51,885 bases of DNA from a bacterium (GTDB lineage: Bacteria > Patescibacteriota > Saccharimonadia > CAILAD01 > BJGX01): NCBI GenBank assembly GCA_023261595.1, contig JAHFOQ010000003.1, positions 1 to 51,885 of the forward strand, given 5' to 3'. Shown piece after piece: positions 1 through 51,885 of this stretch (the stretch's first letter is position 1; each line of letters begins with the position of its first letter). The translations under genes and the position numbers were made by a program. The notes beneath the pieces are model-generated. The model did not search any database, had not been told where the DNA came from, and worked only from the letters and a program-made list of their open reading frames with translations.

Positions 1-1558
1 TTTGCCCAATTACATTTGCTTTTAAGCTTGCTTCAAGTTTCTTAAGAGCTTCAGTTTCTATCTTAATAAGCTTGGTAAGTGGAATGCCGGTGGTCTGATT
101 AATTACCACAGCAATGTCTTCAGCACTAATACTTATTTCTTTTTTCTTACCTTGTTTTTTATCAAGCTCTGCAATTTGCTTTTCTAATCTGCTCGCCTCG
201 GCCTTTAGTTTGGCAGCGTGCTCAAAGTCTTGATGATACACTGCATCATCTATCTTTGCGGTTAAAGTTTCGAGTTTCGCCTGCAATGTTCGTTGTGGTT
301 TGCTCGTACCTCCCTTGGCAATGCGTGCCTGTGCAGCCGCTTCGTCGATAAGATCGATAGCTTTGTCGGGCATAAATCTATCACTTACATACCGTTTAGC
401 CAGTTTTGCAGCTTGTTCGATAGCTTCATCCGAGATTACGACATGGTGGAATTCTTCGTAGCGTGGTCGCAAACCCTGTAAGATTTCGATAGTTTCGTCT
501 ATTGTTGCTTCTGGTACTTGTACTGGTTGAAAACGTCGCTCTAAAGCAGAATCTTTTTCGATGTACTTACGATATTCTTCGAGCGTGGTTGCGCCAATGG
601 TTTGTACCTCACCTCTCGCGAGAGCTGGTTTTAAAATGTTGGCTGCATCAATAGCCCCTTCTGCAGAGCCTGCCCCTACTACGTTATGAAGCTCATCGAT
701 AAACAAAATAACATCATCCGCACCAGAGGCTTCATCGATAATTTTCTTGAGTCGTTCTTCAAATTCACCCCGAAACTTGGTACCTGCAATAACCGATGCC
801 ATATCAAGCATCATAATTCTTTTACCAAGCAATAATTCGGGTACATCTTCTTCGACAACCTTGGTAGCCAAACCTTCAACAATAGCAGTTTTACCAACTC
901 CTGGTTCGCCAATTAAGACAGGGTTATTTTTTGTACGACGATTCAGGATTGAGATCATACGAGCCAGCTGCGCATCTCTTCCAACCATTGGGTCAAGCTT
1001 ACCATCGCGAGCTTTCTGAGTAAGATCAATACTAAAGTGATCAAGTGCAGGAGTCTTTGAGGCCTTACCTCCTTTTCCATTTGGTTCATTGTGCTGAGCA
1101 AACGTATGTGGCTGATTAGCGAGGCTGTTTTCGACATCAGCTCGTAGTTTACTTGGATCAATTTTTAGATCGTGCAAAATAGTCTGCGCCCGTGAGTTCT
1201 TTTGACTCAGGATTGCAAACAGAAGATGTTCGGTTCCCGCATACGCTTGGCCATACTCTTGAGCCATCCGCAAGGCTAAGGTAATAGTTTTCTTTGCGGT
1301 TTCTGACAGATCAACTACACCCTGAGGTGTTGAAGTTGGTTGCCCAAACAAGCCAGGATTTACTTTTTCGAGACTTACACCCGCTTCGGACAATAGCCGA
1401 GCACCAAGTGAATTTTGCGTTTTAACAATACCTAAGAGAAGATGTTCGGTTCCTACATAACTTGCTCCTGTCTGCAGTGCTAATTGGCCAGCAAACTGAA
1501 AAGCTAATTTTGAATTTTGGGTAAATCTTTCAAATACTTCCGGAAAATCTGTATCCAT
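1..1558 (-). CDS. clpC: ATP-dependent Clp protease ATP-binding subunit ClpC-like (partial, 3' end outside window)
   Basis: Open minus-strand frame from ATG at 1558 to the window edge (missing from the ORF track because no stop is present). Translation has Clp_N repeats ([18 protein letters not shown]), Walker [16 protein letters not shown], Walker [11 protein letters not shown] and a UVR-like segment. SD AAGGAGG precedes the ATG. Confidence 0.95.
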
Positions 1559-1578
1559 AACATCCTCCTTCTATGGGG

Positions 1579-2787
1579 TTACTTATCTTCTTGCGGTTCG
1601 CTCTCTGTTTTTGTGTCTTCTGTATCTTCAGCTGGTTTATCAGTAGCTGAATCTTCTTCGGTAGCAGCACTGAGTAGTGAGTCTTCAAGATCTTTTGTAT
1701 TTACCTTCTTTGGTTCATCAACTGCATCTGCGGTTTCTTCTACATGTGCTTCGTCAGCTCCATCAATGTCTACGCTCCATCCGGTAAGCTTAGCGGCGAG
1801 ACGAACATTTTGTCCTGATTTACCAATTGCTAAGCTCAGCTGATCTTCTGGAACTTTTACCGTTGCTTTCTTTTCTTCTTCGTTAGTCTTTACTTCAATA
1901 ACTTTTGTAGGACTAAGGGCTGATGCAATATATTCTTTTGGATCTTCGCTAAACGGAATAATATCGATCTTTTCATCTCCAATTTCATTCATAACTGCTT
2001 GCACTCGAGATCCACGACCTCCAACGAATGTACCAACTGGATCAACGCCTTCAGTATTACTTTTAACTGCAATTTTTGTGCGAGCACCAGCTTCACGAGC
2101 GATATTAACAATCTCTACACTTCCGCCAGATATTTCAGGTACTTCCATCTCGAAGAGACGACGAATCATTTCTGGATGAGTACGGCTTACTACAATTTGT
2201 GGGCCTTTTAGTGTTTGTTCGACACGAACTACATATACCTTAATTCTCTGACCAGTGTAATAACGTTCATTCGGCAATTGATCATTTGGAAAAAGCACAC
2301 CTACCGCATGACCAAGATCAATATAAACATTTCCACGTTCTACTCTTTGCACTGTACTATTAATAATCTGACCTTCTTTGTCTGAGAATTCCGTAAACAC
2401 AACTTCTCGTTCAGCTTCGCGAATACGTTGCATAATTACTTGCTTAGCAGTCTGAGCGGCTACGCGACCAAAATCGGTATGTGTTTTTTCTTCGTACTCC
2501 ACCATTTCTCCAACTTTTACATCTGGATTAATCTTTTTGGCGTCTTCTAGTGTCATTTGGAGATCTTCAAAACCTTCATCAATCTTCTTCACCACCTCTT
2601 TGCTAATAAAAATACGTGCTGCTCCGGTACTTGGATCGAGTTCGGCACGAACTTCTTGGTCTTTGTCACCATAATCTTTTTTGTAGGCAGCAGCCATAGC
2701 AGCAGCAATAGCTTCTAGTACAGATTCTTTGCTGATGCCTTTTTCTTCACAGATTTGTTCGATGGCTGATATAAATTGGTTTTGCAT
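1579..2787 (-). CDS. nusA: Transcription termination/antitermination factor NusA
   Basis: 402 aa with NusA N-domain, S1 region (GQIINSTVQRVERGNVYIDLG) and KH domains (VGGRGSRVQAVMNEIGDEKIDII; LAIGKSGQNVRLAAKLTGW); acidic C-terminal tail. SD AAAGGA upstream. Confidence 0.96.
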   Translation of the reverse strand: MQNQFISAIEQICEEKGISKESVLEAIAAAMAAAYKKDYGDKDQEVRAELDPSTGAARIFISKEVVKKIDEGFEDLQMTLEDAKKINPDVKVGEMVEYEEKTHTDFGRVAAQTAKQVIMQRIREAEREVVFTEFSDKEGQIINSTVQRVERGNVYIDLGHAVGVLFPNDQLPNERYYTGQRIKVYVVRVEQTLKGPQIVVSRTHPEMIRRLFEMEVPEISGGSVEIVNIAREAGARTKIAVKSNTEGVDPVGTFVGGRGSRVQAVMNEIGDEKIDIIPFSEDPKEYIASALSPTKVIEVKTNEEEKKATVKVPEDQLSLAIGKSGQNVRLAAKLTGWSVDIDGADEAHVEETADAVDEPKKVNTKDLEDSLLSAATEEDSATDKPAEDTEDTKTESEPQEDK

Positions 2788-2913
2788 AATGTTATTTGTC
2801 CTTTTCTATTCAATTGTTATTCAGTTGTAGTTAGCGTCTGAACAATAAAGAGCCGGTTGTTTTTTGTTTTAAAACAGTTCCGACTCCTTTCTTAGTGTTC
2901 AAACTATGTCTAA

Positions 2914-2943
2914 ATTATATAAAAATTAGCACTCTAATGTCAA
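2914..2943 (-). promoter_or_regulatory. Sigma70-type promoter of nusA-clpC
   Basis: Minus strand reads TTGACA (2938-2943), 18-bp spacer, TATAAT (2914-2919). Confidence 0.88.
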
Positions 2944-2952
2944 GAGTGCTAA
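2926..2952 (-). promoter_or_regulatory. CIRCE element (HrcA operator)
   Basis: TTAGCACTC-N9-GAGTGCTAA, a perfect match to the classical CIRCE inverted repeat. Confidence 0.95.
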
Positions 2953-2962
2953 CGAAGTTTTT

Positions 2963-3322
2963 TTAAATCTCAACATTTTGCAAATGATCGATTTCAGGAT
3001 TATTAATATCACCTGAAACAGTAATGACATCTAACCTTGGTTGTTGCCTGGCAAGTTCTTGGTTTTGGCTCAGCCAATATTCGGCAGATAGCTGCATCCG
3101 CCTAAATTTATCTGGAGTTATAGCCCCCACTGCACCACCAAAATCACTTCGGCGACGATATTTTACTTCAACAAATACTAGAGTAGTTTTGTTACTCGCA
3201 ATAATATCAATCTCACAAAACCGATCTTTATAATTGCGCTGTACTATTCTGTAGCCAATATCTACTAAATACTTACACGCAAGTGCTTCGGCATTATTTC
3301 CAACAAAAGTAGTATTCTTCAT
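2963..3322 (-). CDS. yraN: YraN/UPF0102 family endonuclease-like protein
   Basis: 119 aa; GNNAEALACKYL...GYRIVQRNYKDRFCEIDIIA...LVFVEVKYRR is the typical UPF0102 pattern. Confidence 0.9.
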   Translation of the reverse strand: MKNTTFVGNNAEALACKYLVDIGYRIVQRNYKDRFCEIDIIASNKTTLVFVEVKYRRRSDFGGAVGAITPDKFRRMQLSAEYWLSQNQELARQQPRLDVITVSGDINNPEIDHLQNVEI

Positions 3323-3344
3323 TTGTTATTATTATATTTATCAA

Positions 3345-3947
3345 TTAAATAAAGTTCGAGCAGAAGCTTTTTCGGTGTAGATCTGTAAGCCCATGTTTTC
3401 TAATAGCTTCTGTATGCACCTTCGTACCATACCCTACATTTGTCTCGTAACAATATTGTGGATACTGATCGCATAACCTATGCATGTATTCGTCACGTGC
3501 AACTTTTGCTAAAATACTCGCCGCAGCGACACACGCCACATCCCTATCAGCTTTAACTCGAGTTTGGCACATATCAAAATCTGCTAAATAATTCATTGAT
3601 CCGTCTAGAATTACCTGACTAACTTCTAAATTCATTTCTTCTAAAGCTCGTAAATATGCCTCGCGTAAGCTCCAAGCCAACCCAAATGTATCAATTTCGG
3701 TATTCGTTACCCAACCTAAACCATAACCTACGGCTTTTTCTTTTACTAAATAATCTAATTCTTCACGTCTATGCGCAGAGATTAATTTTGAATCACACAA
3801 CTTTAGGCGAGAATGTTTAGGTAAAATAACAACTCCCGCCACTAAAGGTCCTGCCAGTGCACCCCTGCCAACTTCATCAATCCCTGCTACTAATAACGCC
3901 CCATTTTTGCGAAGCAGATTCTCTGTTTTATAGCCTGCTGTTTGCAT
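3345..3947 (-). CDS. rnhB: Ribonuclease HII
   Basis: 200 aa; VAGIDEVGRGALAGPLVAGVVIL, ILDGSMNYL, VKADRDVACVAAASILAKVARDEYM. Confidence 0.96.
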   Translation of the reverse strand: MQTAGYKTENLLRKNGALLVAGIDEVGRGALAGPLVAGVVILPKHSRLKLCDSKLISAHRREELDYLVKEKAVGYGLGWVTNTEIDTFGLAWSLREAYLRALEEMNLEVSQVILDGSMNYLADFDMCQTRVKADRDVACVAAASILAKVARDEYMHRLCDQYPQYCYETNVGYGTKVHTEAIRKHGLTDLHRKSFCSNFI

Positions 3948-4080
3948 AGTTCTCCACTTATTTATCTGTATTATACGCCTTTTATTGTAGCAATGATTTA
4001 GTTGACGTATTTTAATAATAATGCTAAAATTTATCTGTTCGCAACCCGCCCGATAGCGGTGTACCCTACAGGAGAAAAGA

Positions 4081-4466
4081 TGGGATTAATAATCGTCGTA
4101 GATGATATTCGTTTGTCAGCTGACAAACGAGCAGTGCATTGTGGTAATACTGATACAGCAATTCAGCTATTCGAAGAATCGCTCAGTCGTGGCGAAGAGA
4201 TTGACCAACTCTGGCTTGATTATGACATGAGTGAAACTCGTGGTATAGGTTGGAGAACAACCATACCACTCGCTCATTGGTTAATTGAAAACCAACAGAG
4301 TCGTACTCCGTTGGTCATTCATCAAATTTTTGTTCATTCTCGCCATAATCATGCAAAAAATCTAATAGGACTACTTACCCCATACTTTGCAGTGAGTGGC
4401 GGTACATTGCCCGACTCTATGTGGTGGGAACAGCCTACAGAAGATGAAACAAGGGGGCAGGCATGA
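4081..4466 (+). CDS. Hypothetical protein, possibly related to cyclic-phosphate-processing receiver-like domains
   Basis: ATG at 4081 preceded by GGAGAAAAG. LIIVVDDIR...LWLDYDMSETRGIGWRTTIPLAHWL resembles a small receiver-like fold. Family assignment tentative. Confidence 0.7.
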
Positions 4467-4726
4467 TTACCATTGGTTTTGTCACTTCAATCAAAGATCC
4501 GCTCAACACCTAACCTGCTGAAGAAGATCCTGACCGTGGATATGATGCTCTTCGTGTCTATACAGTCAGGGCTTACGAAGTAGCATCAATGGATAACAAC
4601 TGCATTGTGCTAAGACTTAAGGACAAAAGACATCAATCCACCAAACTGTTGGTGTTTCACGGTCCAAGCGATGAGATGGAACCTCTACTCGATTACGCCG
4701 ACAATCTACTCAAAAGAAGTGCGTAA
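4463..4726 (+). pseudogene. Small ORF interrupted by an in-frame TAA at codon 17
   Basis: ATG at 4463 overlaps the TGA of the upstream ORF (ATGA overlap). The frame is open from 4463 to 4726 except TAA at 4511-4513. Translation: MITIGFVTSIKDPLNT*PAEEDPDRGYDALRVYTVRAYEVASMDNNCIVLRLKDKRHQSTKLLVFHGPSDEMEPLLDYADNLLKRSA. Confidence 0.6.
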
Positions 4727-4800
4727 ACGATCAGTTGCAAAGCGGACAGATCAAGATCACCCTGATTGAACCAAACTGATAAAGAAAATTTCAGTTTATA

Positions 4801-4818
4801 CCCCGACCACTGTCGGGG
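4801..4818 (+). terminator. Rho-independent-like terminator
   Basis: CCCCGAC-cact-GTCGGGG followed by TTATTTAT. Confidence 0.75.
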
Positions 4819-4829
4819 TTATTTATATG

Positions 4830-4858
4830 TTGACTTTTTATAGTTTTTATGCTAATAT
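4830..4858 (+). promoter_or_regulatory. Predicted promoter of ORF 4903-5433
   Basis: TTGACT (4830-4835), 17-bp spacer, extended -10 TGC-TAATAT (4853-4858). Confidence 0.7.
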
Positions 4859-4902
4859 ACCTTTGTTCTAAGTCGCACATCCACATCTCCCCCGGAGGAA
4901 AC

Positions 4903-5433
4903 ATGATCAACCGAAGACAAGCTCGTTTCGACAGCAGTGGCCATGAGCACGAACCGCTCATCGACAAGGTGAGTGAACTTTGTGCCTTACGCAGTCTGAT
5001 CCAATATGAGTTGGGTTATGGTGGTGTCATAACCAATCTTTCCAGTAGCGAGGTTGAAGTTCGAACCAAGGTACTAAACAAGACCGACTTCACCATCTTC
5101 ACAGGAGAGCCTGAAGAGATGAAACGACTGGTTCGAGTTGCTGCCTTCCATTCCCAGATGCTTGCTCAGCTCAGCCCCTCCGCGTCGGCTGACGTAGTGC
5201 GCGAACTACTTGGTGATCAGGCAGGCAATCCGTTCCTGTTCACCAACCTGGCGCCGCTGGTCATAGGCAACTCTGCCAAGCTCACGTTCTGTGTAGCACT
5301 GGCAGAAGTTCCCGAAGAACGACTCGAGCAGTTCGCGCGCGTCGGCTGGGATGATCTGTTCGCCGCCTTCGAGATGGCCGAGGCCGATGGCCTCAGCTTC
5401 ATCGAAGTGTTCAACCTGCTCGTAGAGGCATAG
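4903..5433 (+). CDS. Hypothetical protein
   Basis: ATG at 4903 preceded by SD CCGGAGGAAAC; 176 aa; higher GC than its surroundings. Confidence 0.75.
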   Translation: MINRRQARFDSSGHEHEPLIDKVSELCALRSLIQYELGYGGVITNLSSSEVEVRTKVLNKTDFTIFTGEPEEMKRLVRVAAFHSQMLAQLSPSASADVVRELLGDQAGNPFLFTNLAPLVIGNSAKLTFCVALAEVPEERLEQFARVGWDDLFAAFEMAEADGLSFIEVFNLLVEA

Positions 5434-5485
5434 TGTTACAAAACATCTGAGAGTAAACAATGTAAATAATGTGCAATGAACAAAT

Positions 5486-5510
5486 AAGGCCCCGCTATTA
5501 GCGGGGCCTT
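5486..5510. terminator. Bidirectional terminator between convergent genes
   Basis: AAGGCCCCGC-TATTA-GCGGGGCCTT, 10-bp perfect stem between the + ORF and rplS (-). Confidence 0.85.
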
Positions 5511-5529
5511 CATCTATATATAATTCTAA

Positions 5530-6222
5530 TTATTTCTTATCAGCTTTGTCTACACCTTGTTGAAATTCTTCAGCAGCTTCTTGCTGTTCATCGTTGCCAT
5601 CAGAATTTACTTTTTCATCGACTGGAGCATCTTTTGGTTCATTATCACTAGCAGGAGTGGCATCATCTTCTGCAGCTTTTTTGTCTTCAGACTGAGCAAC
5701 TTCTTCGGTGCTTTCTTCGACCTGTAGAGCTTCATCATTTTTAGCGTCTTTGTCTGCGGTAGCATCAATATCTTTTTTAATTTCAGCTTGTTCTTTTTGT
5801 GCTTCTTTAGTTTTACCTTCGTCTTCAGCAATTTGATTAGCAGTACGGTTATCTGCAACGTTAGTAGCTTCTTTATCGAAGCCCATTTCTGCCAAACGAG
5901 CAGATTTACCACTTCTATCTCGCATATAGCTTAGAAATGCTCGACGTACTTTACTACGTTTCACAACTTGAATCTTCTCTACATTAGGAGAATGTACCAA
6001 CCAGCTCTTTTCTACACCAATACCTGAGGCAATCTTACGAACAGTAATAATAGCTTGCAGGCTACCTGCTTTACTGTACCGAATAACAAGGCCTTCGAAT
6101 ACCTGAATACGGCTCTTTTTACCTTCGGTAATTCTCTGATGTACCCGAACAGTATCACCTGAGTGAATTTCTGGTAACTTGGCCTTTTTCTGGCTGGCTT
6201 CTAGGGTTGCGATAGGATTCAT
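5530..6222 (-). CDS. rplS: 50S ribosomal protein L19 with long charged C-terminal extension
   Basis: N-terminal L19 core (HSGDTVRVHQRITEGKKSRIQVFEGLVIRY...GIGVEKSWLVHSPNVEKIQVVKRSKVRRAFLSYMRDRSGKSARL), then about 110 aa rich in E/D/K/A/Q. Likely start is the second Met (MNPIATLEASQ). Confidence 0.93.
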   Translation of the reverse strand: MNPIATLEASQKKAKLPEIHSGDTVRVHQRITEGKKSRIQVFEGLVIRYSKAGSLQAIITVRKIASGIGVEKSWLVHSPNVEKIQVVKRSKVRRAFLSYMRDRSGKSARLAEMGFDKEATNVADNRTANQIAEDEGKTKEAQKEQAEIKKDIDATADKDAKNDEALQVEESTEEVAQSEDKKAAEDDATPASDNEPKDAPVDEKVNSDGNDEQQEAAEEFQQGVDKADKK

Positions 6223-6324
6223 AACCCAAATAGTGTAGCACATCTGGTATACTCTGGCAATAGTATTTAGCCATCTGGTAATGTAGTGTTCTAACCAAAT
6301 TAAATTCTCTGTAATTAGTTGACT

Positions 6325-6353
6325 TTTTGCTGTTTTATTGATATAATACTGTA
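6325..6353 (+). promoter_or_regulatory. Predicted promoter of ORF 6396-6824
   Basis: TTGACT, 17 nt, TATAAT with extended TGA in the segment ttgactttttgctgttttattgatataat. Confidence 0.75.
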
Positions 6354-6395
6354 GTTCTCAATCGAGAAGATTGACAGTACCCGAAAGGTTCCCAG

Positions 6396-6824
6396 ATGAG
6401 CAATGGCATGCAGGTTCGAGTTCCGTACTCCCCACACAACCTCACGATGTGGGTAGATGAAACCAAGGAGAAAGCACCAAAGCTCCGGTTCAAACCTGGC
6501 ATGGTGTTCGTTTACGAAGGCGAGATCATCTTGGTGCAGGCTGCCTTCAGGTTGCAAAAGGATGACAGAGAGTGGCTGTACCAGTGCAATGTCCTCTCGC
6601 GAAGTGTAGATGAAGAAGCCAAGAGGCAGGCGCTATTGCGCGTTGCACACTATACACCACAGAGCGATCCTTCGCCGGTGGTGTACTGGTTGTTTCGTAA
6701 TTCGCTCGATGCCTTCACATATTTCGGTTATCTCCCGCACATCGGCGATGGTCGAATCCTCTCCAACAAAGAATTGATTCAGATGGGTGAGCGTCTCATC
6801 GAAACACCGGTACCTGTCGAGTAA
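6396..6824 (+). CDS. Hypothetical protein
   Basis: 142-aa ORF downstream of a near-consensus promoter; followed by a G/C-rich hairpin. Confidence 0.75.
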   Translation: MSNGMQVRVPYSPHNLTMWVDETKEKAPKLRFKPGMVFVYEGEIILVQAAFRLQKDDREWLYQCNVLSRSVDEEAKRQALLRVAHYTPQSDPSPVVYWLFRNSLDAFTYFGYLPHIGDGRILSNKELIQMGERLIETPVPVE

Positions 6825-6833
6825 TTTAATACA

Positions 6834-6853
6834 GGGGGAGTTCACGCTCCCCC
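6834..6853 (+). terminator. GC-rich hairpin, candidate terminator
   Basis: GGGGGAG-N6-CTCCCCC directly after the stop of ORF 6396-6824; no clear U tract. Confidence 0.5.
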
Positions 6854-6855
6854 GT

Positions 6856-6893
6856 CCACCAGAATATTTGATATAATTCAAATATTATGGTGG
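6856..6893 (+). promoter_or_regulatory. 38-bp imperfect inverted repeat centred on a -10-like TATAAT
   Basis: CCACCA-G-AATATTTGA-TATAAT-TCAAATATT-A-TGGTGG; one mismatch in 16-bp arms; loop is an extended -10 (TGA-TATAAT) upstream of ORF 6942-7289. Confidence 0.75.
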
Positions 6894-6941
6894 GAATAAC
6901 ATCCCGCTTAGTACCTCACTCCCTACTCCAAAGGAGTAACA

Positions 6942-7289
6942 ATGGCTATCCAAGATAGATATGCCTATGTCGCAAGTGATGATCCATGGCTAGGTCGCCA
7001 AGCTGCGGCTTACCGTGCTCATCAAGCGAGTAGAGGCAAACAAGCTCGACGCCAGCGTGCGCTTATTCGTATCGAGACAAACTTGATCGAAAAACAAGCC
7101 GATCTTGCACTACTTGTGAATCGTTGCAATGAAATTATTCGAGAGCTCGATTCTGGAGAAATGTACCTTGCCGAGCGAGATTCTCTGCTGATTCGTATGC
7201 AAAGAGCGCAAGATGAAATTAAGCTCCTTCGCCAACAGATTAGTAGCTTGCAAAAAGAGGCACAAATTCTGCGTAGCAGACTCAGATAA
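6942..7289 (+). CDS. Hypothetical coiled-coil protein
   Basis: SD AAAGGAGTAAC before ATG; C-terminal half has heptad-like pattern (LLIRMQRAQDEIKLLRQQISSLQKEAQILRSRL). Confidence 0.75.
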   Translation: MAIQDRYAYVASDDPWLGRQAAAYRAHQASRGKQARRQRALIRIETNLIEKQADLALLVNRCNEIIRELDSGEMYLAERDSLLIRMQRAQDEIKLLRQQISSLQKEAQILRSRLR

Positions 7290-7303
7290 TTATGATATTT
7301 TTT

Positions 7304-7323
7304 ACCGAAGCGCTAGCTTCGGT
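7304..7323 (+). terminator. Rho-independent terminator
   Basis: ACCGAAGC-GCTA-GCTTCGGT followed by TTTTTAT. Confidence 0.9.
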
Positions 7324-7330
7324 TTTTTAT

Positions 7331-10300
7331 TTACGAAGAAACGGGAGTTGGTTTTTTCTTAATGACCACATTCGTTTCTCCCACAATCTCAATCAGCCCC
7401 GCAATTAAGCTTTCTGATCCGTCAATTCCACCTGGTAAACGTAAGTTCTGAGCTGTAGCAGCGAAGTGAAGCATTATCGGCACACTACCTTTGTGCGCTT
7501 CTAAGTGTCGCTTAATACGTAGAAGCTTTTCTCCCTCTGTAGTAGATTGTAGGCTAATCGTAATACTTTCGATATTATCATTCGGCAAATCTTCTTGAGG
7601 AGTAGCACCCTCTATAGTTTGTTCAGGAGGTGGAAACATGCGAGCAGTTTCGGCTACCGTTGGTTTAACATTGTCGGCAAGAATTTTTAGTTCATCAACT
7701 AATTTACCTTCTCGATCTTTGGCATTAATTTTTCCGGTAATAAGTACTACACTATCTACGGCCAAGTGGTCTTTGCTTTTTTCCCATACACGCGGAAAAA
7801 CTACTACCTCTACATCACTATCGAGGGTTTCGAGTTGCACAAATGCCATTGCGTCATTGTTGCGGGTATATATTTGGCGCATTCCCGTTACAATACCTCC
7901 AATAGTAATTTCGGCACCATCGTCCATTTTCGAAAACTTAGCAATACTTTGTGTCTTAGATGTTAGATAATTACGAAAATCATCAAGCGGGTGACTACTT
8001 ACAAAAAGTCCCATGAGTTCTTTTTCCCACATAAGATGAGTACGTGGATCAACTTTGCCACTCGGTGGAACTAGACGAAGTGGTGGTGTATCTTCTGGTT
8101 TTCCCATCGAACCAAAAATATCTATTTGTCCACTGAGCGCATTTTTTTGTAGTCTACTTGCATAGCCGGTAATAATTTCGACACTTTCGAGTAGCGTATC
8201 TCTATCTCCCATGCCATCAAACGCACCACATTTTATTAGAGATTCCATAACTTTCTTATTAATCGCACTTGCATCGACTCTTTTACAAAAATCTTCTAAG
8301 TTTTTAAACCTACCACCCTCTTTACGAGCAGCCAAAATAATCTCAATTGGTGCAGAACCAACATTTTTTATTGCACCTAATCCAAATCGAATGTTTCCGG
8401 TTTCTGGTACTACTGCAAATTCAGCAAAACTTTCATTTATATCTGGTGGCAAAAGCTCGATTCCCATCTTGCGGCATTCGGTTACTTCAATAGCAATTCT
8501 GTCTAAATTTTCATGATCAGATGTAAGCAGAGCTGCCATAAAAGCTGAAGGATAATGCGCTTTTAAATACGCAGTCTGCACACTAATAAGCGCATAACAT
8601 GCTGCGTGAGATTTATTAAAACAATACGCCGCAAAGTCTTCAATACTCTTCCAGAGATCATTAATAAATTTCTCTTCTACTTTGCTTGTTTTAATTGCTC
8701 CTTCTACAAATTCTTGCTTCATCTTAGCAATAACTTCTGGTATTTTTTTACCAATCCCTTTACGTAAGGTGTCGGCTTGCCCACCAGTAAAGCCACTTAA
8801 GTCTTTTGCAATTTGCATAACCTGTTCTTGATACACAATAATTCCATAGGTGTTTTCGAGTGCATCTTGCATCTTTGGATGACCATAGGTAATAAGACTT
8901 GAGTTATGTTTTCTATTAATAAAATCTTCTATCCACTGCATTGGACCTGGTCGATACAGTGCAACCATTGCAATAATATCTTCAAATCTATCGGGCTTTA
9001 GATCACGAATATAGCGCTTCATTCCGGCTGATTCAAGCTGAAAAACACCAGTAGTATCACCTCGACTCAATAGTTCGTAAGTTTTTTTATCGTCTATTGG
9101 TATTTCATTCACATCTATGTCTTTGTTGTATACCTTTTTGATAATACGAAGAGTGTTTTTAATAACCGTTAGGTTAGAAAGGCCCAAGAAATCAAATTTT
9201 AAAAGTCCTAACTCTTCTATTGGATTCATGGAATATTGGGTTGCTACTCCACCCTTACTCGCACGTGTGAGTGGTACATATTCAACTAAATTTTCTGGAG
9301 CTATTACTACACCTGCGGCATGAGTACCGGCATTACGAATCGTCCCCTCCAGCTGCATAGCAATTTCTATAACTTCTTTCGCTTTTGGATTGTTCGTATA
9401 TTCTGCCTTTAATTCTGGATTGTCTACAATCGATTTCTTGAGCGGTACATGTCTTCCTTGAATAGGTGCCGGTATTACTTTAGCAATTGCATCAACTTCA
9501 CCGTACGGCAAACCAAGTACTCTCCCAGTATCACGCACAGCATTACGTGCAGCCATTACTCCAAAGGTAATAATCTGTGCTACTCGTTCTTGGCCATATT
9601 TTTCGGTAGCATAATTAATAACTTCTTCTCGCCTATCATCAGCGTAATCCATATCGATATCAGGCATACTTATACGATCAGGGTTTAAAAAACGTTCAAA
9701 AAGAAGATCGTATTTTAGCGGATCGAGTTCGGTAATAGCAGTAGCATAGGCAATGATACTTCCGGCTGCCGAACCACGACCTGGTCCACAAACAATACCT
9801 TGGGCTTTACTCCAATTTATTAAATCCGAAACTATCAGCATGTAGCCTTCATATCCCATATCACCAATTACACCTAGTTCGAATTCAATCCGTTCGAGTA
9901 CTTCTGCTGGAAGCTTGGGTTTAACTTTAGCCTCAGTAAGATTTTCTCCTTTCATGTCTGTGTAACGTTTTGCTGCACCAGCAAATACCATTTCTCGTAA
10001 AAGAGATTTTTCTGTTTTACCTTTTGGAACATCTGGAAAACGCGGGATTAAAATGCGACCGAGTTCAATTTCTATTTCGCAACGTTCTGCGATTTTTACG
10101 GTATTGCTCACCGCTTCTGGAACGTCTTTAAAAAACTCGGCAAAATGACTACCCGGTTGCACTGAAAGGTCCATTTCGAGCTTCATGCGTTTAACATCAT
10201 CTACCGTACTGCCGGTCTGTACACAAAGCAAGATATCATGTGCGTAGTGTTGATCAGAAACCGAGTAGTGAGAATCGCCGGTTGCTACTAAATTTAATTC

Positions 10301-10954
10301 TAGCTCTTTGGCAAGCTTCTTTATTCCCTCATTTACTTTCTGCTGAAATTCTTCGGTATGTGGCTGTAATTCTAAAAAGTAATTTTCCGAGCCAAATACA
10401 CCCTTATACCACTGTGCGGTTTTTTTTGCCTCTGCATAATTGTTATCAAGTATTTTGCTGCCTAGCTCACCACCTGCACACCCAGAGAGGACAATAATTC
10501 CTTCTTTATATTTTTCTAACAGATCATGATCAACACGTGGTTTATAGTAAAATCCTTCTAAGTTTGCTATCGTACTCAGCTTCATTAAATTTTTATACCC
10601 CTGCATGTTTTCGGCCAATAGGGTTAAGTGAAACGGTGTTCTGTCTTCGGCACTATTCTTATCTAAATGAGTTCGGGGTGCTACATACGTTTCGATGCCG
10701 ATAATAGGTTTAATACCCTTTTGTTTACAGGCTTTATAAAACTCAATTGCACCAGAAAGACTCCCATGGTCAGTTATTGCACAGGCATACTGACCTAAGC
10801 TTTCGATATGATCAACTAAATCTGGTACTTTTTGGAGACCATCGAGTAAACTATAGTGTGTGTGAGTATGTAAATGCACAAAATCAACAAAACCCTTTTC
10901 CGTGCGGGTTTTGTTAATTACTTCATTTTTACCTATCTCTATAGCGTCTGCCAT
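7331..10954 (-). CDS. dnaE: DNA polymerase III subunit alpha
   Basis: About 1207 aa; PHP domain (FVHLHTHTHYSLLDG), catalytic PDIDMDYADDRREEVI and CGPGRGSAAGS, OB fold. SD GAGGAGG precedes MADAIE. Confidence 0.97.
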   Translation of the reverse strand: MADAIEIGKNEVINKTRTEKGFVDFVHLHTHTHYSLLDGLQKVPDLVDHIESLGQYACAITDHGSLSGAIEFYKACKQKGIKPIIGIETYVAPRTHLDKNSAEDRTPFHLTLLAENMQGYKNLMKLSTIANLEGFYYKPRVDHDLLEKYKEGIIVLSGCAGGELGSKILDNNYAEAKKTAQWYKGVFGSENYFLELQPHTEEFQQKVNEGIKKLAKELELNLVATGDSHYSVSDQHYAHDILLCVQTGSTVDDVKRMKLEMDLSVQPGSHFAEFFKDVPEAVSNTVKIAERCEIEIELGRILIPRFPDVPKGKTEKSLLREMVFAGAAKRYTDMKGENLTEAKVKPKLPAEVLERIEFELGVIGDMGYEGYMLIVSDLINWSKAQGIVCGPGRGSAAGSIIAYATAITELDPLKYDLLFERFLNPDRISMPDIDMDYADDRREEVINYATEKYGQERVAQIITFGVMAARNAVRDTGRVLGLPYGEVDAIAKVIPAPIQGRHVPLKKSIVDNPELKAEYTNNPKAKEVIEIAMQLEGTIRNAGTHAAGVVIAPENLVEYVPLTRASKGGVATQYSMNPIEELGLLKFDFLGLSNLTVIKNTLRIIKKVYNKDIDVNEIPIDDKKTYELLSRGDTTGVFQLESAGMKRYIRDLKPDRFEDIIAMVALYRPGPMQWIEDFINRKHNSSLITYGHPKMQDALENTYGIIVYQEQVMQIAKDLSGFTGGQADTLRKGIGKKIPEVIAKMKQEFVEGAIKTSKVEEKFINDLWKSIEDFAAYCFNKSHAACYALISVQTAYLKAHYPSAFMAALLTSDHENLDRIAIEVTECRKMGIELLPPDINESFAEFAVVPETGNIRFGLGAIKNVGSAPIEIILAARKEGGRFKNLEDFCKRVDASAINKKVMESLIKCGAFDGMGDRDTLLESVEIITGYASRLQKNALSGQIDIFGSMGKPEDTPPLRLVPPSGKVDPRTHLMWEKELMGLFVSSHPLDDFRNYLTSKTQSIAKFSKMDDGAEITIGGIVTGMRQIYTRNNDAMAFVQLETLDSDVEVVVFPRVWEKSKDHLAVDSVVLITGKINAKDREGKLVDELKILADNVKPTVAETARMFPPPEQTIEGATPQEDLPNDNIESITISLQSTTEGEKLLRIKRHLEAHKGSVPIMLHFAATAQNLRLPGGIDGSESLIAGLIEIVGETNVVIKKKPTPVSS

Positions 10955-11022
10955 TACCCTCCTCAATGTATATCTATTTTACCACGATCGGATTAGACAC
11001 GAACAAAGAGACGAGGTTAACA

Positions 11023-11286
11023 TTAATTTGTTTGTGTAGCTGCTCCAATTTGTTGTAAGATATGGCCGATATATGGTAACCCGCCAAAATATGTTACGAG
11101 AAATCCAATAATTACAATTGCAATCGCTGCACCAATAACACCAGCTAATCCACGTACAAAACCAGTTTGAAAATTTAGCCACCACAGCTTTTTCTTATTT
11201 CGTAGTAACTCATTTATTTCATTAAGCCCAAGACTCGAACTAAGTGCTTCAGCGTCTTGTTTGGTTTTTTCTTTTTGAGTCGTCAC
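11023..11286 (-). CDS. Small membrane protein, DUF5665-like
   Basis: WWLNFQTGFVRGLAGVIGAAIAIVIIGFLVTYFGGLPYIGHIL; GTG start. Confidence 0.7.
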   Translation of the reverse strand: MTTQKEKTKQDAEALSSSLGLNEINELLRNKKKLWWLNFQTGFVRGLAGVIGAAIAIVIIGFLVTYFGGLPYIGHILQQIGAATQTN

Positions 11287-11293
11287 TACTAAG

Positions 11294-11752
11294 CTATTTC
11301 TTAGTAGGTTTTTTTACTGGCCGTTTCGTTTTCTCGGCAGCACGTTCGTTGGCTCTTTGTATACGAGTAGCTTCTTTCTTACTTGTTTCATAGACTCGTT
11401 TTGATGATTCAGCAAGTTCTAGAGCTAATTCAGCAGCCTGATGTGTGAGTACTTTAGTTTCTTCTGCAGCAACTTTTCCAACTTTTTTAGAAGATTTAGA
11501 AAGTTCAGCACTTTTACGCGCAAGCTCTGCTGCAAGTTTTTCTGCTTGTTCAATCTTTTCTTTGGTAACTTTGTCGCCTGTTTTTTTTGCGGTATTAATT
11601 TTGGACTGAAGTTCAGCTTGTGCTTCTTCGCACCGTTTTTTTAGATCTTCTCTGGTTTCTTTACCACTTTTTGGCGCGAACAATAAAGCAGTCGTTCCGG
11701 CTACTAAACCGCCAATAATTACTCCTTTAATAAATCCTTTTTCTTTACTCAT
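11294..11752 (-). CDS. YtxH domain-containing protein
   Basis: GFIKGVIIGGLVAGTTALLFAPKSGKETREDLKK followed by a K/A/E-rich helix; start overlaps the upstream stop (ATGAGTAA). Confidence 0.85.
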   Translation of the reverse strand: MSKEKGFIKGVIIGGLVAGTTALLFAPKSGKETREDLKKRCEEAQAELQSKINTAKKTGDKVTKEKIEQAEKLAAELARKSAELSKSSKKVGKVAAEETKVLTHQAAELALELAESSKRVYETSKKEATRIQRANERAAEKTKRPVKKPTKK

Positions 11753-12014
11753 CGCTTTTCTTCTTTTTTCCTTTAAAAGCACCGTGCAGGTACTTTTCTA
11801 TCATAACTGCAACAATACCAGGATTAACTACGGTACGACGAACTTCATCGACTAATTCAGAAGCAGAATCAGCACTTTCTTGCACTTTCGTAGCAGCAAT
11901 TCTGACTTGCTTAAGTGCCTTTACTAACATAACTAAGAAAATTACTGTATAAATTATCAGAATAATAAGAGCGATCGAAACTAAAGTAATAAGTACTATC
12001 AATAATGTGTTCAT
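11745..12014 (-). CDS. Small membrane-anchored protein, DUF948-like
   Basis: N-terminal TM segment then amphipathic helix; SD GAGGAG; operon with YtxH gene. Confidence 0.65.
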   Translation of the reverse strand: MNTLLIVLITLVSIALIILIIYTVIFLVMLVKALKQVRIAATKVQESADSASELVDEVRRTVVNPGIVAVMIEKYLHGAFKGKKKKSDE

Positions 12015-12076
12015 TTGTGCTCCTCACTAACGTTAAGTATATCTTTATACTACCACTTATATAGAGAAAAGCAAAA

Positions 12077-12703
12077 TTATTTATGATGTTTGTTTATCTT
12101 ATAATGTATTGCCTGGAGCACGTCAGCACGTTGCATATGTTCATATGTTGCTTCGTCACGTTCGAGCAATATCCATTCATTGTCATCTACGACTGCATTA
12201 GGTACTACATGTAGATTGCCTTGTTTATCAATAATCCTTGTTTTCTTTACATCCATTTCAAGTATATATCCCTCAGCACGTTCATCTTTCGCACCAACAA
12301 TTACTTTATCGCCAATTCGAAAATCATGATCACTACTAAGTTGTAAACCAGACAGAAGATCTTTTACTGTTGGTGTTATTCCTTGTGATATACCAAATGA
12401 AAACGCCGCAGCTAACGCACCAACCGTCAGTGCTATATTGGTGAGTCCAAGAATTTGCAATGTTCCAATACCAAGTAAAACCCATAATATACTTTGTACT
12501 ATTATTTGTAATATCTCTTTTAAACCGAAAGAAAATTTTACATAACCAAGAATGCGCTCAAATAAATATGAGAGTAACCGAATAAGAATAACACCAATAA
12601 TTGCAAACAATACAGCTCGAATAACTCTTGGTCCGAACGAAACAAAACCAGTACTTAACTGCTCGAGTGCACTTTGCGTATTTATAAAAACAAAATTATT
12701 CAT
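12077..12703 (-). CDS. MscS-family mechanosensitive channel-like protein
   Basis: TM segments, then FRIGDKVIVGA...GYILEMDVKKTRIIDKQGNLHVVPNAVV typical of the MscS beta domain. Confidence 0.85.
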   Translation of the reverse strand: MNNFVFINTQSALEQLSTGFVSFGPRVIRAVLFAIIGVILIRLLSYLFERILGYVKFSFGLKEILQIIVQSILWVLLGIGTLQILGLTNIALTVGALAAAFSFGISQGITPTVKDLLSGLQLSSDHDFRIGDKVIVGAKDERAEGYILEMDVKKTRIIDKQGNLHVVPNAVVDDNEWILLERDEATYEHMQRADVLQAIHYKINKHHK

Positions 12704-12715
12704 TGGGGGATATTA

Positions 12716-14155
12716 TTACTGTTCTTGTAATAATTTTAGCACAAGAGCATTGGCCTTGCCGGGATTTGCCTGACCTTTTGTGGCCGCCATAACTTGACCC
12801 ACAAAGAATCCAGCTGCTTTTTCATTACCCGATTTATAATCGGCCACAGCCTGAGGATTTTTCTCTATAATTGCTAAAATTATGTTTTCAATTTCAGAAT
12901 CGTCACTCATCTGTGTAAGACCTTTTTGAGATATAATTTCATTTGGTTTTTGTCCAGCAATTACATCGGTAAAAATTTCTTTTGCAGTTTTAGAAGAAAT
13001 ACTTCCGTCTTCGATTAATTTAATCAAATCAGCCAAATGTTCACCGGTAAGTTTTGAATCAGATTCGCTATGTTCACTCTTCCAGGCCTGATAATCACCA
13101 ACCAACCAGTTAACTATCTTCTTCTCGAGCTTTGGATTAGCAATACTGTTTTTGGCATCATAAAAGATTGTACGAGTCTGAACTTGACCAACCAAAATAT
13201 CTTGTTCGTCTGCATTCAGACCAAGCTGTAATAACTCTCTGCGAACATTAATTGGTAGAACCGTTTGTTTAATTTCATCTTGAACTGAATTAATAAATTC
13301 TTCTCTCAAATTAATAGGAGGGATGTCTGGCTCTGGAAAATATCGATAATCATTTGCTTCTTCTTTACTGCGTTGAGACACCGTTTGGCTCTTTGCGTCG
13401 TTCCAACCACGGGTTTCTTGGATTATTTTCTCACCACTCTCTAAAACCTCTATCTGACGCGCAATTTCGTACTTGAGTGATCGCTCGGCATTACGAAAAG
13501 AGTTGAGATTTTTTAGTTCTGTTCGAGTGCCCAGCTCATCAGTGTCACTCACCGAAACATTTAAATCAAATTTAAAGTTACCATGTTCCATATCACCGTC
13601 ACTTACTCCTAAAGTAGTGGCAATCGCATATATTTCTTGCAGATATCGTTTTGCTTCAACCGGACTATGCATATCTGGTTCTGAAACGATTTCTACAAGT
13701 GGTGTGCCAGCTCGATTAAAATCTACCAGACTATAATCTTTACCGGCCGGATGAGTTGATTTCCCGGCATCTTCTTCTAGGTGAGCATGGTGAATACCAA
13801 CCTTTTTAAATTCGTTATCAACAAGTATTTCAATATGCCCCTCTCCAATGATTGGTTCGCGCATTTGGGTAATCTGGTATCCTTTTGGACTATCTGGATA
13901 AAAATAGTTCTTTCTATCAAAACTCGTAGTATCGGCTATTTTTGCATTTAAGCCGTAGCCAAGACGAATTGCCAATTCTACTGCGCCTTTATTTACTACT
14001 GGTAGGCTACCTGGAAAAGCTAAACAAACAGGACACACATTGGTATTAGGTTTGGCGCTGCGACTATTATTATCGCAACCGCAAAACATTTTACTCTTAG
14101 TAGCAAGCTGGACATGAATTTCTATACCGATAGTTGGAGTGTATTGTTTTGACAC
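12716..14155 (-). CDS. gatB: Asp-tRNA(Asn)/Glu-tRNA(Gln) amidotransferase subunit B
   Basis: IGIEIHVQLATKSKMFCGC, NVCPVCLAFPGSLPVVN, YFYPDSPKGYQITQ, DYRYFPEPDIPP; Yqey/GatB C-terminal domain. Confidence 0.97.
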   Translation of the reverse strand: MSKQYTPTIGIEIHVQLATKSKMFCGCDNNSRSAKPNTNVCPVCLAFPGSLPVVNKGAVELAIRLGYGLNAKIADTTSFDRKNYFYPDSPKGYQITQMREPIIGEGHIEILVDNEFKKVGIHHAHLEEDAGKSTHPAGKDYSLVDFNRAGTPLVEIVSEPDMHSPVEAKRYLQEIYAIATTLGVSDGDMEHGNFKFDLNVSVSDTDELGTRTELKNLNSFRNAERSLKYEIARQIEVLESGEKIIQETRGWNDAKSQTVSQRSKEEANDYRYFPEPDIPPINLREEFINSVQDEIKQTVLPINVRRELLQLGLNADEQDILVGQVQTRTIFYDAKNSIANPKLEKKIVNWLVGDYQAWKSEHSESDSKLTGEHLADLIKLIEDGSISSKTAKEIFTDVIAGQKPNEIISQKGLTQMSDDSEIENIILAIIEKNPQAVADYKSGNEKAAGFFVGQVMAATKGQANPGKANALVLKLLQEQ

Positions 14156-14625
14156 TACAGACTTACTCCTAAATCTCGTATTGCTTGGCCAAGATCGGCA
14201 ATTGCTTGTTTAAACTGTGGTGCCACAACATCGTGTTGAATTTCGTGTGCCATTTGGTTACGCAGTTTGTGTGCTGTCCAGACTGCATTTACATTATTAA
14301 ATGCCGATCCTCCACTCTTTAGGCGTTCTCCCATTGTTTCGCCCGAGAAACCTTTTTGGATCATTACATAATCAAGTAATTTATCAGCTTCTATGAGTGC
14401 ATTCTTTAAACCAGCCGCGCCAGAGTTTTGCATAGCACTAATTTCATTCCATTTGTTTTTTACGAGCTCACCATCTACCCCACCATTGGTTGAATTCTTT
14501 TCTGATTTTATACCGTTTACCTTATTTGGATTGAATGTTCTCTTATCAGTAGCTTTGCTCTTCATGAAGAAATAGATAAGCAAGCTAATAACTACTACTG
14601 CAACTATTAATGAAATATAGCTCAT
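14155..14625 (-). CDS. Membrane-anchored protein of unknown function with HEPN-like C-terminus
   Basis: N-terminal TM; C-terminal helical region with KLRNQMAHEI. Overlaps gatA and gatB (operon). Confidence 0.7.
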   Translation of the reverse strand: MSYISLIVAVVVISLLIYFFMKSKATDKRTFNPNKVNGIKSEKNSTNGGVDGELVKNKWNEISAMQNSGAAGLKNALIEADKLLDYVMIQKGFSGETMGERLKSGGSAFNNVNAVWTAHKLRNQMAHEIQHDVVAPQFKQAIADLGQAIRDLGVSL

Positions 14626-16043
14626 AATTTCGGTCTCCTTTGATGCCAGTCAGAATTTGCTTGAATTTGTTTTGCAAGTGCGAGTACTGTAGTATCTTCT
14701 CCCTGTCGTCCGATTATGTGTAATCCAAGCGGAAGTTTTGTTGCTTCATCAAACCCAATAGGAATACTAATTGCCGGAACTCCAGCAAGATTACTAGATA
14801 CCGTTAAGATATCTTCTTTATACATTTGTAGTGGATCTGTCTTTGCCCCGAATGCAAATGCCGGACTCAGCGTAGTAGGGGTAACTATTACATCGCACAT
14901 TTTAAACAATTCATTGAATTGCTTACATAATAACGTTCTTACCTGCATTGCTTTTTCATAATACGCATCATAATACCCGGCCGAAAGAGAATACGTACCG
15001 ATCATATTTCGTCGTTTCACCTCTGGTCCAAAAAATTCATCCCGGGTTTTGGTATATGTTTCGTTGAGACTGGTAGCTTTTGCACGGGCGCCATACCGTA
15101 TACCATCATATCGTTCTAAATTACTACTAATTTCTGATGGTACTAAGACATAATATGCTGCTAGAGCAAGCTCGCTATCTGGTAATTCTATTTCTTTTAC
15201 TGTGTGGCCGACTGAGGTAAGTAGGTCATTTGCAGTCTGCATGCTATCGCCGTCATATTCCTTTGCAATACCTACTGTAAGATTTTCTATTGTGTTCTCA
15301 TCGCTACTGTTAGATTCAATAGTGGTTGAGTCCATACTATCTTTACCTTCAATTGTGTGTAGGACTATCTCAGCGTCTTCGGCATTACGCGTAATTGGAC
15401 CAATACAATCAAAGCTACTCGCCATTGCAACTACTCCATACCGACTGACTCGACCATACGTGGGCTTAAATCCGATTACACCGCAATAACTCGCTGGTTG
15501 GCGAATAGAACCGCCTGTATCGGTGCCTAAACTAAAAATTCCAAAATCTGCCGCTACGGCCGCCGCACTACCTCCACTACTCCCACCAGGAACATGATTT
15601 TTATTCCACGGATTCGCAGTTTTTTTATAAGCTGAGTTTTCGGTACTTCCACCATGTGCAAACTCATCTTGATTGACTTTAGCAATCAAGATTGCGCCAG
15701 ATGATTTAAGTTTATTTATAGCAGTGGCAGAGTGTGGCGGAATAAAGTTACGAAGAATTTTACTTGCTGCCGTAGTAGGTACACCAGCAGTTAAAAACAT
15801 ATCCTTTGCCGTATATGGAATTCCTTCAAGCAAACCAATCTCTTCACCTCGGGCAATTTTGGCATCAACTTTTTCTGCTTGTTTAAGAGCATTTTTCTTT
15901 CGAACAAACAGACAAGCATTAATCTTGTCATCGTACTTTGCTATGCGATCTAAATAGTATTGTACGAGTTCCTTTGCACTCACTTGTTTGTTTATAAGTA
16001 AATCGTGTGCCTGCTTTATAGATAAATATTCAAGTGTTGCCAT
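14622..16043 (-). CDS. gatA: Asp-tRNA(Asn)/Glu-tRNA(Gln) amidotransferase subunit A
   Basis: Amidase signature GGSSGGSAAAVAADFGIFSLGTDTGGSIRQPASYCGVIGFKPTYGRVSRYG. Confidence 0.98.
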   Translation of the reverse strand: MATLEYLSIKQAHDLLINKQVSAKELVQYYLDRIAKYDDKINACLFVRKKNALKQAEKVDAKIARGEEIGLLEGIPYTAKDMFLTAGVPTTAASKILRNFIPPHSATAINKLKSSGAILIAKVNQDEFAHGGSTENSAYKKTANPWNKNHVPGGSSGGSAAAVAADFGIFSLGTDTGGSIRQPASYCGVIGFKPTYGRVSRYGVVAMASSFDCIGPITRNAEDAEIVLHTIEGKDSMDSTTIESNSSDENTIENLTVGIAKEYDGDSMQTANDLLTSVGHTVKEIELPDSELALAAYYVLVPSEISSNLERYDGIRYGARAKATSLNETYTKTRDEFFGPEVKRRNMIGTYSLSAGYYDAYYEKAMQVRTLLCKQFNELFKMCDVIVTPTTLSPAFAFGAKTDPLQMYKEDILTVSSNLAGVPAISIPIGFDEATKLPLGLHIIGRQGEDTTVLALAKQIQANSDWHQRRPKL

Positions 16044-16333
16044 TATAAAACCTTTGGCACCTTTATGTAGCCATTTTCTTGTTCTGGTGCATTCGCTAAG
16101 AGCTGTTCACGAGTTAACTGACAGTTTTGTACCTTGTCTTCTCGCCAAACATCGCTCAGGCCAGTTACTTGGTTGGTAGGTTCAATGTCTTCTGTATCTG
16201 TGGTCTGAATCGTTTCGACAAAATCTAAAATACTGCTTGTCTGTGTTGTAAGCGAGTTCACTTCTTTTTCGCTTAACCCAATTCGCGCGAGTCGCGCCAC
16301 ATGTTCTATTTCTTGTTTAGAGATCTGTGCCAT
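16043..16333 (-). CDS. gatC: Asp-tRNA(Asn)/Glu-tRNA(Gln) amidotransferase subunit C
   Basis: 96 aa; ISKQEIEHVARLARIGLSEKEV...EDIEPTNQVTGLSDVWREDKV. Confidence 0.95.
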   Translation of the reverse strand: MAQISKQEIEHVARLARIGLSEKEVNSLTTQTSSILDFVETIQTTDTEDIEPTNQVTGLSDVWREDKVQNCQLTREQLLANAPEQENGYIKVPKVL

Positions 16334-16370
16334 TTGTCTTATTATACCTGATAAATTGTTTACAAAAAAG

Positions 16371-16410
16371 CAGCAAAAAAGGCGCTTCCCCCTTGGCGCC
16401 TTTCCTGCTG
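16371..16410 (-). terminator. Terminator downstream of ligA
   Basis: Minus strand: CAGCAGGAAAGGCGC...GCGCCTTTTTTGCTG hairpin with U tract. Confidence 0.8.
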
Positions 16411-16466
16411 AATTTCATTATAGCGCATTGCCCCCAGGGCTACGCAAGCATTGCTATTTTACTTTC

Positions 16467-19204
<2,738 letters not shown>

Positions 19205-19235
19205 ACTTCTATTATAGTCGAGTTACGAGCAAACA

Positions 19236-19256
19236 AAAACCACACGTTACATGTGG
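19236..19256 (-). terminator. Candidate terminator after lemA
   Basis: Minus strand CCACATG-TAA-CGTGTGG followed by TTTTTGTTTG. Confidence 0.6.
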
Positions 19257-19278
19257 CTCATGTTTATTGATAGATTTT

Positions 19279-19845
19279 CTAGAAACTTACGTCTGGAGCT
19301 TTCTTTATAGCTTCTTTTTCGCGCTCAGCAACATCATAAAAATCTCTTGGTTTAAAACCGAGCATGTTTCCGATCATATTCGTTGGAAAAACCTGTAACT
19401 TCATATTAAATGCACGAATGTTTCCATTGTAAAAGCGTCGACTGGCTTGAATCTTATCTTCTGTATCGGTAAGTTCTGATTGTAATTGCAAGAAGTTTTC
19501 GTTTGCCTTAAGGTCTGGATAATTCTCAGTGACGGCAAATAAACTTTTTAGTGTAGATGAAAGCATATTTTCGGCTTCTGCACGTTGTGCAAGGTCACCA
19601 GCAGGTGCCTTCATAACCGCCGCACGGGCTTTCGTTACTTCTTCTAAAGTCCCTTTTTCGTGTTTAGCATAGCCTTTAACCGTTTCTACTAAGTTTGGAA
19701 TCAGGTCCAAGCGACGTTTTTCTTGTACAGTAATGTCACTTAATGATTCATCGGCACGTACACGTGCACGAACCAAGCCGTTGTAGGTTAGCCATAACCA
19801 TAGCAGAATTAATATAACTAGTCCTAAAATAATCCAAATAATCAT
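19279..19845 (-). CDS. lemA: LemA family protein
   Basis: 188 aa; TM then YNGLVRARVRADESLSDITVQEKRRLDLIPNLVETVKGYAKHEK...FNGNIRAFN-like pattern; SD AAGGAG. Confidence 0.95.
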   Translation of the reverse strand: MIIWIILGLVILILLWLWLTYNGLVRARVRADESLSDITVQEKRRLDLIPNLVETVKGYAKHEKGTLEEVTKARAAVMKAPAGDLAQRAEAENMLSSTLKSLFAVTENYPDLKANENFLQLQSELTDTEDKIQASRRFYNGNIRAFNMKLQVFPTNMIGNMLGFKPRDFYDVAEREKEAIKKAPDVSF

Positions 19846-19882
19846 CAGTTACTCCTTTTACTTTTCTTATATATTAACATAT

Positions 19883-20188
19883 TTAGTCCTGAAATTGTCT
19901 GGTTTTTAGGAGGTCGTCTAAAACATCTAGTTCGAGTGGGGCTTCTACTGATTCGACGAATTGTTTATTTGTAGATGTTTTGCTTGTTTCTCTCATCATT
20001 TTCTGCCAGGCTTCTTTATTGGGCCATCGAGCATATGCAATAAAAGTACCATCATTTAGTTTATGTAGGCTTGAACCAAAAGAACCACGTTCTTCATATA
20101 TTTTGGTTGTACCCTTATGCCATACCTCTAAAAACTCCTTTTCATTACTATTTTCAAGAAGCCTCCAATGATAGACAACCGCAAACAT
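19883..20188 (-). CDS. Antibiotic biosynthesis monooxygenase-like (ABM) small protein
   Basis: 101 aa; MFAVVYHWRLLENSNEKEFLEVWHKGTTKIYEERGSFGSSLHK...WPNKEAWQKMM. Confidence 0.65.
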   Translation of the reverse strand: MFAVVYHWRLLENSNEKEFLEVWHKGTTKIYEERGSFGSSLHKLNDGTFIAYARWPNKEAWQKMMRETSKTSTNKQFVESVEAPLELDVLDDLLKTRQFQD

Positions 20189-20848
20189 TTATTTTTTCTC
20201 CGCAGTACAAAGATGTCGATATACGTACATATGTGCCATTACTGTGACAGGTAGAGTAATAACTAGACCAAGAAAAAGCGTAAAGATTGTTGCTAAATTG
20301 ATTAACCCAAGAACAATTCCGAAGCCCAGCAGCCACCATTTATGTCCGTAGGTGATTTTACCACTTTCTTTTAATGCTTCGACGGGTTGAAGTTTTTTAT
20401 CTACTACCAGGTTAAGGGTAAATTGGTATTTTATCGCCCAATAGATGCCGGGAATAATAAGAAGTAATAATCCACCGACAATAATAAGGCCAACCAGAAT
20501 TGATGCACCTAAATATGTCCAAAAGACATTTTCTGAATTAAATAATTGTGCAAATTCGGCAGGCTTATCGTCGATCGTATTAAGCTGAATGCGAATTAAT
20601 CCGATACCCGTCAGTATCTGTAGCCAGTACTGCAAGATAAGTAACCCCAAACTTACTAAGGTTACAACTGCAATTGTAGTAGTATTATGTGAACCTTGAA
20701 TCAAAGAACTGGCTAAATTTCTCATAGATGATGGAATCCCTACCAGAATTCCAGCAACAACGAGTGAACCAAGTATTAAGCCAAATCTAGAAAAAGCTTT
20801 GTCCCAGCCAATTTTGAGAGCCGAACCAATTGTTAGTTGTGATTGCAT
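20189..20848 (-). CDS. Multi-pass membrane protein (DUF975-like)
   Basis: 219 aa; IPGIYWAIKYQFTLNLVVDKKLQPVEALKESGKITYGHKWWLLGF; SD AGGAGA. Confidence 0.7.
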   Translation of the reverse strand: MQSQLTIGSALKIGWDKAFSRFGLILGSLVVAGILVGIPSSMRNLASSLIQGSHNTTTIAVVTLVSLGLLILQYWLQILTGIGLIRIQLNTIDDKPAEFAQLFNSENVFWTYLGASILVGLIIVGGLLLLIIPGIYWAIKYQFTLNLVVDKKLQPVEALKESGKITYGHKWWLLGFGIVLGLINLATIFTLFLGLVITLPVTVMAHMYVYRHLCTAEKK

Positions 20849-20926
20849 AATGTCTCCTAATTATTTTTGTAATATTACTTTTGCTTAATAGCATAAGCCA
20901 ACCACAAAAAAATAACAAATTTTAAT

Positions 20927-20960
20927 AAGAAAAAACGGCTTATACAAACCGTTTTTTCTT
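20927..20960 (-). terminator. Terminator downstream of tRNA-Val/Gly/Phe cluster
   Basis: AAGAAAAAACGG-N10-CCGTTTTTTCTT, 12-bp stem. Confidence 0.85.
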
Positions 20961-21036
20961 GGTGGGTGATGAGGGACTCGAACCCCCGACATCCTCGGTG
21001 TAAACGAGACGCTCTAGCCAACTGAGCTAATCACCC
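20960..21036 (-). tRNA. tRNA-Val (TAC)
   Basis: Cloverleaf; anticodon loop TTTACAC; CCA encoded. Confidence 0.95.
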
Positions 21037-21038
21037 AT

Positions 21039-21115
21039 TGGTGCGGGTAGGGAGACTCTAACTCCCGGCCTCATCCTTGGCAAGGATGCGCTCTAAACAA
21101 CTGAGCTATACCCGC
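21039..21115 (-). tRNA. tRNA-Gly (GCC)
   Basis: Cloverleaf; anticodon loop TTGCCAA; CCA encoded. Confidence 0.95.
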
Positions 21116-21140
21116 TTATGTAACTTTTCTTGCAATGACG

Positions 21141-21216
21141 TGGTGGCGAGACTCGGAATCGAACCGAGGACACGAGGCTCTTCAGGCCACTGCTCTACCA
21201 ACTGAGCTATCTCGCC
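21141..21216 (-). tRNA. tRNA-Phe (GAA)
   Basis: Cloverleaf; anticodon loop CTGAAGA; CCA encoded. Confidence 0.93.
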
Positions 21217-21338
21217 TCGCTTCCGAGGAAAAGTTTTCAAGTAACGTTGAATATGATAGCAAATTTTACCACATTTTTCCACCCCTTTCTCTAAGGAAGA
21301 GAAACAGGTATAATATGCAAAGTTCCCCAAACCGAAAC

Positions 21339-21412
21339 GGCGCGTTGGCCGAGTAGTTAGGCAAAGGTCTGCAAAACCTTGTACACCGGTGCGAATCCGG
21401 TACGCGCCTCCA
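21339..21412 (+). tRNA. tRNA-Cys (GCA)
   Basis: Cloverleaf; anticodon loop CTGCAAA; U73; CCA encoded. Confidence 0.95.
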
Positions 21413-21417
21413 TAAAC

Positions 21418-21505
21418 GGGCGGGTGGTGGAATTGGTATACACGACAGACTTAAAATCTGTTGCCTATATATGGCTTGCGGGTTCAAGTCCCGCCTCGCC
21501 CACCA
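21418..21505 (+). tRNA. tRNA-Leu (TAA)
   Basis: Class II tRNA with long variable arm; anticodon loop CTTAAAA; CCA encoded. Confidence 0.95.
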
Positions 21506-21507
21506 TA

Positions 21508-21535
21508 AAAAGATCTCTTCTAGAGGTCTTTTTTG
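21508..21535 (+). terminator. Terminator after tRNA-Leu
   Basis: AGATCTCT-tct-AGAGGTCTTTTTT. Confidence 0.75.
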
Positions 21536-21548
21536 TTATACTACATAA

Positions 21549-22391
21549 ATGAGTGCAAAAATTATTGATGGACGCAAAATAGCCCAAGAAATCGCAAATG
21601 ACTTAATAGCAGAAGTAAGTAGCCTTTCAACCAGGGGGACTGTTCCAAAGCTTGTCATTATTGGTATTAATCCTGACAAACGTGCACAGGTATATATTCG
21701 AATGAAGCAACGAAGAGCTGAAGAGGTCGGTATAACAACAGAATTTATTGATATAGCAGATAAAACCCCAGTTGAACAACAGAAATTTGTTTCCAATTTA
21801 GGCGAAGACACAACCGTACACGGAATTATTCTGCAACTCCCGCTTATGGGTTGGTATGATGTTCAGGATCTACTAGATTGTATTCCGGCCAATAAAGACG
21901 TAGATGGTTTAACAAGTATTAATCAAGACTTGCTAGAAACAGGAAACCCAAAATTTATTCCTGCCACACCCCTTGGAGTAATCGAGATATTAAAACAATC
22001 TCATATTTCTATAAACGACAAGACAGTTTGTGTAATTGGTCGAAGTAATTTAGTAGGTAAACCTTTGGCTGTTTTGTTTAAGCAAGCAGGTGCTAAAGTT
22101 TTAGTCGGACATAGACAGGTGGAAAATCTCACCAACTTAACTCGCCAGGCAGATATTGTAGTTGCTGCAGCTGGGTCACCTGGTTTAATTACTTCTGAGA
22201 TGATACAAAATCATGCTGTAGTGATTGATGTAGGAATTAATGAAATAGACGGTAAACTTCAGGGTGATGTAGATTTTGAAAGTGTGAAAAACAAAGCAAG
22301 TATTATCTCACCCGTTCCTGGCGGAGTTGGGCCTATGACAGTTGTTATGTTACTCAGCAATGTTGTAAAAGCAGCAAAAAGCTCTACCTAA
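21549..22391 (+). CDS. folD: Bifunctional methylenetetrahydrofolate dehydrogenase/cyclohydrolase
   Basis: 280 aa; GIILQLPL, PANKDVDGLT, PATPLGVIEIL, VIGRSNLVGKPLA, PVPGGVGPMTVVML. Confidence 0.97.
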   Translation: MSAKIIDGRKIAQEIANDLIAEVSSLSTRGTVPKLVIIGINPDKRAQVYIRMKQRRAEEVGITTEFIDIADKTPVEQQKFVSNLGEDTTVHGIILQLPLMGWYDVQDLLDCIPANKDVDGLTSINQDLLETGNPKFIPATPLGVIEILKQSHISINDKTVCVIGRSNLVGKPLAVLFKQAGAKVLVGHRQVENLTNLTRQADIVVAAAGSPGLITSEMIQNHAVVIDVGINEIDGKLQGDVDFESVKNKASIISPVPGGVGPMTVVMLLSNVVKAAKSST

Positions 22392-22402
22392 AAAGTAGAG
22401 CT
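22380..22402. terminator. Bidirectional terminator overlapping the end of folD
   Basis: AGCTCTAC-ctaaaaa-GTAGAGCT; U tract on the minus strand. Confidence 0.7.
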
Positions 22403-22409
22403 ATAACTA

Positions 22410-22640
22410 TCACCGAGAAAAGTTTCTTCGTACTGCCACGTCCATTAATCCTTCCGTAGCAACTTCAACCTCAATTAGCATTTCCTTAAAGATATCCGGC
22501 CATATTAGCTCAAATATTTCTTCTGCCAAAGCTACAGGATCAACAGGTGCATATGAATTTTTTATAGTACGTATCATCTTGGGGCCAATTTCATCCCAAA
22601 CTCTTTCTTTAATATTTTGTTCGATTGAGATGGGCATCAT
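22410..22640 (-). CDS. Hypothetical protein
   Basis: 76-aa ORF; no recognised family. Confidence 0.55.
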   Translation of the reverse strand: MMPISIEQNIKERVWDEIGPKMIRTIKNSYAPVDPVALAEEIFELIWPDIFKEMLIEVEVATEGLMDVAVRRNFSR

Positions 22641-22686
22641 TTGCCTCCGTCGTCTGTGGTTGCAGGTAGTTAACTATTGGATTTCA

Positions 22687-23106
22687 TTATGAGTTGTAAA
22701 TATTCAGAAATAACCGAGTTAACTCCTCGAATACTTCCTTAGAGAATCCAGTTCTCTCTATGCAACCATTTAATCTCTTCTCTGCTAAAGCCGAGTCAAG
22801 ACCGAACACATAACTACCATCAACAGGAACACGTAAGTACATTGCACCGTTAATGTGCCATTCTCTCAATGAATCACGTGCGGTTTGACTGTCACCATGC
22901 AATGGATGTTGCACTATGTAAAACCCACAAGTTGTATTGGAGCTGACACAAATGTCATTGACTCGTTTATAAACTGCGACACATGCTTCATCGTATCGTT
23001 TTCTTAGACTAAGGTCTGTATAACCCTTAAGTATAAGAAGAGAGAATATTGCATCAAAAATGTCATGCTGGAGAATTTCAACTTCTGCTCGATCGCTTGT
23101 TGTCAT
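22687..23106 (-). CDS. Hypothetical protein
   Basis: Likely start MTTSDRAEVE at 23106; no recognised family. Confidence 0.6.
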   Translation of the reverse strand: MTTSDRAEVEILQHDIFDAIFSLLILKGYTDLSLRKRYDEACVAVYKRVNDICVSSNTTCGFYIVQHPLHGDSQTARDSLREWHINGAMYLRVPVDGSYVFGLDSALAEKRLNGCIERTGFSKEVFEELTRLFLNIYNS

Positions 23107-23196
23107 CACTATCCTACTCTCTTTATAGATATAGGTACCAAGCGGTATTATATACCTATACACAATCACCCACAATCAAAATTGATTAGGGGTGAT

Positions 23197-23283
23197 TGGT
23201 GCGGACGAGAAGACTCGAACTTCCACAGCCTTTCGGCCACAAGCCCCTCAAGCTTGCGTGTCTACCAGTTCCACCACGTCCGC
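23197..23283 (-). tRNA. tRNA-Leu (GAG)
   Basis: Class II tRNA; anticodon stem-loop CAAGC-TTGAGGG-GCTTG; CCA encoded. Confidence 0.95.
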
Positions 23284-23367
23284 AAATTATTTATAAGTAC
23301 TTCAACCAATGCATAGCTTCGACAGAACAGGGATAATTGTACCAGATTTCAGATAAGTTTTCGAGTA

Positions 23368-25005
23368 TTAGTGGTTATACGACCCAGGCATATGATCGTC
23401 GAGGTGCTTCATTGAATATTCTTTGCGCATTTTTACCATTGCATCTTCGCGAGTCACATCAATTTTTACCCCAGGATTTAAAAAGTGTAGCGGATCAAAT
23501 AAGTCTTTTATTTCTTCGAAAATCTTGTAGATTTTTTCACCAAACATTTCTTTTAAGTATACTCCACGCATAATACCGTCATTATGTTCTCCACTATTGC
23601 TTCCGCCATATTTTTTTATAAGCGCATAAAACTTATCCGAAAGATCAAAGACTCTAGCTCTATCGCGTAAATTTTTTAGATCCATAAATGGCTGAATATG
23701 AAAATGCCCATTCCCCGCATGCCCCCAAACAGCTACATTTATTTTTTCTTTTTCAAACAGTTCGTATGCATCTTTTAAAAACTCAGTAAGTTTTTCTGAA
23801 GGAACAATACCATCTTCTATAATTGGAAGCGCTTTTTTCGGGCCATCTACCTTCCAAATAACTGCTGCAGCTCCACGTCGTATGCGCCATAAATCGTCTT
23901 GCTGGTGCTTATCAACTGCTACACGAGTACTAGCAGCGTAATGTTCTAATATTTTCATTGCTTGCTTGCCTTTTCGTTTGCGTGTACCCGGCTTAATATC
24001 GTCCAATTCGCATAATAAAACAATCTCCGGAATGTTCTCTTCTGAAACGAGACCCTTTAGGGATTCTGGTTTATTCTTTTTAAGAAATTCAAGTAGGTTT
24101 TTATCCACCACCTCTAGAGCACTCGGATCAAGTTTGAGTAAATGCTGAACCGCTTCAGAAGCTTTATGAATACTATCAAAATATCCTGCCATTAACATTA
24201 AGTCTGGATTATATGGAGCAGTACGAAACGTCGCTTCGGTAACAATACCAAGTGTACCTTGACTGCCCACGATCAACTGACTCAAATCAAAGCTACCATC
24301 CTTTCCTTTCACATCCCAAATATCATACCCTGCGGAGTTTTTACTTACTTTTGGACGTGTTGTAAGGATTTCTTCCCAATTATCAGAAATAATTTTATCA
24401 AGCTCACGATATAAATGACCCTCAAAATCGGGTTGTTGTTTTTTCTTTTTTAATTCTTTTTTACTTAATCGATAAGTACTTACAACATCACCGTTACTTA
24501 ACACAACTCGTAGTCCATTTACCCAATGTCGTGTTGTACCATATTTAACTGATTTTTCACCAGCGGCATTATTTGCAACTGCGCCACCAATACTCGAAAA
24601 ATCAATGCTAGCAGGGTAAGGGGGGAGATAGTGCAAATGACTATGCAAAACGGTCTGCAATGTAGCATAAGGCATACCGGGCTGTACAGTAACACTGTTT
24701 TTCTGAATATCAACCAAGGCCTTCATGTGGGCTGGAAACGCAAGGATTGCACCAGACCCAAGTGCTCCACCACTCTGATCCGTTCCCTTCCCTCGAGCTG
24801 TAAGTCCGACAACCTTCCCTTCTTGGGCTTGCCAGTTTAAAAACTTAACCGAATTCACTACATCCATTTCATCACGAGGGTAAATAACAAATTCTGGTTT
24901 TATAGTAAAAATACTTCCATCGGTCGAGAAATATTCTCGGGCTGTTTCTGATGCAGTTACTTCACCACTTATTTGGCTCGCAAGATCTTTTAGTAGGCCT
25001 TTCAT
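23368..25005 (-). CDS. FAD-binding oxidase / GlcD-like dehydrogenase (lactate/glycolate type)
   Basis: FAD_binding_4 (VGLTARGKGTDQSGGALGSGAILAF...IDFSSIGGAVANNAAGEKSVKYGTTRHWV) and FAD-oxidase_C (VWGHAGNGHFHIQPFMDL; GGSNSGEHNDGIMRGVYL). Confidence 0.9.
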   Translation of the reverse strand: MKGLLKDLASQISGEVTASETAREYFSTDGSIFTIKPEFVIYPRDEMDVVNSVKFLNWQAQEGKVVGLTARGKGTDQSGGALGSGAILAFPAHMKALVDIQKNSVTVQPGMPYATLQTVLHSHLHYLPPYPASIDFSSIGGAVANNAAGEKSVKYGTTRHWVNGLRVVLSNGDVVSTYRLSKKELKKKKQQPDFEGHLYRELDKIISDNWEEILTTRPKVSKNSAGYDIWDVKGKDGSFDLSQLIVGSQGTLGIVTEATFRTAPYNPDLMLMAGYFDSIHKASEAVQHLLKLDPSALEVVDKNLLEFLKKNKPESLKGLVSEENIPEIVLLCELDDIKPGTRKRKGKQAMKILEHYAASTRVAVDKHQQDDLWRIRRGAAAVIWKVDGPKKALPIIEDGIVPSEKLTEFLKDAYELFEKEKINVAVWGHAGNGHFHIQPFMDLKNLRDRARVFDLSDKFYALIKKYGGSNSGEHNDGIMRGVYLKEMFGEKIYKIFEEIKDLFDPLHFLNPGVKIDVTREDAMVKMRKEYSMKHLDDHMPGSYNH

Positions 25006-25104
25006 ATGTAACAAGCATAACAATTTTACTGACTATTTCAAAGCGTTGTTTGATATTTTCTTTAAAAAGTATTACTATAAAACATAAGTAGTATCATTTC
25101 TATT

Positions 25105-25974
25105 ATGGCAAATAAAGCAAAAACACACACAAGTTCAAAAAGATTTGCAAAAGCAAAGCAAAATAAATTCTTAATCGCTGCACTTGTACTCGTATTCTTA
25201 GTTGCTGGTGTTTTCTTAATTTACAACAGCTTTGCTAGTGGAATTCCCGTGTTTCGTACCGATCCAGATTATTGGCGTCCTCGTATTGGTAAATGTGAAT
25301 CTGGTAACTTTTATCAAAACAAGAAAAACCCAACTCACTTTGGAGCATTTCAGTTCGATCTTGGAACATGGCGTGGAGCCGTTGGCGCAGAGCTTGCAGC
25401 CCAATATCCAAACCCTGCAGATGCTCCGCCAGCCATTCAAGATTTAGCTTTTAATAATACCTTTGCCCGTCGTGGTACACAGCCATGGAACGCTAGTTAT
25501 CATTGCTGGATTAAAGGTGCAACTGTACCGGGAGCAGTCGAAGATCAGATAAGTAGTTTTGTTGCTACACCTGCAATTACACCGGTTACACCACCGGCTC
25601 GTCCGTTTGGTATCACATCTGGAAGTTATAATGTTGTGGTAAATGGTCGAGTTACATTAAATGATCAACCCATACTAAATGTCGTTTTAGCAACCTGTAG
25701 TGGCGATCGTACCGTTACAACCGATGCCGATGGAAGATATAGTTTTGCAGCACCGGTTAATACGAACTTTTGTATCCGACCCGTAAGTGGTATTCCTGCT
25801 GGCGCACAACTAACACGAATTGCAAATAATGTAGAACACGCCACAGATAGTACTTTCGAAAATCAGATTGCTGGAGTAGATTGTTATAAGCAATTCTGGT
25901 GCTTCTTAAGTCCAAGTTATACCTGGGATAGAAGTAGAGATTCAGGATATAACTTCTTCTATACAAAACCCTAG
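25105..25974 (+). CDS. Secreted/anchored Rpf-like transglycosylase domain protein with C-terminal beta-sandwich
   Basis: TM near N-terminus, then YWRPRIGKCESGNFYQNKKNPTHFGAFQFDLGTWRGAVGAELAAQYPNPADAPPAIQDLAFNNTFARRGTQPWNASYHCW (Rpf/transglycosylase-like), then carboxypeptidase-regulatory-like VNGRVTLNDQPILNVVLATCSGDRTVTTDADGRYSFAAP. Confidence 0.85.
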   Translation: MANKAKTHTSSKRFAKAKQNKFLIAALVLVFLVAGVFLIYNSFASGIPVFRTDPDYWRPRIGKCESGNFYQNKKNPTHFGAFQFDLGTWRGAVGAELAAQYPNPADAPPAIQDLAFNNTFARRGTQPWNASYHCWIKGATVPGAVEDQISSFVATPAITPVTPPARPFGITSGSYNVVVNGRVTLNDQPILNVVLATCSGDRTVTTDADGRYSFAAPVNTNFCIRPVSGIPAGAQLTRIANNVEHATDSTFENQIAGVDCYKQFWCFLSPSYTWDRSRDSGYNFFYTKP

Positions 25975-26001
25975 GTTCGCTGTAATAAATTAATCTCGTC
26001 A

Positions 26002-26090
26002 ATTTGCTCAATCGGACTAACCTTAGGTTTCAATTCCTCACCCAATTCCACAACAGAAAGTCCCATGCGGGACTTCTTGTTTTAGTGTGG
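26002..26090. repeat. Direct repeat copy R1 (89 bp)
   Basis: Aligns without gaps to 26903-26991, 8 mismatches counted (about 91% identity); contains AAGTCCC-N4-GGGACTT hairpin. Confidence 0.9.
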
Positions 26091-26198
26091 AATTACAGAA
26101 TTTACTTAAACTTTTTGATGCGCTTGTGAATGGTCTATTGCTAGGCGCGCCTACCATTCGGTCAGTAACTTATATGAGAACGAGGTGATCTAATGATA

Positions 26199-26798
26199 TT
26201 ATTCACCGACATTCCCTGTTTTAATTGTTCCCGCACGCGCGTACCGGGCGACCATAACGCCTTTCTTACCAACGTGATTTTCAATGAGTTTAAATGTTCT
26301 TGGAGCTTCACAACCATTAAAAAGTTTTTTTCCTTTTCCGAGAATAATCGGATAAGTCATAAGACAGAGTTCATCTACAAGTTCATTTGCAAGGAGTAAT
26401 TGCACCAACTTACTACTACCCCACACGTGGAGGTCAGGACCATTTGATTTCTTCAACTTTGTGATATCTTTCACGTTTCGCAGAAAAGTGGTATTTTGCC
26501 AGGAAGTTTCTGTCTTCGTAGCAGATAAAACATACTTCATATTGTCATTTATAAATGGCCAAACCTCACCGTGCTTGGGCCAATAATGAGACCAGATCTC
26601 AAATGTATATCCTCCTAGTAAGTATTCAACATTAGCCTTGAGTGCTGGACCAGTTACCAATCCTGCCGCATCATCGTCCATAAATGGCGCTTGCCAACCT
26701 CCGAATTCGAATTTAGCTGTCGGGTCTTCCTCTTGACCGCCTGGTGCCTGCATGACACCATCAATCGTTACAAATTCTTGGACAATAATTTTTCGCAT
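26199..26798 (-). CDS. Dihydrofolate reductase family (RibD C-terminal-like) protein
   Basis: MRKIIVQEFVTIDGVMQAPGG...LLGGYTFEIWSHYWP...DLHVWGSSKLVQLLLANELVDELCLMTYPIILGKGKKLF; SD GGAG upstream of this Met. Confidence 0.9.
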   Translation of the reverse strand: MRKIIVQEFVTIDGVMQAPGGQEEDPTAKFEFGGWQAPFMDDDAAGLVTGPALKANVEYLLGGYTFEIWSHYWPKHGEVWPFINDNMKYVLSATKTETSWQNTTFLRNVKDITKLKKSNGPDLHVWGSSKLVQLLLANELVDELCLMTYPIILGKGKKLFNGCEAPRTFKLIENHVGKKGVMVARYARAGTIKTGNVGE

Positions 26799-26827
26799 AC
26801 TACCACTCCTTTTATAAAACCATAATA

Positions 26828-26853
26828 TCAAAAAAAGACCTTGCGGTCTCTTT
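26828..26853 (-). terminator. Terminator hairpin
   Basis: Minus strand GAGACC-GCAA-GGTCTTTTTTT. Confidence 0.75.
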
Positions 26854-26870
26854 TAATGTGTTAATGGTTA

Positions 26871-26886
26871 GTACGGATGAGAGGAC
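26871..26886 (-). repeat. tRNA-Leu 3'-end-like fragment
   Basis: gtacggatgagaggac matches gtgcggatgagaggac inside tRNA-Leu(CAG) at 15 of 16 positions. Confidence 0.7.
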
Positions 26887-26902
26887 AGCGCCAGATTTTC
26901 GC

Positions 26903-26991
26903 ATTTGCTCAATCAGACTAACCTTGGGTTTCAAGTCCTCACCCATTTCCAAAACAGAAAGTCCCTTGCGGGACTTCTTGTTTTGGTGCGG
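26903..26991. repeat. Direct repeat copy R2 (89 bp), abutting tRNA-Leu(CAG)
   Basis: See R1 at 26002-26090. Confidence 0.9.
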
Positions 26992-27069
26992 ATGAGAGGA
27001 CTTGAACCTCCACGGGATTGCTCCCACTAGAACCTGAATCTAGCGTGTATACCATTTCACCACATCCGC
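26984..27069 (-). tRNA. tRNA-Leu (CAG)
   Basis: Class II tRNA; anticodon stem-loop CTAGA-TTCAGGT-TCTAG; CCA encoded. Confidence 0.95.
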
Positions 27070-27102
27070 TCACTTTGTGATTATATCAAATGTATTCTCT
27101 TA

Positions 27103-28842
27103 CTATTTTGTTTTAGCTTTTGGTTGCAATGTTGTATTTAGATACCATTTTTGTACATCATAAAATCTATCGCTCGGTTCAGAAATCTTCTGTGCAGAAA
27201 ATCCATGTAGCGTATCGCTCTGTGCGTAATTATAAAACGGTGTATACAGTATAATCGCAGGTAAATCTTTACTCCAGGCCTGCAAAAAGGCAGCATAGCG
27301 TGTTTGTCGATAATCAGCATCTTTAGCAATTCTTCCGGCCTCGAGCTGCTTATCTACTTCAGGATTGCTATAATTACTTACATTAAGGCCCGGGTCAGTT
27401 ACTTGACTAGAATGCCAATAGCTATACACATCAGAATCGATACCTAAATCTTGACCATATAAAAGTACATCGTAATTACGCGGGCGAATAGCAGTTTGTT
27501 GGAGAGTGCCGAGGTCCATTTCATTAACTTCTACCTTAATACCTAATTTTTCCCATTGTGTTTTTAAGGCCTCCGCCACTTCGGCATAACTAGAATTCTT
27601 TAAGGTTGCGATGGTAATAGTAGTGTTATTTGTATTAGCTTGACCAATTTTCTGCATAAGATCTTTTGCAGCGGATAGATTATAGTCATAGCGTGGTGCA
27701 TTTGCATCAAAACCACTATAACCGGCTAGAATAGGATATGGAACTGCAATGGCTTGATTATGAAGTTGATTACTAACGAGTGATTTCTTATCAGTTGCAT
27801 ATGCAAGAGCTTGTCGCATTCGCGGATCAGATAATTCGGGAGATTTCATATTAAAGAATGCCCCTGCATACGCTGGCATATTTAGGTGATGAATCGTAAC
27901 ACTATCTATCTTACTTACTTTTTCAAACTGCTGAGTATTACCTATCGCGAACCCCATTATTTGCTGTTTAGCATATCCATCAACATAATCATTCGAAGAT
28001 GGATATTCAACAAAATTAAACTTAGTAATATTCGGCGCGCCAAAATAATATTTTTTGTTAGCTAACAATTCTATGGTTTGTAGATGAGGATCAAGCTGTG
28101 GCAAAATGTACGGTCCTGTTCCTACCGGTTTTTGATTAAACTCATGTGTTTTAAGGAGATTTGGTCTAACATTTTCGAGCAAATGTTTTGGTAATATTCC
28201 CAGGGTAGCATTACTAAGAAATGGCCCATAACTCGTTGGCAATGTAAAAACGATGGTTAATGGATCTATAACCTGATATCGAACATTACTCCAGTTTGCA
28301 GATTCTCCACTACGGGTGTCGGGATTTTGAACTCGAGCAATGGTAAATGCTACATCTTCTGCGGTAAATTTAGTACCATCATGCCACACAACATTTGGAC
28401 GTAGATGGAACGTATAGGTCTTTTTGTCAGAACTAATATCCCAACTTGAGGCAAGGTCGCCTTCTATCTGTCGATTACTATTTACACGCGTAAGGCCCGA
28501 AAAAACAAGACGACTAACGTCACTGCTGCCTGGATTGTCAGTAAACAATGGATTAACGGTAACAACCTTATTACTAATTGCTTCTGCATATGTTCCGCCA
28601 GAGAGTGGTGCTGCAACAAGATAATGTGAATTTGCTGAAGAAATTTGACCTACTATTCCCCAAATACTTACCGTAACAACAAGAATCATGCAGATTATCA
28701 TCCAACGAACTTCACCAAGTTTTTTCCATCCCCCCACAAGATGTCGGTTTAAATAATTACGAAACCAAACTTCCCATATATGAAAACTCCGCTTAAAGCG
28801 GCGTAAGCTCCGATTAGTTTTAAATTTTAGATAAGAGCCCAT
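27103..28842 (-). CDS. Membrane-anchored peptide/oligopeptide-type substrate-binding protein (SBP_bac_5 family)
   Basis: SRLVFSGLTRVNSNRQIEGDLASSWDISSDKKTYTFHLRPNVVWHDGTKFTAEDVAFTI...KPVGTGPYIL; N-terminal cytoplasmic tail and TM instead of a lipobox. Confidence 0.9.
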   Translation of the reverse strand: MGSYLKFKTNRSLRRFKRSFHIWEVWFRNYLNRHLVGGWKKLGEVRWMIICMILVVTVSIWGIVGQISSANSHYLVAAPLSGGTYAEAISNKVVTVNPLFTDNPGSSDVSRLVFSGLTRVNSNRQIEGDLASSWDISSDKKTYTFHLRPNVVWHDGTKFTAEDVAFTIARVQNPDTRSGESANWSNVRYQVIDPLTIVFTLPTSYGPFLSNATLGILPKHLLENVRPNLLKTHEFNQKPVGTGPYILPQLDPHLQTIELLANKKYYFGAPNITKFNFVEYPSSNDYVDGYAKQQIMGFAIGNTQQFEKVSKIDSVTIHHLNMPAYAGAFFNMKSPELSDPRMRQALAYATDKKSLVSNQLHNQAIAVPYPILAGYSGFDANAPRYDYNLSAAKDLMQKIGQANTNNTTITIATLKNSSYAEVAEALKTQWEKLGIKVEVNEMDLGTLQQTAIRPRNYDVLLYGQDLGIDSDVYSYWHSSQVTDPGLNVSNYSNPEVDKQLEAGRIAKDADYRQTRYAAFLQAWSKDLPAIILYTPFYNYAQSDTLHGFSAQKISEPSDRFYDVQKWYLNTTLQPKAKTK

Positions 28843-28848
28843 TGGTTT

Positions 28849-29067
28849 TTAGCGGACAACAAGTAGACCAACTAGACTTGCAACAAAACCAGTCGCTAGC
28901 GCTACTGTAAGATAAAATAATACGCGTTCAGCTCCGCGTTTTGTTCGGTAAAACCCACTGTCTCCGCCAAAAGCACTGCCCAAACCAGAACCTTGGTTTT
29001 GCAAAAGAATAACAATAATTAGCAGTGTGCTAGTTATGATTGTGGTTATGATTAATGCTGATCTCAT
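28849..29067 (-). CDS. secG: Preprotein translocase subunit SecG
   Basis: 72 aa; LLIIVILLQNQGSGLGSAFGGDSGFYRTKRGAERVLFYLT. Confidence 0.92.
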   Translation of the reverse strand: MRSALIITTIITSTLLIIVILLQNQGSGLGSAFGGDSGFYRTKRGAERVLFYLTVALATGFVASLVGLLVVR

Positions 29068-29423
29068 ACTTGTTCCTCTTTTAAAATAAATAAATCAATG
29101 CAATAGTTAGCGAGCCAAACGATTATTACTGCTCCAATTGCTGCCCATATGCTGTGTAGCTGAAAGGGTGGATAAATTTTGGTGGTAATCCATAACATTA
29201 GAGCGTTTACAATTAATGTAAATATTCCAAGTGTCAGTACAATTGCAGGAAGACTGATTATAACAACTAATGGCCTAATAAGAGCATTTACTACGCCGAA
29301 AATTAGACTGGCGATTAAGAGAATAATCAATCGATTCTGATAATCGACCCCAGGAATAAGTAGGCTTGCTAAAAATAGACCTACGCCATTTCCAATCCAG
29401 CTCCATATAAATCGTTTTAACAC
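29064..29423 (-). CDS. Phage holin family 4 / YvlD-like membrane protein
   Basis: 119 aa; FIWSWIGNGVGLFLASLLIPGV...LIASLIFGVVNALIRPLVVIISLPAIVLTLGIFTLIVNALMLWIT; GTG start. Confidence 0.85.
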   Translation of the reverse strand: MLKRFIWSWIGNGVGLFLASLLIPGVDYQNRLIILLIASLIFGVVNALIRPLVVIISLPAIVLTLGIFTLIVNALMLWITTKIYPPFQLHSIWAAIGAVIIVWLANYCIDLFILKEEQV

Positions 29424-29483
29424 TTCGTTATTTTACCATAACAGACGGGTTTTTCCGAGAGTTTTGCATAAGTTTTCTCGAGT

Positions 29484-30944
29484 CTACTCGGGTGTAGTAT
29501 GTTTTGTTTGCTCGAGAATCTTTGCAGTTAATTTCGGTCCAATAAAGTCTGAAATATCTTTTTCTGTAGCATCCATTACCGCACGTGCACTACCAAAATG
29601 TCGAATAAGTTTCTTCCTAGTAATTGGACCAATCCCTGCAATGTCTTCAAGTGCTGAGCTGCTGGTGCGCTTTTTTCGGACAAGGGTGTGATAACTCACT
29701 GCAAAACGATGAGCTTCATCGCGAATTCTCTGTAATAAATGAAGTAGAGGTGTACCTGGATCAAAATTTGTGAGAAAGAACTCTCCCTCCCTCCTACTTT
29801 TCGAACTAGCATTTTCTTTTGCATCATCAATATGCTGTACGATTGTTTCGTAACGCTTCGCAAGGCCAACAACTGGTACGGTAATACCATCATGAGCCAA
29901 TTGCTGACGAGCAGCACTGAGCTGTCCTTTTCCGCCATCTACAATAATTAAATCGGGTTTACCCCATTTGTTATTACGCGACGAGAATCTTCGTTGTAAT
30001 GTCTCGGCCATCATTGCAAAGTCATTAGGCCCTTTGGTACGCATTTTAAAGTGACGATACTCCTTATTGTCTGGGACACCGTCAGTAAACACTATCATAC
30101 TACTTACTGCGTCTCCACCAGCAAAATTTGAGATATCATAACATTCGATTCTACGAGGAGTTTTACGTAATCCGAGCAACTGGGCTAATTCAATTAATGC
30201 ACTATCCAGCGTAAGATCGAATGTTTCTTCTCGACCAAATACGATTTTTGTATGTAATGACTTTATCGCTAAATATTGGTTACGAACACCTGCAGCGGTT
30301 TCATAGTCTTTCGTTTTAGCCAAACGTTTCATCTCTTTTTCTAATTCTTTTAAAAGAGTGTCTGTCTTACCTTCAAAGATCAACATTAATCGTTTAATAC
30401 CTCGTCGATATTCTTCTTGGCTCATATCTGGCAAGGGTGCTACCCCAATTTGGTATTCAAGTTTTGATAACTTAGTTTGCTTCGGTTTTGTATAGTATGG
30501 AAAAATCTTTCGCATGTAGCGCAAAGCTTGTTTTACTTGATATCCAGAAACAAAAGGGCCAAAATATTTACTTTTATCTCCGACTGGTCTTCGTACTAAC
30601 GTGATGTAGGGATATTCTTCTTGCAAAGCAACTTTTATATAAATAAAGTTTTTATCATCGCGAAGCTCGATATTGTAGAGTGGTTTATGCCTTTTAATAA
30701 ACTCAGCCTCTAAAAAAAGTGCTTCAATTTCGGAATCTGTTTCTATCCAGTCAACAACAGCGATATTGCTAACAAGTATAGGAGTTTTTACATCTCGATG
30801 TTTCTTCTGAAAATAACTATTAACCCTACGTTTCAGAATAGATGCTTTACCGATGTAGATTATCTTTCCTGTTGCATCTCGAAAGAAATATACTCCGGGT
30901 TTTGCAGGAAGTTGTTTTAATTTTTCTTGTAGGGATGTCTTCAT
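29484..30944 (-). CDS. uvrC: UvrABC system protein C (short form, 486 aa)
   Basis: GIY-YIG (KPGVYFFRDATGKIIYIGKASILKRRVNSYF), UVR motif, UvrC RNaseH-like (IECYDISNFAGGDAVSSMIVFTDG), terminal HhH (IAGIGPITRKKLIRHFGS). Confidence 0.96.
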   Translation of the reverse strand: MKTSLQEKLKQLPAKPGVYFFRDATGKIIYIGKASILKRRVNSYFQKKHRDVKTPILVSNIAVVDWIETDSEIEALFLEAEFIKRHKPLYNIELRDDKNFIYIKVALQEEYPYITLVRRPVGDKSKYFGPFVSGYQVKQALRYMRKIFPYYTKPKQTKLSKLEYQIGVAPLPDMSQEEYRRGIKRLMLIFEGKTDTLLKELEKEMKRLAKTKDYETAAGVRNQYLAIKSLHTKIVFGREETFDLTLDSALIELAQLLGLRKTPRRIECYDISNFAGGDAVSSMIVFTDGVPDNKEYRHFKMRTKGPNDFAMMAETLQRRFSSRNNKWGKPDLIIVDGGKGQLSAARQQLAHDGITVPVVGLAKRYETIVQHIDDAKENASSKSRREGEFFLTNFDPGTPLLHLLQRIRDEAHRFAVSYHTLVRKKRTSSSALEDIAGIGPITRKKLIRHFGSARAVMDATEKDISDFIGPKLTAKILEQTKHTTPE

Positions 30945-30967
30945 CCCCTTATTATAGCCTTATTACA

Positions 30968-32074
30968 CTATTTTTTTGGAGGTTTTGGTTGTTTCTTATG
31001 AGTAGATTTAGGCTGTGTTTTCTTTACAGGGTGTGGCGCTTGAGCAGATGAACTATGAGTCTGTGTTGAATTATCTACAGAATTTTGGTTTGTTTTTTGC
31101 GCGAGTTTAATAATATGTTGGTTGTATCGTCTAATTAACCATCGAATAATGAAGAACAAAATTACAATGATAAGCAGTACAAGTAAGATAAGTTTATATG
31201 GAATTACCCAGAAAGTAGTTACTGTTTCGAGTGGAGTTGAGTTAACACCATACGTCAGTTTCATTTTGGCAGTATAACGCCCAAACATCCACTTAGAATT
31301 AAGTGTTTCTTGGAATCGACGAATACTTTGTGGCAAGATACTGCGCGGAGGATCCTGTGGATTAGCTGGATCACCATTAACTCGTAATGTACCAGCGTTA
31401 CGCCCAAGCATATCAGTTACTTCAATAGTGCCAGTTGGTTTAACATGAATGTTCCCATCGTTTCGAAGACGCTCTACAAAACTAATTGGACCAGTTTCAA
31501 AAAATGATGATTTTGCAAAGCTTGGAGTCGCACTATAATATTCCACTACATTCACTTTTTCTTCAACTGCTCCGCCAATACGCATTAAAACAAGAGAACC
31601 AATACTTGCAGAAATTGCTACACCGGTTTCTTGTATCTCTGGAGCCTGGCCAGTAAATCGAAATACTGCATAGTGTCCACCTGGCTCGGCATCGGCAGGT
31701 ACATTTACTTGGAATTGAACGAGTTTACTTTCTTTACTACCTAATACAAAAGGTGGTGGTGCCACTACCCAACTATGTAATGTGTAGCTCGTTTCTTGGG
31801 TATAATCAAAGATAATGTTTGGTTCACCCGTTTCATTCTTTGAACCAAAGTCATTAATCTGACTTTTAATAAGTAGATCACCGCTAGATATATTCGTAAG
31901 TTTTATAGTTGCTATGGCAGTTTTACCAGGTTCACCTTGAAGCTCCAGGACCGGAGGAGAAATAGAAAGAGCCTGACCATTTTCTGCCTTGGCAGGAACA
32001 GGTACACTTAACTGAGCCAGTAGCACGACTAGCATTCCTAGAGAGAAAATAGTTCTGATAAGTCGTGTTCGCAT
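30968..32074 (-). CDS. Secreted/membrane DUF916 (WxL-interacting protein)-like protein
   Basis: Signal peptide; SISPPVLELQGEPGKTAIATIKLTNISSGDLLIKSQINDFGSKNETGEP...FQVNVPADAEPGGHYAVFRFT; C-terminal TM and basic, proline-rich tail. Confidence 0.75.
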   Translation of the reverse strand: MRTRLIRTIFSLGMLVVLLAQLSVPVPAKAENGQALSISPPVLELQGEPGKTAIATIKLTNISSGDLLIKSQINDFGSKNETGEPNIIFDYTQETSYTLHSWVVAPPPFVLGSKESKLVQFQVNVPADAEPGGHYAVFRFTGQAPEIQETGVAISASIGSLVLMRIGGAVEEKVNVVEYYSATPSFAKSSFFETGPISFVERLRNDGNIHVKPTGTIEVTDMLGRNAGTLRVNGDPANPQDPPRSILPQSIRRFQETLNSKWMFGRYTAKMKLTYGVNSTPLETVTTFWVIPYKLILLVLLIIVILFFIIRWLIRRYNQHIIKLAQKTNQNSVDNSTQTHSSSAQAPHPVKKTQPKSTHKKQPKPPKK

Positions 32075-32124
32075 ATAGGTATTATATCTAACTTATTATA
32101 GTTTGTGAATTATATTACAGAATT

Positions 32125-33213
32125 CTAGAATGTTGCGGTACATACATAGGTTAATACTGTAGTGTAAGTACCCGGTGCTTGGGTTCCAGAAACATTAGCC
32201 AAGTAAGACACGGTAAAGAGTCTAAAGCCATCGGCTGAACCTTGCGAGACGGCATTGGTTGCAGCACCTGCTGTAAATGAATACTGGTTCGTAGTATTTA
32301 ACGCAGTGACCGGGTTAGCACTACCCGCCCCTGCTGGGTTGGCACCGAATGAGCTTGGTACGGTGTTGGCAACCATATTCATACCAAATTGCGAGGTACC
32401 CTGAGTAGGCGAGGTTGCTGCCGCACCAATAGAAGCTATCGTGTTACCACCAGAAGTCGGCAAGATACCATTGTAGGTAATAACATAGCCAGTTGAGGCG
32501 TTCGTAGTAACTCCAATTTGAGAGGTACCAGTACCAGATGTACTTGGAGTAAGGGTGCCAAGCGATACACTCGAACCCGTAGCACTTGCACAACTCGAAC
32601 TGGTAATACCTGATGTACCAGTACAGAAAGTGAGCGATTCATCGACCGAAGCAGTAACGGTAATTGCATTAGCGGTAGAAACTGCAATAACGCCTGTATC
32701 AAGAGCATTTGTCCAAGCAGTATCAGAATAGGTGGTCATACGAAGATAAAAAGTGGTATTCGTAGTCGAAGGGTTGGTTACAGCCGTCCAGGGTACTGAT
32801 ACAACTCCAGATGGAGCTACCGCATTAGTCTGAGTAATACGTAATTTGCCAGCTGTAGCAGTATTGTTCGTCCAGCCAGTGTTGGTACCTAAACCAGTTG
32901 TAACACCAGTTGTAGACGAGCCAACACTCGTAAAACCAGCGGGGGTAGAACAAGCACCAGAGGCAGTTGTACAAGCGACGAGTTCAAGTGACTGAACAGC
33001 AGTAGCAGTTGGTAATGCGGCAGTACTGAGAGTATATGTAGTAGACGCGGAGGCAGCAGAACTACCGAGCGTTACTTTACGACTGGTAATTTGAGCGGCT
33101 TGTGTAGTTCCGCTTAAGGCAAATGGCATTATTATTGTTGTAACGGCAAAAACAACAGCTATTACAGACCGGGCGCGTTCCTCTATTTTATTCAACATAC
33201 TTTTATTATTCAC
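32125..33213 (-). CDS. Secreted surface protein, tandem paralogue A
   Basis: Signal peptide, Ser/Thr/Ala/Gly-rich; very similar to 33315-34409. GTG start with SD TAAGGAG. Confidence 0.85.
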   Translation of the reverse strand: MNNKSMLNKIEERARSVIAVVFAVTTIIMPFALSGTTQAAQITSRKVTLGSSAASASTTYTLSTAALPTATAVQSLELVACTTASGACSTPAGFTSVGSSTTGVTTGLGTNTGWTNNTATAGKLRITQTNAVAPSGVVSVPWTAVTNPSTTNTTFYLRMTTYSDTAWTNALDTGVIAVSTANAITVTASVDESLTFCTGTSGITSSSCASATGSSVSLGTLTPSTSGTGTSQIGVTTNASTGYVITYNGILPTSGGNTIASIGAAATSPTQGTSQFGMNMVANTVPSSFGANPAGAGSANPVTALNTTNQYSFTAGAATNAVSQGSADGFRLFTVSYLANVSGTQAPGTYTTVLTYVCTATF

Positions 33214-33314
33214 TTCTTACTCCTTAATTATACTGCTCTTAGTTTTTGTAGTTTTTAATAATCTTTCTAAATGTAGCATAAGCATTTTAATAAAGTCAAT
33301 TTTCGTAAGTTATT

Positions 33315-34409
33315 TTAAAATGTTGCTGTACATACATAGGTAATAGTGGTGCTATAGCTACCCGGTGCTTGGGTTCCAGAAATATTCGCTAAATAAGAGA
33401 CGGTGAAGAGACGGAAGCCATCGGCTGATCCTTGCGAGACTGCATTCGTTGCAGCACCTGCTGTATATGAATACTGGTTAGTGCTGTTTAATGCAGTAAC
33501 TGGGTTAGCACTACCCGCGCCTGCTGGGTTGGCACCGAAGGTGGTAGGTACGGTATTGGCCTTCATATTCATACCGAATTGTGAGGTTCCTTGGGTGGGT
33601 GTAGTAGCCGAAGCTCCGATTGATGCAATCGTATTACCCCCAGAAGTTGGCAAGATACCATTATAAGTAATAACATAACCAGTTGCGGCATTCGTGGTAA
33701 CACCAATTTGAGAAGTACCAGTACCTGATGTTGCTGTTGTAAGTGTGCCGAGTGCTACGCTCGAACCTGTGGCACCAGCACAACTCGAACTGGTAATACC
33801 AGAGGTCCCAGTACAGAAAGTTAAAAGTTCATCGACTGAAGCAGTAACGGTAATTGCATTGGCTGTAGAGACGGCAATGGTACCGGTATCTAATGGTGTG
33901 GTCCAGGCAGCATCAGAATACGTTGTCATTCTAAGATAAAATGTTGTATTCGTTGCAGTTGGATTTGTCACCCCACCCCAGCTAATTGCTACTGCTCCAG
34001 AAGGAGTGGTTGCATTGGCGGCATTCAGTATTCTTAAACTACCTGCAGTAGCAGTGTTAACCGTCCAGCCAGAACCCGCTCCAACACCAGAAGGTTGAGC
34101 AACCAGAGTCGAAGAAGAGTTAACAAACCCCGACGGTGTAGAACAAGCGCCCGAGGCAGTTGTACAAGCAGTAAGACTCACAGACTTTATAGCTGTGCCT
34201 GTTGTTGGGAGAGCTGCGGTTACAAGATCGTACTGTACACTCGCAGCAGCTCCAGCAGAATTAGAAAGAGTAACTTTACGGCCGGTAATTTGAGCGGCTT
34301 GCGCCATATTAGCCCAAGCAAACGGTGAAATAATTGCCGTCAATACAAAAAATATCAACAATAGTATAGATGATCTTTGTTGCCGTACTGCATGATTATG
34401 AGTAAACAT
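33315..34409 (-). CDS. Secreted surface protein, tandem paralogue B
   Basis: Signal peptide, same architecture as paralogue A (VTASVDELLTFCTGTSGITSSSCAGATGSSVALGTLT...YVITYNGILPTSGGNTIASIG...YVCTATF). Upstream TTG at 34418 also possible. Confidence 0.85.
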   Translation of the reverse strand: MFTHNHAVRQQRSSILLLIFFVLTAIISPFAWANMAQAAQITGRKVTLSNSAGAAASVQYDLVTAALPTTGTAIKSVSLTACTTASGACSTPSGFVNSSSTLVAQPSGVGAGSGWTVNTATAGSLRILNAANATTPSGAVAISWGGVTNPTATNTTFYLRMTTYSDAAWTTPLDTGTIAVSTANAITVTASVDELLTFCTGTSGITSSSCAGATGSSVALGTLTTATSGTGTSQIGVTTNAATGYVITYNGILPTSGGNTIASIGASATTPTQGTSQFGMNMKANTVPTTFGANPAGAGSANPVTALNSTNQYSYTAGAATNAVSQGSADGFRLFTVSYLANISGTQAPGSYSTTITYVCTATF

Positions 34410-34509
34410 GGTCTTCAAATTAGTAACTTTCTTTTCATATTTAAACTTTTAATTATTAAAAGAATTAGGTTATAAAACTATAATACCATAACAATTATTA
34501 TTTATGTTA

Positions 34510-35256
34510 TTAATATGTGCCAACGACAATGAATGTCTGGCTTCCACTATAACTACCACCAGGAGTCGCAATGGCGATATTTGCTATGTAAGAAATAGTA
34601 AAATCTGTTCGTCCTGAGGTTTTAGTAGCATTAGCAATCGTGTTACCCGAAACATATTTGTATTGATTCGTAGTATTGTAGCCAGTTGCAGCAGTACCAT
34701 AGCTGAATGAACTACTTGGTACCTGTACGGGTGCAGCGCCAAATGTGGTTGGTGAAGTATTAGCGGCTAAATTTATACCGAATTGTTCCGTTCCAGCCGC
34801 AGATGCTGTTGGTGAAGATAGAGCGGTCAGATTATGAGCACCATTATTAGGGCTATTCCCAATAACCTGAACAATATATCCATAGCTTGTGTAATTTAAG
34901 ACGCTAAAAGTAGCTGTACCTGTAGCTGTCGAACCAGTTGTAAGAGTTCCAAGTGATACACTCGAGGTATTAACAATAAATGATAAGTTGGGATCGTTCG
35001 TCGTTGTATATCCAGATTGGGTTTGATATGCCGTGCCGGCTGCATCACCTACTCCTACCGCCCCTATACTATCTTGTGACTGATAGCTTGCCGAGGACGA
35101 ATCGATAACTCCTCCTGCACCAAAAAAATCTTCTTGTATTTGAAAGCTCGACGAACTTGCAGCCATTAAGGCCAGTGGTTGCATACCATACACTACTACC
35201 GAGAAAACGAATACCACTACAATACGCAAGATTTTAGTAAATATATTTATAGACAT
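34510..35256 (-). CDS. Secreted surface protein, distant relative of the tandem paralogues
   Basis: Signal peptide; SSVSLGTLTTGSTATGTATFSVLNYTSYGYIVQVIGNSPN...FGINLAANTSPTTFGA...FTISYIANIAIATPGGSYSGSQTFIVVGTY. ATG at 35274 also possible. Confidence 0.8.
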   Translation of the reverse strand: MSINIFTKILRIVVVFVFSVVVYGMQPLALMAASSSSFQIQEDFFGAGGVIDSSSASYQSQDSIGAVGVGDAAGTAYQTQSGYTTTNDPNLSFIVNTSSVSLGTLTTGSTATGTATFSVLNYTSYGYIVQVIGNSPNNGAHNLTALSSPTASAAGTEQFGINLAANTSPTTFGAAPVQVPSSSFSYGTAATGYNTTNQYKYVSGNTIANATKTSGRTDFTISYIANIAIATPGGSYSGSQTFIVVGTY

Positions 35257-35303
35257 CCCATCATTATAATTCATTGCTACTGCTTATGCTATAATCATCA
35301 TAA

Positions 35304-36221
35304 ATGAACAAATCGATACGCCACTCGATTCAAACGTTATTTGTTTTCCTGCTTGTTGGATTATGTGTTCTTCCCTACACATCATATGCAGCTATTCAAA
35401 CTCAGTCGGGCTCAGTAAGTATAAATAGTATTGTTCCAGGCCCACCTCCTTCTACCCCTCCAACTATTGATACACCTACACAAGGGCAAAACTTTGATAC
35501 AAAAAATATATCTGTTGGTGGTGGATGCATTTCTAGTTTACTTGTAAAAGTATTTGATAATAATGTATTTGCCGGTTCAACATTATGTCAAAATGACGGT
35601 ACTTGGAGCTTGCTCGTCGACCTTAATATTGGACGGAATGACTTAATTGCTCGACAATATGACACGCTAAATCAATCGAGCCCTGATTCTGACACGGTAA
35701 CTATGTACTATGTTCCTCCTTCAATAGCTCCAGTTATTCCAGGCGATTCCACCACTCCTCAGATTCAGGTAGCAGAGTTCGAGTTAAGAATTAATTACGA
35801 CTACACTGTAGTAGGTATTTTTCCGGGGCAACCATTTCGATTACCTATAAGTTTCTATGGTGGTACTCCTCCTTATGCCGTAAGTATAGACTGGGGAGAT
35901 GGTTCGACAAATCTATATAGTCGAGGAACAGAGAAAGAGTTTATAACTGAACATACTTATAAAGACCCTGGTTATAAAACCGTTACAATTCGGGTTACTG
36001 ATGCGCTTGGTAACACTGCCTATGTTCAGTTTGTTATTGTCGTGAATGGTAAAGTAACTTCTCCGTTTAATCTTTCTTTACTACAGGGTGGAAGAATAGC
36101 GATTGCTTGGCCAGTCATTGCTCTTACCATTGGTTTAGGTACTGGGATGGCTGGAGGTATTTTATTTGAACGTCACTACCTTGTTCGAAAACGATCCAAG
36201 AAAACTAACAGAAAAAAATAG
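35304..36221 (+). CDS. Surface protein with PKD-like domain and C-terminal membrane anchor
   Basis: Signal peptide; PFRLPISFYGGTPPYAVSIDWGDGSTNLYSRGTEKEFITEHTYKDPGYKTVTIRVTDALGNTAYVQFVIVV; C-terminal TM plus KKRSKKTNRKK-like basic tail. Confidence 0.85.
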   Translation: MNKSIRHSIQTLFVFLLVGLCVLPYTSYAAIQTQSGSVSINSIVPGPPPSTPPTIDTPTQGQNFDTKNISVGGGCISSLLVKVFDNNVFAGSTLCQNDGTWSLLVDLNIGRNDLIARQYDTLNQSSPDSDTVTMYYVPPSIAPVIPGDSTTPQIQVAEFELRINYDYTVVGIFPGQPFRLPISFYGGTPPYAVSIDWGDGSTNLYSRGTEKEFITEHTYKDPGYKTVTIRVTDALGNTAYVQFVIVVNGKVTSPFNLSLLQGGRIAIAWPVIALTIGLGTGMAGGILFERHYLVRKRSKKTNRKK

Positions 36222-36279
36222 CAATTATCTATATTTAATATTTCACTATATAATATATCTATAGTAATAGGGGCTCGTA

Positions 36280-36954
36280 TTGGCAAAGACAATTTCAGCA
36301 TGGCAAAAGCTCGAGCGTGTGTTTATTGAGCATAGCAATATTCAAAGATTTCATAAATCTGAAGTAATCGTAACTCAAGGCGAATCAATGAACAATGTGT
36401 ATATGGTTCGTGAAGGACTTGTTCGTAATTATGATATTAACGATGCTGGTCAAGAGAGTACTATTTCTTTCTTAAACCGGTATAATATATTTCCTCTTTC
36501 ATGGTTACAATCAAGTGAAGACCACAAATCATTATTTTATTATGAATCTTTTAGAGATACTACCTGTTATATAGCCAATCACAGCGAAATACTTAAGTAC
36601 GTTTATAATGATAAAGAAATACTCACTTTTTTAACTCAAACAGTAAACCGAGCATATATGAACCATAGTGGAAGAATACTAAACCTTATGCACTCTCGGT
36701 TACATGAAAAGATAGAATATGCGCTATACTATCTAGCGATACGTCTCGGAGAAAAAGAAAACAGTATCTATACTATTCCCTACTCATTCAGTCATGAAGA
36801 CATTGCGAAACTGGTTGGTGCAAGCCGTGAAGCCGTCTCGCTCGAGATTGCACAATTTAAAAAAAGTGGACTTTACACTAAAGTGGACCATTGTATAAAG
36901 GTGGATATCTCTAAATTTGACTATGAAAACTACGCAAAGCAGTTTGAAGTTTAG
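36280..36954 (+). CDS. Crp/Fnr-family transcriptional regulator
   Basis: cNMP-binding fold (FHKSEVIVTQGESMNNVYMVREGLVRNYDIN) and C-terminal HTH (FSHEDIAKLVGASREAVSLEIAQFKKSGL). TTG start with upstream AGGGG. Confidence 0.88.
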   Translation: MAKTISAWQKLERVFIEHSNIQRFHKSEVIVTQGESMNNVYMVREGLVRNYDINDAGQESTISFLNRYNIFPLSWLQSSEDHKSLFYYESFRDTTCYIANHSEILKYVYNDKEILTFLTQTVNRAYMNHSGRILNLMHSRLHEKIEYALYYLAIRLGEKENSIYTIPYSFSHEDIAKLVGASREAVSLEIAQFKKSGLYTKVDHCIKVDISKFDYENYAKQFEV

Positions 36955-37028
36955 ACCCTAACAGATAAGAATAAATATTTTGCGACATAAGCAAAATTAA
37001 TAATTTTCCATGTTTTTATACGTTGTTT

Positions 37029-37044
37029 TGTAATGGTTATTACA
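37029..37044 (+). promoter_or_regulatory. Perfect 16-bp palindrome TGTAAT-N4-ATTACA, candidate Crp/Fnr-type operator
   Basis: TGTAATGGTTATTACA; centre 37036.5, 33.5 nt upstream of the last base of a TATAAT -10 (37065-37070). Confidence 0.75.
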
Positions 37045-37064
37045 GAATTAAACCTCTTATACTG

Positions 37065-37070
37065 TATAAT
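37065..37070 (+). promoter_or_regulatory. -10 box of the giant surface protein gene
   Basis: TATAAT without a recognisable -35 at the normal spacing. Confidence 0.65.
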
Positions 37071-37107
37071 AATAACCACAAGCTTTAAATATATAAGAGG
37101 GTGATTT

Positions 37108-40100
37108 TTGCAGATAAAGGCCAAAACCTGGATTTCCAGAAATAAGCTGTCATACTTCAGCTCTCATAAAGCCAGTTTTATAATTGGTTTATTTGTCGTA
37201 TTTGCTGTTTTATCAACGCTTATTTATACAAATTATTCCCCTAAGAAAGCACAAGCAGCTGCGGGTATAAACGAACAACTTAACTATCAAGCCCGATTAC
37301 TTGATAGCACCGGTGCAGTTGTAGCTGACGGTACCTACAATATGGAATTCAAAATTTATCAAGATGGTACCGGCTGTGTAAGTGGTGGTTCTCCCCCTTG
37401 TAGCGGTACCCTTAAGTGGACAGAAACTCGCACTAGTACCAATAAAGTTACCGTAAAAAATGGTTATTTCTCGGTTAACTTAGGTTCGGTTACCGCTTTT
37501 AGTACTAGTGTAGACTGGAACCAAGATACACTCTGGTTGAGTATAAACATCGGCGGTACTGGCTCTCCAAGCTGGGATGGTGAAATGACACCTTTCCGTC
37601 GCCTTGCTGCTGTACCGTATGCTATGAATGCCAAACAACTTGGAGGGCTCGATTATTCACGCTTTGTTCAACTCGCTCCTACTGCAGTACAGGTGGATAG
37701 CGGAACACTTAGCTCAATTTTTATAAACAAGACCGGTGCAAGTGGCAATATTTTGCAGCTACAAAAAAATGGTACAAACGTACTTACCCTTGATAATGCT
37801 GGTGTGGTAAATTCAAGCTATACTTCCACTTCTTCCACTGCGGGATTAGAGATTGGTTCAATTTGGACCAACACCGATACAGGAGCTGTTACCACAGGGA
37901 CCGACGATACCAGAGGTATGCTTGTAAGTGTGTCGAGAACAGGAGGTAGCGGATCTGCAGTACTTAATACATATGGTGTTTATGGACTTGCACAAGGTGA
38001 CACTGGTGGGACAAGTACTGTAATAGGGGTGGCTGGAATCGCTGTATCTGGAGATGTAAATTATGGAGTAACAGGACTAACACTTGTTACTGGTAGCGGT
38101 CAAACAGAGGCAGTTGGTGTATTTGGAAGTATTGCATCTTTTGCAGGCTTTACCGGAACACAAACAACCACGAATGCTCTGAAAGCCCTAGTTGATATAA
38201 GTACTGCAGGAACTTATACTACTGCTTCTGGTCTTTCAATTGAAACATCAACACTTAGTGGTGGTGGCACTATTGGTACAAATTATGGTGCATGGATAAA
38301 AACTCAGACAGTAGGTACAACAAATTATGGTCTGCGAGTAGATACTGCTGCAGGTGCAGGCACAAACCAAACTGTCTGGATTGCCGGCAATGATGCAAGC
38401 GCCACAACTGCAGCTAAAGGTATCGCATTTGGCAGTACCAAAGATGTTACTTTGTATCGTGGAGGTGCAACTACACTCCAGACCGATGGTTCATTTTTAA
38501 CGGGTGGACGTGTTGCAGTAAATTCAATCGGTTCACCAGGAACAAATGAAATATTTCGAGTCAATACTCCAAACACGGTAGATAATTCAACCATAGCAAT
38601 TATTACCAATACCGGTACAAATACAAATAAAGTACTTACCTTGCAAGGAGTAGCAGGGCAATTTGCAGCATATCTATCTAACCAAACCAGTGCTGGTACT
38701 ACTTTATCTAGTATTGATCTTCTTGGTAGTTTTCGTGCACCTTCTGGTACCAATACGACTCCTGGGTTAACTTTTCAAGCAGAAAATACTTTAGGCCTGT
38801 ATCGTGTTTCATCTGGTGTACTCGGTATTACTGCCAATGCAGACGTTGCACAATTTAGCTCAACCGGTCAAACACTTACCGGTGATTTTACTTTTACTAC
38901 TGGTGCAACTCGTACAATTAGTCTTGGTACCTCAACTACTGGCACTGGTAATACTCTCACAATTCAGGGAGCGACCGGGCTAGCGGCTGGACCAAATGCC
39001 GGTGGTATTGTTTCTCTAACTGGGGGAACCGGTGGTTCTTCAACCGGGCTTGGGTCTGGTGGTGCCGGTGGTGCAGTTAATATATCTGGTGGTGCAACGT
39101 ATAGTAATAACTGGGTTGGTTCAGTAGGTGGAGCAGTAAATATAAGTGGAGCTACGCCAATTGCATCTGTTGTTGCAACAAGTTCTACGGGCGGTGCACT
39201 AGTGCTTACTGCTGGCACCGGTGGTGCAGCGAGTGGCTTTGCATCATCTGGCGGGGGTGCTGGTGGTGCTGTATCTATCACTTCAGGTAGCGGTGGGGCT
39301 GCAGGTGGTGGCGGAGACAAAACTGGTGGTAATGGCGCCGGAATTACCCTAACTGCTGGAAGTGGCGGTGTAAGTATAGGGACTAACGCAAACTCTAATG
39401 GTGGAAGTATTACCTTCCAAGGCGGTAGTGCTGGTACCGGAGGTGGTGGTGCTGCAGGTACACCCGGGAATATCAATCTTCAGGTAGCAACCAACGGAAA
39501 TATTAATGTTGGCGCGAATGCGGTTGCCCAAACGGTAAATATCGGTAATGGTACTGGGGCTACTGCAGTTTCGGTATTATGCGGAAGTGGTGCCTGTGGG
39601 TTTGGTAATAATGGTGTTGCACACAGCACTATTATTGGTAGCACAACTGGTGGTTCTATTACCTACATTCAAACCGGCACGGCTGGTCTAAATATTGCCA
39701 ATGATGGAGTATCAAACACTGTACAAATTGGTAATGCTAATACTGCTTCTTCTCAAACAATAAATATAGGTAATAATGCAAATGCCAGCGGTATAAGTGT
39801 ATTAAATATAGGTTCAGGCCAAAGCTCGAGTGCAACAACTATTCAAGCAGGTTCTGGCGGTTTATTCTTGGGTACTGCTGGCATCTCTAATACCATTCAA
39901 ATTGGTAATACAACTGGTGCTGTAGCTCAAACTATCAATTTTGGTACCAATAGTACTGGTAGTTCTACAACGAACATCAACATCGGTTCGAGCATTGCAG
40001 GTACCACAGCAATTACAGGACCTACTACCATTACTGGACGTACATCTGGTGCATTAGATACACTAACTGTCAGTAATTCCACAAGTACAGGTTCTATAGC

Positions 40101-43100
40101 AATCTTTAAAGACGGTTCTACAGCTGTTATGACAATCGCAGACGGTGGTGGAATACTTTTGCAAAACCAAACCAACTCAGCGGCTGGCTTACAAGTAAAA
40201 GACAGTAGTACTGAAGTTCTCTTTAGTGTTGATACGACTGCTCGTGGTGCTGGTGGCGGAAACTTAGTAAAAATCGGAAATAGCACCGGTACAGATACAG
40301 CAACTACTATTCTTAAATTAGATGCCGCAACTGCGGTACCAACAACTAATCTTGCTGCATTAAATGGCGGTATGTTCTATAACTCTACAACTAATAAAAT
40401 AAGTGTTATAGAAAATGGTACGGTAAAAGTATTATGTAATACTACCGATGCAGGATGTGGTGCAGGTGGTGCTACTACCCTTCAAAGTGCTTACGATGCA
40501 ACATCCGGAAATACTATTACTACAACAGACGGGCGTAATATCGCCTTTACCTTTGCTGACACAACTACAGATTCTAGTTTTATCGTAAACCTCCAGTGTG
40601 TTACTTCTTGTAGTACAAATGGTGTGTTTGCAGTGCAGTCTGCAGGTACTAATGTATTTACAGTATCTCCTAATGGCGGGCGTGCGACCTTCAGAAACGT
40701 TACTGACTCTACTACCGGGCTTCAAATACTGGATGCCGATGGCGGCACACCGATATTTAATGTAGATACTACAAATGAAAGAGTTGGTATAGGTACTGCA
40801 GCACCAAACGCGATTTTTGAAGTTATTGGAACAGCAACTACTGGACCGGTTGTTAGTACTACTGCAAGCATAGTTGGAACTTCTGGTATTTTTGCTGCGG
40901 GGACAAATATGTCTACTACTGCTTCTCCCTCTGGCCTATCAAGCATTGGTTATTACTTCGGTATCTACAACTCAGTAGATTCTGGATCGAGCAATGTTGA
41001 TTCATCTATTTTAACAAGTATTGCAACACAGGCAATCTACAACGGCGGTGATACACTAGCAGGATTAGAAGGGATTAGGGTATATCTAGAAAATGGCACC
41101 GGTACGATAACTACCTCGACTGGAATATATGTATCGACCGGGAGTAATAGCGGGACAATTACCACACAATACGGCATCCTTGTAGCTTCACAGGGAGGTG
41201 GAAGTAGTAGTTATGGAATAGCTATCGATACAGCAGGTACTCAATCACTATGGCTACAAGGTAATGGAGGAACAGCAGCTACTGGTATTGGATTCGGTAC
41301 ATCGAATGACACAAATCTGTATCGATCTGATGCTAATCTATTAAGGTCTGATGATTCCTTGCATATAGTAAATAGAGTTCAAATAGGTTTAGATGCAAAT
41401 GTAGGTACTATTGCCCAGTGTAATGCACTTATAGGATTTGGTGATTGTAGTAATGGTATAGAAGTAGCAATAGCTAGCACGGAAACTACAAATGTAACAT
41501 ATGGTGCAAGCTTTATCGCTGCTATTTCCCCTTCTGGTGCAACAAATACTGCTGGCAATAAAGGCAGCAATAATGTTTTAGCATTAGTGGGTACACAGTC
41601 ATTTAGTGGTAACAACATTGGTACTGACAGTATTGCAGTTAATGGCACTACAGCAGGTACAGTAACTATGCTGAATGGTGCGAATGGTTTTGCAACTCAA
41701 ACAGGAGCAGGTAGTACCGTAACTACAGCAACAGGTGTCAGAGCGGGTGTTTCTCAAACCGCAGGTACTCTTACGACAGGTATCGCATTAGATGTTCTAG
41801 CAGCAACTGGAACAATATCTGGTAGTAACTACGGAATAATTGTTCGTAATCAAACAGCCGGTGCTACTGACTACGGAATATACATAGAAGATGCTGCCAA
41901 CTATAGCTTAGTACTTGCTTCGAACGATGGTGATGCTGCGAGTGGTATTTCTTTTGGTAGTGTAGCAAGTACACCAGATACTAATTTGTATCGTGGTGCA
42001 GCCAATCAACTTAACACTGATGATGCCTTAAAAATTGGTACTCAAGCAGCAATAGGCTCGGGCGCGAGTATAGCTGCTGGTACTGCACTCTATGTAAACG
42101 AAACCTTCAATAATACATCTGGTGGTGTACAAGGCCAAGAAAATAGAATATTTATTAATGCTGCTTCAGCTTCATCTGCAATTGTTCTCGCAAGCAATTC
42201 TAATTTAACTGTTCAAGGTACCGCGATCAATTATACTGGTACATACCTAGCTGGTAGTGGTGGGACAGTTAATGTTGATACCACTGGTACTGTATCTACA
42301 GCCTTAGGCTCAGCAGGTATTGTAAGTAATCGTCAAGGTGGGACAATTGCAGCTGCGCATGCCCAAAACGGTCTTGTTGTCAACTCTGCCGGTGGTACGA
42401 TTACTGCCGCAACTGCTCTTTGGGGTCAAATACAGAATAACAGTACTGGGACAATTACCGATGGGGCTGGACTCTGGATAGCAGCTTCAACTAATACTAG
42501 CGGCACACTAACAAGAAACTACGGCATATATATAGAAAACCAAACTGCAGGTACTACTGACTATGGGATCGTAATAGAAGATGCCGCAAACTACAGTCTT
42601 TTGCTTGCCTCCAATGACGGTGATGCAGCAAGTGGTATTTCTTTTGGTAGTGTAGCAAGTACTCCAGACACCAATCTGTACCGATCTGCCGCTAATCAAC
42701 TTAAGACCGATGATAACTTCTTAGTACAAACCGCTATCAATTCAACCAATGCTTTTGCAGTAAATAATGCGTCTGGGCTAAATTTGTTAAAAATAGATAA
42801 TAGTAGTAGCAACCCTAGTAATTTGGTGACTAACCCAAGTTTTGAGACCAACACAACTGGTTGGACTGGGCGTACTGGCTGTACACTTACACAAGATACA
42901 TCTAACTTCTATAATGGTGCAGCATCCGGGCTCTGTACAAATACTGCTACTACCAATGCAGGTATGAACTACCCTGTAGCACTTAGTAGTACTACTAGCT
43001 ATAACGTAATTGTGTACGTCAAAACCAATGGCCTACCAATAAGCACCTTAGAAATAGGCCGGGCCGATAATGGTGCCAGTGATACTGCTTGTCTTACTGC

Positions 43101-45873
43101 CCAATCAGTTAATTCAAATGGATGGACAAGATTTAGCTGCTCGTTCACCACCGGTACTACCTCTGGAAGCCCGTATATATATGTAAAACAAACCGATGGC
43201 GTAGCTCGCAACATATACGTAGATGCCGTTGTGTTGCAAACAAGCAGCAATGCCGACTCTATTAATTACCGTGATGGAAAGATTAGCTTTGGTACTAACG
43301 CCATTACTTCTCCACTTGTATTACAAAATGTTCAAAATTCTTCAACTGCTTTTACGGTGAATAACTCAAATGGTGGGCAAGTATTTGGGGTTGATACTAC
43401 CGATCAAAACCAAATTGCCAATCCTAGCTTTGAGGTAAATACTACTGGCTGGGCAGCCAAGGGTGCGGCTACTATTGTTCGTAGCACCTCTCAACAAAAC
43501 TATGGCAATGCCTCACTACTTGTTACTACGACAGCTGCGGCTAATGATGGAGCTCAGTATACATTGCCCAACCCTATACAAGTAGGTCAGCAAGTAACTC
43601 TTTCTGGGTATATTAGACTGAATGCTACTGCCTTTGGCGCTGGTACATTAGTTGGTGGTTATGTAAATGGTAGCGGTGATACTACTTGTGTGCTTGCTCC
43701 AGCAATTTCTGCAACCGTACCGGGTACTACGGGCTGGACGCGCTTTACCTGTACATTTACTGTTGCTACCACCCAAGCTACAGCAGTGTTCTTAAAACAA
43801 ACTGATTCTGTGGCTCGTAGCTTTTACATCGATGCTACTCAACTAGAGAATGGTGCAACTACTACTGCGTATGGTCTTGGACGCATCTCTCTAAGTGGCG
43901 AAGTAATTAACCCTACTACTTTCCGTAATCAAGCTGATACTACCACTGCTTTCCAAGTAGTAAATGCAGCTAATACTACCACGCTCTTTAATATAGATAC
44001 ACTTAATAGTAATGTTGCAATAACTAGTACCGCTACTACCTCTTCGGCTTTAACACTAACAGCAAACAGCTTAACGACCGGTAAGGGTATCGATATTACT
44101 TCTACAAGTGCTACTACTTTAAGTTCAGGAGCACTTATTGGCGTAACAGCTAACTCGGCTACGACTGCAACAGGTGGTTTAGTACAAATAAATGCCAATG
44201 CCCTTACTACGGGCGTAGGGCTTAATCTTACCTCTACTAATACCACCACACTATCAACTGGTGCATTGTTTAGAATTACGGCAAATAGCCTTACAACTGG
44301 TGGTAATGCAGGTGGTGTTGCTCAGATACAGATGAATGCTGCAACAACTGCTAGAGGGCTAAGTATTACATCTACCAGTGCTGGATTAACTTCTGGATCG
44401 CTCTTATATATAAGTACTAGCACTACTGGTGCGGTAGCTACAAATGGCGTTGTGTCGATTAATGCCAGTGGTGCGTATAGCTCAACCTCTAATGCAGGTT
44501 TACTAAATGTTGCTGCTAATGCCACCCTAACAGGTACGCTGGCAAACTTCTCGGCCACCGCACTTACCTCTGGTGTTGCTATTAATGTAGCGGGCCCTAC
44601 TAGCGGATCAACGTTTACTGGGTCATTATTTAACGCATCGACTGCTACTACTGGCGCAGCCAGCAATGGTTTTGTACGCTTCAACTTCTCAGCTGCACAT
44701 ACTGGCAATGGTTTCCAGATAGATGATGCTACAGCTACCGGTACTGGTATGGCAATTAATGCTACTGCTCTTACCTCGGGTACTGGCCTTAATATTGCCG
44801 GCCCTACTAGCGGATCAACATTAACCGGTACACTACTGAATATATCAACAGCCACCACAGGTGCCGCTACCAACGGCTTTGCGCGCTTCAACTTTACTGG
44901 CGCACACACTGGTGTAGGATTCCAGCTCGATGATACGGCTACCACTACCGGTACGGCTATGGCAATAAATGTAACTGGGCTTACTACTGGCACAGGGCTG
45001 AAGATAGCCAATACAACAAGCATATCTAGCGCTGACAACTTAGTGATTCTTACCGGCGGTAATAACGCGGGTGCAGAAACTGGTACACACATTCAGTTCC
45101 AGCGTGCAGACGGTACGGTAATAGGTAGTATTGCCCAAAATGCTGCTACAACTGTTGCCTACAACACCACTTCTGATGCTCGGCTAAAAGAAAATATTAC
45201 TGACACCCACTACGATCTTAATACTGTGTTGGCATTAAAAATTCACGATTACGATTACTTAGCTGACCCTAACCACACACAACTTACTGGTCTTATTGCT
45301 CAAGAATTATATACTCTGTACCCTGGTGCAGTTACCGTTGGCACAGATGCTGTTGACGACCAGGGCAGGCTTACTAATCCATGGTCGATAGATTATGGTA
45401 AACTTACTCCTTTATTAGCCAAAGGTCTACAAGATCTTAATGGCAAGGTAGATGCCTTAGATGCTAAAGTAAATGCTCAACAAGTATCCCAAGGCGTGTT
45501 TAATGGTGGGCTTGTTACTGGCAACATAGAGTTTCAGGCTAACGCAACTTTCGATGCAATTGCTACCTTTAAGGGACAGGCTGTATTTGCTGGTGGTGCT
45601 ACCTTTAATGGCACTGCTACCTTTAACGATAAGATAGTAGTCAGTAGCAATACTGCAGGTACTGTTAAGCTACTAGCTGGGCAAACAAAAGTATCTATTC
45701 AATTTAGCAAACCTTATACTGCTCCACCAATAATCAATGCCACTCCTATAGGTATTATTGCTCCTAAATATGGAGTAACAAATATTACGAAGGACGGATT
45801 TGATATAGACATTGATCCTGCTCAACCAACTGATACACAGTTTAACTGGTTTGCTGTAGAAACGAATCCTTAA
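37108..45873 (+). CDS. Giant (2921 aa) tail-fibre-like surface protein with S74 intramolecular chaperone domain
   Basis: N-terminal TM; tail-fibre-type N-domain (INEQLNYQARLLDSTGAVVADGTYNMEFKIYQDG...VPYAMNAKQLGG); TVNIGN-type repeats; Gly-rich tract; two CBM_4_9-like domains; C-terminal TTSDARLKENITDTHYDLNTVLALKIHDYDYL...LTGLIAQELYTLYPGAV (Peptidase_S74). TTG start with SD AAGAGGGTG. Confidence 0.92.
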   Translation: MQIKAKTWISRNKLSYFSSHKASFIIGLFVVFAVLSTLIYTNYSPKKAQAAAGINEQLNYQARLLDSTGAVVADGTYNMEFKIYQDGTGCVSGGSPPCSGTLKWTETRTSTNKVTVKNGYFSVNLGSVTAFSTSVDWNQDTLWLSINIGGTGSPSWDGEMTPFRRLAAVPYAMNAKQLGGLDYSRFVQLAPTAVQVDSGTLSSIFINKTGASGNILQLQKNGTNVLTLDNAGVVNSSYTSTSSTAGLEIGSIWTNTDTGAVTTGTDDTRGMLVSVSRTGGSGSAVLNTYGVYGLAQGDTGGTSTVIGVAGIAVSGDVNYGVTGLTLVTGSGQTEAVGVFGSIASFAGFTGTQTTTNALKALVDISTAGTYTTASGLSIETSTLSGGGTIGTNYGAWIKTQTVGTTNYGLRVDTAAGAGTNQTVWIAGNDASATTAAKGIAFGSTKDVTLYRGGATTLQTDGSFLTGGRVAVNSIGSPGTNEIFRVNTPNTVDNSTIAIITNTGTNTNKVLTLQGVAGQFAAYLSNQTSAGTTLSSIDLLGSFRAPSGTNTTPGLTFQAENTLGLYRVSSGVLGITANADVAQFSSTGQTLTGDFTFTTGATRTISLGTSTTGTGNTLTIQGATGLAAGPNAGGIVSLTGGTGGSSTGLGSGGAGGAVNISGGATYSNNWVGSVGGAVNISGATPIASVVATSSTGGALVLTAGTGGAASGFASSGGGAGGAVSITSGSGGAAGGGGDKTGGNGAGITLTAGSGGVSIGTNANSNGGSITFQGGSAGTGGGGAAGTPGNINLQVATNGNINVGANAVAQTVNIGNGTGATAVSVLCGSGACGFGNNGVAHSTIIGSTTGGSITYIQTGTAGLNIANDGVSNTVQIGNANTASSQTINIGNNANASGISVLNIGSGQSSSATTIQAGSGGLFLGTAGISNTIQIGNTTGAVAQTINFGTNSTGSSTTNINIGSSIAGTTAITGPTTITGRTSGALDTLTVSNSTSTGSIAIFKDGSTAVMTIADGGGILLQNQTNSAAGLQVKDSSTEVLFSVDTTARGAGGGNLVKIGNSTGTDTATTILKLDAATAVPTTNLAALNGGMFYNSTTNKISVIENGTVKVLCNTTDAGCGAGGATTLQSAYDATSGNTITTTDGRNIAFTFADTTTDSSFIVNLQCVTSCSTNGVFAVQSAGTNVFTVSPNGGRATFRNVTDSTTGLQILDADGGTPIFNVDTTNERVGIGTAAPNAIFEVIGTATTGPVVSTTASIVGTSGIFAAGTNMSTTASPSGLSSIGYYFGIYNSVDSGSSNVDSSILTSIATQAIYNGGDTLAGLEGIRVYLENGTGTITTSTGIYVSTGSNSGTITTQYGILVASQGGGSSSYGIAIDTAGTQSLWLQGNGGTAATGIGFGTSNDTNLYRSDANLLRSDDSLHIVNRVQIGLDANVGTIAQCNALIGFGDCSNGIEVAIASTETTNVTYGASFIAAISPSGATNTAGNKGSNNVLALVGTQSFSGNNIGTDSIAVNGTTAGTVTMLNGANGFATQTGAGSTVTTATGVRAGVSQTAGTLTTGIALDVLAATGTISGSNYGIIVRNQTAGATDYGIYIEDAANYSLVLASNDGDAASGISFGSVASTPDTNLYRGAANQLNTDDALKIGTQAAIGSGASIAAGTALYVNETFNNTSGGVQGQENRIFINAASASSAIVLASNSNLTVQGTAINYTGTYLAGSGGTVNVDTTGTVSTALGSAGIVSNRQGGTIAAAHAQNGLVVNSAGGTITAATALWGQIQNNSTGTITDGAGLWIAASTNTSGTLTRNYGIYIENQTAGTTDYGIVIEDAANYSLLLASNDGDAASGISFGSVASTPDTNLYRSAANQLKTDDNFLVQTAINSTNAFAVNNASGLNLLKIDNSSSNPSNLVTNPSFETNTTGWTGRTGCTLTQDTSNFYNGAASGLCTNTATTNAGMNYPVALSSTTSYNVIVYVKTNGLPISTLEIGRADNGASDTACLTAQSVNSNGWTRFSCSFTTGTTSGSPYIYVKQTDGVARNIYVDAVVLQTSSNADSINYRDGKISFGTNAITSPLVLQNVQNSSTAFTVNNSNGGQVFGVDTTDQNQIANPSFEVNTTGWAAKGAATIVRSTSQQNYGNASLLVTTTAAANDGAQYTLPNPIQVGQQVTLSGYIRLNATAFGAGTLVGGYVNGSGDTTCVLAPAISATVPGTTGWTRFTCTFTVATTQATAVFLKQTDSVARSFYIDATQLENGATTTAYGLGRISLSGEVINPTTFRNQADTTTAFQVVNAANTTTLFNIDTLNSNVAITSTATTSSALTLTANSLTTGKGIDITSTSATTLSSGALIGVTANSATTATGGLVQINANALTTGVGLNLTSTNTTTLSTGALFRITANSLTTGGNAGGVAQIQMNAATTARGLSITSTSAGLTSGSLLYISTSTTGAVATNGVVSINASGAYSSTSNAGLLNVAANATLTGTLANFSATALTSGVAINVAGPTSGSTFTGSLFNASTATTGAASNGFVRFNFSAAHTGNGFQIDDATATGTGMAINATALTSGTGLNIAGPTSGSTLTGTLLNISTATTGAATNGFARFNFTGAHTGVGFQLDDTATTTGTAMAINVTGLTTGTGLKIANTTSISSADNLVILTGGNNAGAETGTHIQFQRADGTVIGSIAQNAATTVAYNTTSDARLKENITDTHYDLNTVLALKIHDYDYLADPNHTQLTGLIAQELYTLYPGAVTVGTDAVDDQGRLTNPWSIDYGKLTPLLAKGLQDLNGKVDALDAKVNAQQVSQGVFNGGLVTGNIEFQANATFDAIATFKGQAVFAGGATFNGTATFNDKIVVSSNTAGTVKLLAGQTKVSIQFSKPYTAPPIINATPIGIIAPKYGVTNITKDGFDIDIDPAQPTDTQFNWFAVETNP
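41827..42024 (+). repeat. Internal coding repeat A copy 1 (198 bp)
   Basis: NYGIIVRNQTAGATDYGIYIEDAANYSLVLASNDGDAASGISFGSVASTPDTNLYRGAANQLNTDD. Confidence 0.9.
42517..42714 (+). repeat. Internal coding repeat A copy 2 (198 bp)
   Basis: NYGIYIENQTAGTTDYGIVIEDAANYSLLLASNDGDAASGISFGSVASTPDTNLYRSAANQLKTDD. Confidence 0.9.
44554..44760 (+). repeat. Internal tandem repeat B copy 1 (207 bp)
   Basis: ATALTSGVAINVAGPTSGSTFTGSLFNASTATTGAASNGFVRFNFSAAHTGNGFQIDDATATGTGMAIN. Confidence 0.88.
44761..44970 (+). repeat. Internal tandem repeat B copy 2 (210 bp)
   Basis: ATALTSGTGLNIAGPTSGSTLTGTLLNISTATTGAATNGFARFNFTGAHTGVGFQLDDTATTTGTAMAIN; directly adjacent to copy 1. Confidence 0.88.
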
Positions 45874-45949
45874 CATTACTTGACATACATTTTTAGTGTT
45901 GTACAATAAGGGTGTAATTGTACCCCCTATACCTCTAAAGGAGGTGAAA

Positions 45950-46237
45950 ATGAGCTTTTGTGAGGCTCTCATTCAGGCACATTCAGACGAATCGACCGAA
46001 CCCGCACTCGTAGCAGATATTCTCTATCTCCTCGATACGTGGCAGAAAATCGAGTCGCTCTCGAATGGTTCGGCTGAACAGCTCAAGTGTATCAACAAGG
46101 CACGTGGGTTGGTCGACGACCTGCGTACAAACTGGCATCTCAGCAACGATGAGATAATCGAACTCGATGAACACACCGCTGAGTTTCGTCAGTGGCTTGA
46201 GCCCCCGTCCATGCAGGAACACCAAGAAGCCAGCTAA
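45950..46237 (+). CDS. Hypothetical protein
   Basis: 95 aa; SD AAAGGAGGTG before ATG; upstream TTGACA-N16-TACAAT. Confidence 0.75.
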   Translation: MSFCEALIQAHSDESTEPALVADILYLLDTWQKIESLSNGSAEQLKCINKARGLVDDLRTNWHLSNDEIIELDEHTAEFRQWLEPPSMQEHQEAS

Positions 46238-46273
46238 CACGAGGCAAAGCCCATGCCCCCTTTCAACAAATCA

Positions 46274-46313
46274 GAGTCCTAGGTGTTGCAGTAACTTGCT
46301 ACACCTAGGACTC
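46274..46313. other. Long perfect inverted repeat / stem-loop
   Basis: GAGTCCTAGGTGT-N14-ACACCTAGGACTC, 13-bp perfect stem; loop contains additional GCA/TGC pairing. Confidence 0.85.
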
Positions 46314-46332
46314 CGCATAAAAACTAAGAGTA

Positions 46333-46358
46333 TTTCCCGCAAGGGATTTATTTTTTTA
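46333..46358 (+). terminator. Terminator hairpin
   Basis: TTTCCC-GCAA-GGGATTTATTTTTTTATTT. Confidence 0.7.
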
Positions 46359-46367
46359 TTTACGGGC

Positions 46368-49190
46368 TTATTTTTTTAGTAAACGGGCCAAGTAATAACC
46401 GGTGTGACTATTTGTTATTTTAGCGATTTGCTCTGGAGTACCTTCACCTACAATAGTTCCTCCTCCGCTTCCGCCTTCTGGACCAAGATCAATAATCCAA
46501 TCAGCACTTTTAATAACATCTAAATTGTGTTCGATAATTAGTACTGAATTACCCATTGCTACTAATGCATTAAGCACCTCTAGGAGTTTTGCAACGTCTT
46601 CAAAGTGTAAGCCAGTTGTGGGTTCGTCGAGGATATAAAGTGTACGTCCTGTTGCTCTGCGGGCTAACTCGGCTGCAAGTTTAATTCGTTGTGCCTCACC
46701 GCCAGAAAGTGTAGTAGCAGGCTGACCAAGTTTAATATAGCCAAGCCCTACACTATGCAAGGTTTCGAGCTTACGAGAAATAGCCGGAATATTTGCAAAA
46801 AATTTGGCACCTTCTTCTACCGTCATTTCTAACACGTCTGATATATTTTTACCTTTATAGACTATCTCGAGTGCTTCGCGATTATACCGTTTACCATTAC
46901 AAACATCACATGTAACATACACATCTGGTAAAAAATGCATTTCAATTTTTATAATTCCATCACCTTTACAGTTTTCACAACGTCCGCCTTTTACATTAAA
47001 GCTAAATCGTCCTGAACTATAGCCACGTATCTTTGCTTCTGGCACCATTGCAAATAAATCTCGAATATCATTAAATGCCCCTGTGTATGTGGCTGGGTTA
47101 GAACGTGGCGTACGGCCAATTGGGCTTTGATTGATATCAATCACTTTATCGAGGTGCTCCATACCACGAATTTCTTTAAATTTTCCGGTTGGCTCTTGGC
47201 TCCGATGATATTCTTGAGAAAGTTTACGAGCCAAAATATCATTAATTAAGCTCGACTTACCACTACCCGATACTCCACTTACTACGGTCATTACACCGAG
47301 TGGAATTTTAACCGAAACATCTTTTAGATTATGTTCGGTAGCACCAACAATTTCTAAGTACCGGCCGTCTGATTTACGTCGTTTCTGTGGCACTGCCACA
47401 ACTTTTTTACCTGAAAGATATTGTCCGGTAAGTGAATTTTTATTCTTCGCTACTTCGCTCGGTGTACCAATAGCAACAACTTCACCACCATGTTCGCCGG
47501 CCAGTGGACCAATATCTACTACGTAGTCAGCCGCCAAAATTGTGTCTTCGTCGTGTTCTACTACAATTACGGTGTTCCCTACATCGCGCAAACGGCGCAG
47601 TGTTTCGATGAGCTTATCATTATCACGTTGATGTAAACCAATAGAAGGTTCGTCGAGAATATACAGCACTCCCATTAGGCTTGATCCAATCTGGGTTGCC
47701 AATCGAATACGCTGGGCTTCGCCACCGGCTAGTGTATTTGCACTACGTTCGAGCGTTAGGTATCCCAAACCAACATCAAAGAGAAAACTCAAGCGTGCTT
47801 CAATTTCCTTAAGAATTTGCTTCGCAATAATTGTTTGTTGTGCGTCGAGCTTTAAGTTTTTAAAATAATCAAATGCATCAGCTACTGTTAGCTCAGTTAC
47901 ATCTGCAATTGATTGACCAGCAATAGTTATAGCAAGCACTTCTGGTTTTAATCGTTTGCCACCACAACTTTCACATAGCTGAGTAGTCATGTATTTTTCA
48001 ATTTCACGTTTTACAAAGTCGCTATCAGATTCGCGATAGCGGCGCTGCATATTTGGAATAACTCCTTCAAACTTTGTTTTGTAGGTTCTGCCACCGGGGC
48101 CAGGTACACCAATAACTTCTTCGCCAGTACCATAAAATAAGATCTTTTTATCTCTTTCACTTAAGTCTGCTACCGGAACATCTAGTCGGAATTTATGAGC
48201 CTTTGCGACAGATTCGAGCAACTTGGTATACCAACTCATTCGTTGTGTGGTACGACTCCATGGTCGAATTGCACCTTCTAAAATACTGAGTTTTGTATTT
48301 GGCACAATTAAGTCGGGGTCAACAATTAATAACGATCCAAGCCCCATACAATTTGTACAAGCACCGTGCGGAGAGTTAAAACTAAACAGGCGTGGCTCTA
48401 TTTCTGGCAATGCAAAAGCTGAATCAGTAGTTGTGTAGTGTTCAGAAAATAATTGCTCTTCGTTGGTGTCATAATTAATAACATTAATTACTCCTTCACC
48501 AAGGTGTAAGGCAGCCTCTACGGCTTCTACAAGTCGCTGTGGGTTTTCGGTATCGACACTTAATCTGTCTACCGCAATCTCGATAGTATGCTTCTTTTGT
48601 TTGTCTAAATCTGGAACTTCATCAATTTCAATTAACTTACCATCCAGCCGAACGCGAGTATATCCAGCCTTACGAGCTTCATCGAGCAAATGACGATGTT
48701 CGCCTTTTTTATCTTTAACAATAGGTGCCAAGATAATAATTTTGCTCTCTTTTGGATAGTTTTTAATTGTATCAACAATTTGTTGTGGAGTTTGTTTACT
48801 TAGCACTTCACCTGTATTCGGATCGTGCGGAATGCCTACACGAGCATAGAGCAACCGGAGATAATCGTAAATTTCTGTAACTGTTGCTACGGTAGAACGT
48901 GGATTGCGAGAAGAAGATTTTTGATCGATCGAGATTGCTGGGCTTAAGCCTTCTATCTGATCAACATCTGGTTTTTCCATTAAACCTAAGAATTGTCGTG
49001 CATATGCGCTGAGAGATTCTACATACCGTCGCTGACCTTCGGCATAGATAGTATCGAATGCGAGAGATGATTTGCCAGAACCAGAGAGTCCGGTAATTAC
49101 AACCAGCTTGTCGCGTGGTATGGTGAGATCGATATTTTTTAAGTTGTGCTCTCGAGCACCTTTAATAACTATCTTGTCATGCATACTCAT
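46368..49190 (-). CDS. uvrA: UvrABC system protein A
   Basis: 940 aa; two ABC ATPase domains ([50 protein letters not shown]), zinc-finger CxxC motifs, SD AAAGGA. Confidence 0.98.
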
Positions 49191-49324
49191 TCAATCCTTT
49201 CGTCGAATTTCGACGTAATTCAAGGTTCAATTGTACTCCCTCTGTCAATATTATTCAAGTAGTTACACCTGTTCCTCCTGAGATAATTCAGGTAAAATAA
49301 TAAGCATAACTAAAAAGGAAAACT

Positions 49325-49684
49325 ATGGCAGAAGCACCACGAATAGGCGACCCGAATGATATTAATGCTGGCATAGGCCAAGCAGCATACGAAAGTGCAA
49401 AAAAAGAAATACCAACGGCATACGGGCGAGCTCAGGCTATTGAACCAGGTACACCATCAGCAGACATGATTACTCATGTACCAAGCCAAGAAGAATTAGT
49501 TGCTCAAAAAAATGAGACTTTTGATGCAGAACTAAACCGCATGCAAAATGGTTTAAAAAATTTAAGTGAATACACTGTACCGCATGCCGATGTAGTTCAT
49601 CTTGAACATGTTAAAAAGAATCTAGAGGAATATTTACACTCTCTTGCTAAGATTATCGAAGCTAAAAAAGCAGGTCAGTACTAG
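49325..49684 (+). CDS. Hypothetical protein
   Basis: 119-aa ORF; SD AAAGGA before ATG; no recognised family. Confidence 0.7.
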   Translation: MAEAPRIGDPNDINAGIGQAAYESAKKEIPTAYGRAQAIEPGTPSADMITHVPSQEELVAQKNETFDAELNRMQNGLKNLSEYTVPHADVVHLEHVKKNLEEYLHSLAKIIEAKKAGQY

Positions 49685-49687
49685 ACA

Positions 49688-50638
49688 TTATTGGTTAGCT
49701 TGATATTCACGTGCCAGAGCCATAACTGCCTTCCGAGCAGCCTCGCTCATCTGAGACTGTAAAGCTACTTTAAGCTGATCAGCAATAATCGCTAAACTTG
49801 CAGAGTCTGTCACATCACCTCCGGCTACGCCATAACCATCTATTTCTCTAGCCCGTATATAGTATCCATCAGTAGCAGTCGCCCCTTTGAGTTCTTTATG
49901 TGCCACTAGTGCGTCAAGTCGAAATTTATGCCCTTGTACAGTAAATTCAACAGAGGTTAAATCAGTATTTGGCTCGTGAATTTCTGGTTCGCTGTCGTTA
50001 AACATTTGTTGCAGCACTACAATTTCAGCCGCTGGCAATCCATTTTGCAATGCAAATTCTCTCAGCTGCTGATTACGTTCTGTATTTCCCAGCTCAGTGC
50101 CATCTTCTTTTATGCGTATATAGACTCCAGCTATTTTTCCTTTTTCCACATTTACTTGATTGTAATTATCGGTTCGAGTTTCTTCTAGAACACGTCGTGG
50201 ACTAGGAATGACCGCTTGCCTATCCATATCGTTAAGACCCGAATCATACGACCATGCTCCTAAGACAGCTTCATTTTCTGAAGGCGGTTCGATGATAAGC
50301 CCAGACATACCCTCAAACGTCCAAAGATGAGCTTGGTCTATTAGGCTTGTATTGAGAGGTCTGTCGGTCAAAGTAAATTCACCTAAGCCCAGTTGATTTA
50401 CTCTATCCTGAATGTCGAGTGGTGCATGAACCATAAAAGCAAAGTACTCCGTCGGTTCATATCGGCGAGACTCGGGTTTGGTCATATACTCACTGTAAGA
50501 TTCTTTTTTTTCTTTCTCCATATCTGCTCTACCATTCTCCATCCCAGACTTCAACTCGGCATACAGATTACGACGTTCATTATGATGATAAGTGCTATCA
50601 CCAGTTTCGGTCGAATCTTGAATGGACTGCTCGCTCAT
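49688..50638 (-). CDS. Hypothetical protein
   Basis: 316-aa ORF overlapping the end of uvrB by 4 nt; no recognised family. Confidence 0.75.
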
Positions 50639-51885
50639 TTCTTCCCTATTCTCTTACTACCTACTATTTCTTTAATATCTTCTATCTGATCTCTTAGTTC
50701 TGCAGCCTTTTCAAACTGCAGGTTCGCGGCTGCCAATTCCATCTGTTCATTTAATTGTTTGGTTAGAAATACCAATTCGTCTTTTGGAATTTTACTAAAG
50801 TCTATGTTGGCAACATCTGTTGTTTCTGCTTCGGTTTGTTGGTGCATCGTTTCGGCCAGGGCTTTTTCTACCGTACGCGGTGTAATGCCATGTTTTTTGT
50901 TATATGCTTCTTGCACTGCGCGACGTTCGGTAGTAATTTTTATAGCTCTCTCCATTGAGCCAGTTACTTTATCGGCATACATTATTACTTTTCCTTCTTG
51001 ATGTCTGGCGGCTCGACCAATTGTCTGAATAAGTGAAGTTTCTGAACGTAAAAATCCTTCTTTATCAGCATCGATAATAGCAACAAGGCTCACCTCTGGT
51101 AGATCTAAACCTTCGCGCAATAGATTAATACCTACCAAAACGTCATACACACCTAATCGCAGATCGCGCAAAATATCGGTACGTTCAAACGTATCTACAT
51201 CACTATGTAAATATTGTACTTTTATGCCAATTTCTAATAAATACTCAGTTAGGTCTTCTGCAATTCTCTTAGTTAGTGTAGTAACAAGTGTGCGTTGGCC
51301 ATTTTTGGTTCTTTCTCGAATTTCGGCGATAAGATCGTCTACCTGATGATCACTTGGTCGAACTTCTATAATTGGGTCGAGTAATCCAGTTGGGCGAATA
51401 ATTTGTTGTACTTTTGTTTTACTTCGACTAAGTTCGTATTCGCTTGGTGTTGCAGAAACGTAAATAACTTTATTAATATGTCGTTCAAACTCGGTAAAGT
51501 TTAGTGGTCGGTTATCGAGAGCGGAAGGCAAACGGAATCCATGCTCTATAAGCGTTTCTTTGCGTGCTTTGTCTCCGTTAAACATTCCTCCAACTTGCGG
51601 GATGGTAATATGACTTTCATCAACAAACATTAAATAATCATCAGGAAAATAATCGAGCAATGTAGCAGGCTGTGAACCCGGCTCTCTATTAGTAAGGTAA
51701 CGTGAATAGTTTTCAATTCCTTTAACGAATCCAGTCTGTTCCATAATTTCTACATCGTACTGTACCCTACTTTCTAACCTTTGAGCTTCGAGTAACTTAT
51801 CTTGGCTCTTAAACCACGCCACCCGTTCTTCGGCTTCTTCTTTTATCTGCACTATTGCGCGTTGCAACTGTTCTTTCGGTGTAAC
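50635..51885 (-). CDS. uvrB: UvrABC system protein B (partial, 5' end outside window)
   Basis: [66 protein letters not shown]-terminal UVR motif. Frame stays open to the window edge. Confidence 0.98.

What the first reader, a model, noticed from the sequence alone, without database searches (positions are those of the whole stretch)
37021..37110. Class II-type Crp/Fnr operator positioned at about -40.5 of the giant surface-protein promoter
The sequence has a perfect palindrome TGTAAT-GGTT-ATTACA (37029-37044). It lies 33.5 nt upstream of the last base of a TATAAT box that lacks a recognisable -35. With a TSS about 7 nt after the -10, the palindrome is centred at about -40.5, close to the -41.5 spacing of class II CRP/FNR activation. 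The gene immediately upstream (36280-36954) encodes a Crp/Fnr-family regulator. The pattern also satisfies TGTA-N8-TACA, as in NtcA-type sites. Inference: this local regulator directly activates the 2921-aa surface protein, giving a switchable attachment system.
Basis: partly seen in the sequence, partly recalled or inferred. Interest (0 to 1): 0.75.

Follow-up and report, generated by a model that had tools for sequence, protein, structure and literature searches.

The report
Conserved Crp/Fnr operator at adhesin promoter
In a small-genome bacterium, a gene switch of the well-known Crp/Fnr type most probably turns on the neighbouring gene for a giant surface fibre through a conserved 16-base DNA site, and matching sites lie at another surface-protein gene and at the type IV pilus operon; the switch type is ordinary, but very little is known about how such organisms control attachment.

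Summary
The palindrome TGTAAT-GGTT-ATTACA (37029-37044) and TATAAT (37065-37070) are where stated, spaced as stated, with no -35. With a purine +1 at A37078 the site centre is at -41.5. The one related genome that keeps the regulator/giant-gene pair (same genus) keeps the 5+5 arms TGTAA-N6-TTACA, the exact spacing and 47/49 bases downstream. Only 2 of 6 centre bases are kept, and silent third positions in the regulator gene are just 42% identical, so this is a selected operator footprint, not chance. Across the class, 12 of 88 other Crp-type genes carry TGTRA-N6-TYACA within 250 nt upstream (0.16 expected), so this site type belongs to this protein family. Best reading: this Crp/Fnr regulator, lacking the cAMP-binding and Fe-S signatures, activates the giant fibre gene as a class II activator. 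Binding, sign and signal are untested. The "NtcA-type" label is not supported. A new member of a known kind.

The parts
36280..36954 (+). Crp/Fnr-family regulator (TTG start, 224 aa): cNMP_binding beta-roll plus HTH_Crp_2; recognition helix GASREAVSLEIAQF
   Evidence: Pfam above cut-offs; AlphaFold2 model pLDDT 90.3, best PDB matches CRP/GlxR/NtcA, E 1e-15 to 1e-17
36975..36989 (+). ATATTTTGCGACATA, identical in the relative although flanks diverge; role unknown
   Evidence: alignments; no close second copy in the window
37029..37044 (.). predicted regulator operator TGTAA-N6-TTACA (G000 TGTAATGGTTATTACA, G001 TGTAAGAAATATTACA)
37065..37070 (+). -10 TATAAT, no -35; 20 nt after the operator in both genomes
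37078..37078 (+). predicted transcription start (purine 8 nt after the -10), placing the operator centre at -41.5
   Evidence: inference from sequence
37096..37104 (+). Shine-Dalgarno-like AGAGGGTGA, conserved
37108..45873 (+). giant fibre-like surface protein (2921 aa): N-terminal membrane/signal segment, two CBM_4_9 stretches, C-terminal Peptidase_S74 chaperone domain
32104..32119 (-). second operator-like site (TGTAATATAATTCACA on - strand), upstream of 30968-32074; G001 has TGTAATATTATTCACA at the same place
32081..32086 (-). -10 TATAAT 17 nt after the second operator (18 nt in G001); ATG 6 nt further, probably leaderless
30968..32074 (-). secreted, C-terminally membrane-anchored surface protein (ISPPVLELQGEPGK...; homologue next to the giant gene in G041)

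Best explanation
37029-37044 is the operator of the Crp/Fnr-fold regulator encoded at 36280-36954. A dimer reads TGTAA-N6-TTACA and, sitting at about -41.5 in place of a missing -35, recruits RNA polymerase to the TATAAT at 37065 (class II activation), switching on the 2921-aa fibre gene. The same regulator probably also acts at 32104-32119 (surface protein gene; class II-like) and on the type IV pilus operon (site downstream of the -10; probably repression). Shown: sequence, spacing, fold, conservation, family-wide site type. Inferred: binding by this protein, activation, start site, the signal.
For: Exact site and spacing. G001 keeps regulator, site, order and spacing; TTTTGTAA 8/8, centre 2/6, 37040-37088 47/49, against 42% third-position identity at conserved mostly-fourfold residues in the regulator gene. 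Crp fold and DNA-reading R-E pair, identical in 88 of 90 homologues. 12 of 88 other Crp-type genes of the class have TGTRA-N6-TYACA in the 250 nt upstream; shuffles 0.16, reverse-read control 0. All three intergenic G000 sites are kept in G001; no G001 match corresponds to any of the five intragenic ones. The genome's second Crp paralogue (C23) has no counterpart found in G001, so the shared regulator is the simplest binder.
Against: Only two genomes carry the pair (393 genomes of the class examined), so conservation rests on one comparison. Glu at CRP-181 normally goes with G, not A, at the fourth half-site base; a recognition-code test across homologues was not clear-cut. The pilus-site bases TGTAATTGTGCTTA are largely kept in G010, which lacks a detectable Crp, so conservation there may have another cause. 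The -10 spacing varies (17-20 nt). The family-wide preference for class II spacing is weak (3 of 12, p = 0.04). No expression data.
Confidence: 0.7

Rival explanations
1. The regulator binds the site but represses the giant gene: the dimer lies over the -35 region and blocks RNA polymerase.
For: The pilus-operon site of the same type lies just downstream of a -10, a repressor-like position, so the protein may repress somewhere.
Against: At the giant gene there is no -35 for polymerase to use alone in either genome, and spacing is class II-like at two promoters.
Confidence: 0.15
2. A different transcription factor binds the palindrome; the neighbouring Crp gene is incidental.
For: The half-site A does not follow the textbook CRP code for an R-E helix; other factor families can use similar palindromes (general knowledge). 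G000 has a second Crp paralogue.
Against: The family-wide association of TGTRA-N6-TYACA with Crp genes; adjacency and co-conservation; no counterpart of the paralogue found in G001.
Confidence: 0.12
3. Chance palindrome in AT-rich DNA, or an RNA hairpin ending the regulator transcript.
For: Any 6+6 N4 palindrome appears in 12.9% of shuffles of this region.
Against: Arms kept while the centre changed, at saturated neutral divergence. The RNA stem is AT-rich with no T-run after it, and loses a pair in G001.
Confidence: 0.03

Closest known systems
Class II CRP/FNR-activated promoters of enterobacteria (CRP site at -41.5)
   Same: 16-bp core of two 5-bp half-sites separated by 6 bp, centred at about -41.5, no usable -35, consensus -10
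   Different: Half-site TGTAA instead of TGTGA or TTGAT; the regulator lacks the cAMP-pocket Glu/Arg and the Fe-S cysteines; target is a giant fibre gene in a 0.8-Mb genome
NtcA of cyanobacteria (GTA-N8-TAC sites)
   Same: Crp fold; the site formally matches TGTA-N8-TACA; closest solved structure by sequence
   Different: 37.6 bits against a cut-off of 245; helix has Glu where NtcA has Val
GlxR / M. tuberculosis CRP
   Same: Best structural matches of the model
   Different: cAMP-contacting GE...R motif is replaced by FPLSW...DHKS
Saccharibacteria type IV pili and adhesins (PMC12206443, PMC10633639)
   Same: Type IV pili and adhesins as tools of attachment in small-genome epibionts
   Different: Searches of those two papers for 'regulator' and 'Crp' gave no hits; no regulatory circuit found described

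Membership tests
Crp/Fnr superfamily | cNMP-binding-type beta-roll plus C-terminal Crp-type helix-turn-helix | tested here: met
   PF00027 37.5 bits (cut-off 27.5), PF13545 34.5 bits (27); model matches CRP/GlxR/NtcA, TM about 0.8
Crp/Fnr superfamily | palindromic operator of two 5-bp half-sites with 6-bp spacer | tested here: met
   TGTAA-N6-TTACA in both genomes; TGTRA-N6-TYACA upstream of 12/88 homologues
Crp/Fnr superfamily | the protein binds this operator | not testable with these tools
   needs EMSA, footprinting or DAP-seq
CRP (cAMP receptor protein) | Glu and Arg of the phosphate-binding cassette that hold cAMP | tested here: not met
   alignment to GlxR: GELSIF...PRTSS against FP-LSWL...DHKS
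FNR | four cysteines for the 4Fe-4S cluster | tested here: not met
   only two cysteines, C96 and C205
NtcA | score above the equivalog cut-off TIGR03697 | tested here: not met
   37.6 against 244.95 bits
Class II activated promoter | site centred near -41.5, -10 present, -35 absent | tested here: met
   start site is inferred
Class II activated promoter | transcription depends on the activator | not testable with these tools
   needs a reporter assay or in vitro transcription

The most novel reading that the evidence does not exclude
A genus-specific Crp-type regulator has been captured into a surface-fibre locus and runs a small attachment switch: it activates the giant fibre and a second surface protein while shutting off the type IV pilus operon, exchanging a pilus-bearing searching state for an attached state.
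Probability: 0.28. Interest if true: 0.72.

Novelty: new member of a known kind. Interest (0 to 1): 0.5.

Why it matters
No experimentally or computationally defined regulon was found in the held literature for these small-genome lineages. If right, this gives one concrete, testable circuit linking a transcription factor to giant fibre and type IV pilus genes, the structures thought to mediate attachment, and a class-wide operator type (TGTRA-N6-TYACA) for finding regulons of Crp-type proteins across the class.

Tried and rejected
(1) Recognition code: I expected R/K at the CRP-185 position to go with TGTGA and L/G with TGTAA. Early cases fitted, but over 17 upstream sites G stood at 10 of 16 half-sites for R/K and 6 of 18 for others, with contrary cases such as an L helix with TGTGA...TCACA (L184); not usable. 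(2) The same site upstream of giant genes elsewhere in the class: none convincing (gene starts were found reliably only for plus-strand loci). In G041 a homologous surface cluster has no Crp gene and no site in it. (3) A second giant gene of G001 has TGTAATAAACATTACA at a class I-like position, but G000 has only a degenerate version there, so it is not counted as conserved. (4) RNA structure at the start of the giant gene: shuffle z-scores only -1.6 and -0.9. (5) Rfam: nothing. (6) More orthologous pairs: one in genome contigs (the same G001 record), none in viral contigs, no further one in 393 class genomes.

Full report
What is there. The window is contig C16 of a 798-kb, 42-contig genome. 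I infer, but could not prove with named records, that it belongs to the Patescibacteria, perhaps the Saccharimonadia. The palindrome TGTAATGGTTATTACA at 37029-37044 and TATAAT at 37065-37070 are exactly as described. The regulator 36280-36954 scores above cut-off for cNMP_binding and HTH_Crp_2. Its AlphaFold2 model (pLDDT 90.3) matches M. tuberculosis CRP, GlxR, E. coli CRP and NtcA. The downstream gene 37108-45873 encodes a 2921-residue protein with an N-terminal membrane segment, two CBM_4_9 stretches and a C-terminal Peptidase_S74 chaperone domain, the build of a large fibre-like surface protein.

Is it more than chance? A palindrome as such is not remarkable in this AT-rich stretch: 12.9% of shuffles contain some 6+6 palindrome with a 4-base loop. 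The Crp-type motif TGTRA-N6-TYACA appears in 0.165%. Genome-wide the motif is not more frequent than its reverse-read control (8 against 7), so counts alone do not argue for function. Conservation does. In the only other genome with the pair (G001; JAKOQC010000301.1) the site reads TGTAAGAAATATTACA. The outer arms are untouched, four of six centre bases differ, and 47 of 49 bases from 37040 to 37088 are identical, although silent third positions of the regulator gene have fallen to 42% identity. That is the footprint of a dimer-binding site joined to a promoter with fixed spacing.

Does the site belong to this protein family? Among 88 Crp-type genes from other genomes of the class, 12 have TGTRA-N6-TYACA in the 250 nt upstream, against 0.16 in shuffles and none for the reverse-read motif. 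The base-reading Arg-Glu pair is present in 88 of 90 homologues. So the site type is the operator type of this protein family. The exact base preference of the window's regulator could not be predicted: a test of the variable helix residue gave no clear rule.

Other sites. Of eight motif matches in the genome, three are intergenic, and all three are present at the matching place in G001; no G001 match corresponds to any of the five inside genes. Besides the giant gene these are: (a) window 32104-32119, 17 nt (18 in G001) upstream of a TATAAT and a probably leaderless surface-protein gene 30968-32074; (b) C14:25412-25427, nine bases downstream of a TATAAT and upstream of an operon of a PilB-like ATPase, a PilC-like protein and several prepilin-like proteins. 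Position (a) resembles class II activation; position (b) would block transcription. Caution for (b): a same-family genome without a detectable Crp gene (G010) keeps most of the sequence but not the final arm bases, and G002, with only a distant Crp, has lost both arms. That agrees with the model but may also reflect another constraint.

Mechanism. Most likely the dimer binds at -41.5 and substitutes for the missing -35 (class II). Shown: sequence, spacing, fold, conservation, family-wide motif. Inferred: binding, sign, start site. The signal is unknown. The cAMP-contacting residues are replaced, only two cysteines exist so an FNR-type cluster is excluded, and the NtcA model is far below cut-off. 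The regulator gene has no such site in its own upstream region.

Evolution. Giant fibre genes with the same N-terminal domain are widespread in the class (48 of 147 genomes), and G041 has a homologous surface cluster. A Crp gene directly upstream was found only in this genus. The circuit therefore looks like a recent, genus-level recruitment of a common regulator type.

Verdict. Observation confirmed; interpretation largely right in kind, wrong in the NtcA aside, incomplete about further targets. A known kind of regulation in a poorly studied setting. Interest moderate.

Noticed in passing
37108-37190: The first 20 codons of the giant gene are unusually conserved at silent positions between G000 and G001 (13 of 14 identical, later blocks mostly 30-60%), although amino acids differ there. 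This suggests a nucleotide-level constraint; predicted RNA folds are not significantly stable.
   Followed up: partly
36975-36989: ATATTTTGCGACATA downstream of the regulator gene is identical in the relative while its surroundings are diverged; no match explains it.
   Followed up: partly
L079 / L088 (G001:C618:11482-11497): A second giant fibre gene behind the ATP synthase operon in G001 has a perfect TGTAATAAACATTACA at a class I-like distance (about -63) with its own -35; the G000 copy (C13) has a degenerate site.
   Followed up: partly
L084 (G041:C3), L085 (G077), L086 (G117): Crp-type genes in other genomes sit next to response-regulator genes, with TGTRA-N6-TYACA sites upstream of the Crp gene and near or upstream of the response regulator; looks like a recurring small regulon.
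   Followed up: partly
L205-L211 and other G043 sites: G043 has several near-identical TGTGAT-N4-ATCACA palindromes scattered over its genome, suggesting a larger Crp-type regulon there.
   Followed up: no
G023:C7:18814: A giant homologue lies in an open frame of 25,790 codons in G023.
   Followed up: no
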